From: Actinomycetes bacterium
GTDB lineage: Bacteria > Actinomycetota > Acidimicrobiia > Acidimicrobiales > Ilumatobacteraceae
Length of the DNA stretch: 64,000 nt
Assembly (NCBI GenBank): GCA_025360105.1
Contig: JANYCT010000057.1
Location: 62,001 to 126,000 of the forward strand
Direction: 5' to 3'
Shown: one piece after another, positions 1-64,000 of the stretch
Layout: every line of letters begins with the position of its first letter
Position numbering within the stretch: position 1 is the first letter of the stretch
Notes under the pieces: model-generated
Databases searched by the model: none
What the model was told of the DNA's origin: nothing
Seen by the model: the letters and a program-made list of their open reading frames with translations, nothing else
Translations under genes and position numbers: made by a program

Positions 1-336
1 CTGATACAGCCCATGCGACAGCGACTCGAAGTAGGGCGTGACCGTGTCGTTGAGCTTGGCCGCTACATCGTCGGGCGTGAGTGCGAGACGCAGCGCGAGC
101 CGACCGTAGATGGGATCAGTGGTCGTTACTGGCACCTGACAGACGAAGACTTCGAAGGTGTCCTTCGCTGGCGCGTGCCGACCTCCGAGGATCAGCGTGA
201 GCCCCGCTGGCTGCCCAACCGGCGACTCAACGGAGGACCCCGTCGAGGCTTCCGTCGGCATGGCGACGGTGCTCGTGCACGCCACTCCGAGCAGGGGCGC
301 GACAAGAAAGAAAAGAACTCCCGGGAATTTCTTCAA
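1..336 (-). CDS. Secreted lipoprotein, C-terminal part cut off by window start
   Basis: Minus-strand open frame from TTG at 336: MKKFPGVLFFLVAPLLGVACTSTVAMPTE..., with signal peptide and LGVAC lipobox; runs off position 1. Not in the ORF track because truncated. Confidence 0.6.
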   Translation of the reverse strand, partial: MKKFPGVLFFLVAPLLGVACTSTVAMPTEASTGSSVESPVGQPAGLTLILGGRHAPAKDTFEVFVCQVPVTTTDPIYGRLALRLALTPDDVAAKLNDTVTPYFESLSHGLYQ

Positions 337-447
337 GAATCGCTCAAGTTTCTCACCGCACCGACCGATACCTCTGGCACAACGATGCGCAGACGGGAAT
401 GTGCATCGACCGGGTTGGTGGGCTGATCCGCCGTCCCGTGAGGTTCT

Positions 448-482
448 CCGGTGTCGGTCGTGGCGGAACGCGCCGACACCGG
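448..482 (-). terminator. Inverted repeat downstream of aat (candidate terminator)
   Basis: CCGGTGTCGG / CCGACACCGG, perfect 10-bp arms, between aat and the lipoprotein gene. Confidence 0.5.
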
Positions 483-500
483 CGAACCACCCCCCGGAAC

Positions 501-585
501 CCAACGAGACGCCCAACGAGACGCCCAACGACGATGCTCGACCACGATGCTCGGCCACAATGCTGGGCCACGATGCTGGGCCATT
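501..585. repeat. Short tandem repeats abutting the aat stop codon (12-bp CCCAACGAGACG, then 13-bp ATGCTSGRCCACR x4)
   Basis: Units at 534-546, 547-559, 560-572, 573-585 differ by 1-3 bases. Confidence 0.85.
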
Positions 586-1273
586 ACAGAACGATCGCTT
601 GGTCGAGCAATCGCAGGTACCTGTCGCGCGGGATCTCGATGGCTCCCAACGACGCGAGGTGATCGGTGCTCCATTGCACATCGAGCAGAGATACGTCAGC
701 CGCACGGAGTTCGTCGACGAGTGCGACCAATGCCACCTTCGAGGCGTCGCGTGCGACCGAGAACATGCTCTCGCCCGCGAAGAAGTGATTGATCCTCACG
801 CCGTACAGTCCGCCGACGAGCTCGCCTGCGGAATCAAACACCTCCACACTATGTGCCCAGCCCAGTGTGTGCATCACGTGATACGCCTCGATGAAGGGCT
901 CATTTATCCAACCATTCGGCCGATTCGGGTCACCGCAGCGCGTCATCACCTCGCGAAAACAGGTGTTGAAACGAACCTCGTACTTGCGACAACTCTGACG
1001 CAGCGACTTCGACACCTTCAGTGTGTCGAGAGGCAATACGCCCCGCGGATTCGGAGACCACCACGCGACACCCCAGCGATCGATGGGCATCGGGAACAGA
1101 CCGTTGCGATACGCCAACAGCAGTGTGCCGGGCTCGAGATCGGCGCCTACACCAACCAGACCGTGTTTGTCGGCTCGATGCGCCGGAGGCAACCGCCATC
1201 GAGTGAGCGGCGGTTCGACAGGCGTTGCATCGAAAGCAGTCACCGCACCAGCATGCCCGAACCGCTGAGGCAA
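584..1273 (-). CDS. aat: Leucyl/phenylalanyl-tRNA--protein transferase
   Basis: GLVGVGADLEPGTLLLAYRNGLFPM...WWSPNPRGVLPLD...FAGESMFS family motifs. Confidence 0.93.
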   Translation of the reverse strand: MPQRFGHAGAVTAFDATPVEPPLTRWRLPPAHRADKHGLVGVGADLEPGTLLLAYRNGLFPMPIDRWGVAWWSPNPRGVLPLDTLKVSKSLRQSCRKYEVRFNTCFREVMTRCGDPNRPNGWINEPFIEAYHVMHTLGWAHSVEVFDSAGELVGGLYGVRINHFFAGESMFSVARDASKVALVALVDELRAADVSLLDVQWSTDHLASLGAIEIPRDRYLRLLDQAIVL

Positions 1274-1291
1274 GCCAGCGCGGAACCGAAA

Positions 1292-2149
1292 TCAGCGTGC
1301 GTAATCGAAGAAGCCACGGCCGCTCTTGCGACCGAGACGGTTCGCAGCAACCATGCGGCGCAACGTGGGTACGGCCGCGTAGTTAGGATCGCGGAACTCG
1401 TCGTAGAGCGCATCGAGAATGGCCAGCGATGTGTCGAGTCCGACGAGATCGAGCAGCGCAAACGGACCCATCGGAAAATTGCACCCGCCCTTCATGGCCG
1501 TATCGATGTCGGCGATGGTGGCGGTGCCCTGCTCGTACAGTCGCACGGCATTGTTGAGGTAGGGGAACAGGAGTGCGTTCACGATGAAACCGGCCTGATC
1601 CTTCACTTCGACTGCGTCCTTACCGCACGCCACCGCGAAGGCCGTTGCGGCGGCGATGGTGTCGTCACTCGCGGTGAGCGGGCGAACGACCTCGACCAGC
1701 TTCATCGCCGGCGCCGGGTTGAAGAAATGGATGCCGCACACCTTGTCGGGGCGCTGTGTCACCATCGCCAACTCGACCACGGCAAGTGTGCTCGTGTTGG
1801 TGGCGAGGATGGCGCTGGGTTGCACCACCTGCTCGAGTTCGGCGAACAGTTCTTTCTTCACGGCGAGGTCTTCGACCACGCTCTCGATGACGAGATCACA
1901 GTCGCGCAGTGCACCGAGGTGATCGGTGGCACTCACGCGGGCGAGGATGGCCACACGCTCGTCGTCGGTGAGCTTGGCGCGCTCCACCTGCTTGGCCAGG
2001 CTCTTGGCGAGCGACGCAACCATCGCGTCGGCGCTGGCCTGGGTACGCGAACGCACGATGACCGTGTAACCGGCACGTGCTGCGACCTCGGCAAGGCCCG
2101 ATCCCATGATGCCCGAACCCAGAATGCCGACTGTTGTGATCTCGCCCAT
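1292..2149 (-). CDS. 3-hydroxyacyl-CoA (3-hydroxybutyryl-CoA) dehydrogenase
   Basis: GILGSGIMGSGLAEVAARAGYTV Rossmann motif; GIHFFNPAPAMKLVEVV; start chosen at MGEITTVG. Confidence 0.92.
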   Translation of the reverse strand: MGEITTVGILGSGIMGSGLAEVAARAGYTVIVRSRTQASADAMVASLAKSLAKQVERAKLTDDERVAILARVSATDHLGALRDCDLVIESVVEDLAVKKELFAELEQVVQPSAILATNTSTLAVVELAMVTQRPDKVCGIHFFNPAPAMKLVEVVRPLTASDDTIAAATAFAVACGKDAVEVKDQAGFIVNALLFPYLNNAVRLYEQGTATIADIDTAMKGGCNFPMGPFALLDLVGLDTSLAILDALYDEFRDPNYAAVPTLRRMVAANRLGRKSGRGFFDYAR

Positions 2150-2163
2150 TCCGGAGACGCTAC

Positions 2164-2177
2164 TTACCCATGGGTAA
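2164..2177. promoter_or_regulatory. Perfect 14-bp palindrome TTACCCATGGGTAA in a divergent intergenic region
   Basis: Between hydroxyacyl-CoA dehydrogenase (minus) and nhaA (plus). Confidence 0.55.
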
Positions 2178-2250
2178 CCGGCCAAAGCCGGACGGTACGC
2201 GGGCGGAGCCGGCAACTCGCTACTCGTGCGCGGGCACCTAGGATTCGTGG

Positions 2251-3519
2251 GTGCCTCAACGTCGAGTGTTCCGACCCCTGCGTGAGTTTCTTGCCACAGA
2301 GGCCGCCGGTGGGGTGCTGGCCGTGGGAGCCGCGGTCGCTGCGATCATCTGGGTCAACCTCGCCCCCCACAACTACGAGTCGCTGTGGTCCACGGAGATG
2401 GCCATCACCGTGGGCCATCACACACTCAGCCTCAGCCTGGAACATTGGGTCAACGACGGACTCATGGCAATTTTTTTCCTCGTTGTGGGTCTGGAGATCA
2501 AACGCGAACTAGTTCACGGCGAACTGCGCGTGCCGCGCCGGGCGGCCCTGCCCGTGGCGGCGGCGCTCGGCGGCATGATCGTGCCGGCGGCCATCTTCTT
2601 TGCGATCAACTACGGACGATCCACCAGCCACGGCTGGGGAGTCCCCATGGCTACCGATATCGCGTTGGCGCTGGGCGTGGTGGCACTCGTGGGGAGTCGA
2701 ATCGTGCCTGCGTCGCTGTCGCTGTTCCTACTCGCCGTCGCCATCGTCGACGACATCGGTGCCATCGTGGTCATCGCGGTCTTCTACAGCACCGGCATCA
2801 GCGTGGGTTGGCTGATCTTGGGAGCCGCGATGGTCGCGCTCACTGTTTTGATGCAACGCGTTCGTGTCGAGGCGATGACTCCCTACCTCCTCGTCGGAAC
2901 CGTTCTGTGGCTGGCGTTGCATGAAGCCGGCATTCACGCCACCATCGCCGGCGTGATCATGGGCCTCCTCGCCCCCACGACACCTGTTCTGTCGCCGGGA
3001 ACCATCGATGAAGCTGAACTCGCCGATGTGTCGACTCCGCAGGCGGCGCAAAGCACCATCACGATCGCACGGCATTCGGTGAGCGTCGTCGAACGTCTGG
3101 AACACGCCCTGCATCCATGGTCGAGCTTTGTCATCGTTCCGATCTTCGCGTTGGCCAATGCAGGCATCCGTCTCAATAGCGAACTCTTCGACGGCGTATT
3201 CAGTTCACACGTGTTCTGGGGAGTCGTGCTCGGTTTGCTCGTTGGCAAACCCGTGGGCATCACGATCGCGTCGTGGCTCGCCGTGCGAACCGGCGTGGCC
3301 GAGCTTCCGCCCGATGTCCGAATGTCACAGATCAGCGCCATTGGCTGCGTGGCCGGTATCGGCTTCACGGTCAGCTTGTTCGTATCTGATCTGGCGTTCG
3401 GTCATCCGGTCGACTTGGGCCACGCCAAGTTCGCAATTCTCGTGGCTTCGATTTCAGCTGGTGTTCTCGGTGTCGTTGGCCTGCGTTCATTAGCGCACCG
3501 ACACCGTCCACCTGCGTGA
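2251..3519 (+). CDS. nhaA: Na+/H+ antiporter NhaA
   Basis: VVGLEIKRELVHGELR, PMATDIALALGV, AIVDDIGAIVVIA motifs. Confidence 0.95.
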   Translation: MPQRRVFRPLREFLATEAAGGVLAVGAAVAAIIWVNLAPHNYESLWSTEMAITVGHHTLSLSLEHWVNDGLMAIFFLVVGLEIKRELVHGELRVPRRAALPVAAALGGMIVPAAIFFAINYGRSTSHGWGVPMATDIALALGVVALVGSRIVPASLSLFLLAVAIVDDIGAIVVIAVFYSTGISVGWLILGAAMVALTVLMQRVRVEAMTPYLLVGTVLWLALHEAGIHATIAGVIMGLLAPTTPVLSPGTIDEAELADVSTPQAAQSTITIARHSVSVVERLEHALHPWSSFVIVPIFALANAGIRLNSELFDGVFSSHVFWGVVLGLLVGKPVGITIASWLAVRTGVAELPPDVRMSQISAIGCVAGIGFTVSLFVSDLAFGHPVDLGHAKFAILVASISAGVLGVVGLRSLAHRHRPPA

Positions 3520-3528
3520 GGGCACCGA

Positions 3529-4043
3529 TGTCCCAAGGTCAGCTTCCGGAAATGACCGACCCCCGGCGCCTCGTGCTACTGGAGGGCGTCAACAACTTCC
3601 GCGATCTCGGCGGCTATCCGGCCGACGGAGGCACCACCCGTTGGGAAGTGGTGTGCCAGGCTGACGGCTGTACAGGCTGAGCGCCAACGACATCGTGGCG
3701 CTGCGCAATCGTGGACTCGGCATGGTCATCGATCTGGGTACCTCGCGGAGAACTCGACGAACGCGGTCGGTATCCGCTCGATCAACACGACCTCGCATTC
3801 CATCACCTGCCGGTGCTCGACCAGACCTGGCAACACATGGACATACCCGAGTTCGACAACGATGCGGCGTTCTTGATGTGGGCATATCAGGACATGCTTC
3901 GCGTCGGCGGCGCTGAATTTGGCGCGGCCCTCGGCCTTATCGCGAACGCGGGTATAACACCGATGGTGTTCCACTGCACAGCGGGCAAGGACCGCACCGG
4001 CATCCTTGCCGCGCTGACGCGGCGCGTACAGTGGCAGCCATGA
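3529..4043 (+). pseudogene. Protein tyrosine phosphatase (PF13350-like) with frameshifts, truncated after P-loop
   Basis: Frame A: LEGVNNFRDLGGYPADGGTTRWEVVCQADG then stop; frame B: LSANDIVALRNRGLGMVIDLGT; frame C: GELDERGRYPLDQHD...VFHCTAGKDRTGILAALTRRVQWQP stop. Confidence 0.75.
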
Positions 4044-4666
4044 CCGGAACGCTTGCTCTCTTGGGTGGTGGCCCCTTTACGGCCAACGACGAACTCGATC
4101 GCCGTCTGATCGCGTCGTCATCGGCCACCGAGGTGGTGGTGCTACCCACCGCCGATGCCTTCGAGCATCCGAGCCGCTCCATCGACGCGGCCAAGCAGTG
4201 GGGTGAGCGTCTCGGCATCGCCATCGACGGACGACTCGTGTTGCGGCGCGCCGATGCAAACGATCACGAACATGTTCACGCGGTGGAACATGCGCGCATG
4301 GTGTACCTCGTCGGCGATTCTCCTCTGCACCTGCGCTCGGTGCTCAAGAACACCGCCATGTTCGACGCGCTTTGCGGTGTCATCGCCAACGGTGGCGTGG
4401 TGGCAGCCGTGGGCGCCAGCGCTGCATGCCTGTGCGACCCGATGACTGACCCACGCGGCGGCGCCTTCACGCTCGGCCTCGCTCTTGTCGATGGCCTAGC
4501 GCTGCTCACCGAGGCAGAATCGTGGTCTCCCGAGCGCTTGCACCGCACCCTCAAACTCGCCAAGGGTTTCGCTGTGGCCGTGTTACCCACCGCCAGCGCG
4601 CTGTTATACAGCAACGCCACGTGGGAGCGCATCGGTGCTGTCGACGTACACGGCGACCTCATCTGA
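4040..4666 (+). CDS. Peptidase S51 / cyanophycinase-like protein
   Basis: MTGTLALLGGGPF...VYLVGDSPLHLRSVL...AAVGASAACLCDPM; class-I-GATase-like nucleophile elbow. Confidence 0.7.
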   Translation: MTGTLALLGGGPFTANDELDRRLIASSSATEVVVLPTADAFEHPSRSIDAAKQWGERLGIAIDGRLVLRRADANDHEHVHAVEHARMVYLVGDSPLHLRSVLKNTAMFDALCGVIANGGVVAAVGASAACLCDPMTDPRGGAFTLGLALVDGLALLTEAESWSPERLHRTLKLAKGFAVAVLPTASALLYSNATWERIGAVDVHGDLI

Positions 4667-4675
4667 AGCCGCCGA

Positions 4676-5512
4676 CTACTTTTCGCTGATGGTGACCTTT
4701 GTGATGGTCAGCGCGGTCAACGGCGGAACGCCGTTTGCCGCCGTTGGGTTGGCCTGCGCCTCGAGCGCCTTCACGGTGGTGTCGAATCCGTCGGTGACCT
4801 GACCGAGCAGGCTGTACTCGGCAGGCAGTGCCACACCCTGGGAACCGGTGACTACGAAGAACTGGCTGTCGTTGGTGGTGGCGCCTTGCGCCTTGGCCAT
4901 CGCGACCGTGCCAAGCGCATACTTGCCGCTCTTGGGTGGCTCCACTGGAACCGAAATGCCAGCGCCGCCGGAACCCGTGCCCGTAGGGTCGCCACACTGC
5001 ACCATGAAGTCCTTGATCGCACGATGGCAGGGGGTGTTGTCGTAGAAGTGATAGCGGGCCAGGTAAACGAACAGATTCACGTTCTGGGGTGAGTTCACTG
5101 CATCGAGCGCCATGGTGTAGCTGCCCTTGTTGGTCTCGACTACTGCGGTGTAGGTCTTGCCCGCCGTGATGCATGTTGGTGCCGGTTTCGGAAAAGACAC
5201 CACTCGGCCGGCAGAACCGTCGGCTGGCGGGCACGGAAACGCCCCGGAAGCATCAGGTGTGGGTGGCGTACCGATCGTGGTGACCACCGGTGCGACCGTG
5301 GTGGTTGAGCCCACACTGGAGGCAGCCTTGGTCGACGAATCACTTGGTCCGAACAGCCGCACGAGACCGAAAACCGCAACGATGAGCGCCGGTACCCCGA
5401 TACCAATCTGCAGACTGCGCTTCTTCGTCTTGGCGCGCCGAGCTTCACGAGCCATTTCCTCGAGCTTCAGTTGCCGGTTTGCTTTCTGACGTTCACGCTT
5501 GTCTGTGCCCAC
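4676..5512 (-). CDS. Membrane-anchored cyclophilin-type peptidylprolyl isomerase
   Basis: N-terminal TM segment; VETNKGSYTMALDAVNSPQNVNLFVYLARYHFYDNTPCHRAIKDFMVQCGDPTGTG...DSQFFVV. Confidence 0.9.
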   Translation of the reverse strand: MGTDKRERQKANRQLKLEEMAREARRAKTKKRSLQIGIGVPALIVAVFGLVRLFGPSDSSTKAASSVGSTTTVAPVVTTIGTPPTPDASGAFPCPPADGSAGRVVSFPKPAPTCITAGKTYTAVVETNKGSYTMALDAVNSPQNVNLFVYLARYHFYDNTPCHRAIKDFMVQCGDPTGTGSGGAGISVPVEPPKSGKYALGTVAMAKAQGATTNDSQFFVVTGSQGVALPAEYSLLGQVTDGFDTTVKALEAQANPTAANGVPPLTALTITKVTISEK

Positions 5513-5737
5513 AAGGACGACACGCTAGTGCCTCGCCACGTCGCAACACCCGTCGCCTCCACCGCTGTTCGTCAACGAATCGAAAAGTCCGGGTTGCCAT
5601 TCCCTGAGCGCGATCGACAAGAACCGCTCAAGGAAGCGACGTTGCGTGTCGATATTGCCATGCAGCGTTCGTTCGCGGCGGGACACAGCACAGGCACAGT
5701 GAGAAGCGGGAAGCCACGTCATGCAGTTCGGGACACC

Positions 5738-8700
5738 ATGAGTCGGTTGACGAACCCAACCCCACTCTCGCGGCGCGAGGCTGGGGCCGACGGCCGCGCC
5801 GATGCTCCCGCAGGCGCAGTCCACCGCCTCGGTCGCCAGATCGCCGTACTCGCCCTCGTCACCGGATTCGCCTACCTCGCGTGGCGCAGCGTCTGGTCGT
5901 GGCATAGTTCGGGTACCACGATCGCGTGGTGGTTGGCAGTACCGGCACTTGCCGTGGAGGTCACCGGCTTTGTTGTTGTCTCAGTGTTGTTCTGGGCCCT
6001 GTGGCGCCACCCCCGGATGCAGCCATCCAGCCATCACGGCACCAACAACATCGAGCCCGATCAACTCGACGAGATGATGCATCCCGACTTCGATGTCGCG
6101 ATCATCGCCACCGACGGGAGCGTGGAGGATCTTCGCGTCACCCTCGTGTCGTTGCGATTCGACCCATCGACACCGCGCGCATTGGTCATCGATCACGCAG
6201 GCCGGCCCGAAACAGTGCTCCTCGCAGCTGAGTTCGATGCCAACTATCGCGTTCCTGATCCCACCGACGTCTCCGGTCTCTCCGCCGCCGTCGCGGCATC
6301 GCAACACGCGTTCTTCTTGCTCTTGAACAGCGGCGACATCCCAGCAATCGGTGCTGCCCAATCACTGCGCGAGTGGATGACCACCGATGACATCGCCGTC
6401 GTACAGGGCGTGGTCACTGCGACTCCGGGAGACTCGGTCGAGCACGGGCCGAATGGACGCCACGACCTCACCTTCGAGCGCAGCGGCCTGAACCCTGGGC
6501 TGGGAGCACGTGGTACGGGAATTCTGACAGGGAGCGGCGCGCTCATTCGCCGCGCCGCGTTGCGCGACATCGAATTCAGCCAGAACTCGCGACAGAGTGC
6601 GCTGTGGGAAATAATGCCGTTGCTTGCAGCGCACGGCGCGCGCGTTGTGGCCGCCGGTGGCCATGCGGTGGTCGCCGCAAAGCCGCTCACCTCGGCGCCT
6701 GCCGCTGCACTCAGTCGTCGATCACAGGCCGATGCCGGTTGGCGCCTGTTCACCGGACCGAATGGGGCATTGCGCTCCCGTGGGCTGCGCTGGCGGGATC
6801 GCCTTGCGTTGGCTGCCTGGGCAGCGCGATCGCTCGACGGGTTACGCAGGGTGGTACTTGGTGCGATCGTTCTCGGTGCGCTCCTCGCAGGCCGCTCACC
6901 GTTCGCGCCGTCACCCGGGCCCATCCTGTATCTCTGGGCGCCCGCATTCGTTCTGGCGTCGGTTGCCTTGGCGCTGCTGTCTGGCGGCACACTGCGGCCA
7001 GGCGATCGCGTACGCGGCTCGGTGCGAGCAGTGGGGTTGTCGATCGCGCTCGTCGTCGCGATCAACTCGGTGCTCGTGATCCGTGGCATCTCGGATCGCT
7101 TCACCCACGCGCTCCATCCACTCGATCACACCACCCAGATCGGTCTGTCGGTCATTTCGCTGTGGCTCCTGGCGGGGTCGCTGGACTCGCTCCGCCTGCT
7201 CGCACGCCGTCGTCAGAACCGGCGCGCGATCCGCTTGGCAGCATCCGGTACTGGTCGCCTCGACGAGTTGGGCGTCTACGTCTCCGACATCACCATGCTC
7301 GGCGCAGGACTTCTCTCGGACCAGCCTGTCGCAATTGGTGGTCGACATCGTCTGGCGTTCTCGGTGCCGAGTGAGTCGGGCATCACCTCCATCGAGGTGT
7401 CGTGCGTCGTTCGCAACGCACGACCTGACCTCGTGAGCACCTGGAGAATCGGCGTGGAGTTCGAAGACGTTGACACCTACGCCTTGAACACCCTTGCCGA
7501 ATGCTGCGCTGTGATGCCTGCGCGCGCGGCTCTTGCTGGAGCCGAGCCTGCGCCCGGGGTGTTCGATGAGCCCGCCGCGGCACATGTGGCTCCCCGTCGA
7601 CTCGCACTTCAATTTGCCACTCTGCTCGCGCTCGCCGGCGTCGTCTCGTCCGCCGCACCGATCAATGCCGAAGCCAGCCCGCCAACGACACGCCTCGTGT
7701 CCGGCGAAGTCGTCGACGTCGGTGAGGCCCCGGTCCTGCCGCAGCCGACCCAGACCAGCACGACGCCCGGCACGACCGGGACGAAACCGAGCAACACAAC
7801 CGTCGCCAGCCCAGCGCCCGTCAGCACAGCCACCATCGCCACGAACCCGGATCCGGTCAGCACCGACTCGCCCCCCCTCGAGTCCGCGCAGCCGATCGAT
7901 CCGATCGTGACCGACCCCGCGACTTCGGAGGTGCCCCCCGCCTCCGAAGTCGCGGGTGGAAACAACCACAGCGACCTCAGCGGTATCACGGTCGTCGGCG
8001 TGTGCTCGTCGGATGCCGGCAACGACGGGGTTTTCGGCACGAATGACGACACGTACGGTGCGACAGTGAGCACCATCACTGACCGACGGGGCAGCTACAA
8101 CCTCACGCTTGACGGACTCGCCTGCTGGGTGTCGATCGAGCCGCCGCTGCAAGCCATACAAGCGTCTTCGACCATCGCCGGACCTCAGGTGGGCCGCGCC
8201 GCGCTCGTCGATTTCACAGGTACCGGTCGAGTCGCAATGGCTCCGGTACGGATCACCCGCACCCCACTGCCGAGCGCGGGCCCCGCGGCGGCCGCCAAGC
8301 AGACCGGCGCGATCGGCGATCTCGTCTGGATGGATCGGAATGCCGACGGCATTCGCCAACGTGATGAGGCCGGCGTGGCGAAGGCAACGATCACGCTCTA
8401 CAGCGCCATGGGGAAGACCGTCGATACCACGGTCACGGGCGCCGACGGCACCTTCCTGTTCGATCGGCTCGGTGCAGGCATGTACAGCTTGGGAGTGTCG
8501 AACCTGCCCGTCGGGCTGCGCGTGCCCAGCGTCGACCCATTGACCTCGCGCACACCGCTCGTGTCGTTGCAACCCGGTCAGAGACTGTCGGCAGCCGATG
8601 TGGGCGTGGTCCCCGAGGCGGCGTCGGCTTTGCGCCCGTCGACCGTCGTTGCGCTGCCGGCGCCGTCGAGCGACCAGCTCGACCCTGCCGGCCGTTCAGG

Positions 8701-8812
8701 CTCGTCGGGATTGCCGACGTTGCTCGTCATCTTGATGGCGGCGATGCTCGGCGGCAGCATCGTGTTTGCCTCGGCGCAACCTATTCGTGGTCGTCGCCCG
8801 ACTTCGCGATGA
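5738..8812 (+). CDS. Multidomain membrane protein: degenerate GT2 (BcsA-like) + PilZ + SdrD_B-like repeats + C-terminal TM
   Basis: GT2-like region lacking canonical DXD/TED; RRRQNRR...SDITMLG (PilZ RxxxR and D-x-[ST]-x-x-G); IGDLVWMDRNADGIRQRDEAGVAKATITLYS (SdrD_B-like). Confidence 0.75.
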   Translation: MSRLTNPTPLSRREAGADGRADAPAGAVHRLGRQIAVLALVTGFAYLAWRSVWSWHSSGTTIAWWLAVPALAVEVTGFVVVSVLFWALWRHPRMQPSSHHGTNNIEPDQLDEMMHPDFDVAIIATDGSVEDLRVTLVSLRFDPSTPRALVIDHAGRPETVLLAAEFDANYRVPDPTDVSGLSAAVAASQHAFFLLLNSGDIPAIGAAQSLREWMTTDDIAVVQGVVTATPGDSVEHGPNGRHDLTFERSGLNPGLGARGTGILTGSGALIRRAALRDIEFSQNSRQSALWEIMPLLAAHGARVVAAGGHAVVAAKPLTSAPAAALSRRSQADAGWRLFTGPNGALRSRGLRWRDRLALAAWAARSLDGLRRVVLGAIVLGALLAGRSPFAPSPGPILYLWAPAFVLASVALALLSGGTLRPGDRVRGSVRAVGLSIALVVAINSVLVIRGISDRFTHALHPLDHTTQIGLSVISLWLLAGSLDSLRLLARRRQNRRAIRLAASGTGRLDELGVYVSDITMLGAGLLSDQPVAIGGRHRLAFSVPSESGITSIEVSCVVRNARPDLVSTWRIGVEFEDVDTYALNTLAECCAVMPARAALAGAEPAPGVFDEPAAAHVAPRRLALQFATLLALAGVVSSAAPINAEASPPTTRLVSGEVVDVGEAPVLPQPTQTSTTPGTTGTKPSNTTVASPAPVSTATIATNPDPVSTDSPPLESAQPIDPIVTDPATSEVPPASEVAGGNNHSDLSGITVVGVCSSDAGNDGVFGTNDDTYGATVSTITDRRGSYNLTLDGLACWVSIEPPLQAIQASSTIAGPQVGRAALVDFTGTGRVAMAPVRITRTPLPSAGPAAAAKQTGAIGDLVWMDRNADGIRQRDEAGVAKATITLYSAMGKTVDTTVTGADGTFLFDRLGAGMYSLGVSNLPVGLRVPSVDPLTSRTPLVSLQPGQRLSAADVGVVPEAASALRPSTVVALPAPSSDQLDPAGRSGSSGLPTLLVILMAAMLGGSIVFASAQPIRGRRPTSR

Positions 8813-9398
8813 GGTAGCCGATCGCACGCTCGGCCGTCGGGTAGCGGTGCACGAGGTTCCAGAACATCAGTGAGTGATCGTTCACCTCGAGATGGGCAAG
8901 TTCGTGCACGATCACATAGTCGATCACCCAATCGGGGAAGCGGGCCAGACGTGTGCTGATTCGAATGACCCCAGTACTCGGGGTGCACGAACCCCAACGC
9001 TTCAACATGTCGTCAGACCATCGGATCTCGCGGACTCGCGCGAGGTCGTAGCGCCTCGACAGCGTGAGCGCTCTGTCGGCGAGATCGACGCGGTCGGCAG
9101 ACATCTTGCGCCGAAATCGACCGCTCATCACATCGACCCAATGGTCCTGCTCGGCACGGCTCATCCATGTGGGCACCACGACCGTGAGTACTCCACCAAC
9201 GAGTTGCGCACCAACCGTGCGCTTGCGCCGCGCGGATCGTTCGATCGTGACGACGAAAGGCTCGCCATCTGCAGGGCCATCGGTGGGATCAACGGTCGGG
9301 CCATCGCTGGGTCCATCCAACGGGCCTTCGGTGTGGTCAGCGCTCGGCGCCTGAACGTTGAAGTCGTCGCCGAAGAGTCGCAACGCAGTGTTCATCAT
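8781..9398 (-). CDS. YgjP/SprT-like zinc metallopeptidase domain protein
   Basis: VIVHELAHLEVNDHSLMFWNLVHRY HExxH motif; RWGSC motif. Confidence 0.85.
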   Translation of the reverse strand: MMNTALRLFGDDFNVQAPSADHTEGPLDGPSDGPTVDPTDGPADGEPFVVTIERSARRKRTVGAQLVGGVLTVVVPTWMSRAEQDHWVDVMSGRFRRKMSADRVDLADRALTLSRRYDLARVREIRWSDDMLKRWGSCTPSTGVIRISTRLARFPDWVIDYVIVHELAHLEVNDHSLMFWNLVHRYPTAERAIGYLIAKSGDDHE

Positions 9399-9422
9399 GT
9401 CATCTCAGCATCTCAGCATGCG

Positions 9423-10037
9423 CTACAGCGCCATCCCCGTGGCCTCGGTATCGACGAGACGCACGACATCGCCGGCGACCACGCTCGCATCGCGCACTGT
9501 GAACCAACTCGCACCGAGATTGGGCATGTGCCCGCTCGGTGCTCCGAGCAGGCGACGCACGGCACGGATGACCCCTCCGTGGCTCACGACGAGCACCTCG
9601 CCACCCGGATTCTCGGCAGCGATATCGCGAAAGGAAGCGAGCATGCGTTCGGCCGCGTCGTCATAGGGTTCGAATCCGTCCGGACGCCGACGTTGCGCCA
9701 AGAACCCCGGCCAGCCCGCTTCGACCTCAGCGTGATTCAGTCCCTGCCACGGACCGACATCGGTCTCGCGCAGGCGAGCATCGATGAGCACAGGCCCGAT
9801 GCCGAGGATCGCCGCAATGATGTTCGCCGTCAACGAGGCACGCTGGAGGTCGCTCGCCCAGATGGCATCGAACATGCCCAGGCTCAACCCGGCATCTGCC
9901 GCCTGGCGCATACCCTCGTCGCTGAGCGGCGGATCCGCGTGACCCTGCCAACGACCGATCACATTCCACTCGCTCTGGCCATGACGCGCAACGAGCAGGC
10001 GAGTTGGTGACACGTTGGCAACAGACCGCTCAGACAT
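9423..10037 (-). CDS. Histidine phosphatase family protein
   Basis: LLVARHGQSEWNVIGRWQGHADPPLSDEGMRQA (RHG motif). Confidence 0.9.
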   Translation of the reverse strand: MSERSVANVSPTRLLVARHGQSEWNVIGRWQGHADPPLSDEGMRQAADAGLSLGMFDAIWASDLQRASLTANIIAAILGIGPVLIDARLRETDVGPWQGLNHAEVEAGWPGFLAQRRRPDGFEPYDDAAERMLASFRDIAAENPGGEVLVVSHGGVIRAVRRLLGAPSGHMPNLGASWFTVRDASVVAGDVVRLVDTEATGMAL

Positions 10038-10073
10038 CCCCGGCGAGGGTACCGGCGCAGCTACCATTGCGAT

Positions 10074-10316
10074 GTGGCTATTCTGCGACTGTTTGCATCG
10101 GCCCGCGAGGCAGCAGGCACAGGCCGCGACGACCTGCCGGGGCTGACTGTCGGCGAGTTGCTCGCCACCGCCGAGCTTCGCTACGGGGCCGCGTTCGGCG
10201 CCGTGCTGAGGAGCTGTCGTATTTGGGTCAACGGAGAATCGGCAACCGCCGATACGGTCATTTCCGCTCGTGACGAAGTGGCGGTTCTGCCACCGGTGTC
10301 GGGCGGAGCGGTGTGA
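10074..10316 (+). CDS. MoaD/ThiS family sulfur carrier-like protein
   Basis: LRLFASAREAAG...VNGE...DEVAVLPPVSGGAV; GG near C-terminus followed by AV. Confidence 0.85.
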   Translation: MAILRLFASAREAAGTGRDDLPGLTVGELLATAELRYGAAFGAVLRSCRIWVNGESATADTVISARDEVAVLPPVSGGAV

Positions 10317-10325
10317 GGAGAATTC

Positions 10326-10820
10326 ATGGACAGCCCAACTATCGACCCATCTGCGCTGAGTCTCGCCGAGCTGCGTGCCATGCGCGCGGCGCTACAGGCC
10401 GACGATGATGCGATCAGCTACGTCCGTCGCCTCGTGCAGGCCAGGCTCGATCTGGTGCTCGCGGAGCAGAACCGGCGCGTCAGCGGCGACAGCCGCGATG
10501 TATCCGAGGACCTTCCCGCGATCCTCGGGCGACACCTCACCGGCGGCCCGGCCCGACCCCCTCGCCCCACCGAGGACGCGAGCGAGCATCCCTTGGCTAT
10601 TGAGCTCGACGAATTGTGCACCGGACTCGGCGCAAATCACGTGACCGAACTCGACGACGCGCAACTGCAGCAGTTGTCATCGAGTCTCGAGGCCTTCGAA
10701 CAGGCGCGGTCGCACGAACGGCGCGACCTGTTCGGCAGACTCGACGCACTCAGTGCCGAGCTCGTGCGGCGCTATCGAGACGGTGAAGCCAGCGTCGACG
10801 GTTTGCTGGCCGACGAGTGA
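10326..10820 (+). CDS. rsiG: RsiG-like c-di-GMP-binding anti-sigma factor (twin motif)
   Basis: Motif 1 D27-X3-S31-X2-R34-X3-Q38-X3-D42 (DDAISYVRRLVQARLD); motif 2 E125-X3-S129-X2-R132-X3-F136-X3-D140; compare E(X)3S(X)2R(X)3Q(X)3D of Streptomyces RsiG. Flanking SLAELRAMR and AELVRRYRDG also look family-like. Confidence 0.82.
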   Translation: MDSPTIDPSALSLAELRAMRAALQADDDAISYVRRLVQARLDLVLAEQNRRVSGDSRDVSEDLPAILGRHLTGGPARPPRPTEDASEHPLAIELDELCTGLGANHVTELDDAQLQQLSSSLEAFEQARSHERRDLFGRLDALSAELVRRYRDGEASVDGLLADE

Positions 10821-11194
10821 CGCCTCCGACCGGGGCGGCACCCGAGTTCCGCCACGAGATCGGCGATCGTCTGGCCGACGTCGGCGATTTCATCCGCAGC
10901 CAGCGCGAGACCGCGCGCATGTCGGTGCGACGCCTTGCCGAACTCGCCGAAGTCTCCAACCCGTACCTTTCACAAATCGAGCGTGGCCTTCGCCGACCAT
11001 CTGCGGAAATCCTCCAACAGATTGCCAAGGCATTGAAGATCTCCGTCGAGACCTTGTACGTTCGCGCGGGAATCCTCGCGGACCAGACGTCTCCGGCTAT
11101 CGGAGTGCGCGAAGCCATCGGTAGTGACCCGTGGCTCACTTCAGAGCAGAAGCAAGCGCTGCTCAACGTGTACGAGAGCTTTGTGGCCCAGTAG
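10817..11194 (+). CDS. XRE-family helix-turn-helix regulator
   Basis: IRSQRETARMSVRRLAELAEVSNPYLSQIERGLRRPSAEILQQIAKAL; GTGA overlap with rsiG-like stop. Confidence 0.9.
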   Translation: MTPPTGAAPEFRHEIGDRLADVGDFIRSQRETARMSVRRLAELAEVSNPYLSQIERGLRRPSAEILQQIAKALKISVETLYVRAGILADQTSPAIGVREAIGSDPWLTSEQKQALLNVYESFVAQ

Positions 11195-11388
11195 CGCTGC
11201 GCCGCGTTCGCCACGTTGCATCACTCGTTGTGCTGGCCTGTGGCCGTTGTGCCACGTGAATCGTCTTGAATCGGGCAAGTTCGTACCTGATTCTCATGTT
11301 CCTCGATCGGTCTGTCGATGGATTCGTCGGAATGCGAGCGGGCGTCTTCCTCAAGCACAGCATCAACAAGCGAGAGGGCAGTACAACC

Positions 11389-11793
11389 ATGACCGGCACA
11401 ACACAGCATCGGAATAGCAGAAGCGTCCACGACGCACGAACGAACGACGGATTCACGCTCGTGGAGTTGTTGATCGTGATCGTAATTTTGGGCATTCTTG
11501 CCACCGTCACCGTCTTCGCGGTGAGAGGTATTACCGACAAGGGCAAAACCAGCGCGTGCGCTGCTGACAAAAAGACCATCGAGAGTGCCGTCGAAGCATA
11601 CTTCGCGCAATACGGCGGCGCGACCATTCCTGTCACTCCCGCAGTAGCGCCTGCCGGAGCCACGTGGACCACGGGTGCTACACCCGATGACACCTTGGTG
11701 AGCGCTGGACTGCTGCGCGCGGTTTCGTCTGACTACACCACGAGCGCCGATGGGGCAACGCTGACGCCAGTCGTCGGCTCTTCGTGTCCCTGA
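11389..11793 (+). CDS. Type IV pilin (prepilin)
   Basis: Class III signal peptide TNDG|FTLVELLIVIVILGILATVTVFAV; C-terminal Cys pair candidates. Confidence 0.92.
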   Translation: MTGTTQHRNSRSVHDARTNDGFTLVELLIVIVILGILATVTVFAVRGITDKGKTSACAADKKTIESAVEAYFAQYGGATIPVTPAVAPAGATWTTGATPDDTLVSAGLLRAVSSDYTTSADGATLTPVVGSSCP

Positions 11794-11819
11794 TTCACAA
11801 TTCCCAGCCCACAACAACG

Positions 11820-11853
11820 AAAGGACCCGGCGGTCACCACCGTCGGGCCCTTT
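11820..11853 (+). terminator. Rho-independent-like terminator after the pilin
   Basis: AAAGGACCCGGCGGT-CACC-ACCGTCGGGCCCTTT; A-tract before, T-tract after. Confidence 0.75.
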
Positions 11854-11910
11854 CCGCATCTGGGCACCGGTGGCGGAATACCGACCAACTCGGTAGGGTT
11901 TTCCCTTATC

Positions 11911-13122
11911 GTGCAACGGGTAGCTGTGCTCTCTCTCCATACCTCGCCTCTGGCCCAGCCGGGCTCGGGTGACAGTGGCGGTATGAACGTGTACGTGCGC
12001 GAGTTGGTCTCCGCGTTGGCTCAGGCCGGCGTCGATTGCACCACCTATACGCGTGCGTCGCGGCCGGGCCTTCCCGAGGTCGTGCAGGTCGAACCGGGAC
12101 ACCGCGTCGTGCACCTCCCCGCCGGTCCGTTCGATCTGGCCAAAGAAGACCTGCCACACGTCGTCGACGAGTTCGGCGATGCGGTCATCGATCATCTCAA
12201 GAACGGCCCGGGCGCCGACGTCGTACACGCGAACTACTGGCTCAGCGGACTCGTGGCGCACCGCGTGAAGCACGAACTCGAACTGCCCTTCGTGAGCACG
12301 TTCCACACCTTGGCGCGAGTGAAGGCCGAGGGCGGCGATCCGGAACCTGCGTGGCGCGAACGTGCCGAGGCTGAGATCATCAACTGCGCCGACGCCATCT
12401 GCGTCAGCTGCACCGAAGAGGAAAGCCAGTTCCGCCGCCTCTACGGCAATCCTCAGGGTCGCATCGAGATCGTCGCACCCGGCGTGGAGCACGCGTTCTT
12501 CGCACCCGGCGACAAACGCGGTGCTCGGCACGCGCTGGGCTTCGGCGCCGGACCGATGCTGCTGTTCGTCGGGCGAATCCAGCCGCTGAAGGGACTCGAC
12601 GTTGCAGTCCGCGCGCTCGCCGAACTGCGTCGCCCCGATGCGTGCCTTGTAGTCGTTGGCGGGGCCAGCGGCAACGAGGGCAGTGCCGAGGTCGCACGCA
12701 TCGGAGCAATCATCGACCAGCTCGGTGTCCGCGAGCAGGTGCGGTTCGTCGAGCCCCAGCCACACCACATCCTGTCCACCTACTACCGCGCAGCCGACGT
12801 GGTGGTTGTGCCGAGCCGCAGTGAGAGCTTCGGTCTCGTCGCGCTCGAGGCCGCCGCGTGTGGCATCCCCGTGGTCGCCAGCGCTGTCGGTGGTCTGCTC
12901 ACCCTCGTCGACGACGGCCTCACCGGCTACCTCGTGGCCGGACGCAATCCCTCACACTTCGCGTCGCGTATTTCGAGCATCCTCAACGATCCCGCACTCG
13001 CCGCGTCGATGAGCGTGCGCGCGGCCGAGCGCGCCCGCAGATACACGTGGAGCTTCGCTGCTGCCAGGTTGCGTCGCGTCTACACCGACCTCGCCGTGCG
13101 CGAGCTCGTCGCCTGCTCGTAG
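11911..13122 (+). CDS. mshA: D-inositol-3-phosphate glycosyltransferase (mycothiol biosynthesis)
   Basis: SLHTSPLAQPGSGDSGGMNVYVRELVSAL; VSTFHTLARVK; VGRIQPLKGLDVA; SRSESFGLVALEAAACG. Confidence 0.92.
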   Translation: MQRVAVLSLHTSPLAQPGSGDSGGMNVYVRELVSALAQAGVDCTTYTRASRPGLPEVVQVEPGHRVVHLPAGPFDLAKEDLPHVVDEFGDAVIDHLKNGPGADVVHANYWLSGLVAHRVKHELELPFVSTFHTLARVKAEGGDPEPAWRERAEAEIINCADAICVSCTEEESQFRRLYGNPQGRIEIVAPGVEHAFFAPGDKRGARHALGFGAGPMLLFVGRIQPLKGLDVAVRALAELRRPDACLVVVGGASGNEGSAEVARIGAIIDQLGVREQVRFVEPQPHHILSTYYRAADVVVVPSRSESFGLVALEAAACGIPVVASAVGGLLTLVDDGLTGYLVAGRNPSHFASRISSILNDPALAASMSVRAAERARRYTWSFAAARLRRVYTDLAVRELVACS

Positions 13123-13128
13123 ACGCCG

Positions 13129-13587
13129 GTGAGCAATCTCTTCGACGATCGATCCGTCGCCGTGATCGAGCGTCAAATCGACGAGTGGCTCGGCGGCTTC
13201 GCGTCGACGAACCCTGCCATCGCCGCCATCGACCGCAGCGAGGGCGACGAGTTGCGGTGGTATGTGCGCATGCGCGGCGACGAAAAAGAGTTCATCACGG
13301 TGTGGCTCACGCTCGGTCAACGCACCCTGCGCTACGAGGCATACGTGATGCCGGCTCCCGAGGAGAACGCCGAGCTGCTCTACGAGAACCTGCTGCGCCG
13401 CAACGAACGACTCATCGGTCTGCACTTCGCGATCGGCATCGAAGACGCGGTGTTCCTGCGTGGTGACCTGCCGCTGACTGCGCTGTGCGAGGACGAACTC
13501 GACCGTGTCATCGGATCGCTGTACGCCACCACTGAGCAGTGCTTCCAGGGCCTTCTGCACATCGGGTTCGCCAGCCACTTCGACTGA
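13129..13587 (+). CDS. YbjN domain-containing protein
   Basis: Size, sequence and position directly after mshA (same order as mycobacterial Rv0486-Rv0487). Confidence 0.8.
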   Translation: MSNLFDDRSVAVIERQIDEWLGGFASTNPAIAAIDRSEGDELRWYVRMRGDEKEFITVWLTLGQRTLRYEAYVMPAPEENAELLYENLLRRNERLIGLHFAIGIEDAVFLRGDLPLTALCEDELDRVIGSLYATTEQCFQGLLHIGFASHFD

Positions 13588-13610
13588 CCCAACCGCTACT
13601 GTCGCTTCAC

Positions 13611-14744
13611 ATGGGAGAACGCGCTCTGGTGGTCGGTGGAACAGGCCCCACTGGGCTGCCGCTCGTTCGTGGGTTGGTTGCACGCGGACACGACGTGACT
13701 ATCTTGCACCGCGGTCTACACGAGCATGACGAGACTCCGAGCACCGTGGCTCATCTGCACGCCGACCCGTACGACGTCGCCTCGCTCGAGGATGCGCTGC
13801 GCGGTCAGACCTTCGACGTGACGATGGTGATGTACGGACGCCTGCGCCACATTGCCGACTTGATGGTCGGCCGCACCGGACGCCTGCTCTCCGTGGGCGG
13901 GGTGCCCGCGTATCGCGGTTGGATGAACCCGTGGTCGTTCGAACCGCGAGGCCTGCCGGTGCCCACCGCCGAGGATGCGCAGACTGTTGACACCCCCGAA
14001 GACGACGAGAAGGGTTTCCGCATTGTTCGTACCGAACAAGCCGTCTTCGCAGCGCACCCGGGTGCCGCGCACTTCCGCTATCCCTACGTGTACGGCCCGC
14101 ACCAACTCGCGCCCCGTGAGTGGTGCGTAGTGCGGCGTGTGCTCGATGGTCGACGACGCATCGTGGTGGCCGACGATGGTCTCACGCTGCACCACCACGG
14201 CTACACCGAGAACCTCGCCCACGCGCTACTACTCGCCGTCGATCAGCCCGATGCAGCCGGCGGCAAGATCTTCAACCTCGGTGACCTCGAGGTGCTCACG
14301 GTGCGTCAGGTGATCGAGCTGATCTGTGCCGAGTTGGGTCACGAGATGGAGATCGTTTCGATGCCGTTCGATCTGGCGACGCCGGCACGACCGATGCTGG
14401 CCCAACCAGCGAACACCCATCGCGTTCTGGACCTCGGTCGACTCGTCCACGATCTCGGCTATCACGACCTCGTCCCGGCTCGAGTCGCGGTGGGCCGGAC
14501 GGCGCATTGGCTCTCCGACCATCGTCCCGCACCCGGCGGTACTGAGGAGATGGTCCTTACCGATCCGTTCGACTACCCAGCAGAGGACGCGCTCATCGAT
14601 GCCTGGAACGCAGCGCGCAGCGCGATCACACCGTTTGCGTCGTCGGTTGACCCATCCGACGAAGGCGTACGACACCCCGGATACGGCCTCGCCTACAGCG
14701 GCCCGGGTGGGCGGCCACGATCGAACAAGGAGTTCGTCGAATGA
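13611..14744 (+). CDS. NAD-dependent epimerase/dehydratase
   Basis: ALVVGGTGPTGLPLVRGLVARGHDVT Rossmann; FRYPYVYGPHQ. Confidence 0.85.
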   Translation: MGERALVVGGTGPTGLPLVRGLVARGHDVTILHRGLHEHDETPSTVAHLHADPYDVASLEDALRGQTFDVTMVMYGRLRHIADLMVGRTGRLLSVGGVPAYRGWMNPWSFEPRGLPVPTAEDAQTVDTPEDDEKGFRIVRTEQAVFAAHPGAAHFRYPYVYGPHQLAPREWCVVRRVLDGRRRIVVADDGLTLHHHGYTENLAHALLLAVDQPDAAGGKIFNLGDLEVLTVRQVIELICAELGHEMEIVSMPFDLATPARPMLAQPANTHRVLDLGRLVHDLGYHDLVPARVAVGRTAHWLSDHRPAPGGTEEMVLTDPFDYPAEDALIDAWNAARSAITPFASSVDPSDEGVRHPGYGLAYSGPGGRPRSNKEFVE

Positions 14745-15967
14745 CGACATCAGTACCTGCTCGCTCCTCGGGCGCGCACACCGGCCCGATGCGGGGCATC
14801 CGCATCCTCGATTTCTCCATCGCGCTCACCGGCCCATACGCGGCCACGCTGTTGGCCGATCAGGGTGCCTCGGTCGTGAAGGTGGAACGGCCGGGTATCG
14901 GCGACATCGCGCGCTGGATCGGGGTCTCCGTGGGCGGTATGTCGTCGTTGTATCAGATGTGCAATCGGGGCAAACGCTCGATCGCGATCAACCTCGACTC
15001 CGACCAAGGTCGCGATGTTGCGCGGCAGTTGGCCGCCGACGCCGATGTGATCATCCAGAACTTCCGTCCAGGCGTGATGGACCGGCTCGGGCTCGGCTAC
15101 GACGACCTTCGCGGCGATCGCACCGATGTTGTCTATGTGTCGTTGTCGGGCTTCGGGTCAACGGGACCTTACGCCACCAAGGGCGCCTACGACACGGTCA
15201 TCCAGGCCTACGGCGGACTGGGCGCCAACCAGTCCGACCGCGAGACCGGCGAGCCCCGATTCCTCAATCAGGTCGCGGCCGACAAGATCACCGCGATGTA
15301 CGCGGTGCAGGCCATCACCGCGGCGTTGTTCGCCCGCGAGCGCGGCGACGGTGGTCAACACGTGGAGTTGTCGATGCTCGATTCCGTGGTCTCGTTCCTG
15401 TGGGCCGACGCCGCCGGCAATGAAGTGATGCTCGATGCCGATGGCAGCATGCCCTCGAGCTTTACCACTGCCGTCAGGCCGCTGCATTTCACCGACGGGT
15501 GGGGAATCTGCACGCCCACCTCCGACGCGGACTTCGCCGGCATGTGCCAAGCGCTCGATGTCGATGGCTACGACGACCCACGCGTGGCGGGCATCGCTGC
15601 GCGGCGCACCAACGTAGAGCTGATGGCCGACATCATGCGACGCTGCCACGCCTCCGCGGCCACGATGACCACGGCTCAGGCGATGGCACGTTTCGACGCG
15701 CTGAAGGTTCCCGCAGGCGTGGTGCTGTCGCCAGCCGCGCTGCACGCCGACCCGCATGTGCAAGCCATCGAGATGCTGCGCGACTCGGTGCACCCAACCG
15801 CCGGGCGTCTGCGCCAACCGCGTCACCCCGCGCAGTTCAGCGCCACGCCTGCGTCGCTCGGCGATGGCGCACCGACGCTCGGCCAACACACCAACGAACT
15901 GCTCAGCGAACTCGGCTTCGACACAGCAGCCATCGCTGCGCTTCGCGGCAGCGGTGCAGTTTCGTAG
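14741..15967 (+). CDS. CaiB/BaiF (class III) CoA-transferase
   Basis: MRGIRILDFSIALTGPYAATLLADQGASVVKVERPGIGD; NRGKRSIAINL. Confidence 0.92.
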   Translation: MTTSVPARSSGAHTGPMRGIRILDFSIALTGPYAATLLADQGASVVKVERPGIGDIARWIGVSVGGMSSLYQMCNRGKRSIAINLDSDQGRDVARQLAADADVIIQNFRPGVMDRLGLGYDDLRGDRTDVVYVSLSGFGSTGPYATKGAYDTVIQAYGGLGANQSDRETGEPRFLNQVAADKITAMYAVQAITAALFARERGDGGQHVELSMLDSVVSFLWADAAGNEVMLDADGSMPSSFTTAVRPLHFTDGWGICTPTSDADFAGMCQALDVDGYDDPRVAGIAARRTNVELMADIMRRCHASAATMTTAQAMARFDALKVPAGVVLSPAALHADPHVQAIEMLRDSVHPTAGRLRQPRHPAQFSATPASLGDGAPTLGQHTNELLSELGFDTAAIAALRGSGAVS

Positions 15968-16009
15968 TTCACTTTTCCGCGAGTTCCCAGTCGCAACACT
16001 CAGACCAGC

Positions 16010-16057
16010 GCCGACGCGGGCCATATCGGGGAAGTCGATTCATGTGCCCGCGTCGGT
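16010..16057 (+). other. Long imperfect hairpin upstream of proC
   Basis: 12-bp outer stem GCCGACGCGGGC/GCCCGCGTCGGT (one G-U), inner CAT/ATG and ATCG/CGAT, loop GGGAAGT. Confidence 0.7.
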
Positions 16058-16060
16058 AAT

Positions 16061-16078
16061 GACAACGAATAGGTTGTC
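16061..16078. promoter_or_regulatory. Inverted repeat GACAAC-N6-GTTGTC immediately upstream of proC ATG
   Basis: Perfect 6-bp arms ending 3 nt before ATG at 16082. Confidence 0.6.
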
Positions 16079-16081
16079 GCC

Positions 16082-16882
16082 ATGAAGACACACGCACTGG
16101 CGGTCATCGGCGGCGGCAACATGGGCATCGCTCTGATCGGCGGCCTGGTCTCGTCTGGTTGGATCGACGCCGCCGATCTCGCGATCGTCGAGGTCATCGC
16201 GAGTCAACGCGAGGAACTGTCGCGTCGCTTTTCCGGGGCCACCATCACTGACACCGTGCCAGCGTGCAGCGCTGCCATCGTTGCGGTGAAGCCTCCCGAC
16301 GCGCCAGCGGCAGCCGCAGCCGCAGTGCAGGCCGGCGCCACCCGAGTGCTGTCGGTCGCGGCAGGCGTTTCCATCGCCACACTCGAAGCGGCCACCGGCC
16401 CCGGGGTCGCTGTGATCCGCACGATGCCGAATACGCCTGCGCTCGTGGGGCTCGGCGCGGCGGGCATGGCCGGCGGCACATCCGCTAGGGCCGATGACAT
16501 TGCGTGGGCCTGCGACATCCTCACCTCCGTCGGCACGGTAGAAGTCGTCCCCGAGTATCAACTCGATGCCATCACCGGTCTCGTCGGTAGTGGTCCCGCG
16601 TATCTGTTCATGATCGCCGAGGCGCTCATCGATGGCGGTGTGCTCGCGGGTCTCGCCCGGCCAGCGGCCGAGGCCCTGGTGACGCAGTTGTTCCTCGGTT
16701 CGGCAGCGATGCTGAGCCAGCGTGGCAATCCCGCAGCCTTGCGCGCGATGGTCACCTCGCCGGGCGGAACCACGGCGGCAGGACTCAAGGCACTGGAGGA
16801 TCGTGCCGTGCGCGCCGCCATGCAGTCGGCGGTGATGGCGTCCACCGAACGCAGTCGAGAATTGGGCTTACCACACTCTTGA
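16082..16882 (+). CDS. proC: Pyrroline-5-carboxylate reductase
   Basis: AVIGGGNMGIALIGGLVSSG; RTMPNTPALVGLGAAGM; TSPGGTTAAGLKALE. Confidence 0.95.
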   Translation: MKTHALAVIGGGNMGIALIGGLVSSGWIDAADLAIVEVIASQREELSRRFSGATITDTVPACSAAIVAVKPPDAPAAAAAAVQAGATRVLSVAAGVSIATLEAATGPGVAVIRTMPNTPALVGLGAAGMAGGTSARADDIAWACDILTSVGTVEVVPEYQLDAITGLVGSGPAYLFMIAEALIDGGVLAGLARPAAEALVTQLFLGSAAMLSQRGNPAALRAMVTSPGGTTAAGLKALEDRAVRAAMQSAVMASTERSRELGLPHS

Positions 16883-16963
16883 CGGGCGTGCTGAAAAGAA
16901 ACTGGACAAATTCTTTGGTGTGACTCTTTTCTCTGAGCCAATCGTTCGTCTACTGTTCACCTC

Positions 16964-17064
16964 GAGGTCGTCAATGACCTCCGGTTGCGAAAGCAAACGG
17001 GAGTCGCGCCCCGCAAGGGCTGCGCCGACAGGGGCTGGTGTCATCGGGGGGTTGACACCAGCCC
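16964..17064 (+). ncRNA. Candidate structured RNA: four consecutive hairpins (two GNRA tetraloops), last one terminator-like
   Basis: H1 GAGGTC-GTCAAT-GACCTC; H2 CCGGTTGC-GAAA-GCAAACGG; H3 GTCGCGCCC-GCAA-GGGCTGCGCCGAC (bulged); H4 GGGCTGGTGTCA-TCGGGGGGT-TGACACCAGCCC. Confidence 0.6.
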
Positions 17065-17128
17065 TCGTCGTTTCTCGGCCCAGCAGTTTCTCGGCTGCCT
17101 CGACCCTGCGCTCGCTAGCCTCGCTGGC

Positions 17129-18013
17129 ATGGCCCGTACGTACGACACGATCTCATTCCTCACCGACTACGGCAACGTCGATGAGTTCGTCGGCGTCGTC
17201 AAGAGCGTCGTGCGCGACATCGCCAACCACGTGACGGTCATCGACATCACCCACGAGGTACCGGCGTTCGATGTGCGCGCCGGTTCACTCACGCTGGCCC
17301 GCGCCATCTCGTACGTCCCTTCGGGCGTGGTGCTCGCGGTGGTCGATCCGGGAGTCGGCACCAACCGCAAGTGCATCGCCATCGAGGTCGGCGATGGCGA
17401 GGGTGTGCTCGTCGGCCCCGACAACGGTCTCTTGGCACCGGCGGTGGCCATGGCGGGCGGCGCCGGACGCGCCGTGGTGTTGTCGAACAGCGACTATCAG
17501 CTCGCGGCCCCCGGCACCACGTTTGCCGGACGAGACATCTTCGCTCCAGCAGCCGCACACCTGTGCAACGGCGTCGATCTGTACGAGCTCGGTGATCCCA
17601 TCGACGCCGAACTGCTCATGCCCGGCGTCATCCCGCTCCCCCGCGAAGAAGGCAGTGCCCTCGTCGCCGAGGTGCTGTGGGTCGACCGCTTCGGCAACTG
17701 TCAGATCAACGTGGGGCCTGGCGAAGTTGCCCATCTCGGCGAACACATCCGAGTCACCGTCGGCGAACTGGTTGGGGCACCGCTCACGCGCGTCGCCACG
17801 CTGGCTGCGAACTTCAGTGAACTCGGCACCGGTGCCGTGGGTCTGGTTACCGATTCCTACGGCATGCTTGCGCTGAGTATGGATCGCCGCTCGGCCGCGC
17901 TCGAACTGCACATCGGACCGTCGGATCAGGTGGTCCTCGAAGCCGTCATCGACGGCACCGATCCGCGGCGCGAGGCCATCAGCAGCCCGGTGAACCTGCG
18001 CATCAACCGATAG
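17129..18013 (+). CDS. SAM hydrolase / SAM hydroxide adenosyltransferase family protein
   Basis: FLTDYGNVDEFVGVVKSVV; VDPGVGTNRKCIAIE; GPDNGLLAPA; FAGRDIFAPAAAHL; FGNCQIN. Confidence 0.92.
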   Translation: MARTYDTISFLTDYGNVDEFVGVVKSVVRDIANHVTVIDITHEVPAFDVRAGSLTLARAISYVPSGVVLAVVDPGVGTNRKCIAIEVGDGEGVLVGPDNGLLAPAVAMAGGAGRAVVLSNSDYQLAAPGTTFAGRDIFAPAAAHLCNGVDLYELGDPIDAELLMPGVIPLPREEGSALVAEVLWVDRFGNCQINVGPGEVAHLGEHIRVTVGELVGAPLTRVATLAANFSELGTGAVGLVTDSYGMLALSMDRRSAALELHIGPSDQVVLEAVIDGTDPRREAISSPVNLRINR

Positions 18014-18023
18014 CGTTCCGTCT

Positions 18024-18107
18024 ATGCGCCCGGCCACCACGCTTGCCCTCGGTCTGCTCCTGCTGGCGATACTGCTCGCCGGGACCATCTCACTCATTCG
18101 GCTGTAG
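18024..18107 (+). CDS. 27-aa predicted single-TM microprotein
   Basis: MRPATTLALGLLLLAILLAGTISLIRL*; not in supplied ORF track because of size. Confidence 0.4.
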   Translation: MRPATTLALGLLLLAILLAGTISLIRL

Positions 18108-18147
18108 CTGTCCAGCGACTACAGTGGTCAACCGGGGGGTTGAGCCA

Positions 18148-19635
18148 ATGAATCTTGCGAACATCATCGATGGCCATCCGGCCGACCATGTTGCGCTCAT
18201 CAGCCGCAATCGCGCCACCACCTACGCCACGCTCGTCGAGCAAGTCGCTGGTCTGCGCGGCGGCCTTGCCGAACTGGGCGTGCAGCAGGGCGACCGTGTG
18301 GCGTTGCTCGTGGGCAACGGCCGATTCTTCGTCGTGTCGTATCTGGCCGTGCTCGGACTCGGCGCGGTGGCAGTGCCCCTGAACCCCACGAGCCCGGCAC
18401 CCGAGCTCACCCGCGAACTCGTCACCGTTGGCGCGTCCACAGTCATCGTCGGTCCCGCCGCCGTGAACGCATGGCGCCACATCGACCGCGCCGATGTGCC
18501 CCTCGTACGTCAGGTCATCGCCACCGAGGGCCACGAACTCGCCGACGCATCGTCCATCGACGAGCTCATCACCTCTGCGCCGGTTCCCGTTGTGGATGTC
18601 GATCCCGACCACCTTGCGGTGCTGATGTTTACCAGCGGCACGGCCGGAGCACCACGCGCGGCGATGCTCAGCCACGGCAATCTGCAATCCAACATCGATC
18701 AAGTGGTGCATACCGAGACAGCCATGCACGCCAGCGACATCGTCTACGGGGTGCTGCCGATGTTTCATATCATGGGACTGAACGTTGTGCTCGGTATCTC
18801 TCTCGCCGTCGGCGCGACGGTGGTGTTGATCCAACGGTTCGATCCCTCGACCGCACTCGAGACCATTCGCGATCGCCAGGTCACCGTGGTGCCGGGCGCA
18901 CCGCCGATGTGGGTCGACTTCTCGATGTGCGATGCCCCCGCCGATGCGTTTGCGAGCGTGCGCATCGCGCTCACCGGCGCAGCCAAGATGCCAGAGGAAG
19001 CCATGCGGCGTCTGCACGATCGGTTCGGCGTCGATCTCGCCGAGGGTTACGGCCTCACCGAAGCATCGCCCATCGTCACGTCGTCGGGTGGCGGAGCGAT
19101 GAAACTCGGCTCGGTCGGCAAAGTCATCGACGGCGTGCAGGTACGTATCGTCGACGACACCGGCGACGACGCGCTCGAAGGCGACACGGGCGAGATCTGG
19201 GTGCAGGGGCCCAACGTGTTTCAGGGATACTTCAACGATGCCGAAAGCACGGCGCGGGTGCTCACGGCTGACGGCTGGTTGCGCACCGGCGACATCGGCA
19301 TGACCGACACCGAAGGTTTCCTATACCTCATCGACCGCGCCAAAGACCTCATCATCGTGAGCGGTTTCAACGTCTTCCCCAACGAGGTCGAAGAGGTACT
19401 GCTCGAACACGCTGGCGTGGCCGAGGTGGGTGTCATTGGCGTGCCACATCCACACACCGGCGAAGCCGTGAAGGCGTTTGTGGTTCCCCAACCCGGGGTG
19501 CATCTCGACGAGGACGAACTCATTGCGTATTGCAACGGCGAACTGGCGCGCTACAAGTGCCCGTCGAAAATCATGTTCGTCGACGAACTGCCGCGCAACG
19601 TGACTGGCAAACTGCTACGCCGCTCGTTGGTCTGA
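18148..19635 (+). CDS. Acyl-CoA synthetase (AMP-dependent synthetase/ligase)
   Basis: LMFTSGTAGAPRAAMLSHGNL; GYGLTEASPIV; GWLRTGDIGMTDTEGFLYLIDRAKDLIIVSGFNVFPNEVE; NVTGKLLRR. Confidence 0.94.
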   Translation: MNLANIIDGHPADHVALISRNRATTYATLVEQVAGLRGGLAELGVQQGDRVALLVGNGRFFVVSYLAVLGLGAVAVPLNPTSPAPELTRELVTVGASTVIVGPAAVNAWRHIDRADVPLVRQVIATEGHELADASSIDELITSAPVPVVDVDPDHLAVLMFTSGTAGAPRAAMLSHGNLQSNIDQVVHTETAMHASDIVYGVLPMFHIMGLNVVLGISLAVGATVVLIQRFDPSTALETIRDRQVTVVPGAPPMWVDFSMCDAPADAFASVRIALTGAAKMPEEAMRRLHDRFGVDLAEGYGLTEASPIVTSSGGGAMKLGSVGKVIDGVQVRIVDDTGDDALEGDTGEIWVQGPNVFQGYFNDAESTARVLTADGWLRTGDIGMTDTEGFLYLIDRAKDLIIVSGFNVFPNEVEEVLLEHAGVAEVGVIGVPHPHTGEAVKAFVVPQPGVHLDEDELIAYCNGELARYKCPSKIMFVDELPRNVTGKLLRRSLV

Positions 19636-20376
19636 TTCGGCAACGATGAGCCGCCGCTTGGTGCCGCTACTCGCCACCAGGAAACCAGCGAATAGGATGC
19701 AGATTCCCACCAGCAACGTGAGCGCGAACGCGCGGTCCTTGCCAAGCCGACCTGCAACGGTGCCGCTCGCCGACAACACCAACGTGCCAACTGCGATCAG
19801 CACATTGCCGACGGCGAGTCGTTTGGGGAGCGACACCGACCGCTTCGCCCCTGCACCGAATGCCGGCACCTTGCCGCGCGCAACACGCCACGCCGACCAC
19901 AACGCTCCACCGATGATCACCAAGGCCGGTACGCCCGAGCCGACTGCGGCGAATACGCGCGGTGCAACACCGAAGACCTCGCTGCCCGTGGGCAAATCGG
20001 TGCCAGAGACAGCCATCTTCGTTGGCGCGCTGAGCACTACACCGGCGGCCAGACCGGACAGCGCGATCAGCCAGAGCCGAACACGGTCGCCCCACACACG
20101 ACCGGCGAGGAGATACACCGTGCCAAGGCCGAGCCACGGCACATTCAGTACCGCGCCCGCAAGAAAGAAGACGCGAAAGTTGGCAGTGCCCCAGCCGTGC
20201 GATTCGGCCCACCACAATGCGAGTCCACCCAGCGCGAAGAACGACAGCGAGATGGTCCAAGCAAGCTCGTGCATTCGGCCGCGACGTAGGTAGCGATCAA
20301 GCGTGCTCAACGCAAACGCCAGTGCCACCAGCGTTGCGGCGGCAGCAAGGGCAGCGTTCGTGGTCACGGCACACAC
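19615..20376 (-). CDS. Multi-pass membrane protein of unknown function
   Basis: Several hydrophobic segments; start chosen at GTG (VCAVTTNAALAAAATL). Confidence 0.7.
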   Translation of the reverse strand: MCAVTTNAALAAAATLVALAFALSTLDRYLRRGRMHELAWTISLSFFALGGLALWWAESHGWGTANFRVFFLAGAVLNVPWLGLGTVYLLAGRVWGDRVRLWLIALSGLAAGVVLSAPTKMAVSGTDLPTGSEVFGVAPRVFAAVGSGVPALVIIGGALWSAWRVARGKVPAFGAGAKRSVSLPKRLAVGNVLIAVGTLVLSASGTVAGRLGKDRAFALTLLVGICILFAGFLVASSGTKRRLIVAESDQRAA

Positions 20377-20487
20377 GCTAGTGGTTCGCTGGCGATGGGT
20401 ACCCGGCCGCGACCCTCGGTGTGCTGGCCGGTCACGACGCGTGACGAAATGCACGCGAGATATGGACGATTTCACACCGGGCTGACT

Positions 20488-20505
20488 TTGTGAACGTGTG
20501 CACAT
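20488..20505. promoter_or_regulatory. Putative Rex operator (ROP)
   Basis: TTGTGAACGTGTGCACAT versus consensus TTGTGAAnnnnTTCACAA; 20 bp 5' of rex ATG. Confidence 0.8.
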
Positions 20506-20525
20506 GTGCCTAGCGTGTAGATCGC

Positions 20526-21221
20526 ATGCCAGTTGAACGTGTTCGTCGCCGAATCCCCGAGGCCACCGTCGCCCGGCTGCCGGTGTATCTCCGCATCCTC
20601 GTCGAACAAGCCAACCTCGAGGTCGAGAACATCAGCAGTGAGGGCCTCGCCGAACTTGCAGGCGTGAACGCCGCCAAGGTTCGCAAGGACCTGTCGTATC
20701 TCGGGAGTTACGGCACGCGAGGTGTCGGCTACGAGGTCGCATTTCTCGTGTATCAGATCCGGCGCGAACTCGGACTCACACATGATTGGCCCGTCGTCAT
20801 CGTCGGTGCCGGCAACCTCGGTCAGGCCCTCGCCGGCTACGGCGGATTCGGCGAACGGGGTTTCCCCGTCGCGGGTGTGGTCGATATCGACCCGGCCAAG
20901 TTGGACAGCGTCATCGGTGGCGTGCGCGTGCGCCATATCGACGACCTCGGCCAGATCGTGCAGAGTCGCCAAGTGAGCATCGGCGTAGTCGCCACGCCGC
21001 CCGCAGCGGCACAGGATGCGGCCGATCGTCTCGTGCGAGCCGGAGTCACCAGCATTTTGAACTTTGCCCCCGTCGTGCTCGGCGTGCCGCACGGCGTCAG
21101 CGTGCGTAAGGTCGACCTCGCCGTCGAACTCCAAATCCTCAGCTACTACGAGCAACGCCGCGTCGGCGTGGGCTTCCACGCGATTGGGTCGAATGACTCT
21201 GGTCGCGGGGCCAGCGCGTAG
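20526..21221 (+). CDS. rex: Redox-sensing transcriptional repressor Rex
   Basis: VRKDLSYLGSYGTRGVGYEV; VGAGNLGQALAGYGGFGERGF. Confidence 0.96.
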   Translation: MPVERVRRRIPEATVARLPVYLRILVEQANLEVENISSEGLAELAGVNAAKVRKDLSYLGSYGTRGVGYEVAFLVYQIRRELGLTHDWPVVIVGAGNLGQALAGYGGFGERGFPVAGVVDIDPAKLDSVIGGVRVRHIDDLGQIVQSRQVSIGVVATPPAAAQDAADRLVRAGVTSILNFAPVVLGVPHGVSVRKVDLAVELQILSYYEQRRVGVGFHAIGSNDSGRGASA

Positions 21222-21255
21222 GGTTCCATATCGAGAAGGAAAGGTTGTCGTACAC

Positions 21256-22515
21256 GTGTCCATCGTTGTCATCGGCGTGAATCACCGCACGGGGCCCCTC
21301 GCCCTGCTCGAGCGCGTCACCGTGACGGTGGATTCGCTCCCCAAGGCCCTTGCGAGTCTCACCAGTCGAGTGAACATTCGCGAGGCCGTGGTGTTGAGCA
21401 CGTGCAACCGCACAGAGGTGTACGCCGTCGCCGAGCGTTTCCATGGCGCATACGCAGACATCCGCGACTTCTTCTGCGAACTCGGAGGGCTCTCTCCCGA
21501 CGAGCTGCATCCGCATCTCTACAGCCAGCACGACGACGCCGCAGTGTCGCATCTCTTCGAGGTCGCTGCCGGTCTTGACTCGGCAGTGCTCGGCGAGACC
21601 GAGATCCTCGGTCAAGTCCGTCATGCGTGGGAGTTCGCCCAGATCGAAGGCGGGGCCAAAGCCACGTTGAATCTGTTGTTCCGCCACGCCATCGAAACCG
21701 GCAAGCGAGCCCGCACCGAAACCGGTATCAGTCGTTCGACCACCAGCGTCAGCCACGCGGCCGTCGAGATGGCCAACGAGCATCTCGGCAGCCTGCTCGG
21801 GCGTCGCGTCCTCGTCGTGGGCGCCGGCGAGATGGGCGAGGGCGTTGCTGTGGCGCTGGTTGCGGCGGGTGCCGCAGACATCACCGTCACCAATCGCACC
21901 GAATCACGAGCCGACCATCTGGCCCAGCGAGTCAACGGCAGGGTTGTGCCGTTCCACGCACTCGCTGACGCCATTGCCCAAGTCGATGTGCTGCTGACCT
22001 GCACCGGTTCAGGCTCGGTTCTGATCGAACGTGAGACCGTGCACGCAGCACGCGCCGGGGTTGACTCACCCTTGTTAGTCGTCGACATTGCCGTACCCCG
22101 CGATGTGGATAGCGCTGTGGCCGATCTCGCCGGCGTCACATTGCTCGATCTGGACAACCTGCGTGACTGGGCCGCCAAAGGCACAGAGAAGCGCTCGGTC
22201 GAGGCCGCCTCAGTGCGCCTCATCGTCGGTGAGGAAGTCGAGCGGTTCGCTATCGATGTCACCGCACGTCAGGCGGCTCCGCTGGTGGCCCAACTGCACG
22301 AACACGCCGAGGCCATTCGTCTCGCCGAACTCGATCGTTTTGCATCCCGCCTAGCTAGCTTGGAGCCCGCACAGCGCGCCGCGGTCGAGGCAGTGACGAG
22401 AGGCATCATCGCAAAGCTGTTGCACACACCCAGCGTGCGCCTGAAAGAAGACGTCGGCACGCCGAGCGGCGAACGCAACGCTGCTGCGGTTCACGACCTG
22501 TTCGACCTGAGCTGA
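21256..22515 (+). CDS. hemA: Glutamyl-tRNA reductase
   Basis: GVNHRTGPLALLERV; LSTCNRTEVYAV; LGETEILGQV; DIAVPRDVDS. Confidence 0.96.
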   Translation: MSIVVIGVNHRTGPLALLERVTVTVDSLPKALASLTSRVNIREAVVLSTCNRTEVYAVAERFHGAYADIRDFFCELGGLSPDELHPHLYSQHDDAAVSHLFEVAAGLDSAVLGETEILGQVRHAWEFAQIEGGAKATLNLLFRHAIETGKRARTETGISRSTTSVSHAAVEMANEHLGSLLGRRVLVVGAGEMGEGVAVALVAAGAADITVTNRTESRADHLAQRVNGRVVPFHALADAIAQVDVLLTCTGSGSVLIERETVHAARAGVDSPLLVVDIAVPRDVDSAVADLAGVTLLDLDNLRDWAAKGTEKRSVEAASVRLIVGEEVERFAIDVTARQAAPLVAQLHEHAEAIRLAELDRFASRLASLEPAQRAAVEAVTRGIIAKLLHTPSVRLKEDVGTPSGERNAAAVHDLFDLS

Positions 22516-22524
22516 GTTCGGGCC

Positions 22525-23394
22525 GTGGCCAAGGACACCCTGCGCATTGCGACGCGGTCGAGCGCCCAGGCACGCGCTCAGGCCGAGGTCATTGCCGCCG
22601 CGATCGAAGCAGGCAATCCCGGGTGGCGAACCGAGTTGGTCTTCGTCGACACGCTTGGCGATCAACGCCAAGATGTGCCGTTGCATACCATCGGCGGGCA
22701 GGGCGTGTTCGTGAAGGAGGTGCAACGTGCGGTGTTACACGACGACGCCGACATCGCGGTGCACAGCGCGAAGGACCTGCCATCGCAATCGGCCGAAGGA
22801 TTGGTGATCGGCGCCTTCACCGAGCGACGCGACCCACGCGACGCGCTGGTGGGGTGCACGCTCGATGGCCTTGTTCTTGGTGCAACGGTGGCGACGGGAT
22901 CCGTCCGGCGTCGAGCACAGTTGCACGCGCTGCGCCCAGACCTGCGGTTCCTCGAACTCCGCGGCAACATTCATACGCGCCTGTCCAAGGTGCCCGACAA
23001 CGGTGCCATCGTGATGGCGGTTGCTGCGCTCGAGATCCTCGGCCTCACTGATCGCATCGCTGAGCACATGCCCACCGATGCGATGGTGCCAGCAGTCGGG
23101 CAGGGCTGCGTGGCGGTCGAATGCCGCGCCGGCGACACCGCTACGGCACTCCGGCTCGCGGTCATCGATCACTCACCGAGCCGCAAGGCTGTCACTGCCG
23201 AGCGCGCCTTTCTCGCCGAATTGGGTTCAGGGTGTTCGCTGCCTATCGGTGCACACGTCAGCGACGGCCAAATCAGCGCGTTCTTGGCACACGAGAACGG
23301 ACGCGTGCTTCAAACGACAGTCCGGCTCGGGCACGACTGGGTGACGACAGCAGTAGAGACCGCACGCTCGCTCCACGCGGCGATTCTGCGATGA
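22525..23394 (+). CDS. hemC: Hydroxymethylbilane synthase
   Basis: IATRSSAQARAQAE; GQGVFVKEVQRAV; AVHSAKDLPSQ; GSGCSLPIGAH. Confidence 0.96.
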   Translation: MAKDTLRIATRSSAQARAQAEVIAAAIEAGNPGWRTELVFVDTLGDQRQDVPLHTIGGQGVFVKEVQRAVLHDDADIAVHSAKDLPSQSAEGLVIGAFTERRDPRDALVGCTLDGLVLGATVATGSVRRRAQLHALRPDLRFLELRGNIHTRLSKVPDNGAIVMAVAALEILGLTDRIAEHMPTDAMVPAVGQGCVAVECRAGDTATALRLAVIDHSPSRKAVTAERAFLAELGSGCSLPIGAHVSDGQISAFLAHENGRVLQTTVRLGHDWVTTAVETARSLHAAILR

Positions 23395-24134
23395 CGCCGT
23401 TGCCACTCGCCGGACGACGGGTGGTGATCACGCGTGCAGCCGATCAGGTCGCGCCGTTGGCCCAACGCCTCGTCGCCCTTGGTGTCGAACCGATCGTCAT
23501 GCCGCTGATCGAGATCGTCGACCCATCCGATGGTGGCGTTGCCCTGCGAGATGCGCTCGACCGCCTGTCCGATTTCGATTGGCTCGTCGTCACGTCGCCA
23601 AACGGTGCCGAACGAGTGAGCCGCGCCGTGGCTGCGCTGGGGCACAACCGCCCGCGTCTGGCGGCCGTCGGCACGACCACCGCGGCGGCGCTCAGTGTGG
23701 CACCGGATCTGGTGCCACAACGCCAGATCACCCACGGATTGCTCGACGAGTTCGCCATCGGCGACGGGCGCGTGCTCATCGCCCAAGCCGAGTCGGCCGA
23801 GCCCGACCTCGCCGAGGGCCTCGCCACAAAGGGCTGGACCGTCGAAGTCGTCGCCGCGTACCGAACAGTTGCGACGAACCCCAGTCGCGCCTCGAACTCG
23901 GCGTTGCTGCTGGCAGTTCTCTCCGCCGACGCTGTGCTGTTCGCCAGCGGCTCTGCCGTTCGCGCCTGGATCGACGTACTCGGCTCTGCCACACCGCCGG
24001 TCGTCATCGCGATCGGTCCTGCAACGGCGTCGGTGGCCGAGCGTCTGGGGCTCAAGGTGAGCGCCATTTCGGCCGATCACTCTGTTGACGGACTGGTGGC
24101 CTGCCTACAGGACTATCTACTCGGTCATGGATAG
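23391..24134 (+). CDS. hemD: Uroporphyrinogen-III synthase
   Basis: VVITRAADQVAPLAQRLVALGVE; DWLVVTSPNGAERV; ATGA overlap with hemC. Confidence 0.9.
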   Translation: MTPLPLAGRRVVITRAADQVAPLAQRLVALGVEPIVMPLIEIVDPSDGGVALRDALDRLSDFDWLVVTSPNGAERVSRAVAALGHNRPRLAAVGTTTAAALSVAPDLVPQRQITHGLLDEFAIGDGRVLIAQAESAEPDLAEGLATKGWTVEVVAAYRTVATNPSRASNSALLLAVLSADAVLFASGSAVRAWIDVLGSATPPVVIAIGPATASVAERLGLKVSAISADHSVDGLVACLQDYLLGHG

Positions 24135-24200
24135 AGTGGCGACCACGATTGACCGGTGATCTCCATCCTCAGGCGCACGGGCGAGGCACACAGCATTCAC

Positions 24201-26657
24201 ATGACACGACGACACGATCCAGGGCACGACGCGTGCCACGAGGCAGCCCACGGCGCACGGCGCTGGGCTCTCGGCGGGGGCATTGCGGCGATTGCTGCCG
24301 TGAGCCTCGGCTGGTTTGTCGCGCCGGTGCCAGTGGCGGCACGGATCGTGGCCACGACGGTGCCGTTCTCGGTCGTGTCGCCGACGGTCGCCGACAACCC
24401 GACCACCTCGGGCGACGGCCGCATGGTGGTGTTCACCTCCGCGCCGCCCACGGCCGACGGACGCACCAGCAGCGTGTGGCTGAACGACCGCGGTATCGGC
24501 CAACTCGTCGAACTCACCAAACCGAGAGCCGGCATCCGTCTGGGCAACAGCGTACTTCCGGTGATCAGCGCCGATGGTTGCGTCGTCGCGGTCACCACCG
24601 AGATGGCTTTTGACCTTTTTCGCGACGAGGACCGTGGCAGCCGCTGGGATGTCTACCGCGCCATACTTCCCGCCTGCGGTGGCACCCCCAACGATTGGGA
24701 GCTCGTCTCTACCATCACCGGCGTCGATGGTCAGGGCCAGGCACGGGGCGATGTCGATCCGACTCAGCCCATCGCACTCTCGGGTAGCGGCTCCGTCGTT
24801 GCCTACGCCCATCCGTTCAAGTCACTGTCGGGCAACGACGACCCCCTCCATCGACCCACAGCCATTGACGTGGTCGATCTCACCAAGCTGATCGATCAGC
24901 CCGGTCGGTCTACAGCGGCTGCTGGCCTGCCCGCAGAGGCAGCAGGCAACGGTGCGATGTATGTCGGCCAACGCACTCCGGCGTTGTCCGGCGACGGCAA
25001 CATTGTGGTGTTCAGCTCCGACGCGAACTCCAACGAGGCCGTACCCGATTGGGTTCCACCGGCCACTGGTGCCACGACGGCCCCGAGTCAGATATTTGCG
25101 TGGGACCGCGCCGACCCAGACCCGTTCAAGGCTGTCGTACTCGTGTCGAAGGGGGTGCGCGGCGCGGCCAACGCTGGAGCGCTCACACCTGCGGTGTCGG
25201 CAGATGGCCGTCACATCGCCTTCACATCGGCCGCATCCAACTTGGTCAACTCGGCGAGTTTCGCCGCCTGCGGCAGCGCCTGCCCATCGCAGATCTATGC
25301 CGTTGATCGCGACACCGACTCGAACTACATCTTCGATGAAGTCGGTGCAACCGATATCAGTCTCGTCAGCCGGGTGTCCGCCCCCCGCGGTGAGCCAATA
25401 ACAGCGGCGAATGGCATGTCCGCCGCACCCACGATGTCGGCCGACGGCAACACCATTGCCTTCTCAACGCAAGCGTCGAATCTGTTGCAGATACAAACGC
25501 CGGGTGGGGGCGAGGCCAGCGACGGCGACTTGCTCGTGGCCGATCTCGGCACGGGTCAATTACGCCGAGCGTTCGATAGCCCGGCGCCGGCACCCGGTGC
25601 GCATGCGCACCCTCATCTGTCTGCAAACGGGCGCGTGCTTGTCGCCGATTCGCTCGTTGCCGATCGGCTCATCGGCGATCCCACCATCATCGGACGGCGT
25701 GTGGTGTCTGCAACGCTGGCCCCCCATCTCAGCATTGCTGAAGGCGATCTCGGCACGGTCACCGTGGGTGTGCCCGGACCGGAATGGTACGTCAACGTCG
25801 TCAACGACGGTCCCGGCGCTTTCGTGCCCGCCACTGCCACCAGCGACACGCCCGACTTCGCTGTTACGGGTGGCTCGTGTCTCGATCATTCGCCCGTGCC
25901 TGCAGGTAAGAGCTGCTCGGTGTACGTACTGCTCACCCCGTCCGTGAGTGGTCCCATCACCGGCAAACTCACCGTTGCCGAGGCAGGTTTTGGCGCCATC
26001 ACGCTCACGACCCCACTGAAAGGTGCCGGTGGTGAGCCGGCCCTCCAGGCCACGCCCTCCGGCGCCGACTTCGAACGCACGCTCATCGGAGCCACGAGCC
26101 CACCGAGCATCATCATGGTCGCCAACGTCTATGTCGGACCGTCGGTCGTCAGCAGCGTCACGGTCAGCGGAGCGAATCCATTCGACTTTGCGGTCGTGCT
26201 CAATGGCTGCCAGAACGTGCTCAACCTCGGCGAAAGCTGCCCGGTGGTAGTCGCGTTCGCACCAATCGCTTCCGGACGTCGAACGGCGACGATCAACGTC
26301 GGCACTTCCGCGGGTCAGTACACCAGCATCTTCGTCAGCGGCCAGGGTTACTACGCACCGTCGTTGACCACCACCGGAAATGCGCGGCCCGGATCGCGGC
26401 TCGGCATCGGCGGCAGCGGCTTCCCCGCAAACGCCGGGGTACTGATCAGCTGGGGCGATGGCGCCGGTCGTTCCACAATCGCTGCAACCGATGGCGCCGG
26501 TGCCTTCGTCACCACAATGCTCATTCCAAAGGGCGAGCGGGCTGGCACGCGAACCTTGGTGGCTCAGGCAGCAGGCGGCACCATCGCGAGCGTCACGCTC
26601 GACGTGCAACGCACTGCGATCGCTGGGCCGGCATCAGCCTCGTGGCCGCGTCCCTGA
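24201..26657 (+). CDS. Secreted TolB/WD40-like beta-propeller protein with choice-of-anchor D-type domains
   Basis: Signal/TM N-terminus; repeated SADGRHIAFTS-type blades (FTSAASNLV, STQASNLL); Ig-like repeats in the C-terminal half. Confidence 0.75.
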   Translation: MTRRHDPGHDACHEAAHGARRWALGGGIAAIAAVSLGWFVAPVPVAARIVATTVPFSVVSPTVADNPTTSGDGRMVVFTSAPPTADGRTSSVWLNDRGIGQLVELTKPRAGIRLGNSVLPVISADGCVVAVTTEMAFDLFRDEDRGSRWDVYRAILPACGGTPNDWELVSTITGVDGQGQARGDVDPTQPIALSGSGSVVAYAHPFKSLSGNDDPLHRPTAIDVVDLTKLIDQPGRSTAAAGLPAEAAGNGAMYVGQRTPALSGDGNIVVFSSDANSNEAVPDWVPPATGATTAPSQIFAWDRADPDPFKAVVLVSKGVRGAANAGALTPAVSADGRHIAFTSAASNLVNSASFAACGSACPSQIYAVDRDTDSNYIFDEVGATDISLVSRVSAPRGEPITAANGMSAAPTMSADGNTIAFSTQASNLLQIQTPGGGEASDGDLLVADLGTGQLRRAFDSPAPAPGAHAHPHLSANGRVLVADSLVADRLIGDPTIIGRRVVSATLAPHLSIAEGDLGTVTVGVPGPEWYVNVVNDGPGAFVPATATSDTPDFAVTGGSCLDHSPVPAGKSCSVYVLLTPSVSGPITGKLTVAEAGFGAITLTTPLKGAGGEPALQATPSGADFERTLIGATSPPSIIMVANVYVGPSVVSSVTVSGANPFDFAVVLNGCQNVLNLGESCPVVVAFAPIASGRRTATINVGTSAGQYTSIFVSGQGYYAPSLTTTGNARPGSRLGIGGSGFPANAGVLISWGDGAGRSTIAATDGAGAFVTTMLIPKGERAGTRTLVAQAAGGTIASVTLDVQRTAIAGPASASWPRP

Positions 26658-26670
26658 CGGCTGTCGAGAG

Positions 26671-27891
26671 TCAGCGGTCAGCAAGCGTGCCGCTGAGTAG
26701 CACCGCTGGAACACATGTCCCCGTGGGTGCGTCACCCACACTGGCGCAGGTGAACTGAAAGGTCACCTTGTCACCCGCTGCGAACACGAGTGGACTCACG
26801 AGGGGAAGACTGTCGTTACCGGTGGCATTTTCGAGTCGCCACGGAACGAGCACGGCATCGTTGTTCGACAAGGTCGCCGGACCGGTGTCGAGGTTTGGGT
26901 TCTGCAGCACCACGTCGGTGACGCGCAGCACCTTGCCAGTCGGAACCACATACTGATCGCTGCCCGAGGCGCTGAGCGCAACCTTGACCTCGAGGCGATG
27001 ATTGAACGGCTGGGCACCCGCTGCGCTGTTGTTCACTGGCACCGAATTGTTGGGAGCCAGTGTGGAGTCGGTCGGTGTCTGCTGGCCCGGCAAAGTGGTG
27101 GGGACGACAACCGGAGTCTGACCTTTCATCGCGTCGCGGGCTGCATGTTCTGCCGCTGGCTTGATCAATGCAAACCACGACCCAACAAGCAGACCAACGA
27201 AGGCGACCGCAGCGAACACTTTGCGTCCCAGACGTTCAGGCATCAGCGAGGTCTGCACGAACGTGGCGTTCGCCGTTGCAGTCGGGAAGCCTTGTTGATC
27301 GGCTTCGATGGAGTACGGGAGCGTGCGCGAACCCGATGACCACTGGCGATGCAGCGATTTCAACCGGAGGCGAACGAGGCTCTTGGCCCCGGGTTCCACA
27401 CCCACGGCCGGCGGATCGAAATCACCATCGAGTCGTTGCGTGGTATCGATGAGATGAAGCCTGCAGCTCGCCTGCATGTTGCCGTGGTTCTCGATGAGGA
27501 ACTCGAATGTGGCCCGTCGACGGGCGCGCAGCACCGGTTGCAGTACCTGAATGCGTCGATCGTGAAATGCCCCGATCTGCACGGTGGTCTCGGCAATAGT
27601 CACGTCGTCGGGTTCTTCTTGGGGGATAATTCGTACCGTGAGCGGCGCCGGACCTGCGGCGGTTGATGCCAGCAAAGGTGGTCGCAGCGTCACGGTGATG
27701 ACCTCGTGCGAGCCGCCGAACAGCGTGACCACCGGCGGTGACAGGCGCACCCAGCCGGCCACCAGCCCCGACGGAACGAGGGTGAATGTCTCCGTGTGGT
27801 CGTCGAGGTTGAACAGCGTCAGCGACAGCGTTTCGACCTCGCCCGGCTGAATCTGCACGTCTGTTGCGGAGAACTGAGCTTGAGCCACCAT
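26671..27891 (-). CDS. Membrane-anchored Ig-like/NEW3-type domain protein
   Basis: Two beta-rich N-terminal domains (VQIQPGEVETLSLTLFNLDDHTETFTL), one TM (VFAAVAFVGLLVGSWFALI), extracytoplasmic C-terminus. Confidence 0.65.
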   Translation of the reverse strand: MVAQAQFSATDVQIQPGEVETLSLTLFNLDDHTETFTLVPSGLVAGWVRLSPPVVTLFGGSHEVITVTLRPPLLASTAAGPAPLTVRIIPQEEPDDVTIAETTVQIGAFHDRRIQVLQPVLRARRRATFEFLIENHGNMQASCRLHLIDTTQRLDGDFDPPAVGVEPGAKSLVRLRLKSLHRQWSSGSRTLPYSIEADQQGFPTATANATFVQTSLMPERLGRKVFAAVAFVGLLVGSWFALIKPAAEHAARDAMKGQTPVVVPTTLPGQQTPTDSTLAPNNSVPVNNSAAGAQPFNHRLEVKVALSASGSDQYVVPTGKVLRVTDVVLQNPNLDTGPATLSNNDAVLVPWRLENATGNDSLPLVSPLVFAAGDKVTFQFTCASVGDAPTGTCVPAVLLSGTLADR

Positions 27892-27932
27892 CGTGGGATG
27901 AGGTTAGCGGTTAGCCGGTAGCGTCACCGGTC

Positions 27933-28604
27933 GTGGCAACCCTCGATCTTCCCGACGCGATCGTGTTCGATCTCGACGGAACCATCGTCGACACCGAGAC
28001 GGTGGAGTACCAGTCGATCCGCGCGGTATGGGCCGAGCACGGGGCCGAATACACCATCGCCCATTTCGAGCACGTCATCGGCACCACGTCGGGACCCGAT
28101 TGGGTCGAAGAACTCACCGAGCATCTCGGCCGTCGGGTGGACACCGGCGCTGCGCACGCGCGTCGGCGCGACGTGAAGGTGCGGTTGCTGCAGACCCTCC
28201 GCGCCAGAGTCGGAATCGATGCGCTCATCGAGCGCGCGGCAAGCGCTGGTATCCCGATGGCCGTGGCCTCGAACTCGCCGCTCGACTGGGTGCAGGCGCG
28301 GCTGCACCAACTGGACCTGCAGCACCATCTCAGAGCGCTCATCACCATCGACATTGCGTCCCGACCCAAGCCGCACCCTGCGCCGTATCTCGAGGCGTGC
28401 GCCGCACTCGGCGCCGATCCGGTGCTCTCCATCGCATTCGAGGACAGCGCCACCGGTGTTGCCTCGGCACGGGCAGCGGGTCTCTACACGATTGCCTGCC
28501 CGGGCCCGTTGACGCAGGGCCATGATCTCTCCGCAGCGGATCGCATCATCGGCGCACACACCGAGATCACCCTCGCCGAACTGGGGCGTGCTGTCCGGGC
28601 CTGA
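27933..28604 (+). CDS. HAD-family hydrolase (phosphoglycolate phosphatase-like)
   Basis: IVFDLDGTIVDTE; MAVASNSP; RPKPHPAPYL; FEDSATGVASARAAG. Confidence 0.9.
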   Translation: MATLDLPDAIVFDLDGTIVDTETVEYQSIRAVWAEHGAEYTIAHFEHVIGTTSGPDWVEELTEHLGRRVDTGAAHARRRDVKVRLLQTLRARVGIDALIERAASAGIPMAVASNSPLDWVQARLHQLDLQHHLRALITIDIASRPKPHPAPYLEACAALGADPVLSIAFEDSATGVASARAAGLYTIACPGPLTQGHDLSAADRIIGAHTEITLAELGRAVRA

Positions 28605-28613
28605 ACCCCTACG

Positions 28614-29633
28614 ATGATCCCCGTGGTTGCCAACTTTCCCACCGCCCGACCCCGCCGCCTTCGACGCACCGCTGCACTGCGCGAACTCGTTGCAGAGACA
28701 CGCCTGTCGGTGAACGATCTCGTCGCCCCGTTGTTCGTGCGCGAAGACATCAGTGCACCGCTTCCGATCACGTCGTTGCCGGGCGTGCTGCAGCACACCG
28801 TCGCCAGCCTCGTGAACGAGGTTGGCGAGTTGGCCGACCTCGGTGTGCGTGCAGTCATTCTGTTCGGTGTGCCATCACAGAAGGACGCCGTGGGCTCGGG
28901 AGCCTACGATCCCGAGGGCATCGTGCAGGTCGCACTGCGCACCTTGCGCGCCGAGTTCGGCGATCGCGTCGTGCTCATGTCCGACCTGTGCGTCGACGAA
29001 TACACCGACCATGGCCACTGCGGTGTGCTCGACGCGAACGGCGAGGTCGACAACGACCTCACGCTCGAGATCTACGCCAAGACCGCCGTCGCCCAGGCCG
29101 ATGCTGGCAGCCGCGTGGTTGCTCCTAGCGGGATGATGGATGGCCAAGTCGGCGCCATCCGCGCTGCGCTCGACGCATCCGGCCACATCGACGTGTCCAT
29201 CCTTGCCTACTCGGCCAAGTACGCGAGCGGTCTCTACGGACCCTTTCGCGATGCGGTCGATGTGCAGATCGCCGATGGCGGTGACCGCAAGGGCTATCAG
29301 CAAGACTGGCGCAATGCCCGTGAGGCGCTCACCGAGGTGGAGGCCGACATCGCCCAGGGTGCTGACATGGTGATGGTCAAGCCGGCGCTTTCGTATCTCG
29401 ACGTGATCGTGGCGGTACGAGCCATGACCAACCTACCCGTAGCTGCGTACCACGTCAGCGGCGAATACGCGATGATCAAGGCCGCAGCAGCGAACGGGTG
29501 GATCGACCACGACGTTGTCGCGCTCGAACAACTCACCGCGATCAAGCGCGCCGGAGCCGACGTGATCCTCACCTACTTCACCCGATGGTTCGCCGAGCGC
29601 TCTGCTGCCACGAAACGAGGGGGCGCATCGTGA
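28614..29633 (+). CDS. hemB: Delta-aminolevulinic acid dehydratase (porphobilinogen synthase)
   Basis: RPRRLRRTAALRELVAETRL; LMSDLCVDEYTDHGHCG; VAPSGMMDGQV; AYSAKYASGLYGPFRDA; MVKPALSYLDV. Confidence 0.96.
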   Translation: MIPVVANFPTARPRRLRRTAALRELVAETRLSVNDLVAPLFVREDISAPLPITSLPGVLQHTVASLVNEVGELADLGVRAVILFGVPSQKDAVGSGAYDPEGIVQVALRTLRAEFGDRVVLMSDLCVDEYTDHGHCGVLDANGEVDNDLTLEIYAKTAVAQADAGSRVVAPSGMMDGQVGAIRAALDASGHIDVSILAYSAKYASGLYGPFRDAVDVQIADGGDRKGYQQDWRNAREALTEVEADIAQGADMVMVKPALSYLDVIVAVRAMTNLPVAAYHVSGEYAMIKAAAANGWIDHDVVALEQLTAIKRAGADVILTYFTRWFAERSAATKRGGAS

Positions 29634-30976
29634 TCCCGTTCTGCGATCCCTCGACGTGTCCGGCTGCGGGCTGTGTGGCCACGGTGTGCACCGGCGCAGG
29701 TGTGCCATCGAACCGCGAACTCTTCGAGCGTTCGTGTCGGGCGATACCCGGCGGCGTCAACTCCTCGATCCGCGCCTTCACAGCCGTTGGTGGATCGCCC
29801 TACGTGGTGGCGAGGGCGCAGGGACCGTATGTGTTCGACGTCGAAGGCACCCGCTATATCGATCTCGTCCAGAGCTATGGCGCGGTCATCCTCGGGCACG
29901 CCCATCCGGCGATCACGGCAGCGATCAACGCAGCCGCAGCCGACGGCACGTCGTTCGGTGCGCCGACGCCGCGCGAAATGAAGTTGGCCGAAGCCATCGG
30001 CGAACGCGTAGCGAGCTGCGAACGCGTGCGACTGATGAACAGCGGCACCGAGGCTACGAGCACGGCCGTCCGTCTGGCCCGCGGTGTAACGGGCCGTGAC
30101 CTCATCGTCACATTCTCCGGAAACTTTCACGGCGCGACCGATGCACTGCTGGTTGCAGGCGGCAGCGGTGTGGCCACGTTGGGTTTGCCGGGCACGGCGG
30201 GGATTCCCCACGCAACCGTGGCCAATACCATCGTCGCCCCCTACAACGTGGTTCCGCAGCTCGACGAGCACGTCGCTGCCGTGATCGTAGAGCCCGTCGC
30301 CGCAAACATGGGTGTCGTTGCACCGCTTGCCGGCTTCCTCGCCGGATTGCGTGCGGAGTGCGACCGCGTCGGCGCGCTGCTCATCTTCGACGAGGTCATC
30401 ACCGGATTCCGTGTCGGCGCCAGCGGGGCGCAGGGGCTGTTCGATGTGCGTCCGGACCTCACCTGTTTCGGCAAGGTGATCGGCGGTGGACTCCCGATCG
30501 GCGCGGTCGGTGGTCGCGCCGAGATCATGGAGGGGCTCACGCCCATCGGCAAGGTCTTCCATGCCGGCACGCTCGCGGGCAACCCCATTGCCACTGCGGC
30601 GGGTCTGGCTGTGCTCAACGAACTCACCGACGACATCTACCACGAGTTGCGGCGTCGGGCACAACAACTCTCGGAGGTCCTGCTTGATGCCTGCGCATCG
30701 GCAGGGCTGACGGCGCAGTTCCCCGTGACGGGCACGCTCGTGGGCATCTATCTCGGCGACGGGCCACTGCCCACCAACTTCGATGAGGCCAAGACCACCA
30801 ACGAAGCTGCATACGCTGCGCTGTTTCAAGCGGCCCTCAACCAAGGCATTGCGCTCGCTCCGGGCGCCTATGAGGCGCTGTTCGTCGGTCTCGCACACGA
30901 CGACTCCGTGATCGATCAGATTGCGATGGCAGCGCACTCCGCTGCGGTCGCAGCGAAGCGCGCGCTCGACTCCTGA
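29630..30976 (+). CDS. hemL: Glutamate-1-semialdehyde 2,1-aminomutase
   Basis: SNRELFERSCRAIPGGVNSSIRAF; RLMNSGTEATSTAVRLARG; LLIFDEVITGFRVG; start ambiguous (GTG 29630 overlapping hemB stop, or GTG near 29702). Confidence 0.94.
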   Translation: MIPFCDPSTCPAAGCVATVCTGAGVPSNRELFERSCRAIPGGVNSSIRAFTAVGGSPYVVARAQGPYVFDVEGTRYIDLVQSYGAVILGHAHPAITAAINAAAADGTSFGAPTPREMKLAEAIGERVASCERVRLMNSGTEATSTAVRLARGVTGRDLIVTFSGNFHGATDALLVAGGSGVATLGLPGTAGIPHATVANTIVAPYNVVPQLDEHVAAVIVEPVAANMGVVAPLAGFLAGLRAECDRVGALLIFDEVITGFRVGASGAQGLFDVRPDLTCFGKVIGGGLPIGAVGGRAEIMEGLTPIGKVFHAGTLAGNPIATAAGLAVLNELTDDIYHELRRRAQQLSEVLLDACASAGLTAQFPVTGTLVGIYLGDGPLPTNFDEAKTTNEAAYAALFQAALNQGIALAPGAYEALFVGLAHDDSVIDQIAMAAHSAAVAAKRALDS

Positions 30977-31028
30977 GTCCCTGTCTGCTGACACAACATC
31001 TCCATTGCGCTGACCTACGCTCAGTGCG

Positions 31029-31634
31029 ATGCGGCAGTTCTTCTCATGGCGAATTTGGGCTGCCTGTGTTGTCCTCGTCGGGCTTGCGTTGCTGATCAAG
31101 ACATCGCTGTCCACGACGGCGGTTTCTGACGGCGCCTCTCCAGAGAACGCAACGCACATGATCGATTTCATCTCCGTGGCGTTTCAGGTGCAGCCGTCGC
31201 CAGACTTCTCGATCACCGATGGTCTGACGACCGGTACCGCGGACGTGGTGATCGATGGAAATCGCACGATGCACATCGTTGCGGGCACGCCTGGCTCGGT
31301 CGAGTGTCCCGATGCCACCCAGATCGGCCGATGCGTTGTGCTCGCCGACCTGCTCGGCGACGCGGTGGTGTGGTTCGCGATCGTGCCGGTCGAGCCCGGC
31401 CCAAAGATATCGGCGCCTCCTATCGCCGCACTGATGAGAAACGGTGTGGTCCGCCTGACCAACGGCTGGCTCGTGAGAACGGCAACCACCGTCGATCGCC
31501 AGTGCACGCAGGAAACCGCGTCGCTGTCAGAGTTCATCAAAAAGCTGGGACCCGAGAGTTCGACGGTGATCGACGTCTCCAAACAACGTGTCACGGCCGT
31601 GCGCTGTGCGGCAGTGAGCACCGCCACGTCGTGA
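31029..31634 (+). CDS. Hypothetical membrane-anchored exported protein
   Basis: N-terminal TM (WAACVVLVGLALLI), then soluble region with several Cys. Confidence 0.6.
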   Translation: MRQFFSWRIWAACVVLVGLALLIKTSLSTTAVSDGASPENATHMIDFISVAFQVQPSPDFSITDGLTTGTADVVIDGNRTMHIVAGTPGSVECPDATQIGRCVVLADLLGDAVVWFAIVPVEPGPKISAPPIAALMRNGVVRLTNGWLVRTATTVDRQCTQETASLSEFIKKLGPESSTVIDVSKQRVTAVRCAAVSTATS

Positions 31635-31651
31635 CTCCGGCCACGATGCAC

Positions 31652-32614
31652 TCACGACGCGATGAGCGCTCGCGCGGCCGCGATGCCCGACAGCGCTGCG
31701 CCCTCTACCCGCGGTCCGGCGAAGGCGTCGCCCGCTAACACCAGCGGCCCGGCTGCCTCGGCGGCGACCCAGCACGACTCAGGCCACAGCGTTCGCGGCG
31801 TTGCGAAACGCCACTTCTTGAGCTGCGACTCGGAAATGAAAGCACCGCCGACGTAGTGCGCGGCCGCATCGCGTAGTGCCTGCATCAGGGCATCGGGAGG
31901 ATCATTCCAATGGGCATCAGACCATGCCGCGTTGGCGTGCACCGTGAGCGCAGGCGCATCGCTGATGCCCTTGCGCTGGTTGTCGGCGACAAAACTCAAC
32001 ACCTCGGTCGGATTGTTCAGGCCCCCCGGCTCGGGAACCGAGGGCGGGGAATCGAGTGTCATCAACAGCGCAATCGTTTTGTCGTACTCGGTTCGCACGA
32101 GTTCCTCCGGCAGCGCCACCTCCGCCGAGACCAACAATGAATACGACTGGGGAAGCGGACACGTGACCACCAGCGCGTCGGCGGGAATCGATGTGCCATC
32201 GTCGAGAGCCACATCCCATGCGGCTCCGCTCGCGGCATTGCCGGGCCGAATCGCAAACACGAGTGTCCCACAGCGCACATCGAGACCGAGCGCAATGGCC
32301 TTTGCCCAGGCATTCATCCCACCGCGAGCCGCGAAGCGCGCGTGGCCATCTCCGACTTCGGAAAAGCCGCGACACCATTCGTACACGTGGCCGGAGTCGA
32401 GGTGTGGCTGCACGAACGCCGCAAACGCATCGGTACGAACGGTGAAGAATTGCGCGCCATGATCGAGCCGCGCGAGTCCGATGCGTCGAGTTGCCAGTCG
32501 GCCACCAGGTGAACGACCCTTGTCGAGGGCGGTGACGGCGTGGCCGGCATCAACGAGTTCTCGTGCAGCGGCAAGCCCGGCAAGCCCAGCACCAATGACG
32601 ACGACGCGTGCCAT
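31652..32614 (-). CDS. FAD/NAD(P)-dependent amine oxidase-like oxidoreductase (renalase-like)
   Basis: VVVIGAGLAGLAAARELVDAGHAVTALDKGRSPGGRLATRR; HGAQFFTVR; VLAGDAFAGPRVEGAALSG. Confidence 0.88.
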   Translation of the reverse strand: MARVVVIGAGLAGLAAARELVDAGHAVTALDKGRSPGGRLATRRIGLARLDHGAQFFTVRTDAFAAFVQPHLDSGHVYEWCRGFSEVGDGHARFAARGGMNAWAKAIALGLDVRCGTLVFAIRPGNAASGAAWDVALDDGTSIPADALVVTCPLPQSYSLLVSAEVALPEELVRTEYDKTIALLMTLDSPPSVPEPGGLNNPTEVLSFVADNQRKGISDAPALTVHANAAWSDAHWNDPPDALMQALRDAAAHYVGGAFISESQLKKWRFATPRTLWPESCWVAAEAAGPLVLAGDAFAGPRVEGAALSGIAAARALIAS

Positions 32615-32617
32615 GGA

Positions 32618-33469
32618 TCAAGAAGCGAGCGCTGCGTCAGCCGCCGGGACCGCAGCCTGTTCGGCACGGACGCACCGATCGAGGAAATCGAGGAATACAC
32701 GATTGAACGTGGCGGCATGCTCGACCATGAAGCCGTGCGCCGCACCGGAGATGACAGCAAGCTCCGCGGTCGGAATGCGTTCGGCCAATTCCTCGGAATC
32801 GCCGCGCGGCGTCAGGATGTCCTGATTGCCCACCATCACCAACGTCGGCATGGTGAATGAGCCGAGCTCGGAAGCCATCGATTCGTCGGTGGCTAAAATG
32901 GCACGGACCTGCGCGACAAACGCATGGGTCGGGCGGCCGAATGCCATAGGGCCGAGCCAGCCGAACATCGGCCAGACCCGCCGAAACGAACGCGGGCCGA
33001 TAACCCAGCGCGCGGCTTCGTTCGCCATTGCTCCCATCCCCCGCTCACTGGCGGCGGTAGCCCAGCTGTTCAACAGCTCGCGCCTCCATGGATGGTTGCG
33101 GCAGGCGGTACACGCCAAGGTGAGTGAGCGAACTCGCTCTGGGTACTTGAGTGCGATGATTTGACTGATTGCCCCACCCATCGACGCGCCGATCACGTGG
33201 GCGGATTCCACCCCGGCGTGATCCAACACGGTCATGGCATCGTCGGCCATTTGCTCGAGCGAGTACGTGCCGAAGGGCTTGTCGCTGCGGCCCGCGCCAC
33301 GGTTGTCGAGCGCAATGGTGCGATATCGAGGTGCCAGCGCGAGGCGTTGCAGGTCCCATCCGTGCTTGTCGGCACCGAGTCCCTGCACCAGCAACACCGG
33401 TGGGCCATTGCGGCGGCCAACGGCCTCGTAGTGCAGCCGAATACCGTCGGTCGCTCGCGCGTATGTCAT
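32618..33469 (-). CDS. Alpha/beta hydrolase
   Basis: PVLLVQGLGADKHGW; ALDNRGAGRSDKPFGTYSLEQMADD; VIGASMGGAISQIIAL; nucleophile elbow GASMGG. Confidence 0.9.
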   Translation of the reverse strand: MTYARATDGIRLHYEAVGRRNGPPVLLVQGLGADKHGWDLQRLALAPRYRTIALDNRGAGRSDKPFGTYSLEQMADDAMTVLDHAGVESAHVIGASMGGAISQIIALKYPERVRSLTLACTACRNHPWRRELLNSWATAASERGMGAMANEAARWVIGPRSFRRVWPMFGWLGPMAFGRPTHAFVAQVRAILATDESMASELGSFTMPTLVMVGNQDILTPRGDSEELAERIPTAELAVISGAAHGFMVEHAATFNRVFLDFLDRCVRAEQAAVPAADAALAS

Positions 33470-33473
33470 GTGA

Positions 33474-34202
33474 TCAGCCCTCGCCCAACCATCCGAGACC
33501 GGGTACCCCGGTGCGTGCTCCACCCATCTCGTCGAGAAGATCCTGTAGTCGTCGCTGCGCACGTTCGGCGAGTTCGACCTCGGCGAGGGGACCGCGTCGC
33601 TTCTTGCGCGGATGAATCGCCGCAGCAACCTCGACGCGTGCCTGACGACTGATCATTGTGCTCAGTGTGGCGGCCACGTGCACTGGCACGTGCTCTCGTA
33701 CGGCGGCGGCAACGAGGGCGTGATCGACCACACCTGCATGACGGGGATTCGAGGTTCCCTGCGCACCGAGGATCACGAGTTCGCCCGCGCGCAACGCCCC
33801 GGCGATTTCGGCCGGAAGCGCCAGCAATCCGCCGACTCGGCGCAGGAACGGCCCGAATGGAACAGTGTCGGGTCGACCCACGAATCGAACCGGGCGACCC
33901 AGCACCTCGCCGAGGGCGAGCGCTGTGGAGATGGGTGTGAGCGCGAATCGGCGAGTGTTGACCACGATCAAAGCGCCTCCGGCGGGCAGATGATGTTCGC
34001 CACCGACGCTGACGTTCCAACGCAAATGCGCCGCTGGGGCAAGCGCGTCGATCAGTCTGGCGTCGCGACCCCATCCGTCAACCGTGGGTCGCGGCCACAC
34101 CACTGCGACAGGGCGCGAGGCGATGTCCAACGCCTGACCGAGCGGTGATCGGCGCGCCGCGGGAGATTCGAGTTGAATCACATCGGCACCGTTCGATGTC
34201 AT
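33474..34202 (-). CDS. Acyltransferase-like protein (1-acylglycerol-3-phosphate acyltransferase superfamily, degenerate)
   Basis: GGALIVVNTRRFALTPISTAL...RPVRFVGRPDTVPFGPFLRRVGGLLAL...LVILGAQGTSN; HX4D motif not preserved. Confidence 0.5.
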   Translation of the reverse strand: MTSNGADVIQLESPAARRSPLGQALDIASRPVAVVWPRPTVDGWGRDARLIDALAPAAHLRWNVSVGGEHHLPAGGALIVVNTRRFALTPISTALALGEVLGRPVRFVGRPDTVPFGPFLRRVGGLLALPAEIAGALRAGELVILGAQGTSNPRHAGVVDHALVAAAVREHVPVHVAATLSTMISRQARVEVAAAIHPRKKRRGPLAEVELAERAQRRLQDLLDEMGGARTGVPGLGWLGEG

Positions 34203-35191
34203 GACGCCAAACCCTGCTGCTCGACCATGGCTCGAGCCGGAGCAACGCGAATGACCGATGGCCACTCGAAGAGGCGATCGATCACTTCGGAGGTGCAGTG
34301 CTGTGGAGCGACACCAAGCAATTCCTTGGCGCGGTCACCATCGACGAGTCGGCCACGGTGCAACAACTCGACCACGTGATCGGGCACTGGGGCGCCGAGG
34401 AGATGACTGAGCCGGCGCGCTATCGCCCATTCGGGACCAAACAGGGGTATCGGAAGTCGGCGGCCGCGCAGAATTGCCTGCCACGCAGTGATGGCGCCGG
34501 GACCCACGACATTGACCGGTTCAGCCAAGCCGACGCGCGCTGCAGCCACCAAAGCCCGAGCTGCATCGGAGTCGCGCACGACCGCAAACGGCGGATCGGC
34601 GAGCGCGCTGAACGGCACGGCGGGAAGTCGCAGCAGTCGACCGAGGGGGCTCGGCACGTGAGGTCCGAGCACGGGCGCCAAGCGAACGGCCCCGATGCTG
34701 ACTCCGGTGCGTGCCGAGACATCAGCCGCGGCTGCCTCGAGCTGCGCAGCCATGCGCCCGAATTCGGTGGTGGGGTTCACGGGTGCGGATTCATCGGGAC
34801 GCGACAACGACCCTCTGGCCCGACCATAGATCGATGCCCCGCTCCGCAACACGATGTGCTCGAGCGCGGGGCACTCGGCGGCCGCGCCAAGGAACGACGT
34901 CGCTGCCTCCTGGGTGAAGATCTGCGCGTGAGCGGTGTCGACGCGCGCATCGGGCTCCCAGACGGCGATGTGGATGAGTACATGCGGGTTGAACCGTGTG
35001 ACCACATCGACCACTTGGCTCCGATGGTGCGCTTCGATGCGATGAAAGACCGCTGTGCGCAATCGGCGCCGCGGTGGATCGACATCGACTCCCTCGAGCG
35101 AGCCCACCCACGGTTCCGCCTCGAGCATGGTGGCGACGAGTGAGCCGAGCTCACTGCCCATTCCGCTCACCAGAACTCGTCGTCCGCGCAT
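34199..35191 (-). CDS. NAD-dependent epimerase/dehydratase
   Basis: MRGRRVLVSGMGSELGSLVATMLEAEP; HIVLRSGASIYGRARG. Confidence 0.8.
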   Translation of the reverse strand: MRGRRVLVSGMGSELGSLVATMLEAEPWVGSLEGVDVDPPRRRLRTAVFHRIEAHHRSQVVDVVTRFNPHVLIHIAVWEPDARVDTAHAQIFTQEAATSFLGAAAECPALEHIVLRSGASIYGRARGSLSRPDESAPVNPTTEFGRMAAQLEAAAADVSARTGVSIGAVRLAPVLGPHVPSPLGRLLRLPAVPFSALADPPFAVVRDSDAARALVAAARVGLAEPVNVVGPGAITAWQAILRGRRLPIPLFGPEWAIARRLSHLLGAPVPDHVVELLHRGRLVDGDRAKELLGVAPQHCTSEVIDRLFEWPSVIRVAPARAMVEQQGLAS

Positions 35192-35240
35192 CGCCGCAAT
35201 GTTACAGGCGTGCGCGGCGCGAGGCCGGGTTGCACCGACC

Positions 35241-36101
35241 TCAGCCGAGGCCGCGAGCGTCCTGCTTGAGCGCAGTGTCAATCGACAGCGCAGCGGCAAC
35301 CACCAACGAAAGCAGCGGTTGCGGGAGCTGGGCGTGGATCTGCACGACATAGTTGTCGGCCGTGGTGAACATGGTCTTGGCGACACCCTCGAAGGTCTTG
35401 GTGATACGCGCCACCTCGTTACCGTTGTGATCTTCGATCCGAAAGTTCCACGCCCGCCAGTCCTCCGCATTGATAGAACCGAGCGTGTATCCGCCCCCTT
35501 GCAGGCTGAAATGAATCTTGCCGAACACGTTGTCCTGGATGATCCGGCCAATCTCGGTACCCGTGCCGTCGGCCACGATGATGCTCGACTTGATCAACTT
35601 CGCGGGCCGGGTGAGCTGCAGCACGGGTGTGCCCGCAGCATCGTTGATGACGTAGCGATGCGTGAGGTACTGGTCGTAGCTCGTGAGCAGACGAACGGCC
35701 TTCTTCGCAGCCGATTGACCCACTTCGGTGACGCTGGCCACCGGCTGACCCTGCGCATTGAATACGCCGTATTGATTGGTCAACTCGATGATCTTGGCCT
35801 TCTGGTTGACCACGAGAATCGGCTCGTTGAACAGATGCCCGGCGCCCTCGAACGCTGCGCCAGTGACACCGGCGCCACGATGACCCGTGTTCGACACCTG
35901 TGCAGCGATCTTTGTGGCATCACCCTCGTTGCCGAAGGTGAGTGCCTTCTCGATGCGGTCGAAACCCTTTGCCTTCACAGGATCGACGCCGGTGACGCCG
36001 TTGTCGCTCACGTGTTCGGTCCACGCCTTGCCATCCCAGTAACGCAACTGGTGGCGATTCATCGGATCGGGATGCCAATTCGCAGGCGACGTGCTCATCA
36101 C
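35241..36101 (-). CDS. DUF2510 + phospholipid scramblase-related (LURP-one-like) protein
   Basis: ANWHPDPMNRHQLRYWDGKAWTEHV (DUF2510), then FNEPILVVNQKAKIIELTNQYGVFNAQGQPVASVTE...SLQGGGYTLGSINAEDWRAWNFRIEDHNGNEVARITK. Confidence 0.78.
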   Translation of the reverse strand: MMSTSPANWHPDPMNRHQLRYWDGKAWTEHVSDNGVTGVDPVKAKGFDRIEKALTFGNEGDATKIAAQVSNTGHRGAGVTGAAFEGAGHLFNEPILVVNQKAKIIELTNQYGVFNAQGQPVASVTEVGQSAAKKAVRLLTSYDQYLTHRYVINDAAGTPVLQLTRPAKLIKSSIIVADGTGTEIGRIIQDNVFGKIHFSLQGGGYTLGSINAEDWRAWNFRIEDHNGNEVARITKTFEGVAKTMFTTADNYVVQIHAQLPQPLLSLVVAAALSIDTALKQDARGLG

Positions 36102-36126
36102 GTCAGCCTAATTGGCGCGCGTTGGC

Positions 36127-36696
36127 TCAGCGGAGCGTATGCGCCATGAGGATGACCTCACGCGCGAACGGATCGAGCTGACGCTCGGCGATGCGTTCGG
36201 TGATCATGATCGCCTGCGAGCTGTCCTCGACGAGGCCGCTCCAGCGGATGTATCCACCCATGATGCCGATGAGTCGATCGCCGACTTCCTCGTTGTGCAC
36301 GATCACCTTCACGCCGGCGTCGAGCAGTGTGCGCAGCTCGGTATAAAACGACTTCAGCCAGTGCGGCAGGTCCTCACCCGTGAAGGGGCGATGGCGATAG
36401 TGCACGCCGAGCTCTTCGTAGTTGTGCAGGTTGTGCGGGGCGGGGATGATGCTGATGAGGCACCCGAAACCGTTCTCGCGGATCCAGATGATCTCCTCCT
36501 GGCGGCGTACCCGACGATGGTTCTCGCCGTAGCCGCCGGGACGTTCGCAGATTGCGAGCTTGTCCTTCAATACCCAGGTGAAGTTGCGTGGGGTGATACC
36601 CAACGCCCACTTGCCGCGCAGGCGGGGTGGCATCAGTTCGCCCCGCGCAACAACAGCGTGCGGCACGACGACACTGTCAGGATAGGAACACAGCAA
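36127..36696 (-). CDS. Dual-specificity-phosphatase-like protein with HNX5R in place of HCX5R
   Basis: WIRENGFGCLISIIPAPHNLHNYEELGVHYRHRPFTGEDLPHWLKSFYTELRTLLDAGVKVIVHNEEVGDRLIGIMGGYIRWSGL resembles the DSP core. Confidence 0.65.
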   Translation of the reverse strand: MLCSYPDSVVVPHAVVARGELMPPRLRGKWALGITPRNFTWVLKDKLAICERPGGYGENHRRVRRQEEIIWIRENGFGCLISIIPAPHNLHNYEELGVHYRHRPFTGEDLPHWLKSFYTELRTLLDAGVKVIVHNEEVGDRLIGIMGGYIRWSGLVEDSSQAIMITERIAERQLDPFAREVILMAHTLR

Positions 36697-36713
36697 AGCA
36701 TTGGCTTGCGAGG

Positions 36714-37622
36714 TTATCGGGGCCGAGCCCCATCGAGCGAGAGCTGCTGCTGATGGCGGCTGATTCGCCGGCCGTCGTTGGTCTCACAGGCAGCACGCTC
36801 GCCGCGAGCGACCGCGAGCACGCGTTCCACCGTGGCGCTGTCCGGCGGGTGTTCTCGCGTCAACCAGGCACGAATGGCTCTGCGCGCCAACGCCGGCGGG
36901 GCCGCCGCGAGGGCCTTGGCATCGGTGGGATCGAGAGCCGATGCGAGTGCATCGAGCAGATCGGCATCGGCACGCCAGAGCTCGGCCTGGCGGGTCAACA
37001 CGGGCACCAGATCGCGTTGTGCCAAGACGTCCATCAGCGGCAGCAGCTCGGCGCGTACTCGGTTGCGCACATGCAGCTGGCTTCGGTTCGATGGGTCGTC
37101 GACGGCGGCAATGTCGAGCACACGGCACAGCTCGTGCGTCTCGGCCCGGCGCAGATCGAGCAGCGGATGGCGGTGCGGGCGCATACCGCTGAGACCATTG
37201 ACGGCTGCGCCACGCAGCAAGTTGAGCAGCATCGTCTCTGCCTGATCATCGGCGGTGTGTCCCGTGAAGGCATCTGGTCCGAGCACCGCATGGCGTGCCG
37301 TGCGTGCCCGTGCTTCCTGATTCGGTCCGGGTGCCACCCGAACGCGCTCACTGCGGAACTCCGCACCGAATCGATCGGCTGCGGCAGCGACGACAGCAGC
37401 CTCTGCGGCTGAACCGGCGCGCAGGCCGTGATCGACGTGCACTGCGGTCACCCGACAACCTGCCGCTGTTGCCAAGGCCAGCAGAGCCATCGAATCCGGG
37501 CCACCGGAAACAGCACACACCACGCCTGCATTGACGCGCGCATCGACGAGCTGCGGGCAGCGCGCCAGCAGCGACGCAAGCAGTGGGTGCGGCTCAGGCA
37601 ACCCGCTGCTCCACTCCCAAAC
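36714..37622 (-). CDS. tilS: tRNA(Ile)-lysidine synthase
   Basis: VVCAVSGGPDSMALLALA (SGGxDS); VHVDHGLRAGS; GHTADDQAETMLLNLLRG. Confidence 0.95.
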   Translation of the reverse strand, partial: VWEWSSGLPEPHPLLASLLARCPQLVDARVNAGVVCAVSGGPDSMALLALATAAGCRVTAVHVDHGLRAGSAAEAAVVAAAADRFGAEFRSERVRVAPGPNQEARARTARHAVLGPDAFTGHTADDQAETMLLNLLRGAAVNGLSGMRPHRHPLLDLRRAETHELCRVLDIAAVDDPSNRSQLHVRNRVRAELLPLMDVLAQRDLVPVLTRQAELWRADADLLDALASALDPTDAKALAAAPPALARRAIRAWLTREHPPDSATVERVLAVARGERAACETNDGRRISRHQQQLSLDGARPR

Positions 37623-38646
37623 GATCGAGCCACGACTGGGGCTGACGAATCTCGTCGAGCGACGGCAGGTTTTCGATTCGTTCCCAGCATTGATCGACCA
37701 CGGCGGTGCCACCGAAGGTTTCGATCTCCGTAATGAACCGCTCGCCAGCAACATATTGGTTCAGTTTGCCCTCGAGACCGACGAGGCGCTGAACCAGCCG
37801 ACCGAGCGGACTCACTCGACTGCGGCGGTCACGCAGCACCCGTGCGAAGCGACTGGCGCTTGGGATCAGGTCGACTCCGGCGCGATCCATCACGACATCA
37901 CCGTGACCCTCGAGCAGCGACATCAGTCCCGCGATCTGGCCGAACAGCACCCGCTGTTCCGGAGTCGCCACCACTGCGACCACGCCACCATCGCGCAGGC
38001 GTTGGCGGGCTGCGTCGCGATCACGCATCGCCTCGCGGGTCGCAGCGAGCAACGCTGCGGGATCTGGGTCGGCGAGTTCGAGCGTGCGGGTGACCAGATC
38101 GAGAAAGTGCGCCCGCATCCATGGCACCCCGGTGAATTGGGCGCGATGGGTCAACTCGTGCAACGTGACCCAGAGCCGGAACTCGTCACAGGGGAAACCA
38201 AACCGATGCTCGAGTCCCAACAGGTTCGGACCCACCAGATATACCGCGTCGTCATCAACATCGCCGACGAGCAAGTCGTACTGCCCGAGCACCCGACTGC
38301 TCATCCATCCGAGCATCACACCCATCTCAATGGCAGCGAATTGCCCGCCGATCGCTGTCGTGCGCCGCGCAGACGATTTCTCGGTCCACTGTTGCATCAC
38401 CGGATCGAGCAGCTTCTGGAACGAGCCGATGTTCGCCCTGATCCATTGCGGGCGGTCGATCACCTGCACGTGGGCTGGACCGAGCCGAGACCGCAAACCC
38501 GTGGTCTCCTGCACCCGATCCTCGGCGATACGGGCGAGCGACTCGAATGAAGCCGACGTGATCCTGCCGTGTGCGGGCGCCGGATGTCGTGCCGCAATGC
38601 TCAGCGCCACCTGCTCGGCGCGCTTCCAATCGACGGGCGCAGCCAT
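37594..38646 (-). CDS. Zinc-dependent metalloprotease family protein (DUF2342)
   Basis: WVTLHELTHRAQFTGVPWMRAH; VGPNLLGLEHRFGFPCDEFRLWV; adjacent to tilS as in other Actinobacteria. Confidence 0.9.
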   Translation of the reverse strand: MAAPVDWKRAEQVALSIAARHPAPAHGRITSASFESLARIAEDRVQETTGLRSRLGPAHVQVIDRPQWIRANIGSFQKLLDPVMQQWTEKSSARRTTAIGGQFAAIEMGVMLGWMSSRVLGQYDLLVGDVDDDAVYLVGPNLLGLEHRFGFPCDEFRLWVTLHELTHRAQFTGVPWMRAHFLDLVTRTLELADPDPAALLAATREAMRDRDAARQRLRDGGVVAVVATPEQRVLFGQIAGLMSLLEGHGDVVMDRAGVDLIPSASRFARVLRDRRSRVSPLGRLVQRLVGLEGKLNQYVAGERFITEIETFGGTAVVDQCWERIENLPSLDEIRQPQSWLDRLGVEQRVA

Positions 38647-38668
38647 GCGAGTGCGTCCGTTGGCCGTT

Positions 38669-38812
38669 TCAGTCGTCGCGACGACGTCGGCCGTTGGGGT
38701 ACTTCGCGGCGGTGACAGTCTTGAGATACGCGCCGACGAGCGCAACTGTGGCTGCGACGCCACCAAGCAGGAGCAGCAGGCCGAGCCACCAGTGGAAAAT
38801 TACTGCGATCAC
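38669..38812 (-). CDS. 47-aa predicted membrane microprotein
   Basis: MIAVIFHWWLGLLLLLGGVAATVALVGAYLKTVTAAKYPNGRRRRDD*; one TM and basic tail; absent from ORF track because of size. Confidence 0.5.
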   Translation of the reverse strand: MIAVIFHWWLGLLLLLGGVAATVALVGAYLKTVTAAKYPNGRRRRDD

Positions 38813-38882
38813 GCCACGAGCATAGCCACGAGGCTGTCGTTGGCCTGAATCTGGCGAGAAACTCGGCGTTACTCAGGGAGCG

Positions 38883-39134
38883 CTAACCGATCTGGCCATC
38901 GCCGTCGAAATCCTGGCCGAAACACTGTTCGATCTTGCTCAACAGCCCTGCCGGCATTTCGTCGTTGTGACACTTGATGGCAATCACCGTGCGAAGTTCG
39001 GCGTGAAAATCGAACGCCTGCAGGCAATCGGGGCAACCGTCAAGATGCGAATGGATCACGCTGCGTGCACCGTCTGATAGCTCGTCGTCGAGAAAGGTCT
39101 CGAGTTCTCGCAAAGTCTCGTTGCAGTCAGCCAT
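38883..39134 (-). CDS. rsrA: Zinc-binding anti-sigma factor RsrA (mycothiol-system)
   Basis: [15 protein letters not shown] = HX3CX2C ZAS motif; start overlaps sigR stop. Confidence 0.88.
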
Positions 39135-39828
39135 GTGTTGGTTCCGTAGTCGTGTCGAGGATTGTCGTGCCAAGAATTGTTGTGTCGAAGATTGTCGTGC
39201 CGAGGTTTGCCGCGGTGCGCTGTGTCGCGTCGAAGATGGACGCGTCATGATCGGTCTGCTCGGGCTCGTCGGCGATGAGCCCACGAGCGCTGGCAAAGTC
39301 GTACAACAGCTTGTGCATCGCTTTTCTTCCACGATGGAGTCTGCTCATCACCGTTCCCACCGGAATATCGAGAATCTCGGCAATCTCTTTGTACGCGAAA
39401 CCCTCTACATCGCACAACAACACCGGCAACCGGAAGTTCTCGGGCAGCGCCTCGAGAGCGGCCTTCACTTCGCCGTCGGTGAACAGATCGAACATCGTGT
39501 CCTCTGCGCTGCGATTCGCCAACGCAGTGTCGAGCGAGCCCAGCCGCTTGTAGAGATAGAGGTCCTCGATGTTGTCCATCCTCGTTTCGTTCGGACGCCG
39601 CTGCTTGGCCCGATACGTGTTGATGAAGCTGTTCGTCAGGATGCGGTAGAGCCACGCACGCAGGTTGGTGCCCTCTTGGAAGGTGGCGAAGCTGCGCCAC
39701 GCGCGAAGGTACGTGTCCTGCACCAGGTCCTCTGCATCGACCGAGTTGCGGGTGAGGCGCAGTGCAGCCGAGTACAGCTGCGGCGCATACTGCATGGCCT
39801 GTTCTGCGAACTCTGTGCGATCGGCCAT
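39127..39828 (-). CDS. sigR: RNA polymerase sigma factor SigR/SigH family (ECF)
   Basis: [91 protein letters not shown]; paired with rsrA. Confidence 0.93.
39149..39208. repeat. 15-bp tandem repeat x4 in sigR 3' end
   Basis: GTCGTGTCGAGGATT / GTCGTGCCAAGAATT / GTTGTGTCGAAGATT / GTCGTGCCGAGGTTT. Confidence 0.85.
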
Positions 39829-39881
39829 CTCTGTGACCCTAGTGGCCGTCCGGTGTGGGTGTCAGACCGAGAGTGGTGGGG

Positions 39882-40391
39882 TCAGGAACCAGCATCGGGC
39901 AGATCGTCAACGACCTCGTCGAGTTGCTGCACGAACCTGGTCAACAGCTCGGCCAGATCGGCGCGCTCGTCAGGCGTAAATGCGCTCATCAACCGGCTGA
40001 TCACGTAGCCGCGACGCACATCGATGTTCTTGTGGAGGAGGCGCCCGGCATCGGTGGCGCAGACGATCACCACGCGACCGTCATCGCGATCGGCGCGACG
40101 CGACGCGAGATGCACCTTCACCAATCGCTGCACCGCGCGCGTCGCCGTAGACGGATCCACGTGCAGCGCATCGGCGAGTTCGCTCATCCGCCACGAAGGC
40201 CGCTGCGCGAGTACATCGAGCGTGTCCATCTGCCCGGCGTCGAGCGCATCGTCCGCGGTGCCGAACATGTAATCGCGCAACGCCGAGGTGCTCGCACCCC
40301 TGCGCATCTCGCGCCAGGCACGACCGATGCGAACCGCAACATCGAGATCGGCGGCCTGCGTGAGATCGACCGCGGAGCGGGGAGTCGCCAT
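39882..40391 (-). CDS. MarR-family transcriptional regulator
   Basis: QMDTLDVLAQRPSWRMSELADALHVDPSTATRAVQRLVKVHLASRRADRDDGRVVIVCATDAGR wHTH. Confidence 0.9.
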   Translation of the reverse strand: MATPRSAVDLTQAADLDVAVRIGRAWREMRRGASTSALRDYMFGTADDALDAGQMDTLDVLAQRPSWRMSELADALHVDPSTATRAVQRLVKVHLASRRADRDDGRVVIVCATDAGRLLHKNIDVRRGYVISRLMSAFTPDERADLAELLTRFVQQLDEVVDDLPDAGS

Positions 40392-40411
40392 GGGCACGTA
40401 GGGTACAACCG

Positions 40412-41155
40412 ATGGCGGACCCCACCGACGACCCAGCCGATGATCAAAAAGGCGATCCAGAAGGCGAACGCGTCGGCCAGTTGCAGACACCGCTCGATGC
40501 GTTGGGGGTGATCGCCAGTCAGGACGTGATGATCACCTCCACGCTGCGTCACGCCGAATTCTTTACGATGCGTGGGTTGCTCACACTCCTGTGGCACGAA
40601 CCAGACGCCGATGTCGCCGTGATACCCGCAGCGATCGTTGCCTGCGGCGGGGCGATGGGCGGTCTGCTCGGACCAGCCGACGGCCTGTACCACCAACTCG
40701 GCGAGACGTGGGCAGCGCGAGGTGTTCCCGTGCTCCGTGTGAGCTACCGGCGACCGAACGATCTCGACGCATGCTGCATCGACGTCGCGGCGGCCGTGCA
40801 ACTCGCAGTCACCGCCGGTGGCGCCGAACGGGTGGTGCTGATGGGCCACAGCTTCGGCGGCGCTGTTGCCATCCGAGTGGCTGTCGGTCTGGCCGAGATG
40901 GTGTCGGGAGTGGTCACCTTCGCCACGCAGTCAGCCGGTTGCGAGATGGCTGGCGGATTGGCCGGATGCCCGTTGCTCATGTTCCACGGCGACCGAGACG
41001 AAATTCTGCCGATGCAGTCGAGCGAAGTGGTGCGGGCCATCGCCGGTGCTGCGGATCTCGTGATCTGCCCCAACGACGGCCATCTGCTGGCTCGAAGCGG
41101 TGCATTGATGACCGAACACCTCGAGGCCTGGCTCCCCGCCGCCCTGGGCCTCTGA
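40412..41155 (+). CDS. Alpha/beta hydrolase (dienelactone-hydrolase-like)
   Basis: VVLMGHSFGGAVAIRVAVGL; LLMFHGDRDEILPM. Confidence 0.82.
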   Translation: MADPTDDPADDQKGDPEGERVGQLQTPLDALGVIASQDVMITSTLRHAEFFTMRGLLTLLWHEPDADVAVIPAAIVACGGAMGGLLGPADGLYHQLGETWAARGVPVLRVSYRRPNDLDACCIDVAAAVQLAVTAGGAERVVLMGHSFGGAVAIRVAVGLAEMVSGVVTFATQSAGCEMAGGLAGCPLLMFHGDRDEILPMQSSEVVRAIAGAADLVICPNDGHLLARSGALMTEHLEAWLPAALGL

Positions 41156-41195
41156 CCCCGCAGGTCGCACCCCGCAGCTGGCACCCCCGCACCCC

Positions 41196-41775
<580 letters not shown>

Positions 41776-41781
41776 GAGCGG

Positions 41782-42861
41782 CTACGGGTGCAGGGGTGCG
41801 TGACGAAGGTGTGGCAGCACGAGCCGACCGAACCACTCGGCCTCGTCGCGATGGGGATACCCCGACAGGATGAACGCCTCGATCCCGAGTTTCTGGTAAG
41901 CGTGCAGCGTGGCGAGGATCTGATCGGGGTCACCCACGAGCGCAGCTCCGCAACCGCTTCGCGCGCGGCCGATACCGGTCCACAGATGATCCTCGATGAA
42001 GCCGTCGAGACTCGCCGCCTCGCGTAACTCTGCCTGCCGACGCACGCCGACCGACTGGCTGTCGAGCGAGCGGGCACGAATGCGCGCCCCCTCGTCGTCG
42101 TCAAGTGCAGCCACCAAGTGGGCCGCTGCCGCACGTGCGTCGGACTCGGTTTCGCGCACGATCACATGTACGCGATATCCAAACCGCAACGTTCGTCGGT
42201 GGCGTTCGGCTCGAGCCCGCATGTCGTGCAGCACCGACGCAACGCCAGCCAGCGTGTCGGGCCACATCAGGTAGACGTCGGCGGCCGCCGCGGCAACCTC
42301 ACGCGCGTCGTCGGACAGACCTCCGAAGTAGAGCGGCGGACAACGTCGGCTGACCGTGCCCACTCGCGGCGGCTCGATGTGGAGTTGCACGAACTCACCA
42401 TCGACGTCGACGCGCCGACCATCGAGTAACTCGCGCAACGCGGTCATGACTTCGAGCGTGCGACGGTAGCGAGGTGCCGATGCGAGTTCCTGGCCGGGCA
42501 TGTCGGACGAAATGATGTTGACGGTGAGACGGCCCCCGAGCATCTGATCCAGCGTGGCAAGCTGGCGCGCGAGCTGCGGTACCCACATTTCGCCGCAGCG
42601 AACTGCCACGAGCATGCGCATCCGTTCGATGATCGGCGCCATCGCAGCAGCGAATGCAATCGTGTCGATGCCCAGTGCGTAGCCCGACGGCAACAACACG
42701 TTGTCGAAGCCAGCCGTTTGTGCGGTGCGAACGATGTCGCCGCAATGCTCGAGGCTGCTGCGCAGCGATGGATCGTGCACACCCAACTGCGCGTAGTCGT
42801 CGTCACACAGCGCAGAGAACCAGCTGACCTCGCAGCCTGCGGTGTCGACATCGACGTTCAT
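41782..42861 (-). CDS. LLM-class flavin-dependent monooxygenase (alkanesulfonate monooxygenase-like)
   Basis: WFSALCDDDY...LLPSGYALGIDTIAFAAAMAPIIERMRMLVAVRCGEMWVPQLARQLATLDQMLGGRLTVNIISSDMPGQE. Confidence 0.9.
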   Translation of the reverse strand: MNVDVDTAGCEVSWFSALCDDDYAQLGVHDPSLRSSLEHCGDIVRTAQTAGFDNVLLPSGYALGIDTIAFAAAMAPIIERMRMLVAVRCGEMWVPQLARQLATLDQMLGGRLTVNIISSDMPGQELASAPRYRRTLEVMTALRELLDGRRVDVDGEFVQLHIEPPRVGTVSRRCPPLYFGGLSDDAREVAAAAADVYLMWPDTLAGVASVLHDMRARAERHRRTLRFGYRVHVIVRETESDARAAAAHLVAALDDDEGARIRARSLDSQSVGVRRQAELREAASLDGFIEDHLWTGIGRARSGCGAALVGDPDQILATLHAYQKLGIEAFILSGYPHRDEAEWFGRLVLPHLRHAPLHP

Positions 42862-42885
42862 GGCGAGACGTTCATGGCGAGACGG

Positions 42886-43809
42886 TCACGGAAGCGGTGT
42901 CCCGTCACTTGCCTGGATGATGGCGTACACGTCGACTCGATCGAGATGCACGTTTGTTGCAGCCGCGAGCTCGGTAAGCCGTTGCGGATTCTGCGAACCC
43001 ACCACGGCCACGATGCGCGCCGGATGGGCGAGCACGAATGCGACAGCAATGACCGCGGGGCTGACGCCCTCTCTGGCGCCCAGCCGCCGAAGGGTCGCGT
43101 TCAACGCCTTCGGAACATTGTGACCGGTGGCGAGACGACCGCCTGACAGAGGGCTCCATGCCAGTGGCGTGATGCCGAGTTCCATACACATGTCGAGAGT
43201 GCCGTCGCGCAAGGCATTGAGACGCAGCGCAGACAGCTCGGGTTGGTTCGTTGTCAACGACATCCGATGCAGCGCAAGATGCGTCGACAGGGCGCGCACC
43301 TGCGATGGCGAGTGATTCGAGACCCCGACGGCGCGCACAAGTCCCCGCTCGACCAGCCTTGCAAGCGCTTCGGCCACCGTCGCCGGATGCGTGAACGGGT
43401 CGGGACGGTGAATCTGGAGGAGGTCGACGTAATCGGTGCCGAGGCGACGCAACGACGCCTCGGTGGCAGTGACCAGATACGCGGGGTCGCTCACGTAGGG
43501 AACGCCGGGCACGATGCCCACCTTGGTCGCAAGCACCATACGGTCGCGCAGCGAGGGGTGGCGGCGAAGTACGTCGCCGAGCGCCGTCTCATTGGCCCCG
43601 AATCCCGACCCGCCCCAATCGAGGCCGTACACGTCAGCGGTGTCGACCAGGTTCATGCCGAGGTCGAGGGCATGCTCGATCAGCGCTGCGTCGCCAGCCT
43701 CGTCGGTGCCGGTGAATCGCCAGCAGCCGAACGACACCGCACCGACGCGCACATCGGTGCTGCCGAGCACCCGTTCATTGCCATCGACGAGATTGGCATC
43801 GGTTGTCAT
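42886..43809 (-). CDS. Aldo/keto reductase
   Basis: VSFGCWRFTGTDEAGDAALIEHALDLGMNLVDTADVYG; LGTDYVDLLQIHRPDP; GVSNHSPSQV. Confidence 0.93.
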   Translation of the reverse strand: MTTDANLVDGNERVLGSTDVRVGAVSFGCWRFTGTDEAGDAALIEHALDLGMNLVDTADVYGLDWGGSGFGANETALGDVLRRHPSLRDRMVLATKVGIVPGVPYVSDPAYLVTATEASLRRLGTDYVDLLQIHRPDPFTHPATVAEALARLVERGLVRAVGVSNHSPSQVRALSTHLALHRMSLTTNQPELSALRLNALRDGTLDMCMELGITPLAWSPLSGGRLATGHNVPKALNATLRRLGAREGVSPAVIAVAFVLAHPARIVAVVGSQNPQRLTELAAATNVHLDRVDVYAIIQASDGTPLP

Positions 43810-43819
43810 CGTGGCGATG

Positions 43820-44473
43820 CTAGTGCGCCCGGGCGCGACGGCCTTTGGCAGGCTTGTCCGCTCGGGCGCTCACCGCCTCGAGCGCGAGCCGACGTATCTC
43901 GGTCAAGGCCTGGCCGTAGACCACGGTTCCCAGGAGCATGTACTCAACCGACGCTGTGCGGTCGATCTGACTGCGCGCCGAGGCCACCTCGAATTCGGCC
44001 ATCTGCTCGGCTGCATCGGCAACGCCGCCGAGGTCGTCCAGGGCGATCCCAAAGCCAAATTGACGCAGCGTCAACATTGCTTCCGCGAGCCGCCGAATCG
44101 CCGGCGCATTCGGCTTCACGGACCACTGACGTGCTCGCAGCCACGCCAGAACGGCCTTGCGTGCGGCGGCGATTTCGCTCTTCGAGTCTGTCAGCGGCGC
44201 GGGTTCGAGCGCATGCATCACCGAACCGAAGGCATCGTGCAAGGAGGTCGATCCGCTGTCGATAGCTTCGAGCACCGCTCGCACACTGGCGATCGGTAGG
44301 CCGCCAATGTCGATCAGCGCCCTGATCAGGCGAAGTCGACGAACATGCTGTTCGTCGTACGTTGCCTGATTGGCAGCAGTGGAATGGCCAGCCGCGAGCA
44401 GGCCCTCGCGCAGGTAGTACTTGATCGATGGCACCGAGACCCCGCTTCGGCTGCTGAGTTCGGCGATCTTCAT
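43820..44473 (-). CDS. MerR-family transcriptional regulator
   Basis: MKIAELSSRSGVSVPSIKYYLREGLLAAGHSTAANQATYDEQHVRRLRLIRAL. Confidence 0.92.
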   Translation of the reverse strand: MKIAELSSRSGVSVPSIKYYLREGLLAAGHSTAANQATYDEQHVRRLRLIRALIDIGGLPIASVRAVLEAIDSGSTSLHDAFGSVMHALEPAPLTDSKSEIAAARKAVLAWLRARQWSVKPNAPAIRRLAEAMLTLRQFGFGIALDDLGGVADAAEQMAEFEVASARSQIDRTASVEYMLLGTVVYGQALTEIRRLALEAVSARADKPAKGRRARAH

Positions 44474-44506
44474 GACGTACCCCTTGACTTTCTGAACGGA
44501 CAGTAC

Positions 44507-44540
44507 CACTATCTATTCCGGATAGTGTCACTATCTATTC
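44507..44540. promoter_or_regulatory. Operator-like element: CACTATCTATTC direct repeat (22-bp period) with internal inverted GATAGTG
   Basis: CACTATCTATTCCGGATAGTGTCACTATCTATTC between divergent merR-type gene and DUF4188 gene. Confidence 0.7.
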
Positions 44541-44584
44541 GATCCGTGGCCAACCGGTCACAGCAACACGAAGGACGCCATCAC

Positions 44585-45064
44585 ATGGCTCGCACCACAG
44601 TTCAATCAGGTCGTTTCACAGCTCGCGTCGAGGGCGACTTCGTGGTGTTCGTCATTGGCATGCGCTTCAACAAGCTCTGGAAAGTGCACCGCTGGTTTCC
44701 CGTCTTCACCGCGATGCCGCGAATGATCAAGGAGTTGATGACGCATCCCGAGAAGGGCTACATGGGCGGTCGGATGATGGTGGGCGGGCGCACGATCACG
44801 ATGGTGCAGCACTGGCGCAGTTTCGATCAGCTCGAGGCGTTCGCGCGAAACCCCGACGAGACCCACTTCCCCGCGTGGCGCGCGTTCAATAGCAGGATCG
44901 GCAGCAATGGTGACGTGGGTGTGTATCACGAGACCTATCGCGTGGCAGCAGGTGCATACGAGTGCATCTACGCGAACATGCCGGTGATGGGACTCGCTGC
45001 TGCCAGCGAGCACATCGCCGTGGGCCGTGGCGCGGAGCGCGCCCGCGAGCGCATCACCGCCTGA
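44585..45064 (+). CDS. DUF4188 domain-containing (putative monooxygenase) protein
   Basis: SGRFTARVEGDFVVFVIGMRFNKLWKVHRWFPVFTAMPRMIKEL...MMVGGRTITMVQHWRSFDQLEAFAR. Confidence 0.82.
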   Translation: MARTTVQSGRFTARVEGDFVVFVIGMRFNKLWKVHRWFPVFTAMPRMIKELMTHPEKGYMGGRMMVGGRTITMVQHWRSFDQLEAFARNPDETHFPAWRAFNSRIGSNGDVGVYHETYRVAAGAYECIYANMPVMGLAAASEHIAVGRGAERARERITA

Positions 45065-45067
45065 CGA

Positions 45068-45940
45068 TCAACCGCCGGCGAGCGGTATCACGCGCTCGCC
45101 GAATTCACTGAGACGATCGAGCCCGCCGGGACCGGCGAAGAAGAAAGCCGGGACCATCGCACGATGCACGCCGATTGCGCGAAGTTGCGCGGCTCCGGCA
45201 ATGGGGTCCGACATCTGCGCGCCGAACATCGCGTTGATCTCGATTGTCGCCGGATCGCGACCCGCTCGTTCGGCACTGCGTCGAAGGTCGCCGATCAGCG
45301 CGCCGAGGCGCTCGGCGTTTCCCTCACCTGGGAAGTAGCCGTCGGCAATCCGCACGGCGCGACGTATTGCCGCCGGAGTATCGCCGCCGACCAGTATCGG
45401 AATCGACGACTGCACCGGCCGAGGGCTACACGTGACCGGCGCGAAGTCGATGAACTCGCCGTGGAACTCGGCATGCGGACCCGCCCACAGCGCACGCATC
45501 GCAGCGATGTATTCATCGTTACGCGCACCACGATGCTCCCATTCGACACCGAGCGCGTCGAACTCCTCGCGCATCCAACCAACCCCGATGCCGAGCTCAA
45601 CCCGGCCACCGGTCAGACGGTCGAGCGTTGCTATCTCCTTCGCGAGGACCAACGGGTTGCGCTGCGGCACGATCAGGATGCAGGTACCGAGACGCAACGT
45701 GGGGGCCGCAGCGGCCACGAAAGCCAGCCAGATCAGCGGATCGGGAATTGGCGTATCGGGCTGCGCAGGGATCTTGCCATCGGCGGTGTACGGATACGGC
45801 GACTCGATGCTGGTCGGCATGATTACATGCTCACCACCCCACACCGATTCGAATCCGACCGACTCCGCCCGACGACAGATCTCGAGCGCGTCTGCACCCT
45901 CGATACCGATACTGCTCGCGAAAGCCAATCCAAATTTCAC
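45068..45940 (-). CDS. LLM-class F420-dependent oxidoreductase
   Basis: MKFGLAFASSIGIEGADALEICRRAESVGFESVWGGEHVIMP; RLTGGRVELGIGVGWMREEFDALGVEW. Confidence 0.92.
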   Translation of the reverse strand: MKFGLAFASSIGIEGADALEICRRAESVGFESVWGGEHVIMPTSIESPYPYTADGKIPAQPDTPIPDPLIWLAFVAAAAPTLRLGTCILIVPQRNPLVLAKEIATLDRLTGGRVELGIGVGWMREEFDALGVEWEHRGARNDEYIAAMRALWAGPHAEFHGEFIDFAPVTCSPRPVQSSIPILVGGDTPAAIRRAVRIADGYFPGEGNAERLGALIGDLRRSAERAGRDPATIEINAMFGAQMSDPIAGAAQLRAIGVHRAMVPAFFFAGPGGLDRLSEFGERVIPLAGG

Positions 45941-47004
45941 GTCGATGTCTCCTCATCGCGCATCACGTCATTGGTCTCGATCTTCGTATCGTCATGCACG
46001 CGCAGCAACAGCTTGCCGGTGTGACCACCCGCAAGCAGGAGCCGCAACGTGGCTGGAAAGGCGTCGATGCCTCGCTCGACCTGTTCATGCATCGTCAGCC
46101 TGCCGTCGAGCAGCCAGCCGGTCAGCGCCGCTTCGGCCTCCGCGAAGCGGGCATGAAAGTGCGTAACGGCGAAGCCCTCCATCCGCGCGTGACGCTCGGC
46201 CAGCTTGAGATAGTTGCGCGGCCCCTGCACGTGATCCATGCGCTGATATTGCGAGATCGCGCCGCAGATGACGACCCGCGAACCCTCGACGATCTGTTCG
46301 AGTACCGCATCGAGGATGTCGCCGCCGACGTTGTCGAACATGACGTTGACGCCAGTCGGTGCAAGTTGGCGAAGTCGCGCACCGACGTCTTCGTGCTTGT
46401 AGTCAATGCCTCCATCGAAGCCGAGCTCGTCGATGAGAAATGCGACCTTTTCCGGCCCGCCCGCGATCCCGATCACGTTGGTTGCACCGGCGATACGCGC
46501 GAGTTGGCCGGCGACAGAGCCAACCGCGCCTGCAGCACCCGAGATCACCACCGTGTCGCCCGGCTGCACTGCGCCGACAGCAACGACGCCACAGTACGCG
46601 GTGACCCCTGTGGTGAGCCCCAGGGCACCGAGGTAGTCCGTTGGCGCCACCCGCGAAATGTCGAGCTGCCGCAACGCATATCCGGGGAGTCGCGCAACGG
46701 TCTGGGCGCCGAGCGGACCGAAAACAAAATCTCCGTGCGCAAACCCGTCACATGCGCTCTCGAGCACCCGACCAACGCCCAGCGCGGTGACCGTGCTCCC
46801 AAGGCGAACCGACGAGTGATAGCTGCCTTCGTCGAGAACTGTCCGGATGAAGGCGTCGATCGAGAGGGTGCCGACCTGCACCACCACCTCGCCATCGGCC
46901 GGACTCTGCGCAGATTCTTCATCAATACGGAAATCGGAATCGGCGGGCGTGCCGACCGGGCGCGAGACCAGAACGACCTTTCGATTCGTTGGTCGCACCG
47001 ACAT
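45937..47004 (-). CDS. NADP-dependent medium-chain oxidoreductase (CurA/YncB-like)
   Basis: DYLGALGLTTGVTAYCGVVAVGAVQPGDTVVISGAAGAVGSVAGQLARIAGATNVIGIAGG. Confidence 0.92.
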   Translation of the reverse strand: MSVRPTNRKVVLVSRPVGTPADSDFRIDEESAQSPADGEVVVQVGTLSIDAFIRTVLDEGSYHSSVRLGSTVTALGVGRVLESACDGFAHGDFVFGPLGAQTVARLPGYALRQLDISRVAPTDYLGALGLTTGVTAYCGVVAVGAVQPGDTVVISGAAGAVGSVAGQLARIAGATNVIGIAGGPEKVAFLIDELGFDGGIDYKHEDVGARLRQLAPTGVNVMFDNVGGDILDAVLEQIVEGSRVVICGAISQYQRMDHVQGPRNYLKLAERHARMEGFAVTHFHARFAEAEAALTGWLLDGRLTMHEQVERGIDAFPATLRLLLAGGHTGKLLLRVHDDTKIETNDVMRDEETST

Positions 47005-47762
47005 CACATGCCACCGTCCACGGAGAGAATCTGTCCCGTGACCCAACTACTGGCCGGCGAGACGAAATAGAGCACCGCAGCACCGAGATCGCCCGGCGTT
47101 CCGAGTCGGCGCAACGGCAGGCGCAGACGTCGTTCGAGCATCGGTAGGTCGTCATCACCCAGGCGCAATGCGGTCATCATGATCTCGGTCGGCACGGCCC
47201 CGGGCATGATGCAGTTGACGCGGATACGCGGACCGAGCTCTTTGGCGTACGTCTGTGTGAGCGAATTCACTGCCGCCTTCGCCGCGGCGTAGTGACCGCT
47301 ACCCGGGATGGGAGACACTGCGGCGCGCGATGAGATGTTCACGACGCGTCCGCCGTCGCGCATATGGCGCGCGGCGGTATTCGTGCACACCCAGATTGCG
47401 GTGAGATTGAGACGCATGGTCGCATCCCACTCCGCAGGATCGAGATCGGTCAGCGGTGCCTGCACCGGTGATCCACCGGCGTTGTTGACCCAGATGTCGA
47501 GCGAACCGAACTCGCGAACCGCAGCCAGAGCCAATGCCTCGACGGCCGCGTTGTCGGTGACATCGGTTTGCACCGCAATGGCCCGGCCGCCCCGGTCGCG
47601 AATGCCCTGCGCGACACGCTCGACCTCATCAAGTCGTCGCGCTGCGCACACCACGGCAGCGCCCGCATCGGCAAGCGTGGTTGCGATGCCCTCACCGATA
47701 CCGCGGCCGGCACCGGTGACCACGGCGACGTCGCTCGACAAATCGAATAGGGTCGTGCTCAT
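47004..47762 (-). CDS. Short-chain dehydrogenase/reductase
   Basis: VAVVTGAGRGIGEGIATTLADAG; NNAGGSP; SGHYAAAKAAVNSLT. Confidence 0.94.
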   Translation of the reverse strand: MSTTLFDLSSDVAVVTGAGRGIGEGIATTLADAGAAVVCAARRLDEVERVAQGIRDRGGRAIAVQTDVTDNAAVEALALAAVREFGSLDIWVNNAGGSPVQAPLTDLDPAEWDATMRLNLTAIWVCTNTAARHMRDGGRVVNISSRAAVSPIPGSGHYAAAKAAVNSLTQTYAKELGPRIRVNCIMPGAVPTEIMMTALRLGDDDLPMLERRLRLPLRRLGTPGDLGAAVLYFVSPASSWVTGQILSVDGGM

Positions 47763-47816
47763 ATGTGTGGATCTTTCTGATGTTCGCATGAGGTGGGCGA
47801 GTGCATTGACGGAACA

Positions 47817-47833
47817 ACTTACTCAGAGTAAGT
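47817..47833. promoter_or_regulatory. TetR-type operator palindrome ACTTACTCAGAGTAAGT
   Basis: Perfect 17-bp palindrome between divergent SDR and TetR genes. Confidence 0.75.
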
Positions 47834-47903
47834 ATTACCCCATGCACGTTGGTGAGCAAGCGCCGGACACGCTCGCAGCGCGCGATGACCTGCGGCCAGC
47901 CCA

Positions 47904-48569
47904 ATGAATGCCAGCGCAATGAAGGCCAGCCCAACGAAGGCCAGCCCAACGAAGGCCGGCCCGGTGAAGGTCACCACCCGGCGGCGCCCGGGTCGCCCGG
48001 CCGGCGGCCAGCACGTGGTGAACCGCCAACTCGTGCTCGACGCCGCGGAACGAGCCATTCGACGCGACGGTCCAACCGTGTCACTCGAGGCGATCGCGGT
48101 GGAGGCCGGCGTTACCAAGCCAGTCGTGTACGCACGTGTCGGAGGTCGCGCCGAGGTCGCCAACGCCTTGTCCGAGCGTCTCGCCGATCGCATCATGAGT
48201 GCCGTGTTCGCCGCTATTCAGGGCAAGCCGATCGGGCGGGCCACGCTCGTGTCGTTCCTGGTCGCCAATCTCGAGGTCGTCGCAGCGAATCGCGAACTGT
48301 TCCTGTATGTCACCGGCGGCACCTCCGACGACACACCACTTCGCACACTGCACCTCGCCCGTCATTCAGCGCTGCCGCTTGCCGAGGTGCTCGCCAACTG
48401 GCGTTCATCGAACGCGCGCGACGCGGCTGTCGCTATCCCGTGGGCGTACGGCGTGATCGGCATGCTTCATCTGGTGTCCCTGTGGTGGATCAACGAATCC
48501 GACACGCCCGCACCGCAGCTCGCCGAACAACTCGCCGAACTGCTCTGGAGCGGATTGGCCACAGAATGA
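47904..48569 (+). CDS. TetR/AcrR-family transcriptional regulator
   Basis: RQLVLDAAERAIRRDGPTVSLEAIAVEAGVTKPVVYARVGGRAEVANAL. Confidence 0.92.
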   Translation: MNASAMKASPTKASPTKAGPVKVTTRRRPGRPAGGQHVVNRQLVLDAAERAIRRDGPTVSLEAIAVEAGVTKPVVYARVGGRAEVANALSERLADRIMSAVFAAIQGKPIGRATLVSFLVANLEVVAANRELFLYVTGGTSDDTPLRTLHLARHSALPLAEVLANWRSSNARDAAVAIPWAYGVIGMLHLVSLWWINESDTPAPQLAEQLAELLWSGLATE

Positions 48570-49642
48570 GCGGCGTTCCTGCCCCGTCGGGCACACCGAC
48601 GACGCTTGATGAGATCACCGTTCACTGGATGCAGCGCGTTCTTGGGCTCAACATCGACTCCATCGAGGTGCAGCCCATCGCGGAGGGCGAGGGTTTCATG
48701 GGCCAACTCGCTCGCGTCACCCTGCACAGTTCTGATGTCGGCGCGGCCCGATCCGTCATCGTGAAGTTGCCCACCGCAGACCCGGGCGGTCAGTTCATCG
48801 GGCAGATGATGCGCGTCTGGGAGCGCGAGCACTGCTTTTACCGAGACGTCGCGCCACAGCTGAACATCCGCGTCCCTCGCGCACTGGTGAACATCGCAGA
48901 GCCACCCTGTCTGGTGCTCGAGGATCTCGCTCCCGCAGTTCCCGGGGATCATGTCGCAGGCGCCACCTTGGAGCAGGCCCAACGGGCTATCGACGTGCTG
49001 GCCCGCCATCACGCGGCCTGGTTCGAACACCCGATGCTCACATCGCTGGATTGGATGCCGGGACTCGACGATCCCTCGGTGCTTGCCCTGGCCCCCACGT
49101 TCGCCATTGGTTGGCCGATGTTCCTCGAACGCTTCGGCAACGAACTTCCCAGCCGCTGCCTGCGATGGTGCGAGCAGTTCGTCGAGACCATCCCGGAGTG
49201 GATCGCGACGCACTTCGACGATCCGGTCACGATCACGCACGGCGACTTCCGACTCGACAACCTGTTTTTCGGCGACGGCGGCGAGGTATCGGTCATCGAC
49301 TGGCAACTCAGCATGCGCGGGCCGGGGCAGGCCGACCTGGTGTACTTCTGCGCGAACAACCTCACCACCCTCATGCGACGCGAGCACGAGGACGAGCTGA
49401 TCGAACGGTACGTCGATGCGCTGCATGCCAATGGCGTGCCCACCGACGCCGTCACCTTGGCCGGAGTGCGCCACGGTTACTTGGAAGGTCTGCTCTTCTA
49501 CGCGGTGTCGTTCGGCGCAAGTCTGCTCACGATCAACCCTGCCAACGAGCGAGGTGTGGCCCTGTTCGAAGTGCTCGTGCATCGCACCTTCACAGCAGTT
49601 GACGATCTCGATGTGGGCACCCTGATGGGCTTCGCCGGCTGA
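48566..49642 (+). CDS. Phosphotransferase family protein (APH/EcKL-like)
   Basis: PPCLVLEDLAP; ITHGDFRLDNLFF; VIDWQLSMRGPGQADLVYF (Brenner and DFG-like motifs). Confidence 0.9.
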   Translation: MSGVPAPSGTPTTLDEITVHWMQRVLGLNIDSIEVQPIAEGEGFMGQLARVTLHSSDVGAARSVIVKLPTADPGGQFIGQMMRVWEREHCFYRDVAPQLNIRVPRALVNIAEPPCLVLEDLAPAVPGDHVAGATLEQAQRAIDVLARHHAAWFEHPMLTSLDWMPGLDDPSVLALAPTFAIGWPMFLERFGNELPSRCLRWCEQFVETIPEWIATHFDDPVTITHGDFRLDNLFFGDGGEVSVIDWQLSMRGPGQADLVYFCANNLTTLMRREHEDELIERYVDALHANGVPTDAVTLAGVRHGYLEGLLFYAVSFGASLLTINPANERGVALFEVLVHRTFTAVDDLDVGTLMGFAG

Positions 49643-49678
49643 TTCGCCAGCTCACGAGACGACGCCCCCGACAAACAA

Positions 49679-49693
49679 CTTACCGGGGGTAGA
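49679..49693. promoter_or_regulatory. Imperfect TTAC-N5-GTAG element resembling the TetR operator
   Basis: ACAACTTACCGGGGGTAGAT versus ACAACTTACTCAGAGTAAGT at 47814-47833. Confidence 0.45.
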
Positions 49694-49723
49694 TTTATCG
49701 TTTCGGGAGTGTTACTGTCCGGT

Positions 49724-50215
49724 ATGGCCGGTGACTACGAAGACCTCACGGAGTGCGCGCTCTCCCCGGAACTCGAAACCAAGTTGGTGAACACCCAGCG
49801 TGAATGTGTCTTCATGTGGACCAACGCGTCGAACGAGGCATTCGGCGTCGTGATGTCGTATCTCCCCAAAGACGGCAAGCTCTGGCTCACTGCCGCTGAG
49901 CGCCGCAAGCGAATCGCTGCGATCCGACGCTTCCCCCGAGCCTCTGTCTGCATCAACAGCTCGGGTTCGCGCATGGGCGGCGGCAAGACCGTCACCTACA
50001 AGGGCACCTGCGTGGTGCACGACGACCGTGAAACCAAGGACTGGTTCTACCCCGAGTTCGCGAACTCCCTCCGGTCCGACAGCGCTGATGCGGCACGCGT
50101 CTTCCAGGAATTCCTCGACTCGCCGCATCGGGTCGTGATCGAGTTCGTACCCGACTACACGCTCAGTTTCGACGCATCGCTCATGTGGGCACGCTCACCC
50201 GATGTCGTCTCCTGA
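49724..50215 (+). CDS. Pyridoxamine 5'-phosphate oxidase-fold protein
   Basis: VNTQRECVFMWTNASNEAFGVVMSYLPKDGKLWLTAAERRKRIAAIRRFPRASVCI split-barrel pattern. Confidence 0.85.
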   Translation: MAGDYEDLTECALSPELETKLVNTQRECVFMWTNASNEAFGVVMSYLPKDGKLWLTAAERRKRIAAIRRFPRASVCINSSGSRMGGGKTVTYKGTCVVHDDRETKDWFYPEFANSLRSDSADAARVFQEFLDSPHRVVIEFVPDYTLSFDASLMWARSPDVVS

Positions 50216-50256
50216 GATCGAACACCGCAATCCAGACCGAACAACGAGGAGAACCC

Positions 50257-51609
50257 ATGTCCACCACCGAAGACCTTCCCCTCCACCTGCGTGGCAATGG
50301 CGCGCCGGTGTTCGAGGAGCGAACGCTCACCGACTTGCACATCGTCGGCACCATCCCAGCCGAGCTCGACGGCCGCTATCTGCGCAACGGCGCGAACCCG
50401 ATCACGGGGATGAGCGAGCACCCCTTCATCGGTGATGGCATGGTCCACGGCATCCGCCTTCGCGGCGGTCAGGCTGAGTGGTACCGCAACCGTTACGTGC
50501 AGACTCCGTTCATGAGCGACCCAGACCGGGTGATCATCGACGCAGGCGCGAGCCTCACCGACATGGCCCAGTCGAAGGCGAACACCAACGTCATCGGACA
50601 CGCCGGCATGATCCTCGCGCTCGAAGAGGGACACTTCCCGTATCTGCTCGATGGCAATCTCGAAACGGTCGGACCGACCAGCTTCGACGGTGTCCTCACC
50701 GGGCCGTTCACAGCGCATCCGAAGATATGCCCGGCGACCGGTGAGTTGATCGCGTTCGGTTACAGCATGTTGGAGCCATACCTCACCTACCTGCGCGTAT
50801 CGGCAGACGGCCGGCTGGTTCAGAAGGAGAACATCACGGTGGGCGGACCAACGATGATGCACGACTTCAACATCACCCGCAACCACGTGATCTTCATGGA
50901 CCTGCCCGCGGTGTTCGACATCGAGATGGCCATTCGTGGCGAGATGCCGATCCGTTGGGGCGAGGACTATCCGTCGCGACTCGGCGTGATGCCGCGCGAC
51001 GGCAACGACTCCACCGTCACCTGGTACGACATCAACCCGTGTTATGTGTTCCACCCGATGAACGCCTACGAGGACGGCACCAAGATCGTGCTCGATGTCG
51101 CCCGCCTCGATCACATCTGGCGCGACGGACCGATGGACTTCCCGCCGCCCACCCTGTATCGCTGGACCATCGACACCGCCACCGGGCGCGTGGCCGAGGA
51201 ACAGATCGACGACATGCCAGCAGAGTTCCCGCGGGTTGCTGATTCGGTGGTCGGCCACAAGCATCGCTACGGCTATGCGTTGGGCATTCCCGACACCGAT
51301 GCATTCGTGAACCCGTTACTCGGGTCAGGCACGGTGCTCAAGTACGACCGCATCACCGGTGAGCGCACGTCAGCGAACATCGGCAGGGGGCGTATGCCCG
51401 GCGAGTCGGTGTTCGTGCCCGCTGCGGGTGGCACAGCCGAGGACGACGGATACTTGATGACATTCGTGTACGACGCGGCGTCGGACTCGAGCGAGTTCGT
51501 CATTCTCGATGCAGCAACGATGAGCGACGAGCCCATCGCCACGGTGCATCTGCCGCGCATCCCGTTTGGGTTCCACGGCAACTGGGTTCCGGCAGCGGTC
51601 GTCGGCTAG
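50257..51609 (+). CDS. Carotenoid oxygenase (RPE65/lignostilbene dioxygenase family)
   Basis: IPAELDGRYLRNGANPI; HPFIGDGMVHGIRLRGGQAEWYRNRYVQT; AHPKICPATGELIAFGY; MMHDFNITRNHVIFMDLP; VFHPMNAYEDG. Confidence 0.94.
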   Translation: MSTTEDLPLHLRGNGAPVFEERTLTDLHIVGTIPAELDGRYLRNGANPITGMSEHPFIGDGMVHGIRLRGGQAEWYRNRYVQTPFMSDPDRVIIDAGASLTDMAQSKANTNVIGHAGMILALEEGHFPYLLDGNLETVGPTSFDGVLTGPFTAHPKICPATGELIAFGYSMLEPYLTYLRVSADGRLVQKENITVGGPTMMHDFNITRNHVIFMDLPAVFDIEMAIRGEMPIRWGEDYPSRLGVMPRDGNDSTVTWYDINPCYVFHPMNAYEDGTKIVLDVARLDHIWRDGPMDFPPPTLYRWTIDTATGRVAEEQIDDMPAEFPRVADSVVGHKHRYGYALGIPDTDAFVNPLLGSGTVLKYDRITGERTSANIGRGRMPGESVFVPAAGGTAEDDGYLMTFVYDAASDSSEFVILDAATMSDEPIATVHLPRIPFGFHGNWVPAAVVG

Positions 51610-51630
51610 CTCGACCACGGGTACGGTTGG

Positions 51631-51658
51631 GTGATCGGTCCTTGGGGGGACCGATCAC
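51631..51658 (+). terminator. Terminator-like hairpin after the carotenoid oxygenase gene
   Basis: GTGATCGGTCC-TTGGGG-GGACCGATCAC, perfect 11-bp stem. Confidence 0.65.
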
Positions 51659-51739
51659 GCAATTGATCTTCTTTGGGAAAAGACAACAAGTGCAACCGCG
51701 TCGGCCCCGTCCAACGCAACAGACAATGGGGGAATCATC

Positions 51740-53092
51740 ATGGCCAGAGCATCTACCCGACACGGAGCGCGTCGCACGCGTCGACTGACGGTGTGTGCCG
51801 GACTGACAGCGTTCGCGCTGCTCGCCGGAGCATGCAGCAGCGACAAGGCCGCAACGCCCGGTACCAGTAAGGCGGGCACTACACCGGCAACCACCGGCGC
51901 CAGCACGTCCGGCACCACCGTCGATACCACGCCGACGAGCGCACCCACCAGCACGCTCGGGCCGGCCACCGGCAAAGAGATTCTCGTCGGACTCGTGAAC
52001 ACTGAAGGCACACCGGGTCTCGACTTCCCCGACATCCGGGTCGATATCGCGGCCTCGGTTGAATATCTCAACCAGCACGGCGGCTTTGGTGGTCGAAAGA
52101 TCACCCTCGCCAACTGCACCGCAAAGGGCAACCCCGAGTCATCGCAGGCCTGCGCTCAGGAACTCGTTGGCAAGAAGGTCGAACTGGTCATGATCGGTCT
52201 CGATTTGTTCGTCGACTATCCCACCTTCACGGCTGCGAAGATTCCCGTCATCGGCATGTTGCCCATCCTCGCTGGCGACTCGAACGCAAATGCACTTTTC
52301 CTCACCGGAGGCACGGCCACGGTGATGTCAGCAATCGCAGTGGTCGCACGCGACAAGTACAAGGCGACTTCGGTCGGCATCGTCAGCAGCAACAACGTTG
52401 GCGCCTCCGCCAACGCCACGGCGTTGAAGGCATCGCTCGACAAGGCCGGAATCGCGTCGAAGCTCGTCTCGGGCGGTGACAACGAAACCGACGCTGGCTA
52501 CCAGGGCCTGATGCGCGAGGCAGCTTCTGGCAATCCCACCGTCCTGGTCTCGTTGTACTCCGACGCCGGCTGCATCGGAACCATGCGCGGCCGTGCCGCT
52601 CTCGGCATCACCATCCCTGTGATGACCACGGGTATCTGTGCGAGTGCCGATGTCATCAAAGAAGTCGGTGACGATGCGGTCGGTTGGTCCTTCGTGGGCG
52701 TGCAGACAGCAAAGCCGGGACCTGATCTGACTAGGACCCAGACCATCTTGGCTCCCGTGCAGAGCCCGCCGGTCGTTCCGGCATCGGATCTCGATCCGAA
52801 CAGCCTCAGCCTGGGTGGTATCGGCTACCTGATGATCATGTCGCTCGCGAAGTATTCGAACGACGTGGCCGCCAAAGGCACAGAGGTCACCGGACAGTCG
52901 ATCTACGACTACCTCAAGACAGCCAAGGGCCTCACCCTCGCCGGAGGCACGCTGCCGGTCGAGTGCGGCGCCCTCGCCACCTACTCGTCGATCTGCTCGT
53001 TCCAGTTCCCCTTCGCCGAATACAACAAGGGAGTGGGCGTCAAGACGGTGCCGGGCCTCGAAGCCGTCGACAGCAGGTCGTTGCTGCCGTGA
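51740..53092 (+). CDS. ABC transporter substrate-binding lipoprotein (Leu/Ile/Val-type, Peripla_BP_6)
   Basis: Signal with LLAGACSS lipobox; EILVGLVNTEGTPGLDFPDIRVDIAASVEYLNQHGGFGGRKITLANC. Confidence 0.9.
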   Translation: MARASTRHGARRTRRLTVCAGLTAFALLAGACSSDKAATPGTSKAGTTPATTGASTSGTTVDTTPTSAPTSTLGPATGKEILVGLVNTEGTPGLDFPDIRVDIAASVEYLNQHGGFGGRKITLANCTAKGNPESSQACAQELVGKKVELVMIGLDLFVDYPTFTAAKIPVIGMLPILAGDSNANALFLTGGTATVMSAIAVVARDKYKATSVGIVSSNNVGASANATALKASLDKAGIASKLVSGGDNETDAGYQGLMREAASGNPTVLVSLYSDAGCIGTMRGRAALGITIPVMTTGICASADVIKEVGDDAVGWSFVGVQTAKPGPDLTRTQTILAPVQSPPVVPASDLDPNSLSLGGIGYLMIMSLAKYSNDVAAKGTEVTGQSIYDYLKTAKGLTLAGGTLPVECGALATYSSICSFQFPFAEYNKGVGVKTVPGLEAVDSRSLLP

Positions 53093-53120
53093 CATTCAAT
53101 CGGATGTGGCGCTCACTTCA

Positions 53121-55118
53121 ATGAGTGACTACTTCTTCTACGTGTTGCTCGGCAGTGGCGCCGGGGCGATCATCGCGGCGTTCGGACTCGGGTTGGTACT
53201 CACCTACCAGGGTTCGGGCGTCGTGAACTTCGCCTACGGCGCGATGGCGATGTGGTCCACCTACGTCTATGCCGACCTGCGCACGGGTTCATACCCGTTC
53301 CCTTTTCCGGGATTGCCGGGCCGATACCACTTCAACGGTGACGTCGGATACCGATGGGCGATGGTGATGTCCTTGGGCACGGCGGCGCTCGTCGGTCTCG
53401 GCGCGTACGTCTTGGTGTTCCGTCCGCTCCGACGCGCCCCGGCGCTCGCCAAGGTCGTTGCGAGCGTGGGTCTGCTCATCGTGTTCATCGCGCTCGTCGA
53501 GCGACGCTTCGCCGACACCCTCACGATCAGGGTCCCGGGAATCTTGCCGCGCCAGCCGGTGACCATCATGCGCAACCTCACCGTGCCGCGCGATGGGCTC
53601 TGGCTCGCACTGATCGTGGTCATCGCCACGGCAGTGCTGTGGACCGTCTACCGATATACACGGGTGGGCTTGTCTACCCGCGCGGCCGCCGAGAACGAAA
53701 AGGGTGCGGTCATTCTCGGGCTCTCTCCCGACTTCCTCGCCGGGCTGAACTGGGTTGTGGCAACGGTGTTCGGCAGCCTCATCGCCATTCTCGCGGCGCC
53801 GATGATCCAGCTCAGCTCAGGCATCTACACCTTCGGTTTCCTGATCCCTGCACTCGGCGCCGCGCTCATCGGCAAGTTCCGTTTCTTTTGGCCAACCGTC
53901 ATCACGGGTTTCCTGATCGGCATGGTGCAATCCACGTTCACCAAGCTGCAGAACGACCTCAGCTGGTTCCCGAAGTACGGCGCCCGCGAAGGCCTGCCGT
54001 TTCTCGTGATCATCATCGCGATGGTGGTACTCGGCGAGCGCCTGCCAGAACGCGGATCGGTCGACATGTGGAAACTCCCCAAAGTGCCGCCGGCCCACGT
54101 CACCCGGTTCAGCGTGCTCTTCCCCGTCGTTGCTGGCGTGGCCGCGCTCTTGCTCCTCGGGCCGTTGTGGCGCGGCGCGATCATGACCACCGTCATCGCA
54201 TCGGTCCTCGCTCTTGCGCTCGTCGTGATCACCGGCTTCGGTGGGCAGACCTCACTCGCGCAGATCGCGTTCGCCGGAATCGCCGGGTTTTCCCTGTCGA
54301 AGTTGGCAATGCATTGGCACGTGCCGTTTCCGTTCGCCCCGATTCTCGCAGCGCTCGTAGCCACCGCCTTCGGTGTACTGCTCGGCCTGCCGGCGATACG
54401 CGTACGTGGCACTAACTTGGCGATCATCACACTTGCGGGCGGCGTAGCGATTTCAGAATTCGTTTTCAAGAACCCCGCGTACGTCGGTGACAGCAGCACG
54501 GGTGGAGCAAAGATACCGAACCCGAAACTGGGGCGATGGGACTTTGGTTTGGTGTTGGGCTCCAAGTCGTCACGTCCGATTTTCGGCATCTTCCTCGTTG
54601 CCGTTGCTTTCGTGCTGTGCATCGCCGTTGCAAATATCCGGCGAAGTTCCACGGGCCGGCGAATGCTCGCGATTCGTTCGAACGAGCGCGCCGCTGCCTC
54701 GATCGGCATCAATGTCGCGACGGGCAAGTTGCTCGTGTTCGCGCTGTCGGCCTTCATCAGCGGCATCGGTGGCTGTCTCGTCGCCTACCGTTTCGGCACG
54801 ATCTCCGATGTCTCCTACGGCACGATCGCCTCGCTCACCGCGCTTGCGTTCGCGTACCTCGGCGGCATCACCAGCGTCAGCGGCGCGATCACTGCAGGAA
54901 TCGTTGGCACATCCGGACTTGCGTTCTTCGCGGGCAGCCGCGTCTACGGTTCGTTCGGGCGGTGGGAGGCACTCATCGGCGGCGTGTTGCTGATCTTCAC
55001 GGCGATCCAGAACCCCGAAGGCATCGCCGGCGCTTTCCGGGCCCAGGCCGCAGCGGCCCGACTCAAACGGTCACGCAAACTCGCTCCTGCACCGGTGCCA
55101 GTTCCCGAGCCGGCGTAG
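53121..55118 (+). CDS. ABC transporter permease, LivH-LivM fusion
   Basis: N-half GLGLVLTYQGSGVVNFAYGAMAMWSTY (LivH-like); C-half GFGGQTSLAQIAFAGIAGF...RSNERAAASIGINVATGKLLVFALSAFISGIGGCL (LivM-like). Confidence 0.92.
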   Translation: MSDYFFYVLLGSGAGAIIAAFGLGLVLTYQGSGVVNFAYGAMAMWSTYVYADLRTGSYPFPFPGLPGRYHFNGDVGYRWAMVMSLGTAALVGLGAYVLVFRPLRRAPALAKVVASVGLLIVFIALVERRFADTLTIRVPGILPRQPVTIMRNLTVPRDGLWLALIVVIATAVLWTVYRYTRVGLSTRAAAENEKGAVILGLSPDFLAGLNWVVATVFGSLIAILAAPMIQLSSGIYTFGFLIPALGAALIGKFRFFWPTVITGFLIGMVQSTFTKLQNDLSWFPKYGAREGLPFLVIIIAMVVLGERLPERGSVDMWKLPKVPPAHVTRFSVLFPVVAGVAALLLLGPLWRGAIMTTVIASVLALALVVITGFGGQTSLAQIAFAGIAGFSLSKLAMHWHVPFPFAPILAALVATAFGVLLGLPAIRVRGTNLAIITLAGGVAISEFVFKNPAYVGDSSTGGAKIPNPKLGRWDFGLVLGSKSSRPIFGIFLVAVAFVLCIAVANIRRSSTGRRMLAIRSNERAAASIGINVATGKLLVFALSAFISGIGGCLVAYRFGTISDVSYGTIASLTALAFAYLGGITSVSGAITAGIVGTSGLAFFAGSRVYGSFGRWEALIGGVLLIFTAIQNPEGIAGAFRAQAAAARLKRSRKLAPAPVPVPEPA

Positions 55119-55184
55119 ACGACCGTCCCGCTGGCGAACCCGCGGCACCGGATGTCCTCGCCCCCGCAGCACACCGTTCGCGAA

Positions 55185-55215
55185 TGCTGAGCGCACGTCT
55201 TCGGTGCGCTCAGCA
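55185..55215 (+). terminator. Hairpin terminator after ABC permease
   Basis: TGCTGAGCGCAC-GTCTTCG-GTGCGCTCAGCA, perfect 12-bp stem. Confidence 0.7.
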
Positions 55216-55251
55216 TTCACAAAGCCAGTTGGAGGGCACTCGCACGCAACG

Positions 55252-55327
55252 TGGAGCCCAAGGCGGGAATCGAACCCGCGACCTACGCATTACGAGTGCG
55301 TTGCTCTACCGACTGAGCTACCTGGGC
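55252..55327 (-). tRNA. tRNA-Thr (anticodon CGT)
   Basis: GCCCAGGTAGCTCAGTCGGTAGAGCAACGCACTCGTAATGCGTAGGTCGCGGGTTCGATTCCCGCCTTGGGCTCCA folds as cloverleaf; loop CTCGTAA; CCA encoded. Confidence 0.96.
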
Positions 55328-55406
55328 ACAGACCCCAATGCTAGCGGCGAGCGACAGGCTGACCCACCCGCATTCCCGACCCGGATGCCCAACCCAGGTT
55401 TCGGGG

Positions 55407-55931
55407 CTATCCCGATTCGTCGGATGGCGCCATCTTGGTGCCGGGCCCGTAGTAGCGCCGGTGCCAGATGCCGCGCGGATCCTCGCCGGGTAGTGGCATT
55501 CGCCACGTGGACACGAGCGAGGTCGCTGCGGTGAGGTCGACGGCGCACAGCGCGCGGGGCTGGTCGTCGGTGCCGTCCACATACGCGTTCGCCGCTTCGA
55601 CGGGAATGTAGCGCGACGCAATCGCACGATAGAGGTGCTGCCACAGCCGATCACGACCCGGTTCGTACCGCACTTGCATATGGCCCTGAACCGTTACCTT
55701 GCGATACGGCGCTTCGTCTTCGTCGACAGAGATGCCGACCCGCGGATCGCGCAGCATGTTCTGCCAGATCACCGCAGGCTCACGCGGCGTGAAGCACAGC
55801 AGATCGCCGTCCATGATGAACCACAACGGCACAACTCGCGGCATACCGCCGGCGTCGACGGTGGCGATGCGCGCAAGATGATTCGGCTCGGCAAGAAACG
55901 AAAAGACTTCGTCGGTCGACAGCTTCGGCAC
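55407..55931 (-). CDS. PNPOx-fold (possibly F420- or flavin-binding) protein
   Basis: FLAEPNHLARIATVDAGGMPRVVPLWFIMDGDLLCFTPREPAVIWQNMLRDPRVGISVDEDEAPYRKVTVQG. Confidence 0.88.
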   Translation of the reverse strand: MPKLSTDEVFSFLAEPNHLARIATVDAGGMPRVVPLWFIMDGDLLCFTPREPAVIWQNMLRDPRVGISVDEDEAPYRKVTVQGHMQVRYEPGRDRLWQHLYRAIASRYIPVEAANAYVDGTDDQPRALCAVDLTAATSLVSTWRMPLPGEDPRGIWHRRYYGPGTKMAPSDESG

Positions 55932-55947
55932 GGTGTTGGTCTAGCCG

Positions 55948-56997
55948 TTACCGGGTCATCGAGGGAAGTCCGAGCAACAGTGCTTGCAACAGCAACGGTT
56001 CATTCGGATTGCGTTCGAGCGAGTCCAGCGACCCGTGAATGCGCGAAATTGCCGTCGCCGCTGACTCCGGCCGGGCGAGCGTGCCGTCGACGAGCGCGTC
56101 TCGATACGACCGCGCGAGCGTTGTCAGACCCGAGCGAAGCTCGTCGGTTCGATGTCGGCGCAGTTCGCGCTTGTGTCGTTCCTCGAGTGCCTTCTTACCG
56201 CTGCCGCGCTCGCCCATCGCAGCAATGCGTTCTTCGAGCGAGATCACCTCGCCGGCCTGACGCTCGACCAGCGGAACAGCAGCGGCTTCGATCGCGTCGA
56301 GGATCTCCTCGACAGCGGCCACAACTACCTGACCCGTGCCGTCGAGGCGATAGGGCGCAGATGCGAACAGCTCGCGCCGCGCAACGAGATGGGGATCGTT
56401 TGCGAGGAGTCGGGCACGCGAGAGATCGCCTGCCGCCGCTTCGGCTGACTGCACGGCGCGGGCCGACTCGACGCCCTCGGCGATCAGCGTCGCCGCTACA
56501 ACATCGTCAGCGATCGCAGTGAACTCGATACGCACGCAACGCGAGGCAATCGTCACCAGCTCCGGCGGCATGTAGTCGGCGAGCACGATGAACACCGTGC
56601 TGTCGGGTGGCTCCTCGATGGTCTTGAGCAACTTCGCCGCGGCGTCTGCACTGAGCAGATGGAACTCATCGAGGATGAGCACCTTACGGTCGCTCTCGTT
56701 CGGGGCAAGCGCAGCGAGACGCACGATCTCATCGGCTTGCTCGCGCGAGATCATCGCACCGACTCGGGCGAATTCGCGGACGTCGGGATGCTGACCGACG
56801 AGAGCCAATCGCGCGGCGCGGTGATCGGCGTCGTCGACTCCGGCAAGCAGCAGCGCAGCGAACGCCCGCGATGCTTCGTTCTTCGTGCTTCCGGGTGGCC
56901 CCACGAACAGATAGGCGTGCAGCGGATTGACAGCAGATGCCTGCAGACGCGCAACCGCGTGTGGTTGGCCAACAACCGATTGCCAGACACTCGCCAT
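55948..56997 (-). CDS. holB: DNA polymerase III subunit delta'
   Basis: VGQPHAVARLQASAVNPLHAYLFVGPPGSTKNEASRAFAALLL; KVLILDEFHLLSADAAAKLLKTIEEPPDSTVFIVLAD. Confidence 0.92.
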   Translation of the reverse strand: MASVWQSVVGQPHAVARLQASAVNPLHAYLFVGPPGSTKNEASRAFAALLLAGVDDADHRAARLALVGQHPDVREFARVGAMISREQADEIVRLAALAPNESDRKVLILDEFHLLSADAAAKLLKTIEEPPDSTVFIVLADYMPPELVTIASRCVRIEFTAIADDVVAATLIAEGVESARAVQSAEAAAGDLSRARLLANDPHLVARRELFASAPYRLDGTGQVVVAAVEEILDAIEAAAVPLVERQAGEVISLEERIAAMGERGSGKKALEERHKRELRRHRTDELRSGLTTLARSYRDALVDGTLARPESAATAISRIHGSLDSLERNPNEPLLLQALLLGLPSMTR

Positions 56998-57620
56998 CAG
57001 ATACCCAAACGGTCGAGGGTTGCCGAGCGCACATCGTGGGCAACCTCGTCCTTCGTACGCGTTCCGTCGACGACGACCCAGTGTCGCGGGTCTGCGGCGG
57101 CCATTGCTGTGAATCCAGCCCGAACACGAGCGTGGAAGGCAGCATCGGCCTGTTCAAAACGATCGAGGTCACGATTGCTCATCCGTTCAGCGAGCACCTC
57201 CACTCGCACGTCGATGAGGATGACCAACTCGGGCCACACACCACCGGTGGCCCAGTTGCTGATCTCGCGGACCTCGTCGAGTTCGAGACCTCGTCCGTAG
57301 CCCTGATACGCCAAGCTGGAATAGGCGCTACGGTCGCTGACGATGTGTCGGCCGAGGGCCAGCGCAGGGCCGACCAACTCCTGGAAATGCTGGGCCCGAT
57401 CTGCGGCGATGAGTAACGCTTCTGCCTTGTCAGCGAGATGGGTGTTGGCAGGATCGTGGAGCAGTGTGCGGATCTCATTGCCGATATGAGTACCGCCGGT
57501 TTCGCGGGTGAGCACAGCATCGAGCGCCGCAGCGAGGCGCGCCGCATGGGTGCTCTTGCCGCAGCCCTCAGCCCCCTCCAACGCGATGTATCGGCCGGGG
57601 TTCGTCACGCACAGCACCAT
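56997..57620 (-). CDS. tmk: Thymidylate kinase
   Basis: YIALEGAEGCGKSTHAARLAAAL; RETGGT; SDRSAYSSLAYQGYGRGL. Confidence 0.94.
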   Translation of the reverse strand: MVLCVTNPGRYIALEGAEGCGKSTHAARLAAALDAVLTRETGGTHIGNEIRTLLHDPANTHLADKAEALLIAADRAQHFQELVGPALALGRHIVSDRSAYSSLAYQGYGRGLELDEVREISNWATGGVWPELVILIDVRVEVLAERMSNRDLDRFEQADAAFHARVRAGFTAMAAADPRHWVVVDGTRTKDEVAHDVRSATLDRLGI

Positions 57621-57722
57621 ATCTGGTCGCCGCGCACCGACGGCGACGAGCACACGCGCTGGCGCGCTGCGCCAAACGCAAGTATCATATGTCGATATTC
57701 AAATCTCACTGAATGAGAGCTT

Positions 57723-58607
57723 ATGTGGATTCCCATCACCGTCTTGGCCGCCGGCTTCCAGACTGCACGCACCGCGATGCAGCAACGGCTGCGCGCACTG
57801 TTGTCGGTGAGCGGCGCCGGCTTCGTGCGCTATGCCTACGGCGCGCCGCTCTCGCTGTCGGCCGTCGGCATCGCGACGCTCATCGGGGTTCACTTCCCAA
57901 ACATCCCCGCTCATTTCTGGCCGATCATCACCGGTGCCGGTATCGCCCAGATCATCGGCACCATCTGCCTGATCCGCGCCTTTGACGCCCGCGACTACGC
58001 AATCGGCACGGTGTACTCCAAGACCGAGGTCGTGCAGGTGGCGGTGTTTTCATTGGTCTTTCTCGGTGAGTCGTTGCGACCCCTTGGTTGGGTCGCCGTT
58101 GCAATCTGCATGACGGGCATCGTCGTGTTGGCGTCGAAGGGAACGCGCATCTCAATCGCTACGCTGCGCGATCCTGCCGGCCTCTACGGCCTTGCCGCAG
58201 GTGGTCTGTTCGGGTTGGCGGCGGTGGGAATTCGCGCATCGTCGAAGTCGCTCACCGACAGCCCAACGGTGATGCGCGCCATCGTGACGCTTGCTGCGAT
58301 GAACACCATTCAGACCGTGGTGCACGGGAGCTATCTGCTGGCTCGCGAGCGCGAGCAAATCGGCTTGGCATTCCGGCATTGGCGATCGAGTTCGATCGTG
58401 GGTCTGCTCAGCGTGTGCGGCTCAGCGTGCTGGGCAATTGCGTTCACGATGCAGAACGCAGCGCGTGTACGAACCTTTGGCCAGATCGAGTTGCTGTTCA
58501 CGTTCGTGGTGGCGCGAGTGTGGCTACACGAACGCCATAGCCACTACGAAATCGCTGCCAGCGGCTTGGTGCTCACCGGTGTCGTCGGCGTGATGCTCTT
58601 CGGCTGA
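57723..58607 (+). CDS. EamA/DMT-family transporter
   Basis: Multiple TM segments; AIGTVYSKTEVVQVAVFSLVFLGESLRPLGWVAVAICMTGIVVLA. Confidence 0.85.
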   Translation: MWIPITVLAAGFQTARTAMQQRLRALLSVSGAGFVRYAYGAPLSLSAVGIATLIGVHFPNIPAHFWPIITGAGIAQIIGTICLIRAFDARDYAIGTVYSKTEVVQVAVFSLVFLGESLRPLGWVAVAICMTGIVVLASKGTRISIATLRDPAGLYGLAAGGLFGLAAVGIRASSKSLTDSPTVMRAIVTLAAMNTIQTVVHGSYLLAREREQIGLAFRHWRSSSIVGLLSVCGSACWAIAFTMQNAARVRTFGQIELLFTFVVARVWLHERHSHYEIAASGLVLTGVVGVMLFG

Positions 58608-58635
58608 AGCGCACCACCGAGCGTCCGCACGGGGG

Positions 58636-61335
58636 TCAGGTCTTCGTGGCCGCCGTCTTCTTCGCTGCGGGCTTTTTCGCCGTGGCCTTTTTCGCCGTGG
58701 CCTTCTTCGCCGTGGCCTTCTTGGGAGCTGCTCGCTTCGCGGCGGCCTTCTTTGTGGCCGTTGCCTTGCGTGCCGGCAGACCGCCCTTTTCGATAATGGC
58801 CTCGCGGCGCACGGCGAGCAGTTCGTACGCACGCTCGTTGGGCATCGCCTCCAGACGATCGCCCTTGCTGAGCGAGGCGTTGGTCTCGCCGTCGGTGACA
58901 TAGACGCCGAACTTGCCATCTTTGGCAACCACGGGCTTACCGCTAATGGGGTCATTGCCGAACTCGCGCAACGGACCCGTGGCGGCCAGCGATTGCCCGC
59001 CGCGCTTGAACACCTTTGGCGCAGCAAAGATCAACACCGCTTGATCGAGGGTGATCTCGAGCAACTGCTCTTCGCTCGTGATGTTGCGGAAGTCCTTGCC
59101 CTTTTGCACATACGGTCCATAGCGACCGTTGTTGGCGACAATCGCCACACCATCGGCCGGATCGATACCGACGGTGCGCGGCAACTGCAACAGATCGGTG
59201 GCATCGGCAAGCGTGATGCGCTCGAGGGTCATCGTCTTGAACAAGCTCGCCATGCGTGGCTTCTCGAGGCCGGGCGGCAGCGCGTCGGGCGTTCCCCATT
59301 GGACATACGGCCCGTACCGACCGCTCTTGGCGAAGACTGGGAAGCCATCGAGTTCGCCGATGGGCGTATCGCTCTTGGGCTGAGCCAGCAGTGTGAGCGC
59401 CATCTCGACGGTGAGCTCGTCAGGGGTGAGCGTCTCGGGAACGCTGGCGGTGTCGTCGCCGCGCTTCACGTAGGGTCCGTACTTGCCGGGCTTCACCACG
59501 ATCTCAACGCCATCGGCATCGTGACCCAACGGGAAGGTGTTGATCGCCGCCGCATCGATCTCGTCGAGGTTCTCGACGACGAGCCGCTTCAGCCCGGGCA
59601 ACTGTTCGTCGTCATCGTCGCCGAAGTAGAACCGCTGCAACCACTGATCCTTCTTCTGCTCGTTGCGGGCAATGGCGTCGAGGTCCTCCTCGACGCGTGC
59701 CGTGAACGCGTAGTCGACCAGACCCTCGAAATGCTTTTCCATCAGGCCGACAACGGCGAACGCAGTCCATGTCGGCACCAACGCCTGACCCTTCTTCCAC
59801 ACGTAGCCGCGGTCCTGCACGGTCTGGATGATGCTGGCCCACGTGCTGGGACGGCCGATGCCGAGTTCTTCGAGGCGCTTGACAATGCTGGCCTCGGTGA
59901 AACGCGCGGGCGGCGAGGTGGCGTGGCCGTTAGGGGTGATGGAGTTCACGGGCACCGGCTGGCCCACGGTGAGGGTCGGCAGCAATGCCTCTTTGTCGTC
60001 TTCGTTCGCGGTGTCTTCGTCGGTGGATTCCACGTACACCTGGCGGTAGCCGGGGAAGGTGATGGTGGTGCCGCTGGCGGCAAACTCGCAGTCCTGCCCG
60101 GCGCCACCCGCTGTCGGCGCAGACATCGCGCCGAGGCGCACGCTCACCGTGACACCAGCAGCGTCGGCCATCTGGGACGCAAGCGTACGCTGCCAGATCA
60201 TGCGATACAGCGAGAGTTCCTGCCCGTTCAGTTCACCCGCCACCTGATCGGGTGCACGCAACGGCGTGGTGGGACGGATGGCCTCGTGGGCCTCCTGTGC
60301 GTTCTTGATCTTGCCGGTGAACTGACGGGGACCCTTCGAAAGGAACTGCTGACCGTACGCGCGCCCCACCTCGGCACGGATTGCGGCGAGCGCTTCTTCG
60401 CTGAGCATCGCACTGTCGGTACGCATGTAGGTGATGAAACCGCGCTCGTACAGACCCTGGGCGATGCGCATCACCTGTGCGGCGCCGAGTCGCAGCTTGC
60501 GGCCACCCTCTTGCTGCAGCGTGCTCGTCGTGAACGGCGCCTTGGGGCTACTGCGATACGGCTTGTCCTCGACAGAACGAACCGACACGACAGCAGCTGC
60601 CAAACCCGCAGCGAGCGCGTGCGCTTCGTTCTGACTGACGACCACAACACCCTTCTTCGGATTGCCATCACTGCCGAAATCCTTACCCGACGCGACCTTG
60701 GTGCCACCGAGCGCCACCAACGTTGCGGTAAACGCGGGCTGGGTGCCGGTGAGCAGTTCGAGGTCCCAGTAGCCGGCGGTGACGAAGGCGATACGTTCGC
60801 GTTCGCGCTCGACCACGAGGCGGATGGTGGGACTCTGCACACGACCCGCCGACAGGCCACGGTTCACTCGGCGCCACAACACGGGGCTGACTTCGTAGCC
60901 GTACAAACGGTCGAGAATGCGGCGAGTCTCTGCGGCGTCGACGAGTCCGTAATCGATGCTGCGCGGATTGTTGACCGCCTGATCGATGGCGGCCTTGGTG
61001 ATCTCGTGGAACACCATCCGCTTCACGGGCACCTTCGGCTTGAGGTACTCGAGCAGGTGCCAGCTGATGGCTTCGCCCTCGCGGTCTTCGTCGGTCGCGA
61101 GATAAAGCTCGCTTGCGTCCTTCAGTGCCGCCCGGAGGTCCTTGATGACGACCTTGCCGCGCTCGGTGAGTTCGTAGGTGGGTTTGAATCCGTTGTCGAC
61201 ATCGACCGCCAAACCCTTGCTCGGGAGGTCGGCCACATGGCCTACTGAGGCGCGCACATCGAAGGCGCTGCCGAGGAACTTGGAGATCGTCTTGGCTTTC
61301 GCCGGCGACTCCACAATCACGAGGGGTTTTGACAT
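58636..61335 (-). CDS. topA: DNA topoisomerase I with Lys/Ala-rich C-terminal tail
   Basis: MSKPLVIVESPAKAKTISKFLG; LATDEDREGEAISWHLL; GLSAGRVQSPTIRLVVERE; FITYMRTDSAMLS; IGRPSTWASIIQT. Confidence 0.97.
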   Translation of the reverse strand: MSKPLVIVESPAKAKTISKFLGSAFDVRASVGHVADLPSKGLAVDVDNGFKPTYELTERGKVVIKDLRAALKDASELYLATDEDREGEAISWHLLEYLKPKVPVKRMVFHEITKAAIDQAVNNPRSIDYGLVDAAETRRILDRLYGYEVSPVLWRRVNRGLSAGRVQSPTIRLVVERERERIAFVTAGYWDLELLTGTQPAFTATLVALGGTKVASGKDFGSDGNPKKGVVVVSQNEAHALAAGLAAAVVSVRSVEDKPYRSSPKAPFTTSTLQQEGGRKLRLGAAQVMRIAQGLYERGFITYMRTDSAMLSEEALAAIRAEVGRAYGQQFLSKGPRQFTGKIKNAQEAHEAIRPTTPLRAPDQVAGELNGQELSLYRMIWQRTLASQMADAAGVTVSVRLGAMSAPTAGGAGQDCEFAASGTTITFPGYRQVYVESTDEDTANEDDKEALLPTLTVGQPVPVNSITPNGHATSPPARFTEASIVKRLEELGIGRPSTWASIIQTVQDRGYVWKKGQALVPTWTAFAVVGLMEKHFEGLVDYAFTARVEEDLDAIARNEQKKDQWLQRFYFGDDDDEQLPGLKRLVVENLDEIDAAAINTFPLGHDADGVEIVVKPGKYGPYVKRGDDTASVPETLTPDELTVEMALTLLAQPKSDTPIGELDGFPVFAKSGRYGPYVQWGTPDALPPGLEKPRMASLFKTMTLERITLADATDLLQLPRTVGIDPADGVAIVANNGRYGPYVQKGKDFRNITSEEQLLEITLDQAVLIFAAPKVFKRGGQSLAATGPLREFGNDPISGKPVVAKDGKFGVYVTDGETNASLSKGDRLEAMPNERAYELLAVRREAIIEKGGLPARKATATKKAAAKRAAPKKATAKKATAKKATAKKPAAKKTAATKT
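58671..58724. repeat. 15-bp tandem repeat encoding TAKKA repeats in TopA tail
   Basis: Near-identical GCCTTCTTCGCCGTG units. Confidence 0.8.
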
Positions 61336-61467
61336 GCGACCTATTCGCTAAAGCATGACAGGGGTCGTTGTCAAGACGAACGACGGTATTGCCCGAATGA
61401 AATCACCAGCGACGCACAGCCTCGGAGGCCAAAGGCAGGCGCCAGAGAGCGGTGCACGTGACAAATC

Positions 61468-63774
61468 TCAGTCGATGAGCGTCGAGGCCACCGCTGGCGC
61501 GACCGGTGCGTCGTGATGATGACCCTCGACATCAATCTTGGGGATCAGACGATCGAGCCAACCGGGCAACCACCAGTTGCGGGCACCGAGCAGTTCCATC
61601 GTTGCCGGAACCAGCAGCATGCGCACGATGGTGGCGTCGATGAAGACGGCCGAGGCCAGACCCAGACCGAACAGTTTGAGTTGACGATTATCACCGAGGA
61701 TGAACGCGCTGAACACGCACACCATGATGAGCGCTGCCGCGGTGATCACGCGAGCGGTGGCTGCCAGACCATCGGCAACCGCCGTGGCGTTGTCGCCGGT
61801 GCGATCGAACTCTTCTTTCATCCGCGAGAGCAAGAACACCTCGTAGTCCATCGACAGACCGAACACAATCGCAAAGAGCATCATCGGTGCCCACGCCTCG
61901 ACGGGGCCGGCCTTGCCGACACCGATGAGATTCTCGCCCCACCCCCACTGGAACACTGCGACGATCACACCGTATGCGGCACCGATGGACAGCAGGTTCA
62001 TGATCACTGCCTTCAACGGCACAAGCAGACTGCGGAACACCGCCATCAGCAGCAAGAAACTGAGCACCAACACCGCGCCGATCAGTAACGGCAGTCGCGC
62101 GCCGAGGTACTCGGAGAAGTCCTGGCTCGCCGCGGTGAACCCACCGACACGCGATTTGTAGCCGGAATCGGGGATCACATGGTCTCGCAGACGATGCACG
62201 AGATCGGTCGTCGCTACGTCCTGCGGCGCGCTCGCAGGCACCACGGAGATCAACGCCAGATCGGCGCGGATCGGTCGGGCGAACGCGACCTGCACGCCCT
62301 CGGTGGACTGCAGGGTCTTGGTGAACGCCTGCACCTTCGAGGCGTCGGCTGCAGGTGCACCCTCCAGGGTGACCACGAGTGGCCCGTTGAAGCCGGGGCC
62401 GAAGCCCTCGGCGAGCAGGTCGTAGGCCTTGCGCACCGTCTGGTCTGGTTGCGCGTTGCCGGTATCACCGAACCCGAGACGAATCGAGAACAACGGGATC
62501 GTGAGCACCACCAGCACACCGGCGCCGAACGCAAACGCAGGCCAAGGCTTGCGTTGGATGAGCCGGCTCCAGCGATACCAGAAACCCTGTTCGCGGGGCT
62601 TCTCTGCCCGATGGGGCACGGCCTTACGCAGCGATGGGAACACGAAACTCGCCAGCAGCACGGCCCCGGCGAGTGCGAGGCCGCCGAGCACGATGGCGAC
62701 GTTCGAGGTAATGATCGCGCCAAGGCCGCCGACCACGAGTAAGCCCAGCGAGATGAGCGCGGCACGTGACGTGACGTTGATGCGATGTCCAACCATGCCC
62801 AACAGTGCGGGCAGCAATGTGACCGAGGCAATCATCATCATCAGCACGCCGACCGCGGCGCCAGTGGCAAGGCCCCGCACGAACGACAGGCCCATTATGT
62901 ACAGGCCGAGCAACGAGATGATCACCGTCGTGCCGGCGAAGAGTACGGCGCGTCCACTGGTGTCGACGGACTCGACCACTGCGTCCTCTACCGACAAACC
63001 ATCTTGGAGGGCCTCGCGGTAACGCGTCACGATGAACAGCGCATAGTCGATACCCACGCCGAGTCCGATCATCGCGACCATCTGCGTGGTGAAGTCGGGC
63101 ATCTCGGCCACGTTGCTCAACAGACCAACGATGCTCGATCCGAGGCCGAGTCCGATGAGAGCCGTACCGATTGGCAGACCCATCGCAAGCACCGAACCGA
63201 ACGCAAGCACGAGGATGATCACTGCAGCGATCACACCGAGTGCCTCCGACGCAGGGAACTTCACCTTTTGAAACGCCTGACCGCCGTACTCGATCTGCAG
63301 CGTGTGACCCGGCGTCATCTGCGTGGGCGTTGCTGCGCCGAGACCCTGGATCTGATCAGCCAACGCGCCAAACTGCGTCTGGGTGCGTTCGGTGATCTTC
63401 AGCTGTGCGAAACCGATAGTTCCGTCTGCACTGATCTGCTGCTTGGGTGCGTCGTAGGGGCTGGTCACCTGCACGCCCGCGATCGCGTCGACCTTGGTGA
63501 ATAGATCGGCGAGCGCCACCTTGACCGCCGGATCGTTGATGCCCTGGGTCGCCTTCACGACGATCTGCGAGTCGAAGCCGGCTTGTTCCTTGCTGACGCT
63601 CTCGAGGAGACGGAACACGTCGCGCGCTTCGCCGCTCGGCAATTGCATCTGCGTGTGAAAATTGGAGCCGACAACGCTGGAGGTCACGCCGAGCGCAACG
63701 AACAATGGAATCCAGATCGCGAAGACCACGACCTTTCGGTGACGTACGCACCAGCGCGCGAGACGAGACAACAT
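61468..63774 (-). CDS. MMPL/RND-family transporter
   Basis: MLSRLARWCVRHRKVVVFAIWIPLFVALG; GLGVGIDYALFIVTRYREAL; FGLSMDYEVFLLSRMKEEFDRTGDN. Confidence 0.94.
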   Translation of the reverse strand: MLSRLARWCVRHRKVVVFAIWIPLFVALGVTSSVVGSNFHTQMQLPSGEARDVFRLLESVSKEQAGFDSQIVVKATQGINDPAVKVALADLFTKVDAIAGVQVTSPYDAPKQQISADGTIGFAQLKITERTQTQFGALADQIQGLGAATPTQMTPGHTLQIEYGGQAFQKVKFPASEALGVIAAVIILVLAFGSVLAMGLPIGTALIGLGLGSSIVGLLSNVAEMPDFTTQMVAMIGLGVGIDYALFIVTRYREALQDGLSVEDAVVESVDTSGRAVLFAGTTVIISLLGLYIMGLSFVRGLATGAAVGVLMMMIASVTLLPALLGMVGHRINVTSRAALISLGLLVVGGLGAIITSNVAIVLGGLALAGAVLLASFVFPSLRKAVPHRAEKPREQGFWYRWSRLIQRKPWPAFAFGAGVLVVLTIPLFSIRLGFGDTGNAQPDQTVRKAYDLLAEGFGPGFNGPLVVTLEGAPAADASKVQAFTKTLQSTEGVQVAFARPIRADLALISVVPASAPQDVATTDLVHRLRDHVIPDSGYKSRVGGFTAASQDFSEYLGARLPLLIGAVLVLSFLLLMAVFRSLLVPLKAVIMNLLSIGAAYGVIVAVFQWGWGENLIGVGKAGPVEAWAPMMLFAIVFGLSMDYEVFLLSRMKEEFDRTGDNATAVADGLAATARVITAAALIMVCVFSAFILGDNRQLKLFGLGLASAVFIDATIVRMLLVPATMELLGARNWWLPGWLDRLIPKIDVEGHHHDAPVAPAVASTLID

Positions 63775-63916
63775 GAGGGGATTTCCGTTCTTCGGGGGGG
63801 AAGGCACTCTGGGTCGGGCCACGTAGCCGCTCTACGGGCGCCACCGCCACGATATTCGGTTGAATACGACGGAGCGAGGGTTATTGGTCACACTGCGTGT
63901 CGATGCTCGGAAGCGT

Positions 63917-63945
63917 TGACGAACCGGCGTCCACTCTCTACGGTC
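63917..63945 (+). promoter_or_regulatory. Sigma70-like promoter TTGACG-N17-TACGGT
   Basis: Directly upstream of ATG at 63955 (short or absent leader). Confidence 0.5.
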
Positions 63946-63954
63946 AGAGGCACG

Positions 63955-64000
63955 ATGACGCACACGCCCGAGGCCGCACTTGGCTGGACCCCACAACTGG
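63955..64000 (+). CDS. 5' fragment of a protein gene, truncated by window end
   Basis: MTHTPEAALGWTPQL..., promoter-like sequence upstream; too short to assign. Confidence 0.35.
   Translation, partial: MTHTPEAALGWTPQL

Follow-up and report, generated by a model that had tools for sequence, protein, structure and literature searches.

A putative twin-motif RsiG–WhiG switch with a predicted type IV pilus and c-di-GMP regulon in an uncultured member of the Ilumatobacteraceae

Our analysis identified a 164 amino acid protein of an uncultured actinobacterium (Acidimicrobiales; Ilumatobacteraceae) that, judged from sequence and structural modelling, is a genuine twin-motif RsiG, and the promoter evidence gathered from related genomes suggests that it acts with the sigma factor WhiG on c-di-GMP enzymes and type IV pili instead of sporulation. 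The gene lies in a stretch of 64,000 nucleotides of contig JANYCT010000057.1 (assembly GCA_025360105.1), referred to here as the window, whose relevant features are collected in Table 1.

Table 1. Features of the window around rsiG, with coordinates counted from its first nucleotide.
Feature	Coordinates	Strand	Basis or remark
Box of WhiG type, CTCAAG-N15-GTCGATA (one mismatch)	5627..5654	+	Some 80 bp 5' of the probable PilZ-gene ATG
Predicted target of WhiG: membrane protein that combines PilZ (c-di-GMP receptor) and SdrD_B domains	5735..8812	+	Domains; box upstream
MoaD-like gene, directly 5' of rsiG, in the conserved block	10074..10316	+	ThiS/MoaD; kept gene order
rsiG, predicted twin-motif c-di-GMP-dependent anti-sigma factor for WhiG	10326..10820	+	164 aa; Pfam, 6pfj match, AlphaFold, Foldseek
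Motif 1, D27-S31-R34-Q38-D42	10404..10451	+	Sequence; carried by helix 13–53
Motif 2, E125-S129-R132-F136-D140	10698..10745	+	Sequence; carried by helix 111–151
XRE-family regulator	10817..11194	+	Pfam HTH_3, E 2.9e-13; GTG start at 10817, 4-bp overlap with rsiG
Type IV pilin-like protein, class III signal	11389..11793	+	N_methyl, E 2.9e-8
mshA-like glycosyltransferase gene, conserved right flank of the rsiG block	11911..13122	+	Gene order; family named by sequence resemblance

RsiG and its sigma factor

The protein matches the Pfam RsiG family (PF22802) in two stretches, with a score of 88.7 bits against a cut-off of 27 (E 2e-25). A phmmer search aligned its residues 9–162 with RsiG of Streptomyces venezuelae (6pfj; E 6e-15), the next matches being the single-motif RsiG of Rubrobacter (7lq2–7lq4). 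When set against the consensus E(X)3S(X)2R(X)3Q(X)3D, both motifs keep the spacing and the S, R, and D residues; the departures are D for E in motif 1 and F for Q in motif 2, both of which are common in the family. S31, R34, D42, E125, S129, and R132 are invariant in a 36-sequence alignment of RsiG proteins, and D140 is nearly so. An AlphaFold2 model (36-sequence alignment as input; mean pLDDT 91) places each motif on one of two long helices, and a Foldseek search of the PDB with this model gave four significant matches, all of them to S. venezuelae RsiG (6pfv/6pfj; TM 0.69–0.74). The initial annotation had described a twin-motif RsiG-like protein here and had proposed a profile search and a predicted coiled coil carrying both motifs as checks; the Pfam score and the RsiG fold given by the two motif helices agree with that description.

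As the same annotation had noted, the window contains no whiG. The gene sits on another contig (C26:68083-68739) and encodes the single sigma factor in the genome above the FliA_WhiG cut-off (253 bits, E 4e-75), so that a sigma factor of the WhiG/FliA type, on whose presence the annotation had made its reading depend, is at hand. It is flanked by a xerC-like gene on one side and by an M23 peptidase-rpsB pair on the other, which by gene order is the canonical dprA-xerC-whiG-rpsB place. The protein aligns with S. venezuelae WhiG (6pfv; E 3.5e-74) and conserves the equivalents of the c-di-GMP-contacting residues K57, G61, and R62, while E. coli FliA has neither the K nor the G equivalent in the same alignment output. 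Across 246 genomes of the class, 159 encode both RsiG and WhiG, 77 encode neither, 4 encode RsiG only, and 6 encode WhiG only; with 10 discordant genomes the pairing is close to strict, these counts not being independent by descent.

A WhiG-type promoter box and the genes behind it

A box of sigma-28 type, CTCAAG-N15-NCCGATA, recurs in the pilus loci of relatives. The expected number of boxes was taken from the same half-sites at ten other spacers, a control that replaced reading the pattern backwards because the latter is biased by coding composition. Because pilus regions had supplied the box before it was counted genome-wide, its form is tuned on in-family data, and the independent test is the excess across the class together with the way this excess depends on WhiG. 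At 12 fixed bases, genomes of the class with WhiG contain 250 boxes against 26.1 expected (about 10-fold), those without WhiG contain 13 against 10.7, and those with PilB and without WhiG contain 2 against 2.0, a comparison tempered by further differences between WhiG-positive and WhiG-negative genomes, namely in phylogeny, size, and composition. Within the family, the count used 11 fixed bases (TCAAG-N16-CCGATA) and gave 51 boxes against 4.1 expected in the eight genomes with both PilB and WhiG, and none against 1.2 expected in G206, which has PilB and lacks both RsiG and WhiG.

The initial annotation had proposed a different promoter form, TAAA-N15-GCCGATAA, which is the Rubrobacter-type consensus. 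This form was discarded as the WhiG promoter, since it occurs 59 times in the genome against 78 in the backwards control and shows no excess in 18 family members; the enriched form is the one given above. Flagellar promoters of G051 were also considered as a source for the consensus and yielded no clear common box. That genome is exceptional among the surveyed family members in having a flagellar cluster with flagellin and FlhA (C13; L114, L115).

In six relatives (G002, G143, G027, G019, G043, and G051; one mismatch in G027) the box precedes the first gene of a coiled-coil-pilB-pilC operon, and it is among the most consistently conserved boxes; none was found at the pil operon of the WhiG-less G206. 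The genome under study carries a one-base-shorter form at this operon (TTCAAG-N14-GCCGATCC), and its pilB-operon and pilin boxes, with their 14-nt spacer, are weaker than those of the relatives. Five of its 39 relaxed boxes fall inside the 15-kb pilus region (p 4.5e-7), boxes precede both the pilin of the pilus locus and a second pilin (C37), an exact box precedes a PAS-GGDEF-EAL gene, and exact or near-exact ones stand before a roadblock-GTPase operon and a coiled-coil gene. Gene starts that lie from a few to about 100 bases 3' of the boxes belong, among others, to the pilB operon, to genes for roadblock proteins, GTPases, and response regulators, to a UDP-sugar dehydrogenase gene, and to genes for many sensor proteins. 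Among 40 such proteins (several truncated at the end of the locus), GGDEF was the most frequent family (7), with EAL, T2SSE, and roadblock found in 2 each.

Within the window, the one-mismatch box before the PilZ gene upstream of rsiG has counterparts in the loci of nine relatives (G002, G043, G143 (exact), G051, L175, L181, L182, L184, and L185), and the PilZ protein would thus be a c-di-GMP receptor that itself belongs to the predicted WhiG regulon. A candidate box before rsiG itself (10227, two mismatches) was rejected, as it is not conserved in 15 relatives. Two further boxes were observed: an exact one, CTCAAG-N15-ACCGATAC, at 343-371 with no clear gene behind it (the 784 amino acid ORF that follows has no Pfam match), and a one-mismatch one, CTCAAG-N15-GCCGATCA, at 24051-24079, about 77 bp before a large ORF (24156-26657).

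The boxes before the pilB operon, pilins, diguanylate cyclases, the roadblock-GTPase operon, and the PilZ gene thus support pilus control through promoters and not through gene linkage, so that of the pilus role put forward in the initial annotation the idea of control gains support and the argument from a neighboring pilin does not. The regulon, as read from the box counts, is wider than pili, since class-wide the genomes with WhiG and without PilB still hold 71 boxes against 9.9 expected. It could even be that the switch is real and its main output is a wider surface or envelope programme, made up of c-di-GMP enzymes, the PilZ protein, secreted proteins, and roadblock-GTPase signalling, with pili as an optional branch in larger genomes. 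The prominence of GGDEF proteins and the persisting enrichment in PilB-less genomes favor this reading, as does the lack of both PilB and FlhA in 53 of the 159 genomes with the pair (profile calls at E 1e-60 in genomes at least 80% complete, so that some absences are assembly gaps). We nonetheless consider it unlikely, although the strongest of the alternatives, because in-family enrichment is seen in genomes with PilB and not in the ten with WhiG and without PilB as a group (11 boxes against 9.0 expected, 11 fixed bases), and because the pilB-operon box is so consistently kept. Those ten members retain RsiG and WhiG without box enrichment, which argues that pili are not the whole story. They also lack FlhA (G008, G031, G039, G071, G091, G140, G175, G185, G204, and G220); several have small genomes, and the smallest show no detectable box excess.

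Motif 2 and the neighborhood of rsiG

The initial annotation had regarded motif 2 as diverged (Q to F). The exchange turned out to be family-wide: the fourth position of the motif is F in 15 of 16 family members and Y in the remaining one, and elsewhere in the class it is F, H, or Q. For this reason F136 looks like a fixed aromatic variant, and not decay, at the position whose residue, Q in the solved RsiG structures, stacks on guanine; Phe or Tyr probably does the same here as Gln does in Streptomyces. Alternatively, the exchange at position 136 could have cost motif 2 its c-di-GMP binding, leaving a degenerate RsiG that binds WhiG ligand-free or not at all. The stacking role of Q would fit such a loss, as would the 2021 survey of RsiG, which found the motif strongly conserved and described Q to H in motif 1 as the sole exchange (PMC8325347). 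We hold this to be improbable, given that the family is fixed for F or Y, that the other residues of motif 2 vary hardly or not at all, and that an aromatic ring would be able to stack on guanine.

The gene order HisPase(-)-MoaD-RsiG-(XRE)-MshA-YbjN is kept across the family and the order, indicating an old block around rsiG. The XRE gene directly 3' of rsiG is frequent and not constant among these relatives, and its product presumably resembles the mycobacterial Rv0474 type. Its overlap with rsiG and the class III signal pilin 3' of it, whose ATG lies 194 bases past the XRE stop, were seen as the initial annotation described them. The genetic linkage that it took as an argument for a pilus role is another matter: no pilin occurs at the rsiG locus in 20 relatives of the family and order, nor in 13 named relatives that include the closest one (85% identical RsiG), the two sets sharing one locus and so amounting to 32 distinct loci. 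The window pilin shares 78% identity with a pilin that the same contig carries in its type IV pilus locus and looks, from this resemblance, like a dispersed paralogue of it. No WhiG-type box with at most two mismatches was found before it; a three-mismatch box with correct spacing lies at 11293-11320, about 70 bp 5' of its ATG, and by our estimate such a box arises by chance about once in every four or five such intervals. In G019 (L070 3877-6313), an NhaA-like antiporter gene and a glycosyltransferase-like gene, both named by sequence resemblance, lie between the XRE gene and mshA, and the junction thus tolerates unrelated insertions, of which the pilin here is another. That rsiG, the XRE gene, and the pilin belong to one linked module in which WhiG targets the local pilin, as their adjacency, common orientation, and the three-mismatch box might suggest, is therefore highly improbable in view of the pilin-free loci, the paralogue, and the chance expectation for that box, and by these comparisons the pilin is an incidental neighbor of rsiG.

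Proposed switch and comparison with known systems

We consider it likely that the RsiG-WhiG switch exists with the CTCAAG-N15-NCCGATA regulon as proposed. The identity and fold of RsiG, the presence of WhiG, the co-inheritance of the two, and the enrichment of the box are read from sequence, and from there we infer binding, sequestration, the use of the box by WhiG, and the direction of control. RsiG would act as a monomer with two motifs. At high c-di-GMP, the two motif helices would hold a c-di-GMP dimer and, together with this ligand, the single WhiG of the genome, which would be kept off RNA polymerase; motif 2 would use Phe (Tyr in one relative) in place of the Streptomyces Gln, probably still stacking on guanine. 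Once c-di-GMP drops, WhiG would be freed to transcribe from its boxes the pilB-pilC operon and its pilins, the roadblock/GTPase operon, and the PilZ protein encoded 5' of rsiG, and the diguanylate cyclases and phosphodiesterases among its targets would provide feedback.

The known biology of the twin-motif RsiG-WhiG is Streptomyces sporulation only, and pilus control has so far been proposed only for the single-motif Rubrobacter form. A regulon read from promoters in a third group, one that apparently does not sporulate, would bear on the first role of the switch, and it yields a short list of directly testable promoters. We see an even chance that, throughout the Acidimicrobiia, the twin-motif pair serves as a master switch of surface behavior that is gated by c-di-GMP and acts through this box, that pilus control is common to single- and twin-motif switches with Streptomyces sporulation as a later co-option, and that in one branch the ligand is read through an aromatic residue of motif 2. 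Surface behavior would then comprise type IV pili, roadblock-GTPase signalling, c-di-GMP enzymes, and a PilZ effector.

Twin-motif RsiG has already been reported in three of four Acidimicrobiales species, the same group and class as the present protein, in a study whose main text gives neither targets nor F or Y in motif 2 for them (PMC8325347). The protein family is therefore known and listed for this order; what is new, as far as a limited literature search goes, is the aromatic variant of motif 2, the form of the promoter, and the predicted regulon, all three of them computational. That search, which covered few subscription journals, found no literature on targets of RsiG or WhiG in the Acidimicrobiia.

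S. venezuelae RsiG (6PFJ) is likewise a monomeric twin-motif form, with the same fold and a full-length alignment, and S. venezuelae WhiG shares the c-di-GMP-contacting K, G, and R with the present WhiG. In contrast to S. venezuelae, motif 1 has D27 in place of E, motif 2 has F136 in place of Q, and the predicted regulon covers pili and c-di-GMP turnover instead of sporulation. In Actinoplanes missouriensis, flagellar and pilus genes are under the control of WhiG-like sigma factors, and its FliA/WhiG-like promoters (CTCA-N15-17-GCCGAA) are very similar to the box described here. Actinoplanes has no RsiG (PMC8325347).

A 2021 study described RsiG-WhiG as unique among sigma/anti-sigma pairs in being gated by c-di-GMP, and the complex of Rubrobacter radiotolerans has been solved as (RsiG)2-(c-di-GMP)2-WhiG (7LQ2-7LQ4; PMC8325347). 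Rubrobacter RsiG has one motif and forms a homodimer, whereas the present protein has two motifs, and the boxes reported there are TAAA and GCCGATAA in contrast to CTCAAG-N15-NCCGATA here; as in our analysis, type IV pilus operons and GGDEF/EAL genes with sigma-28-like promoters are among the targets predicted for Rubrobacter (PMC8325347).
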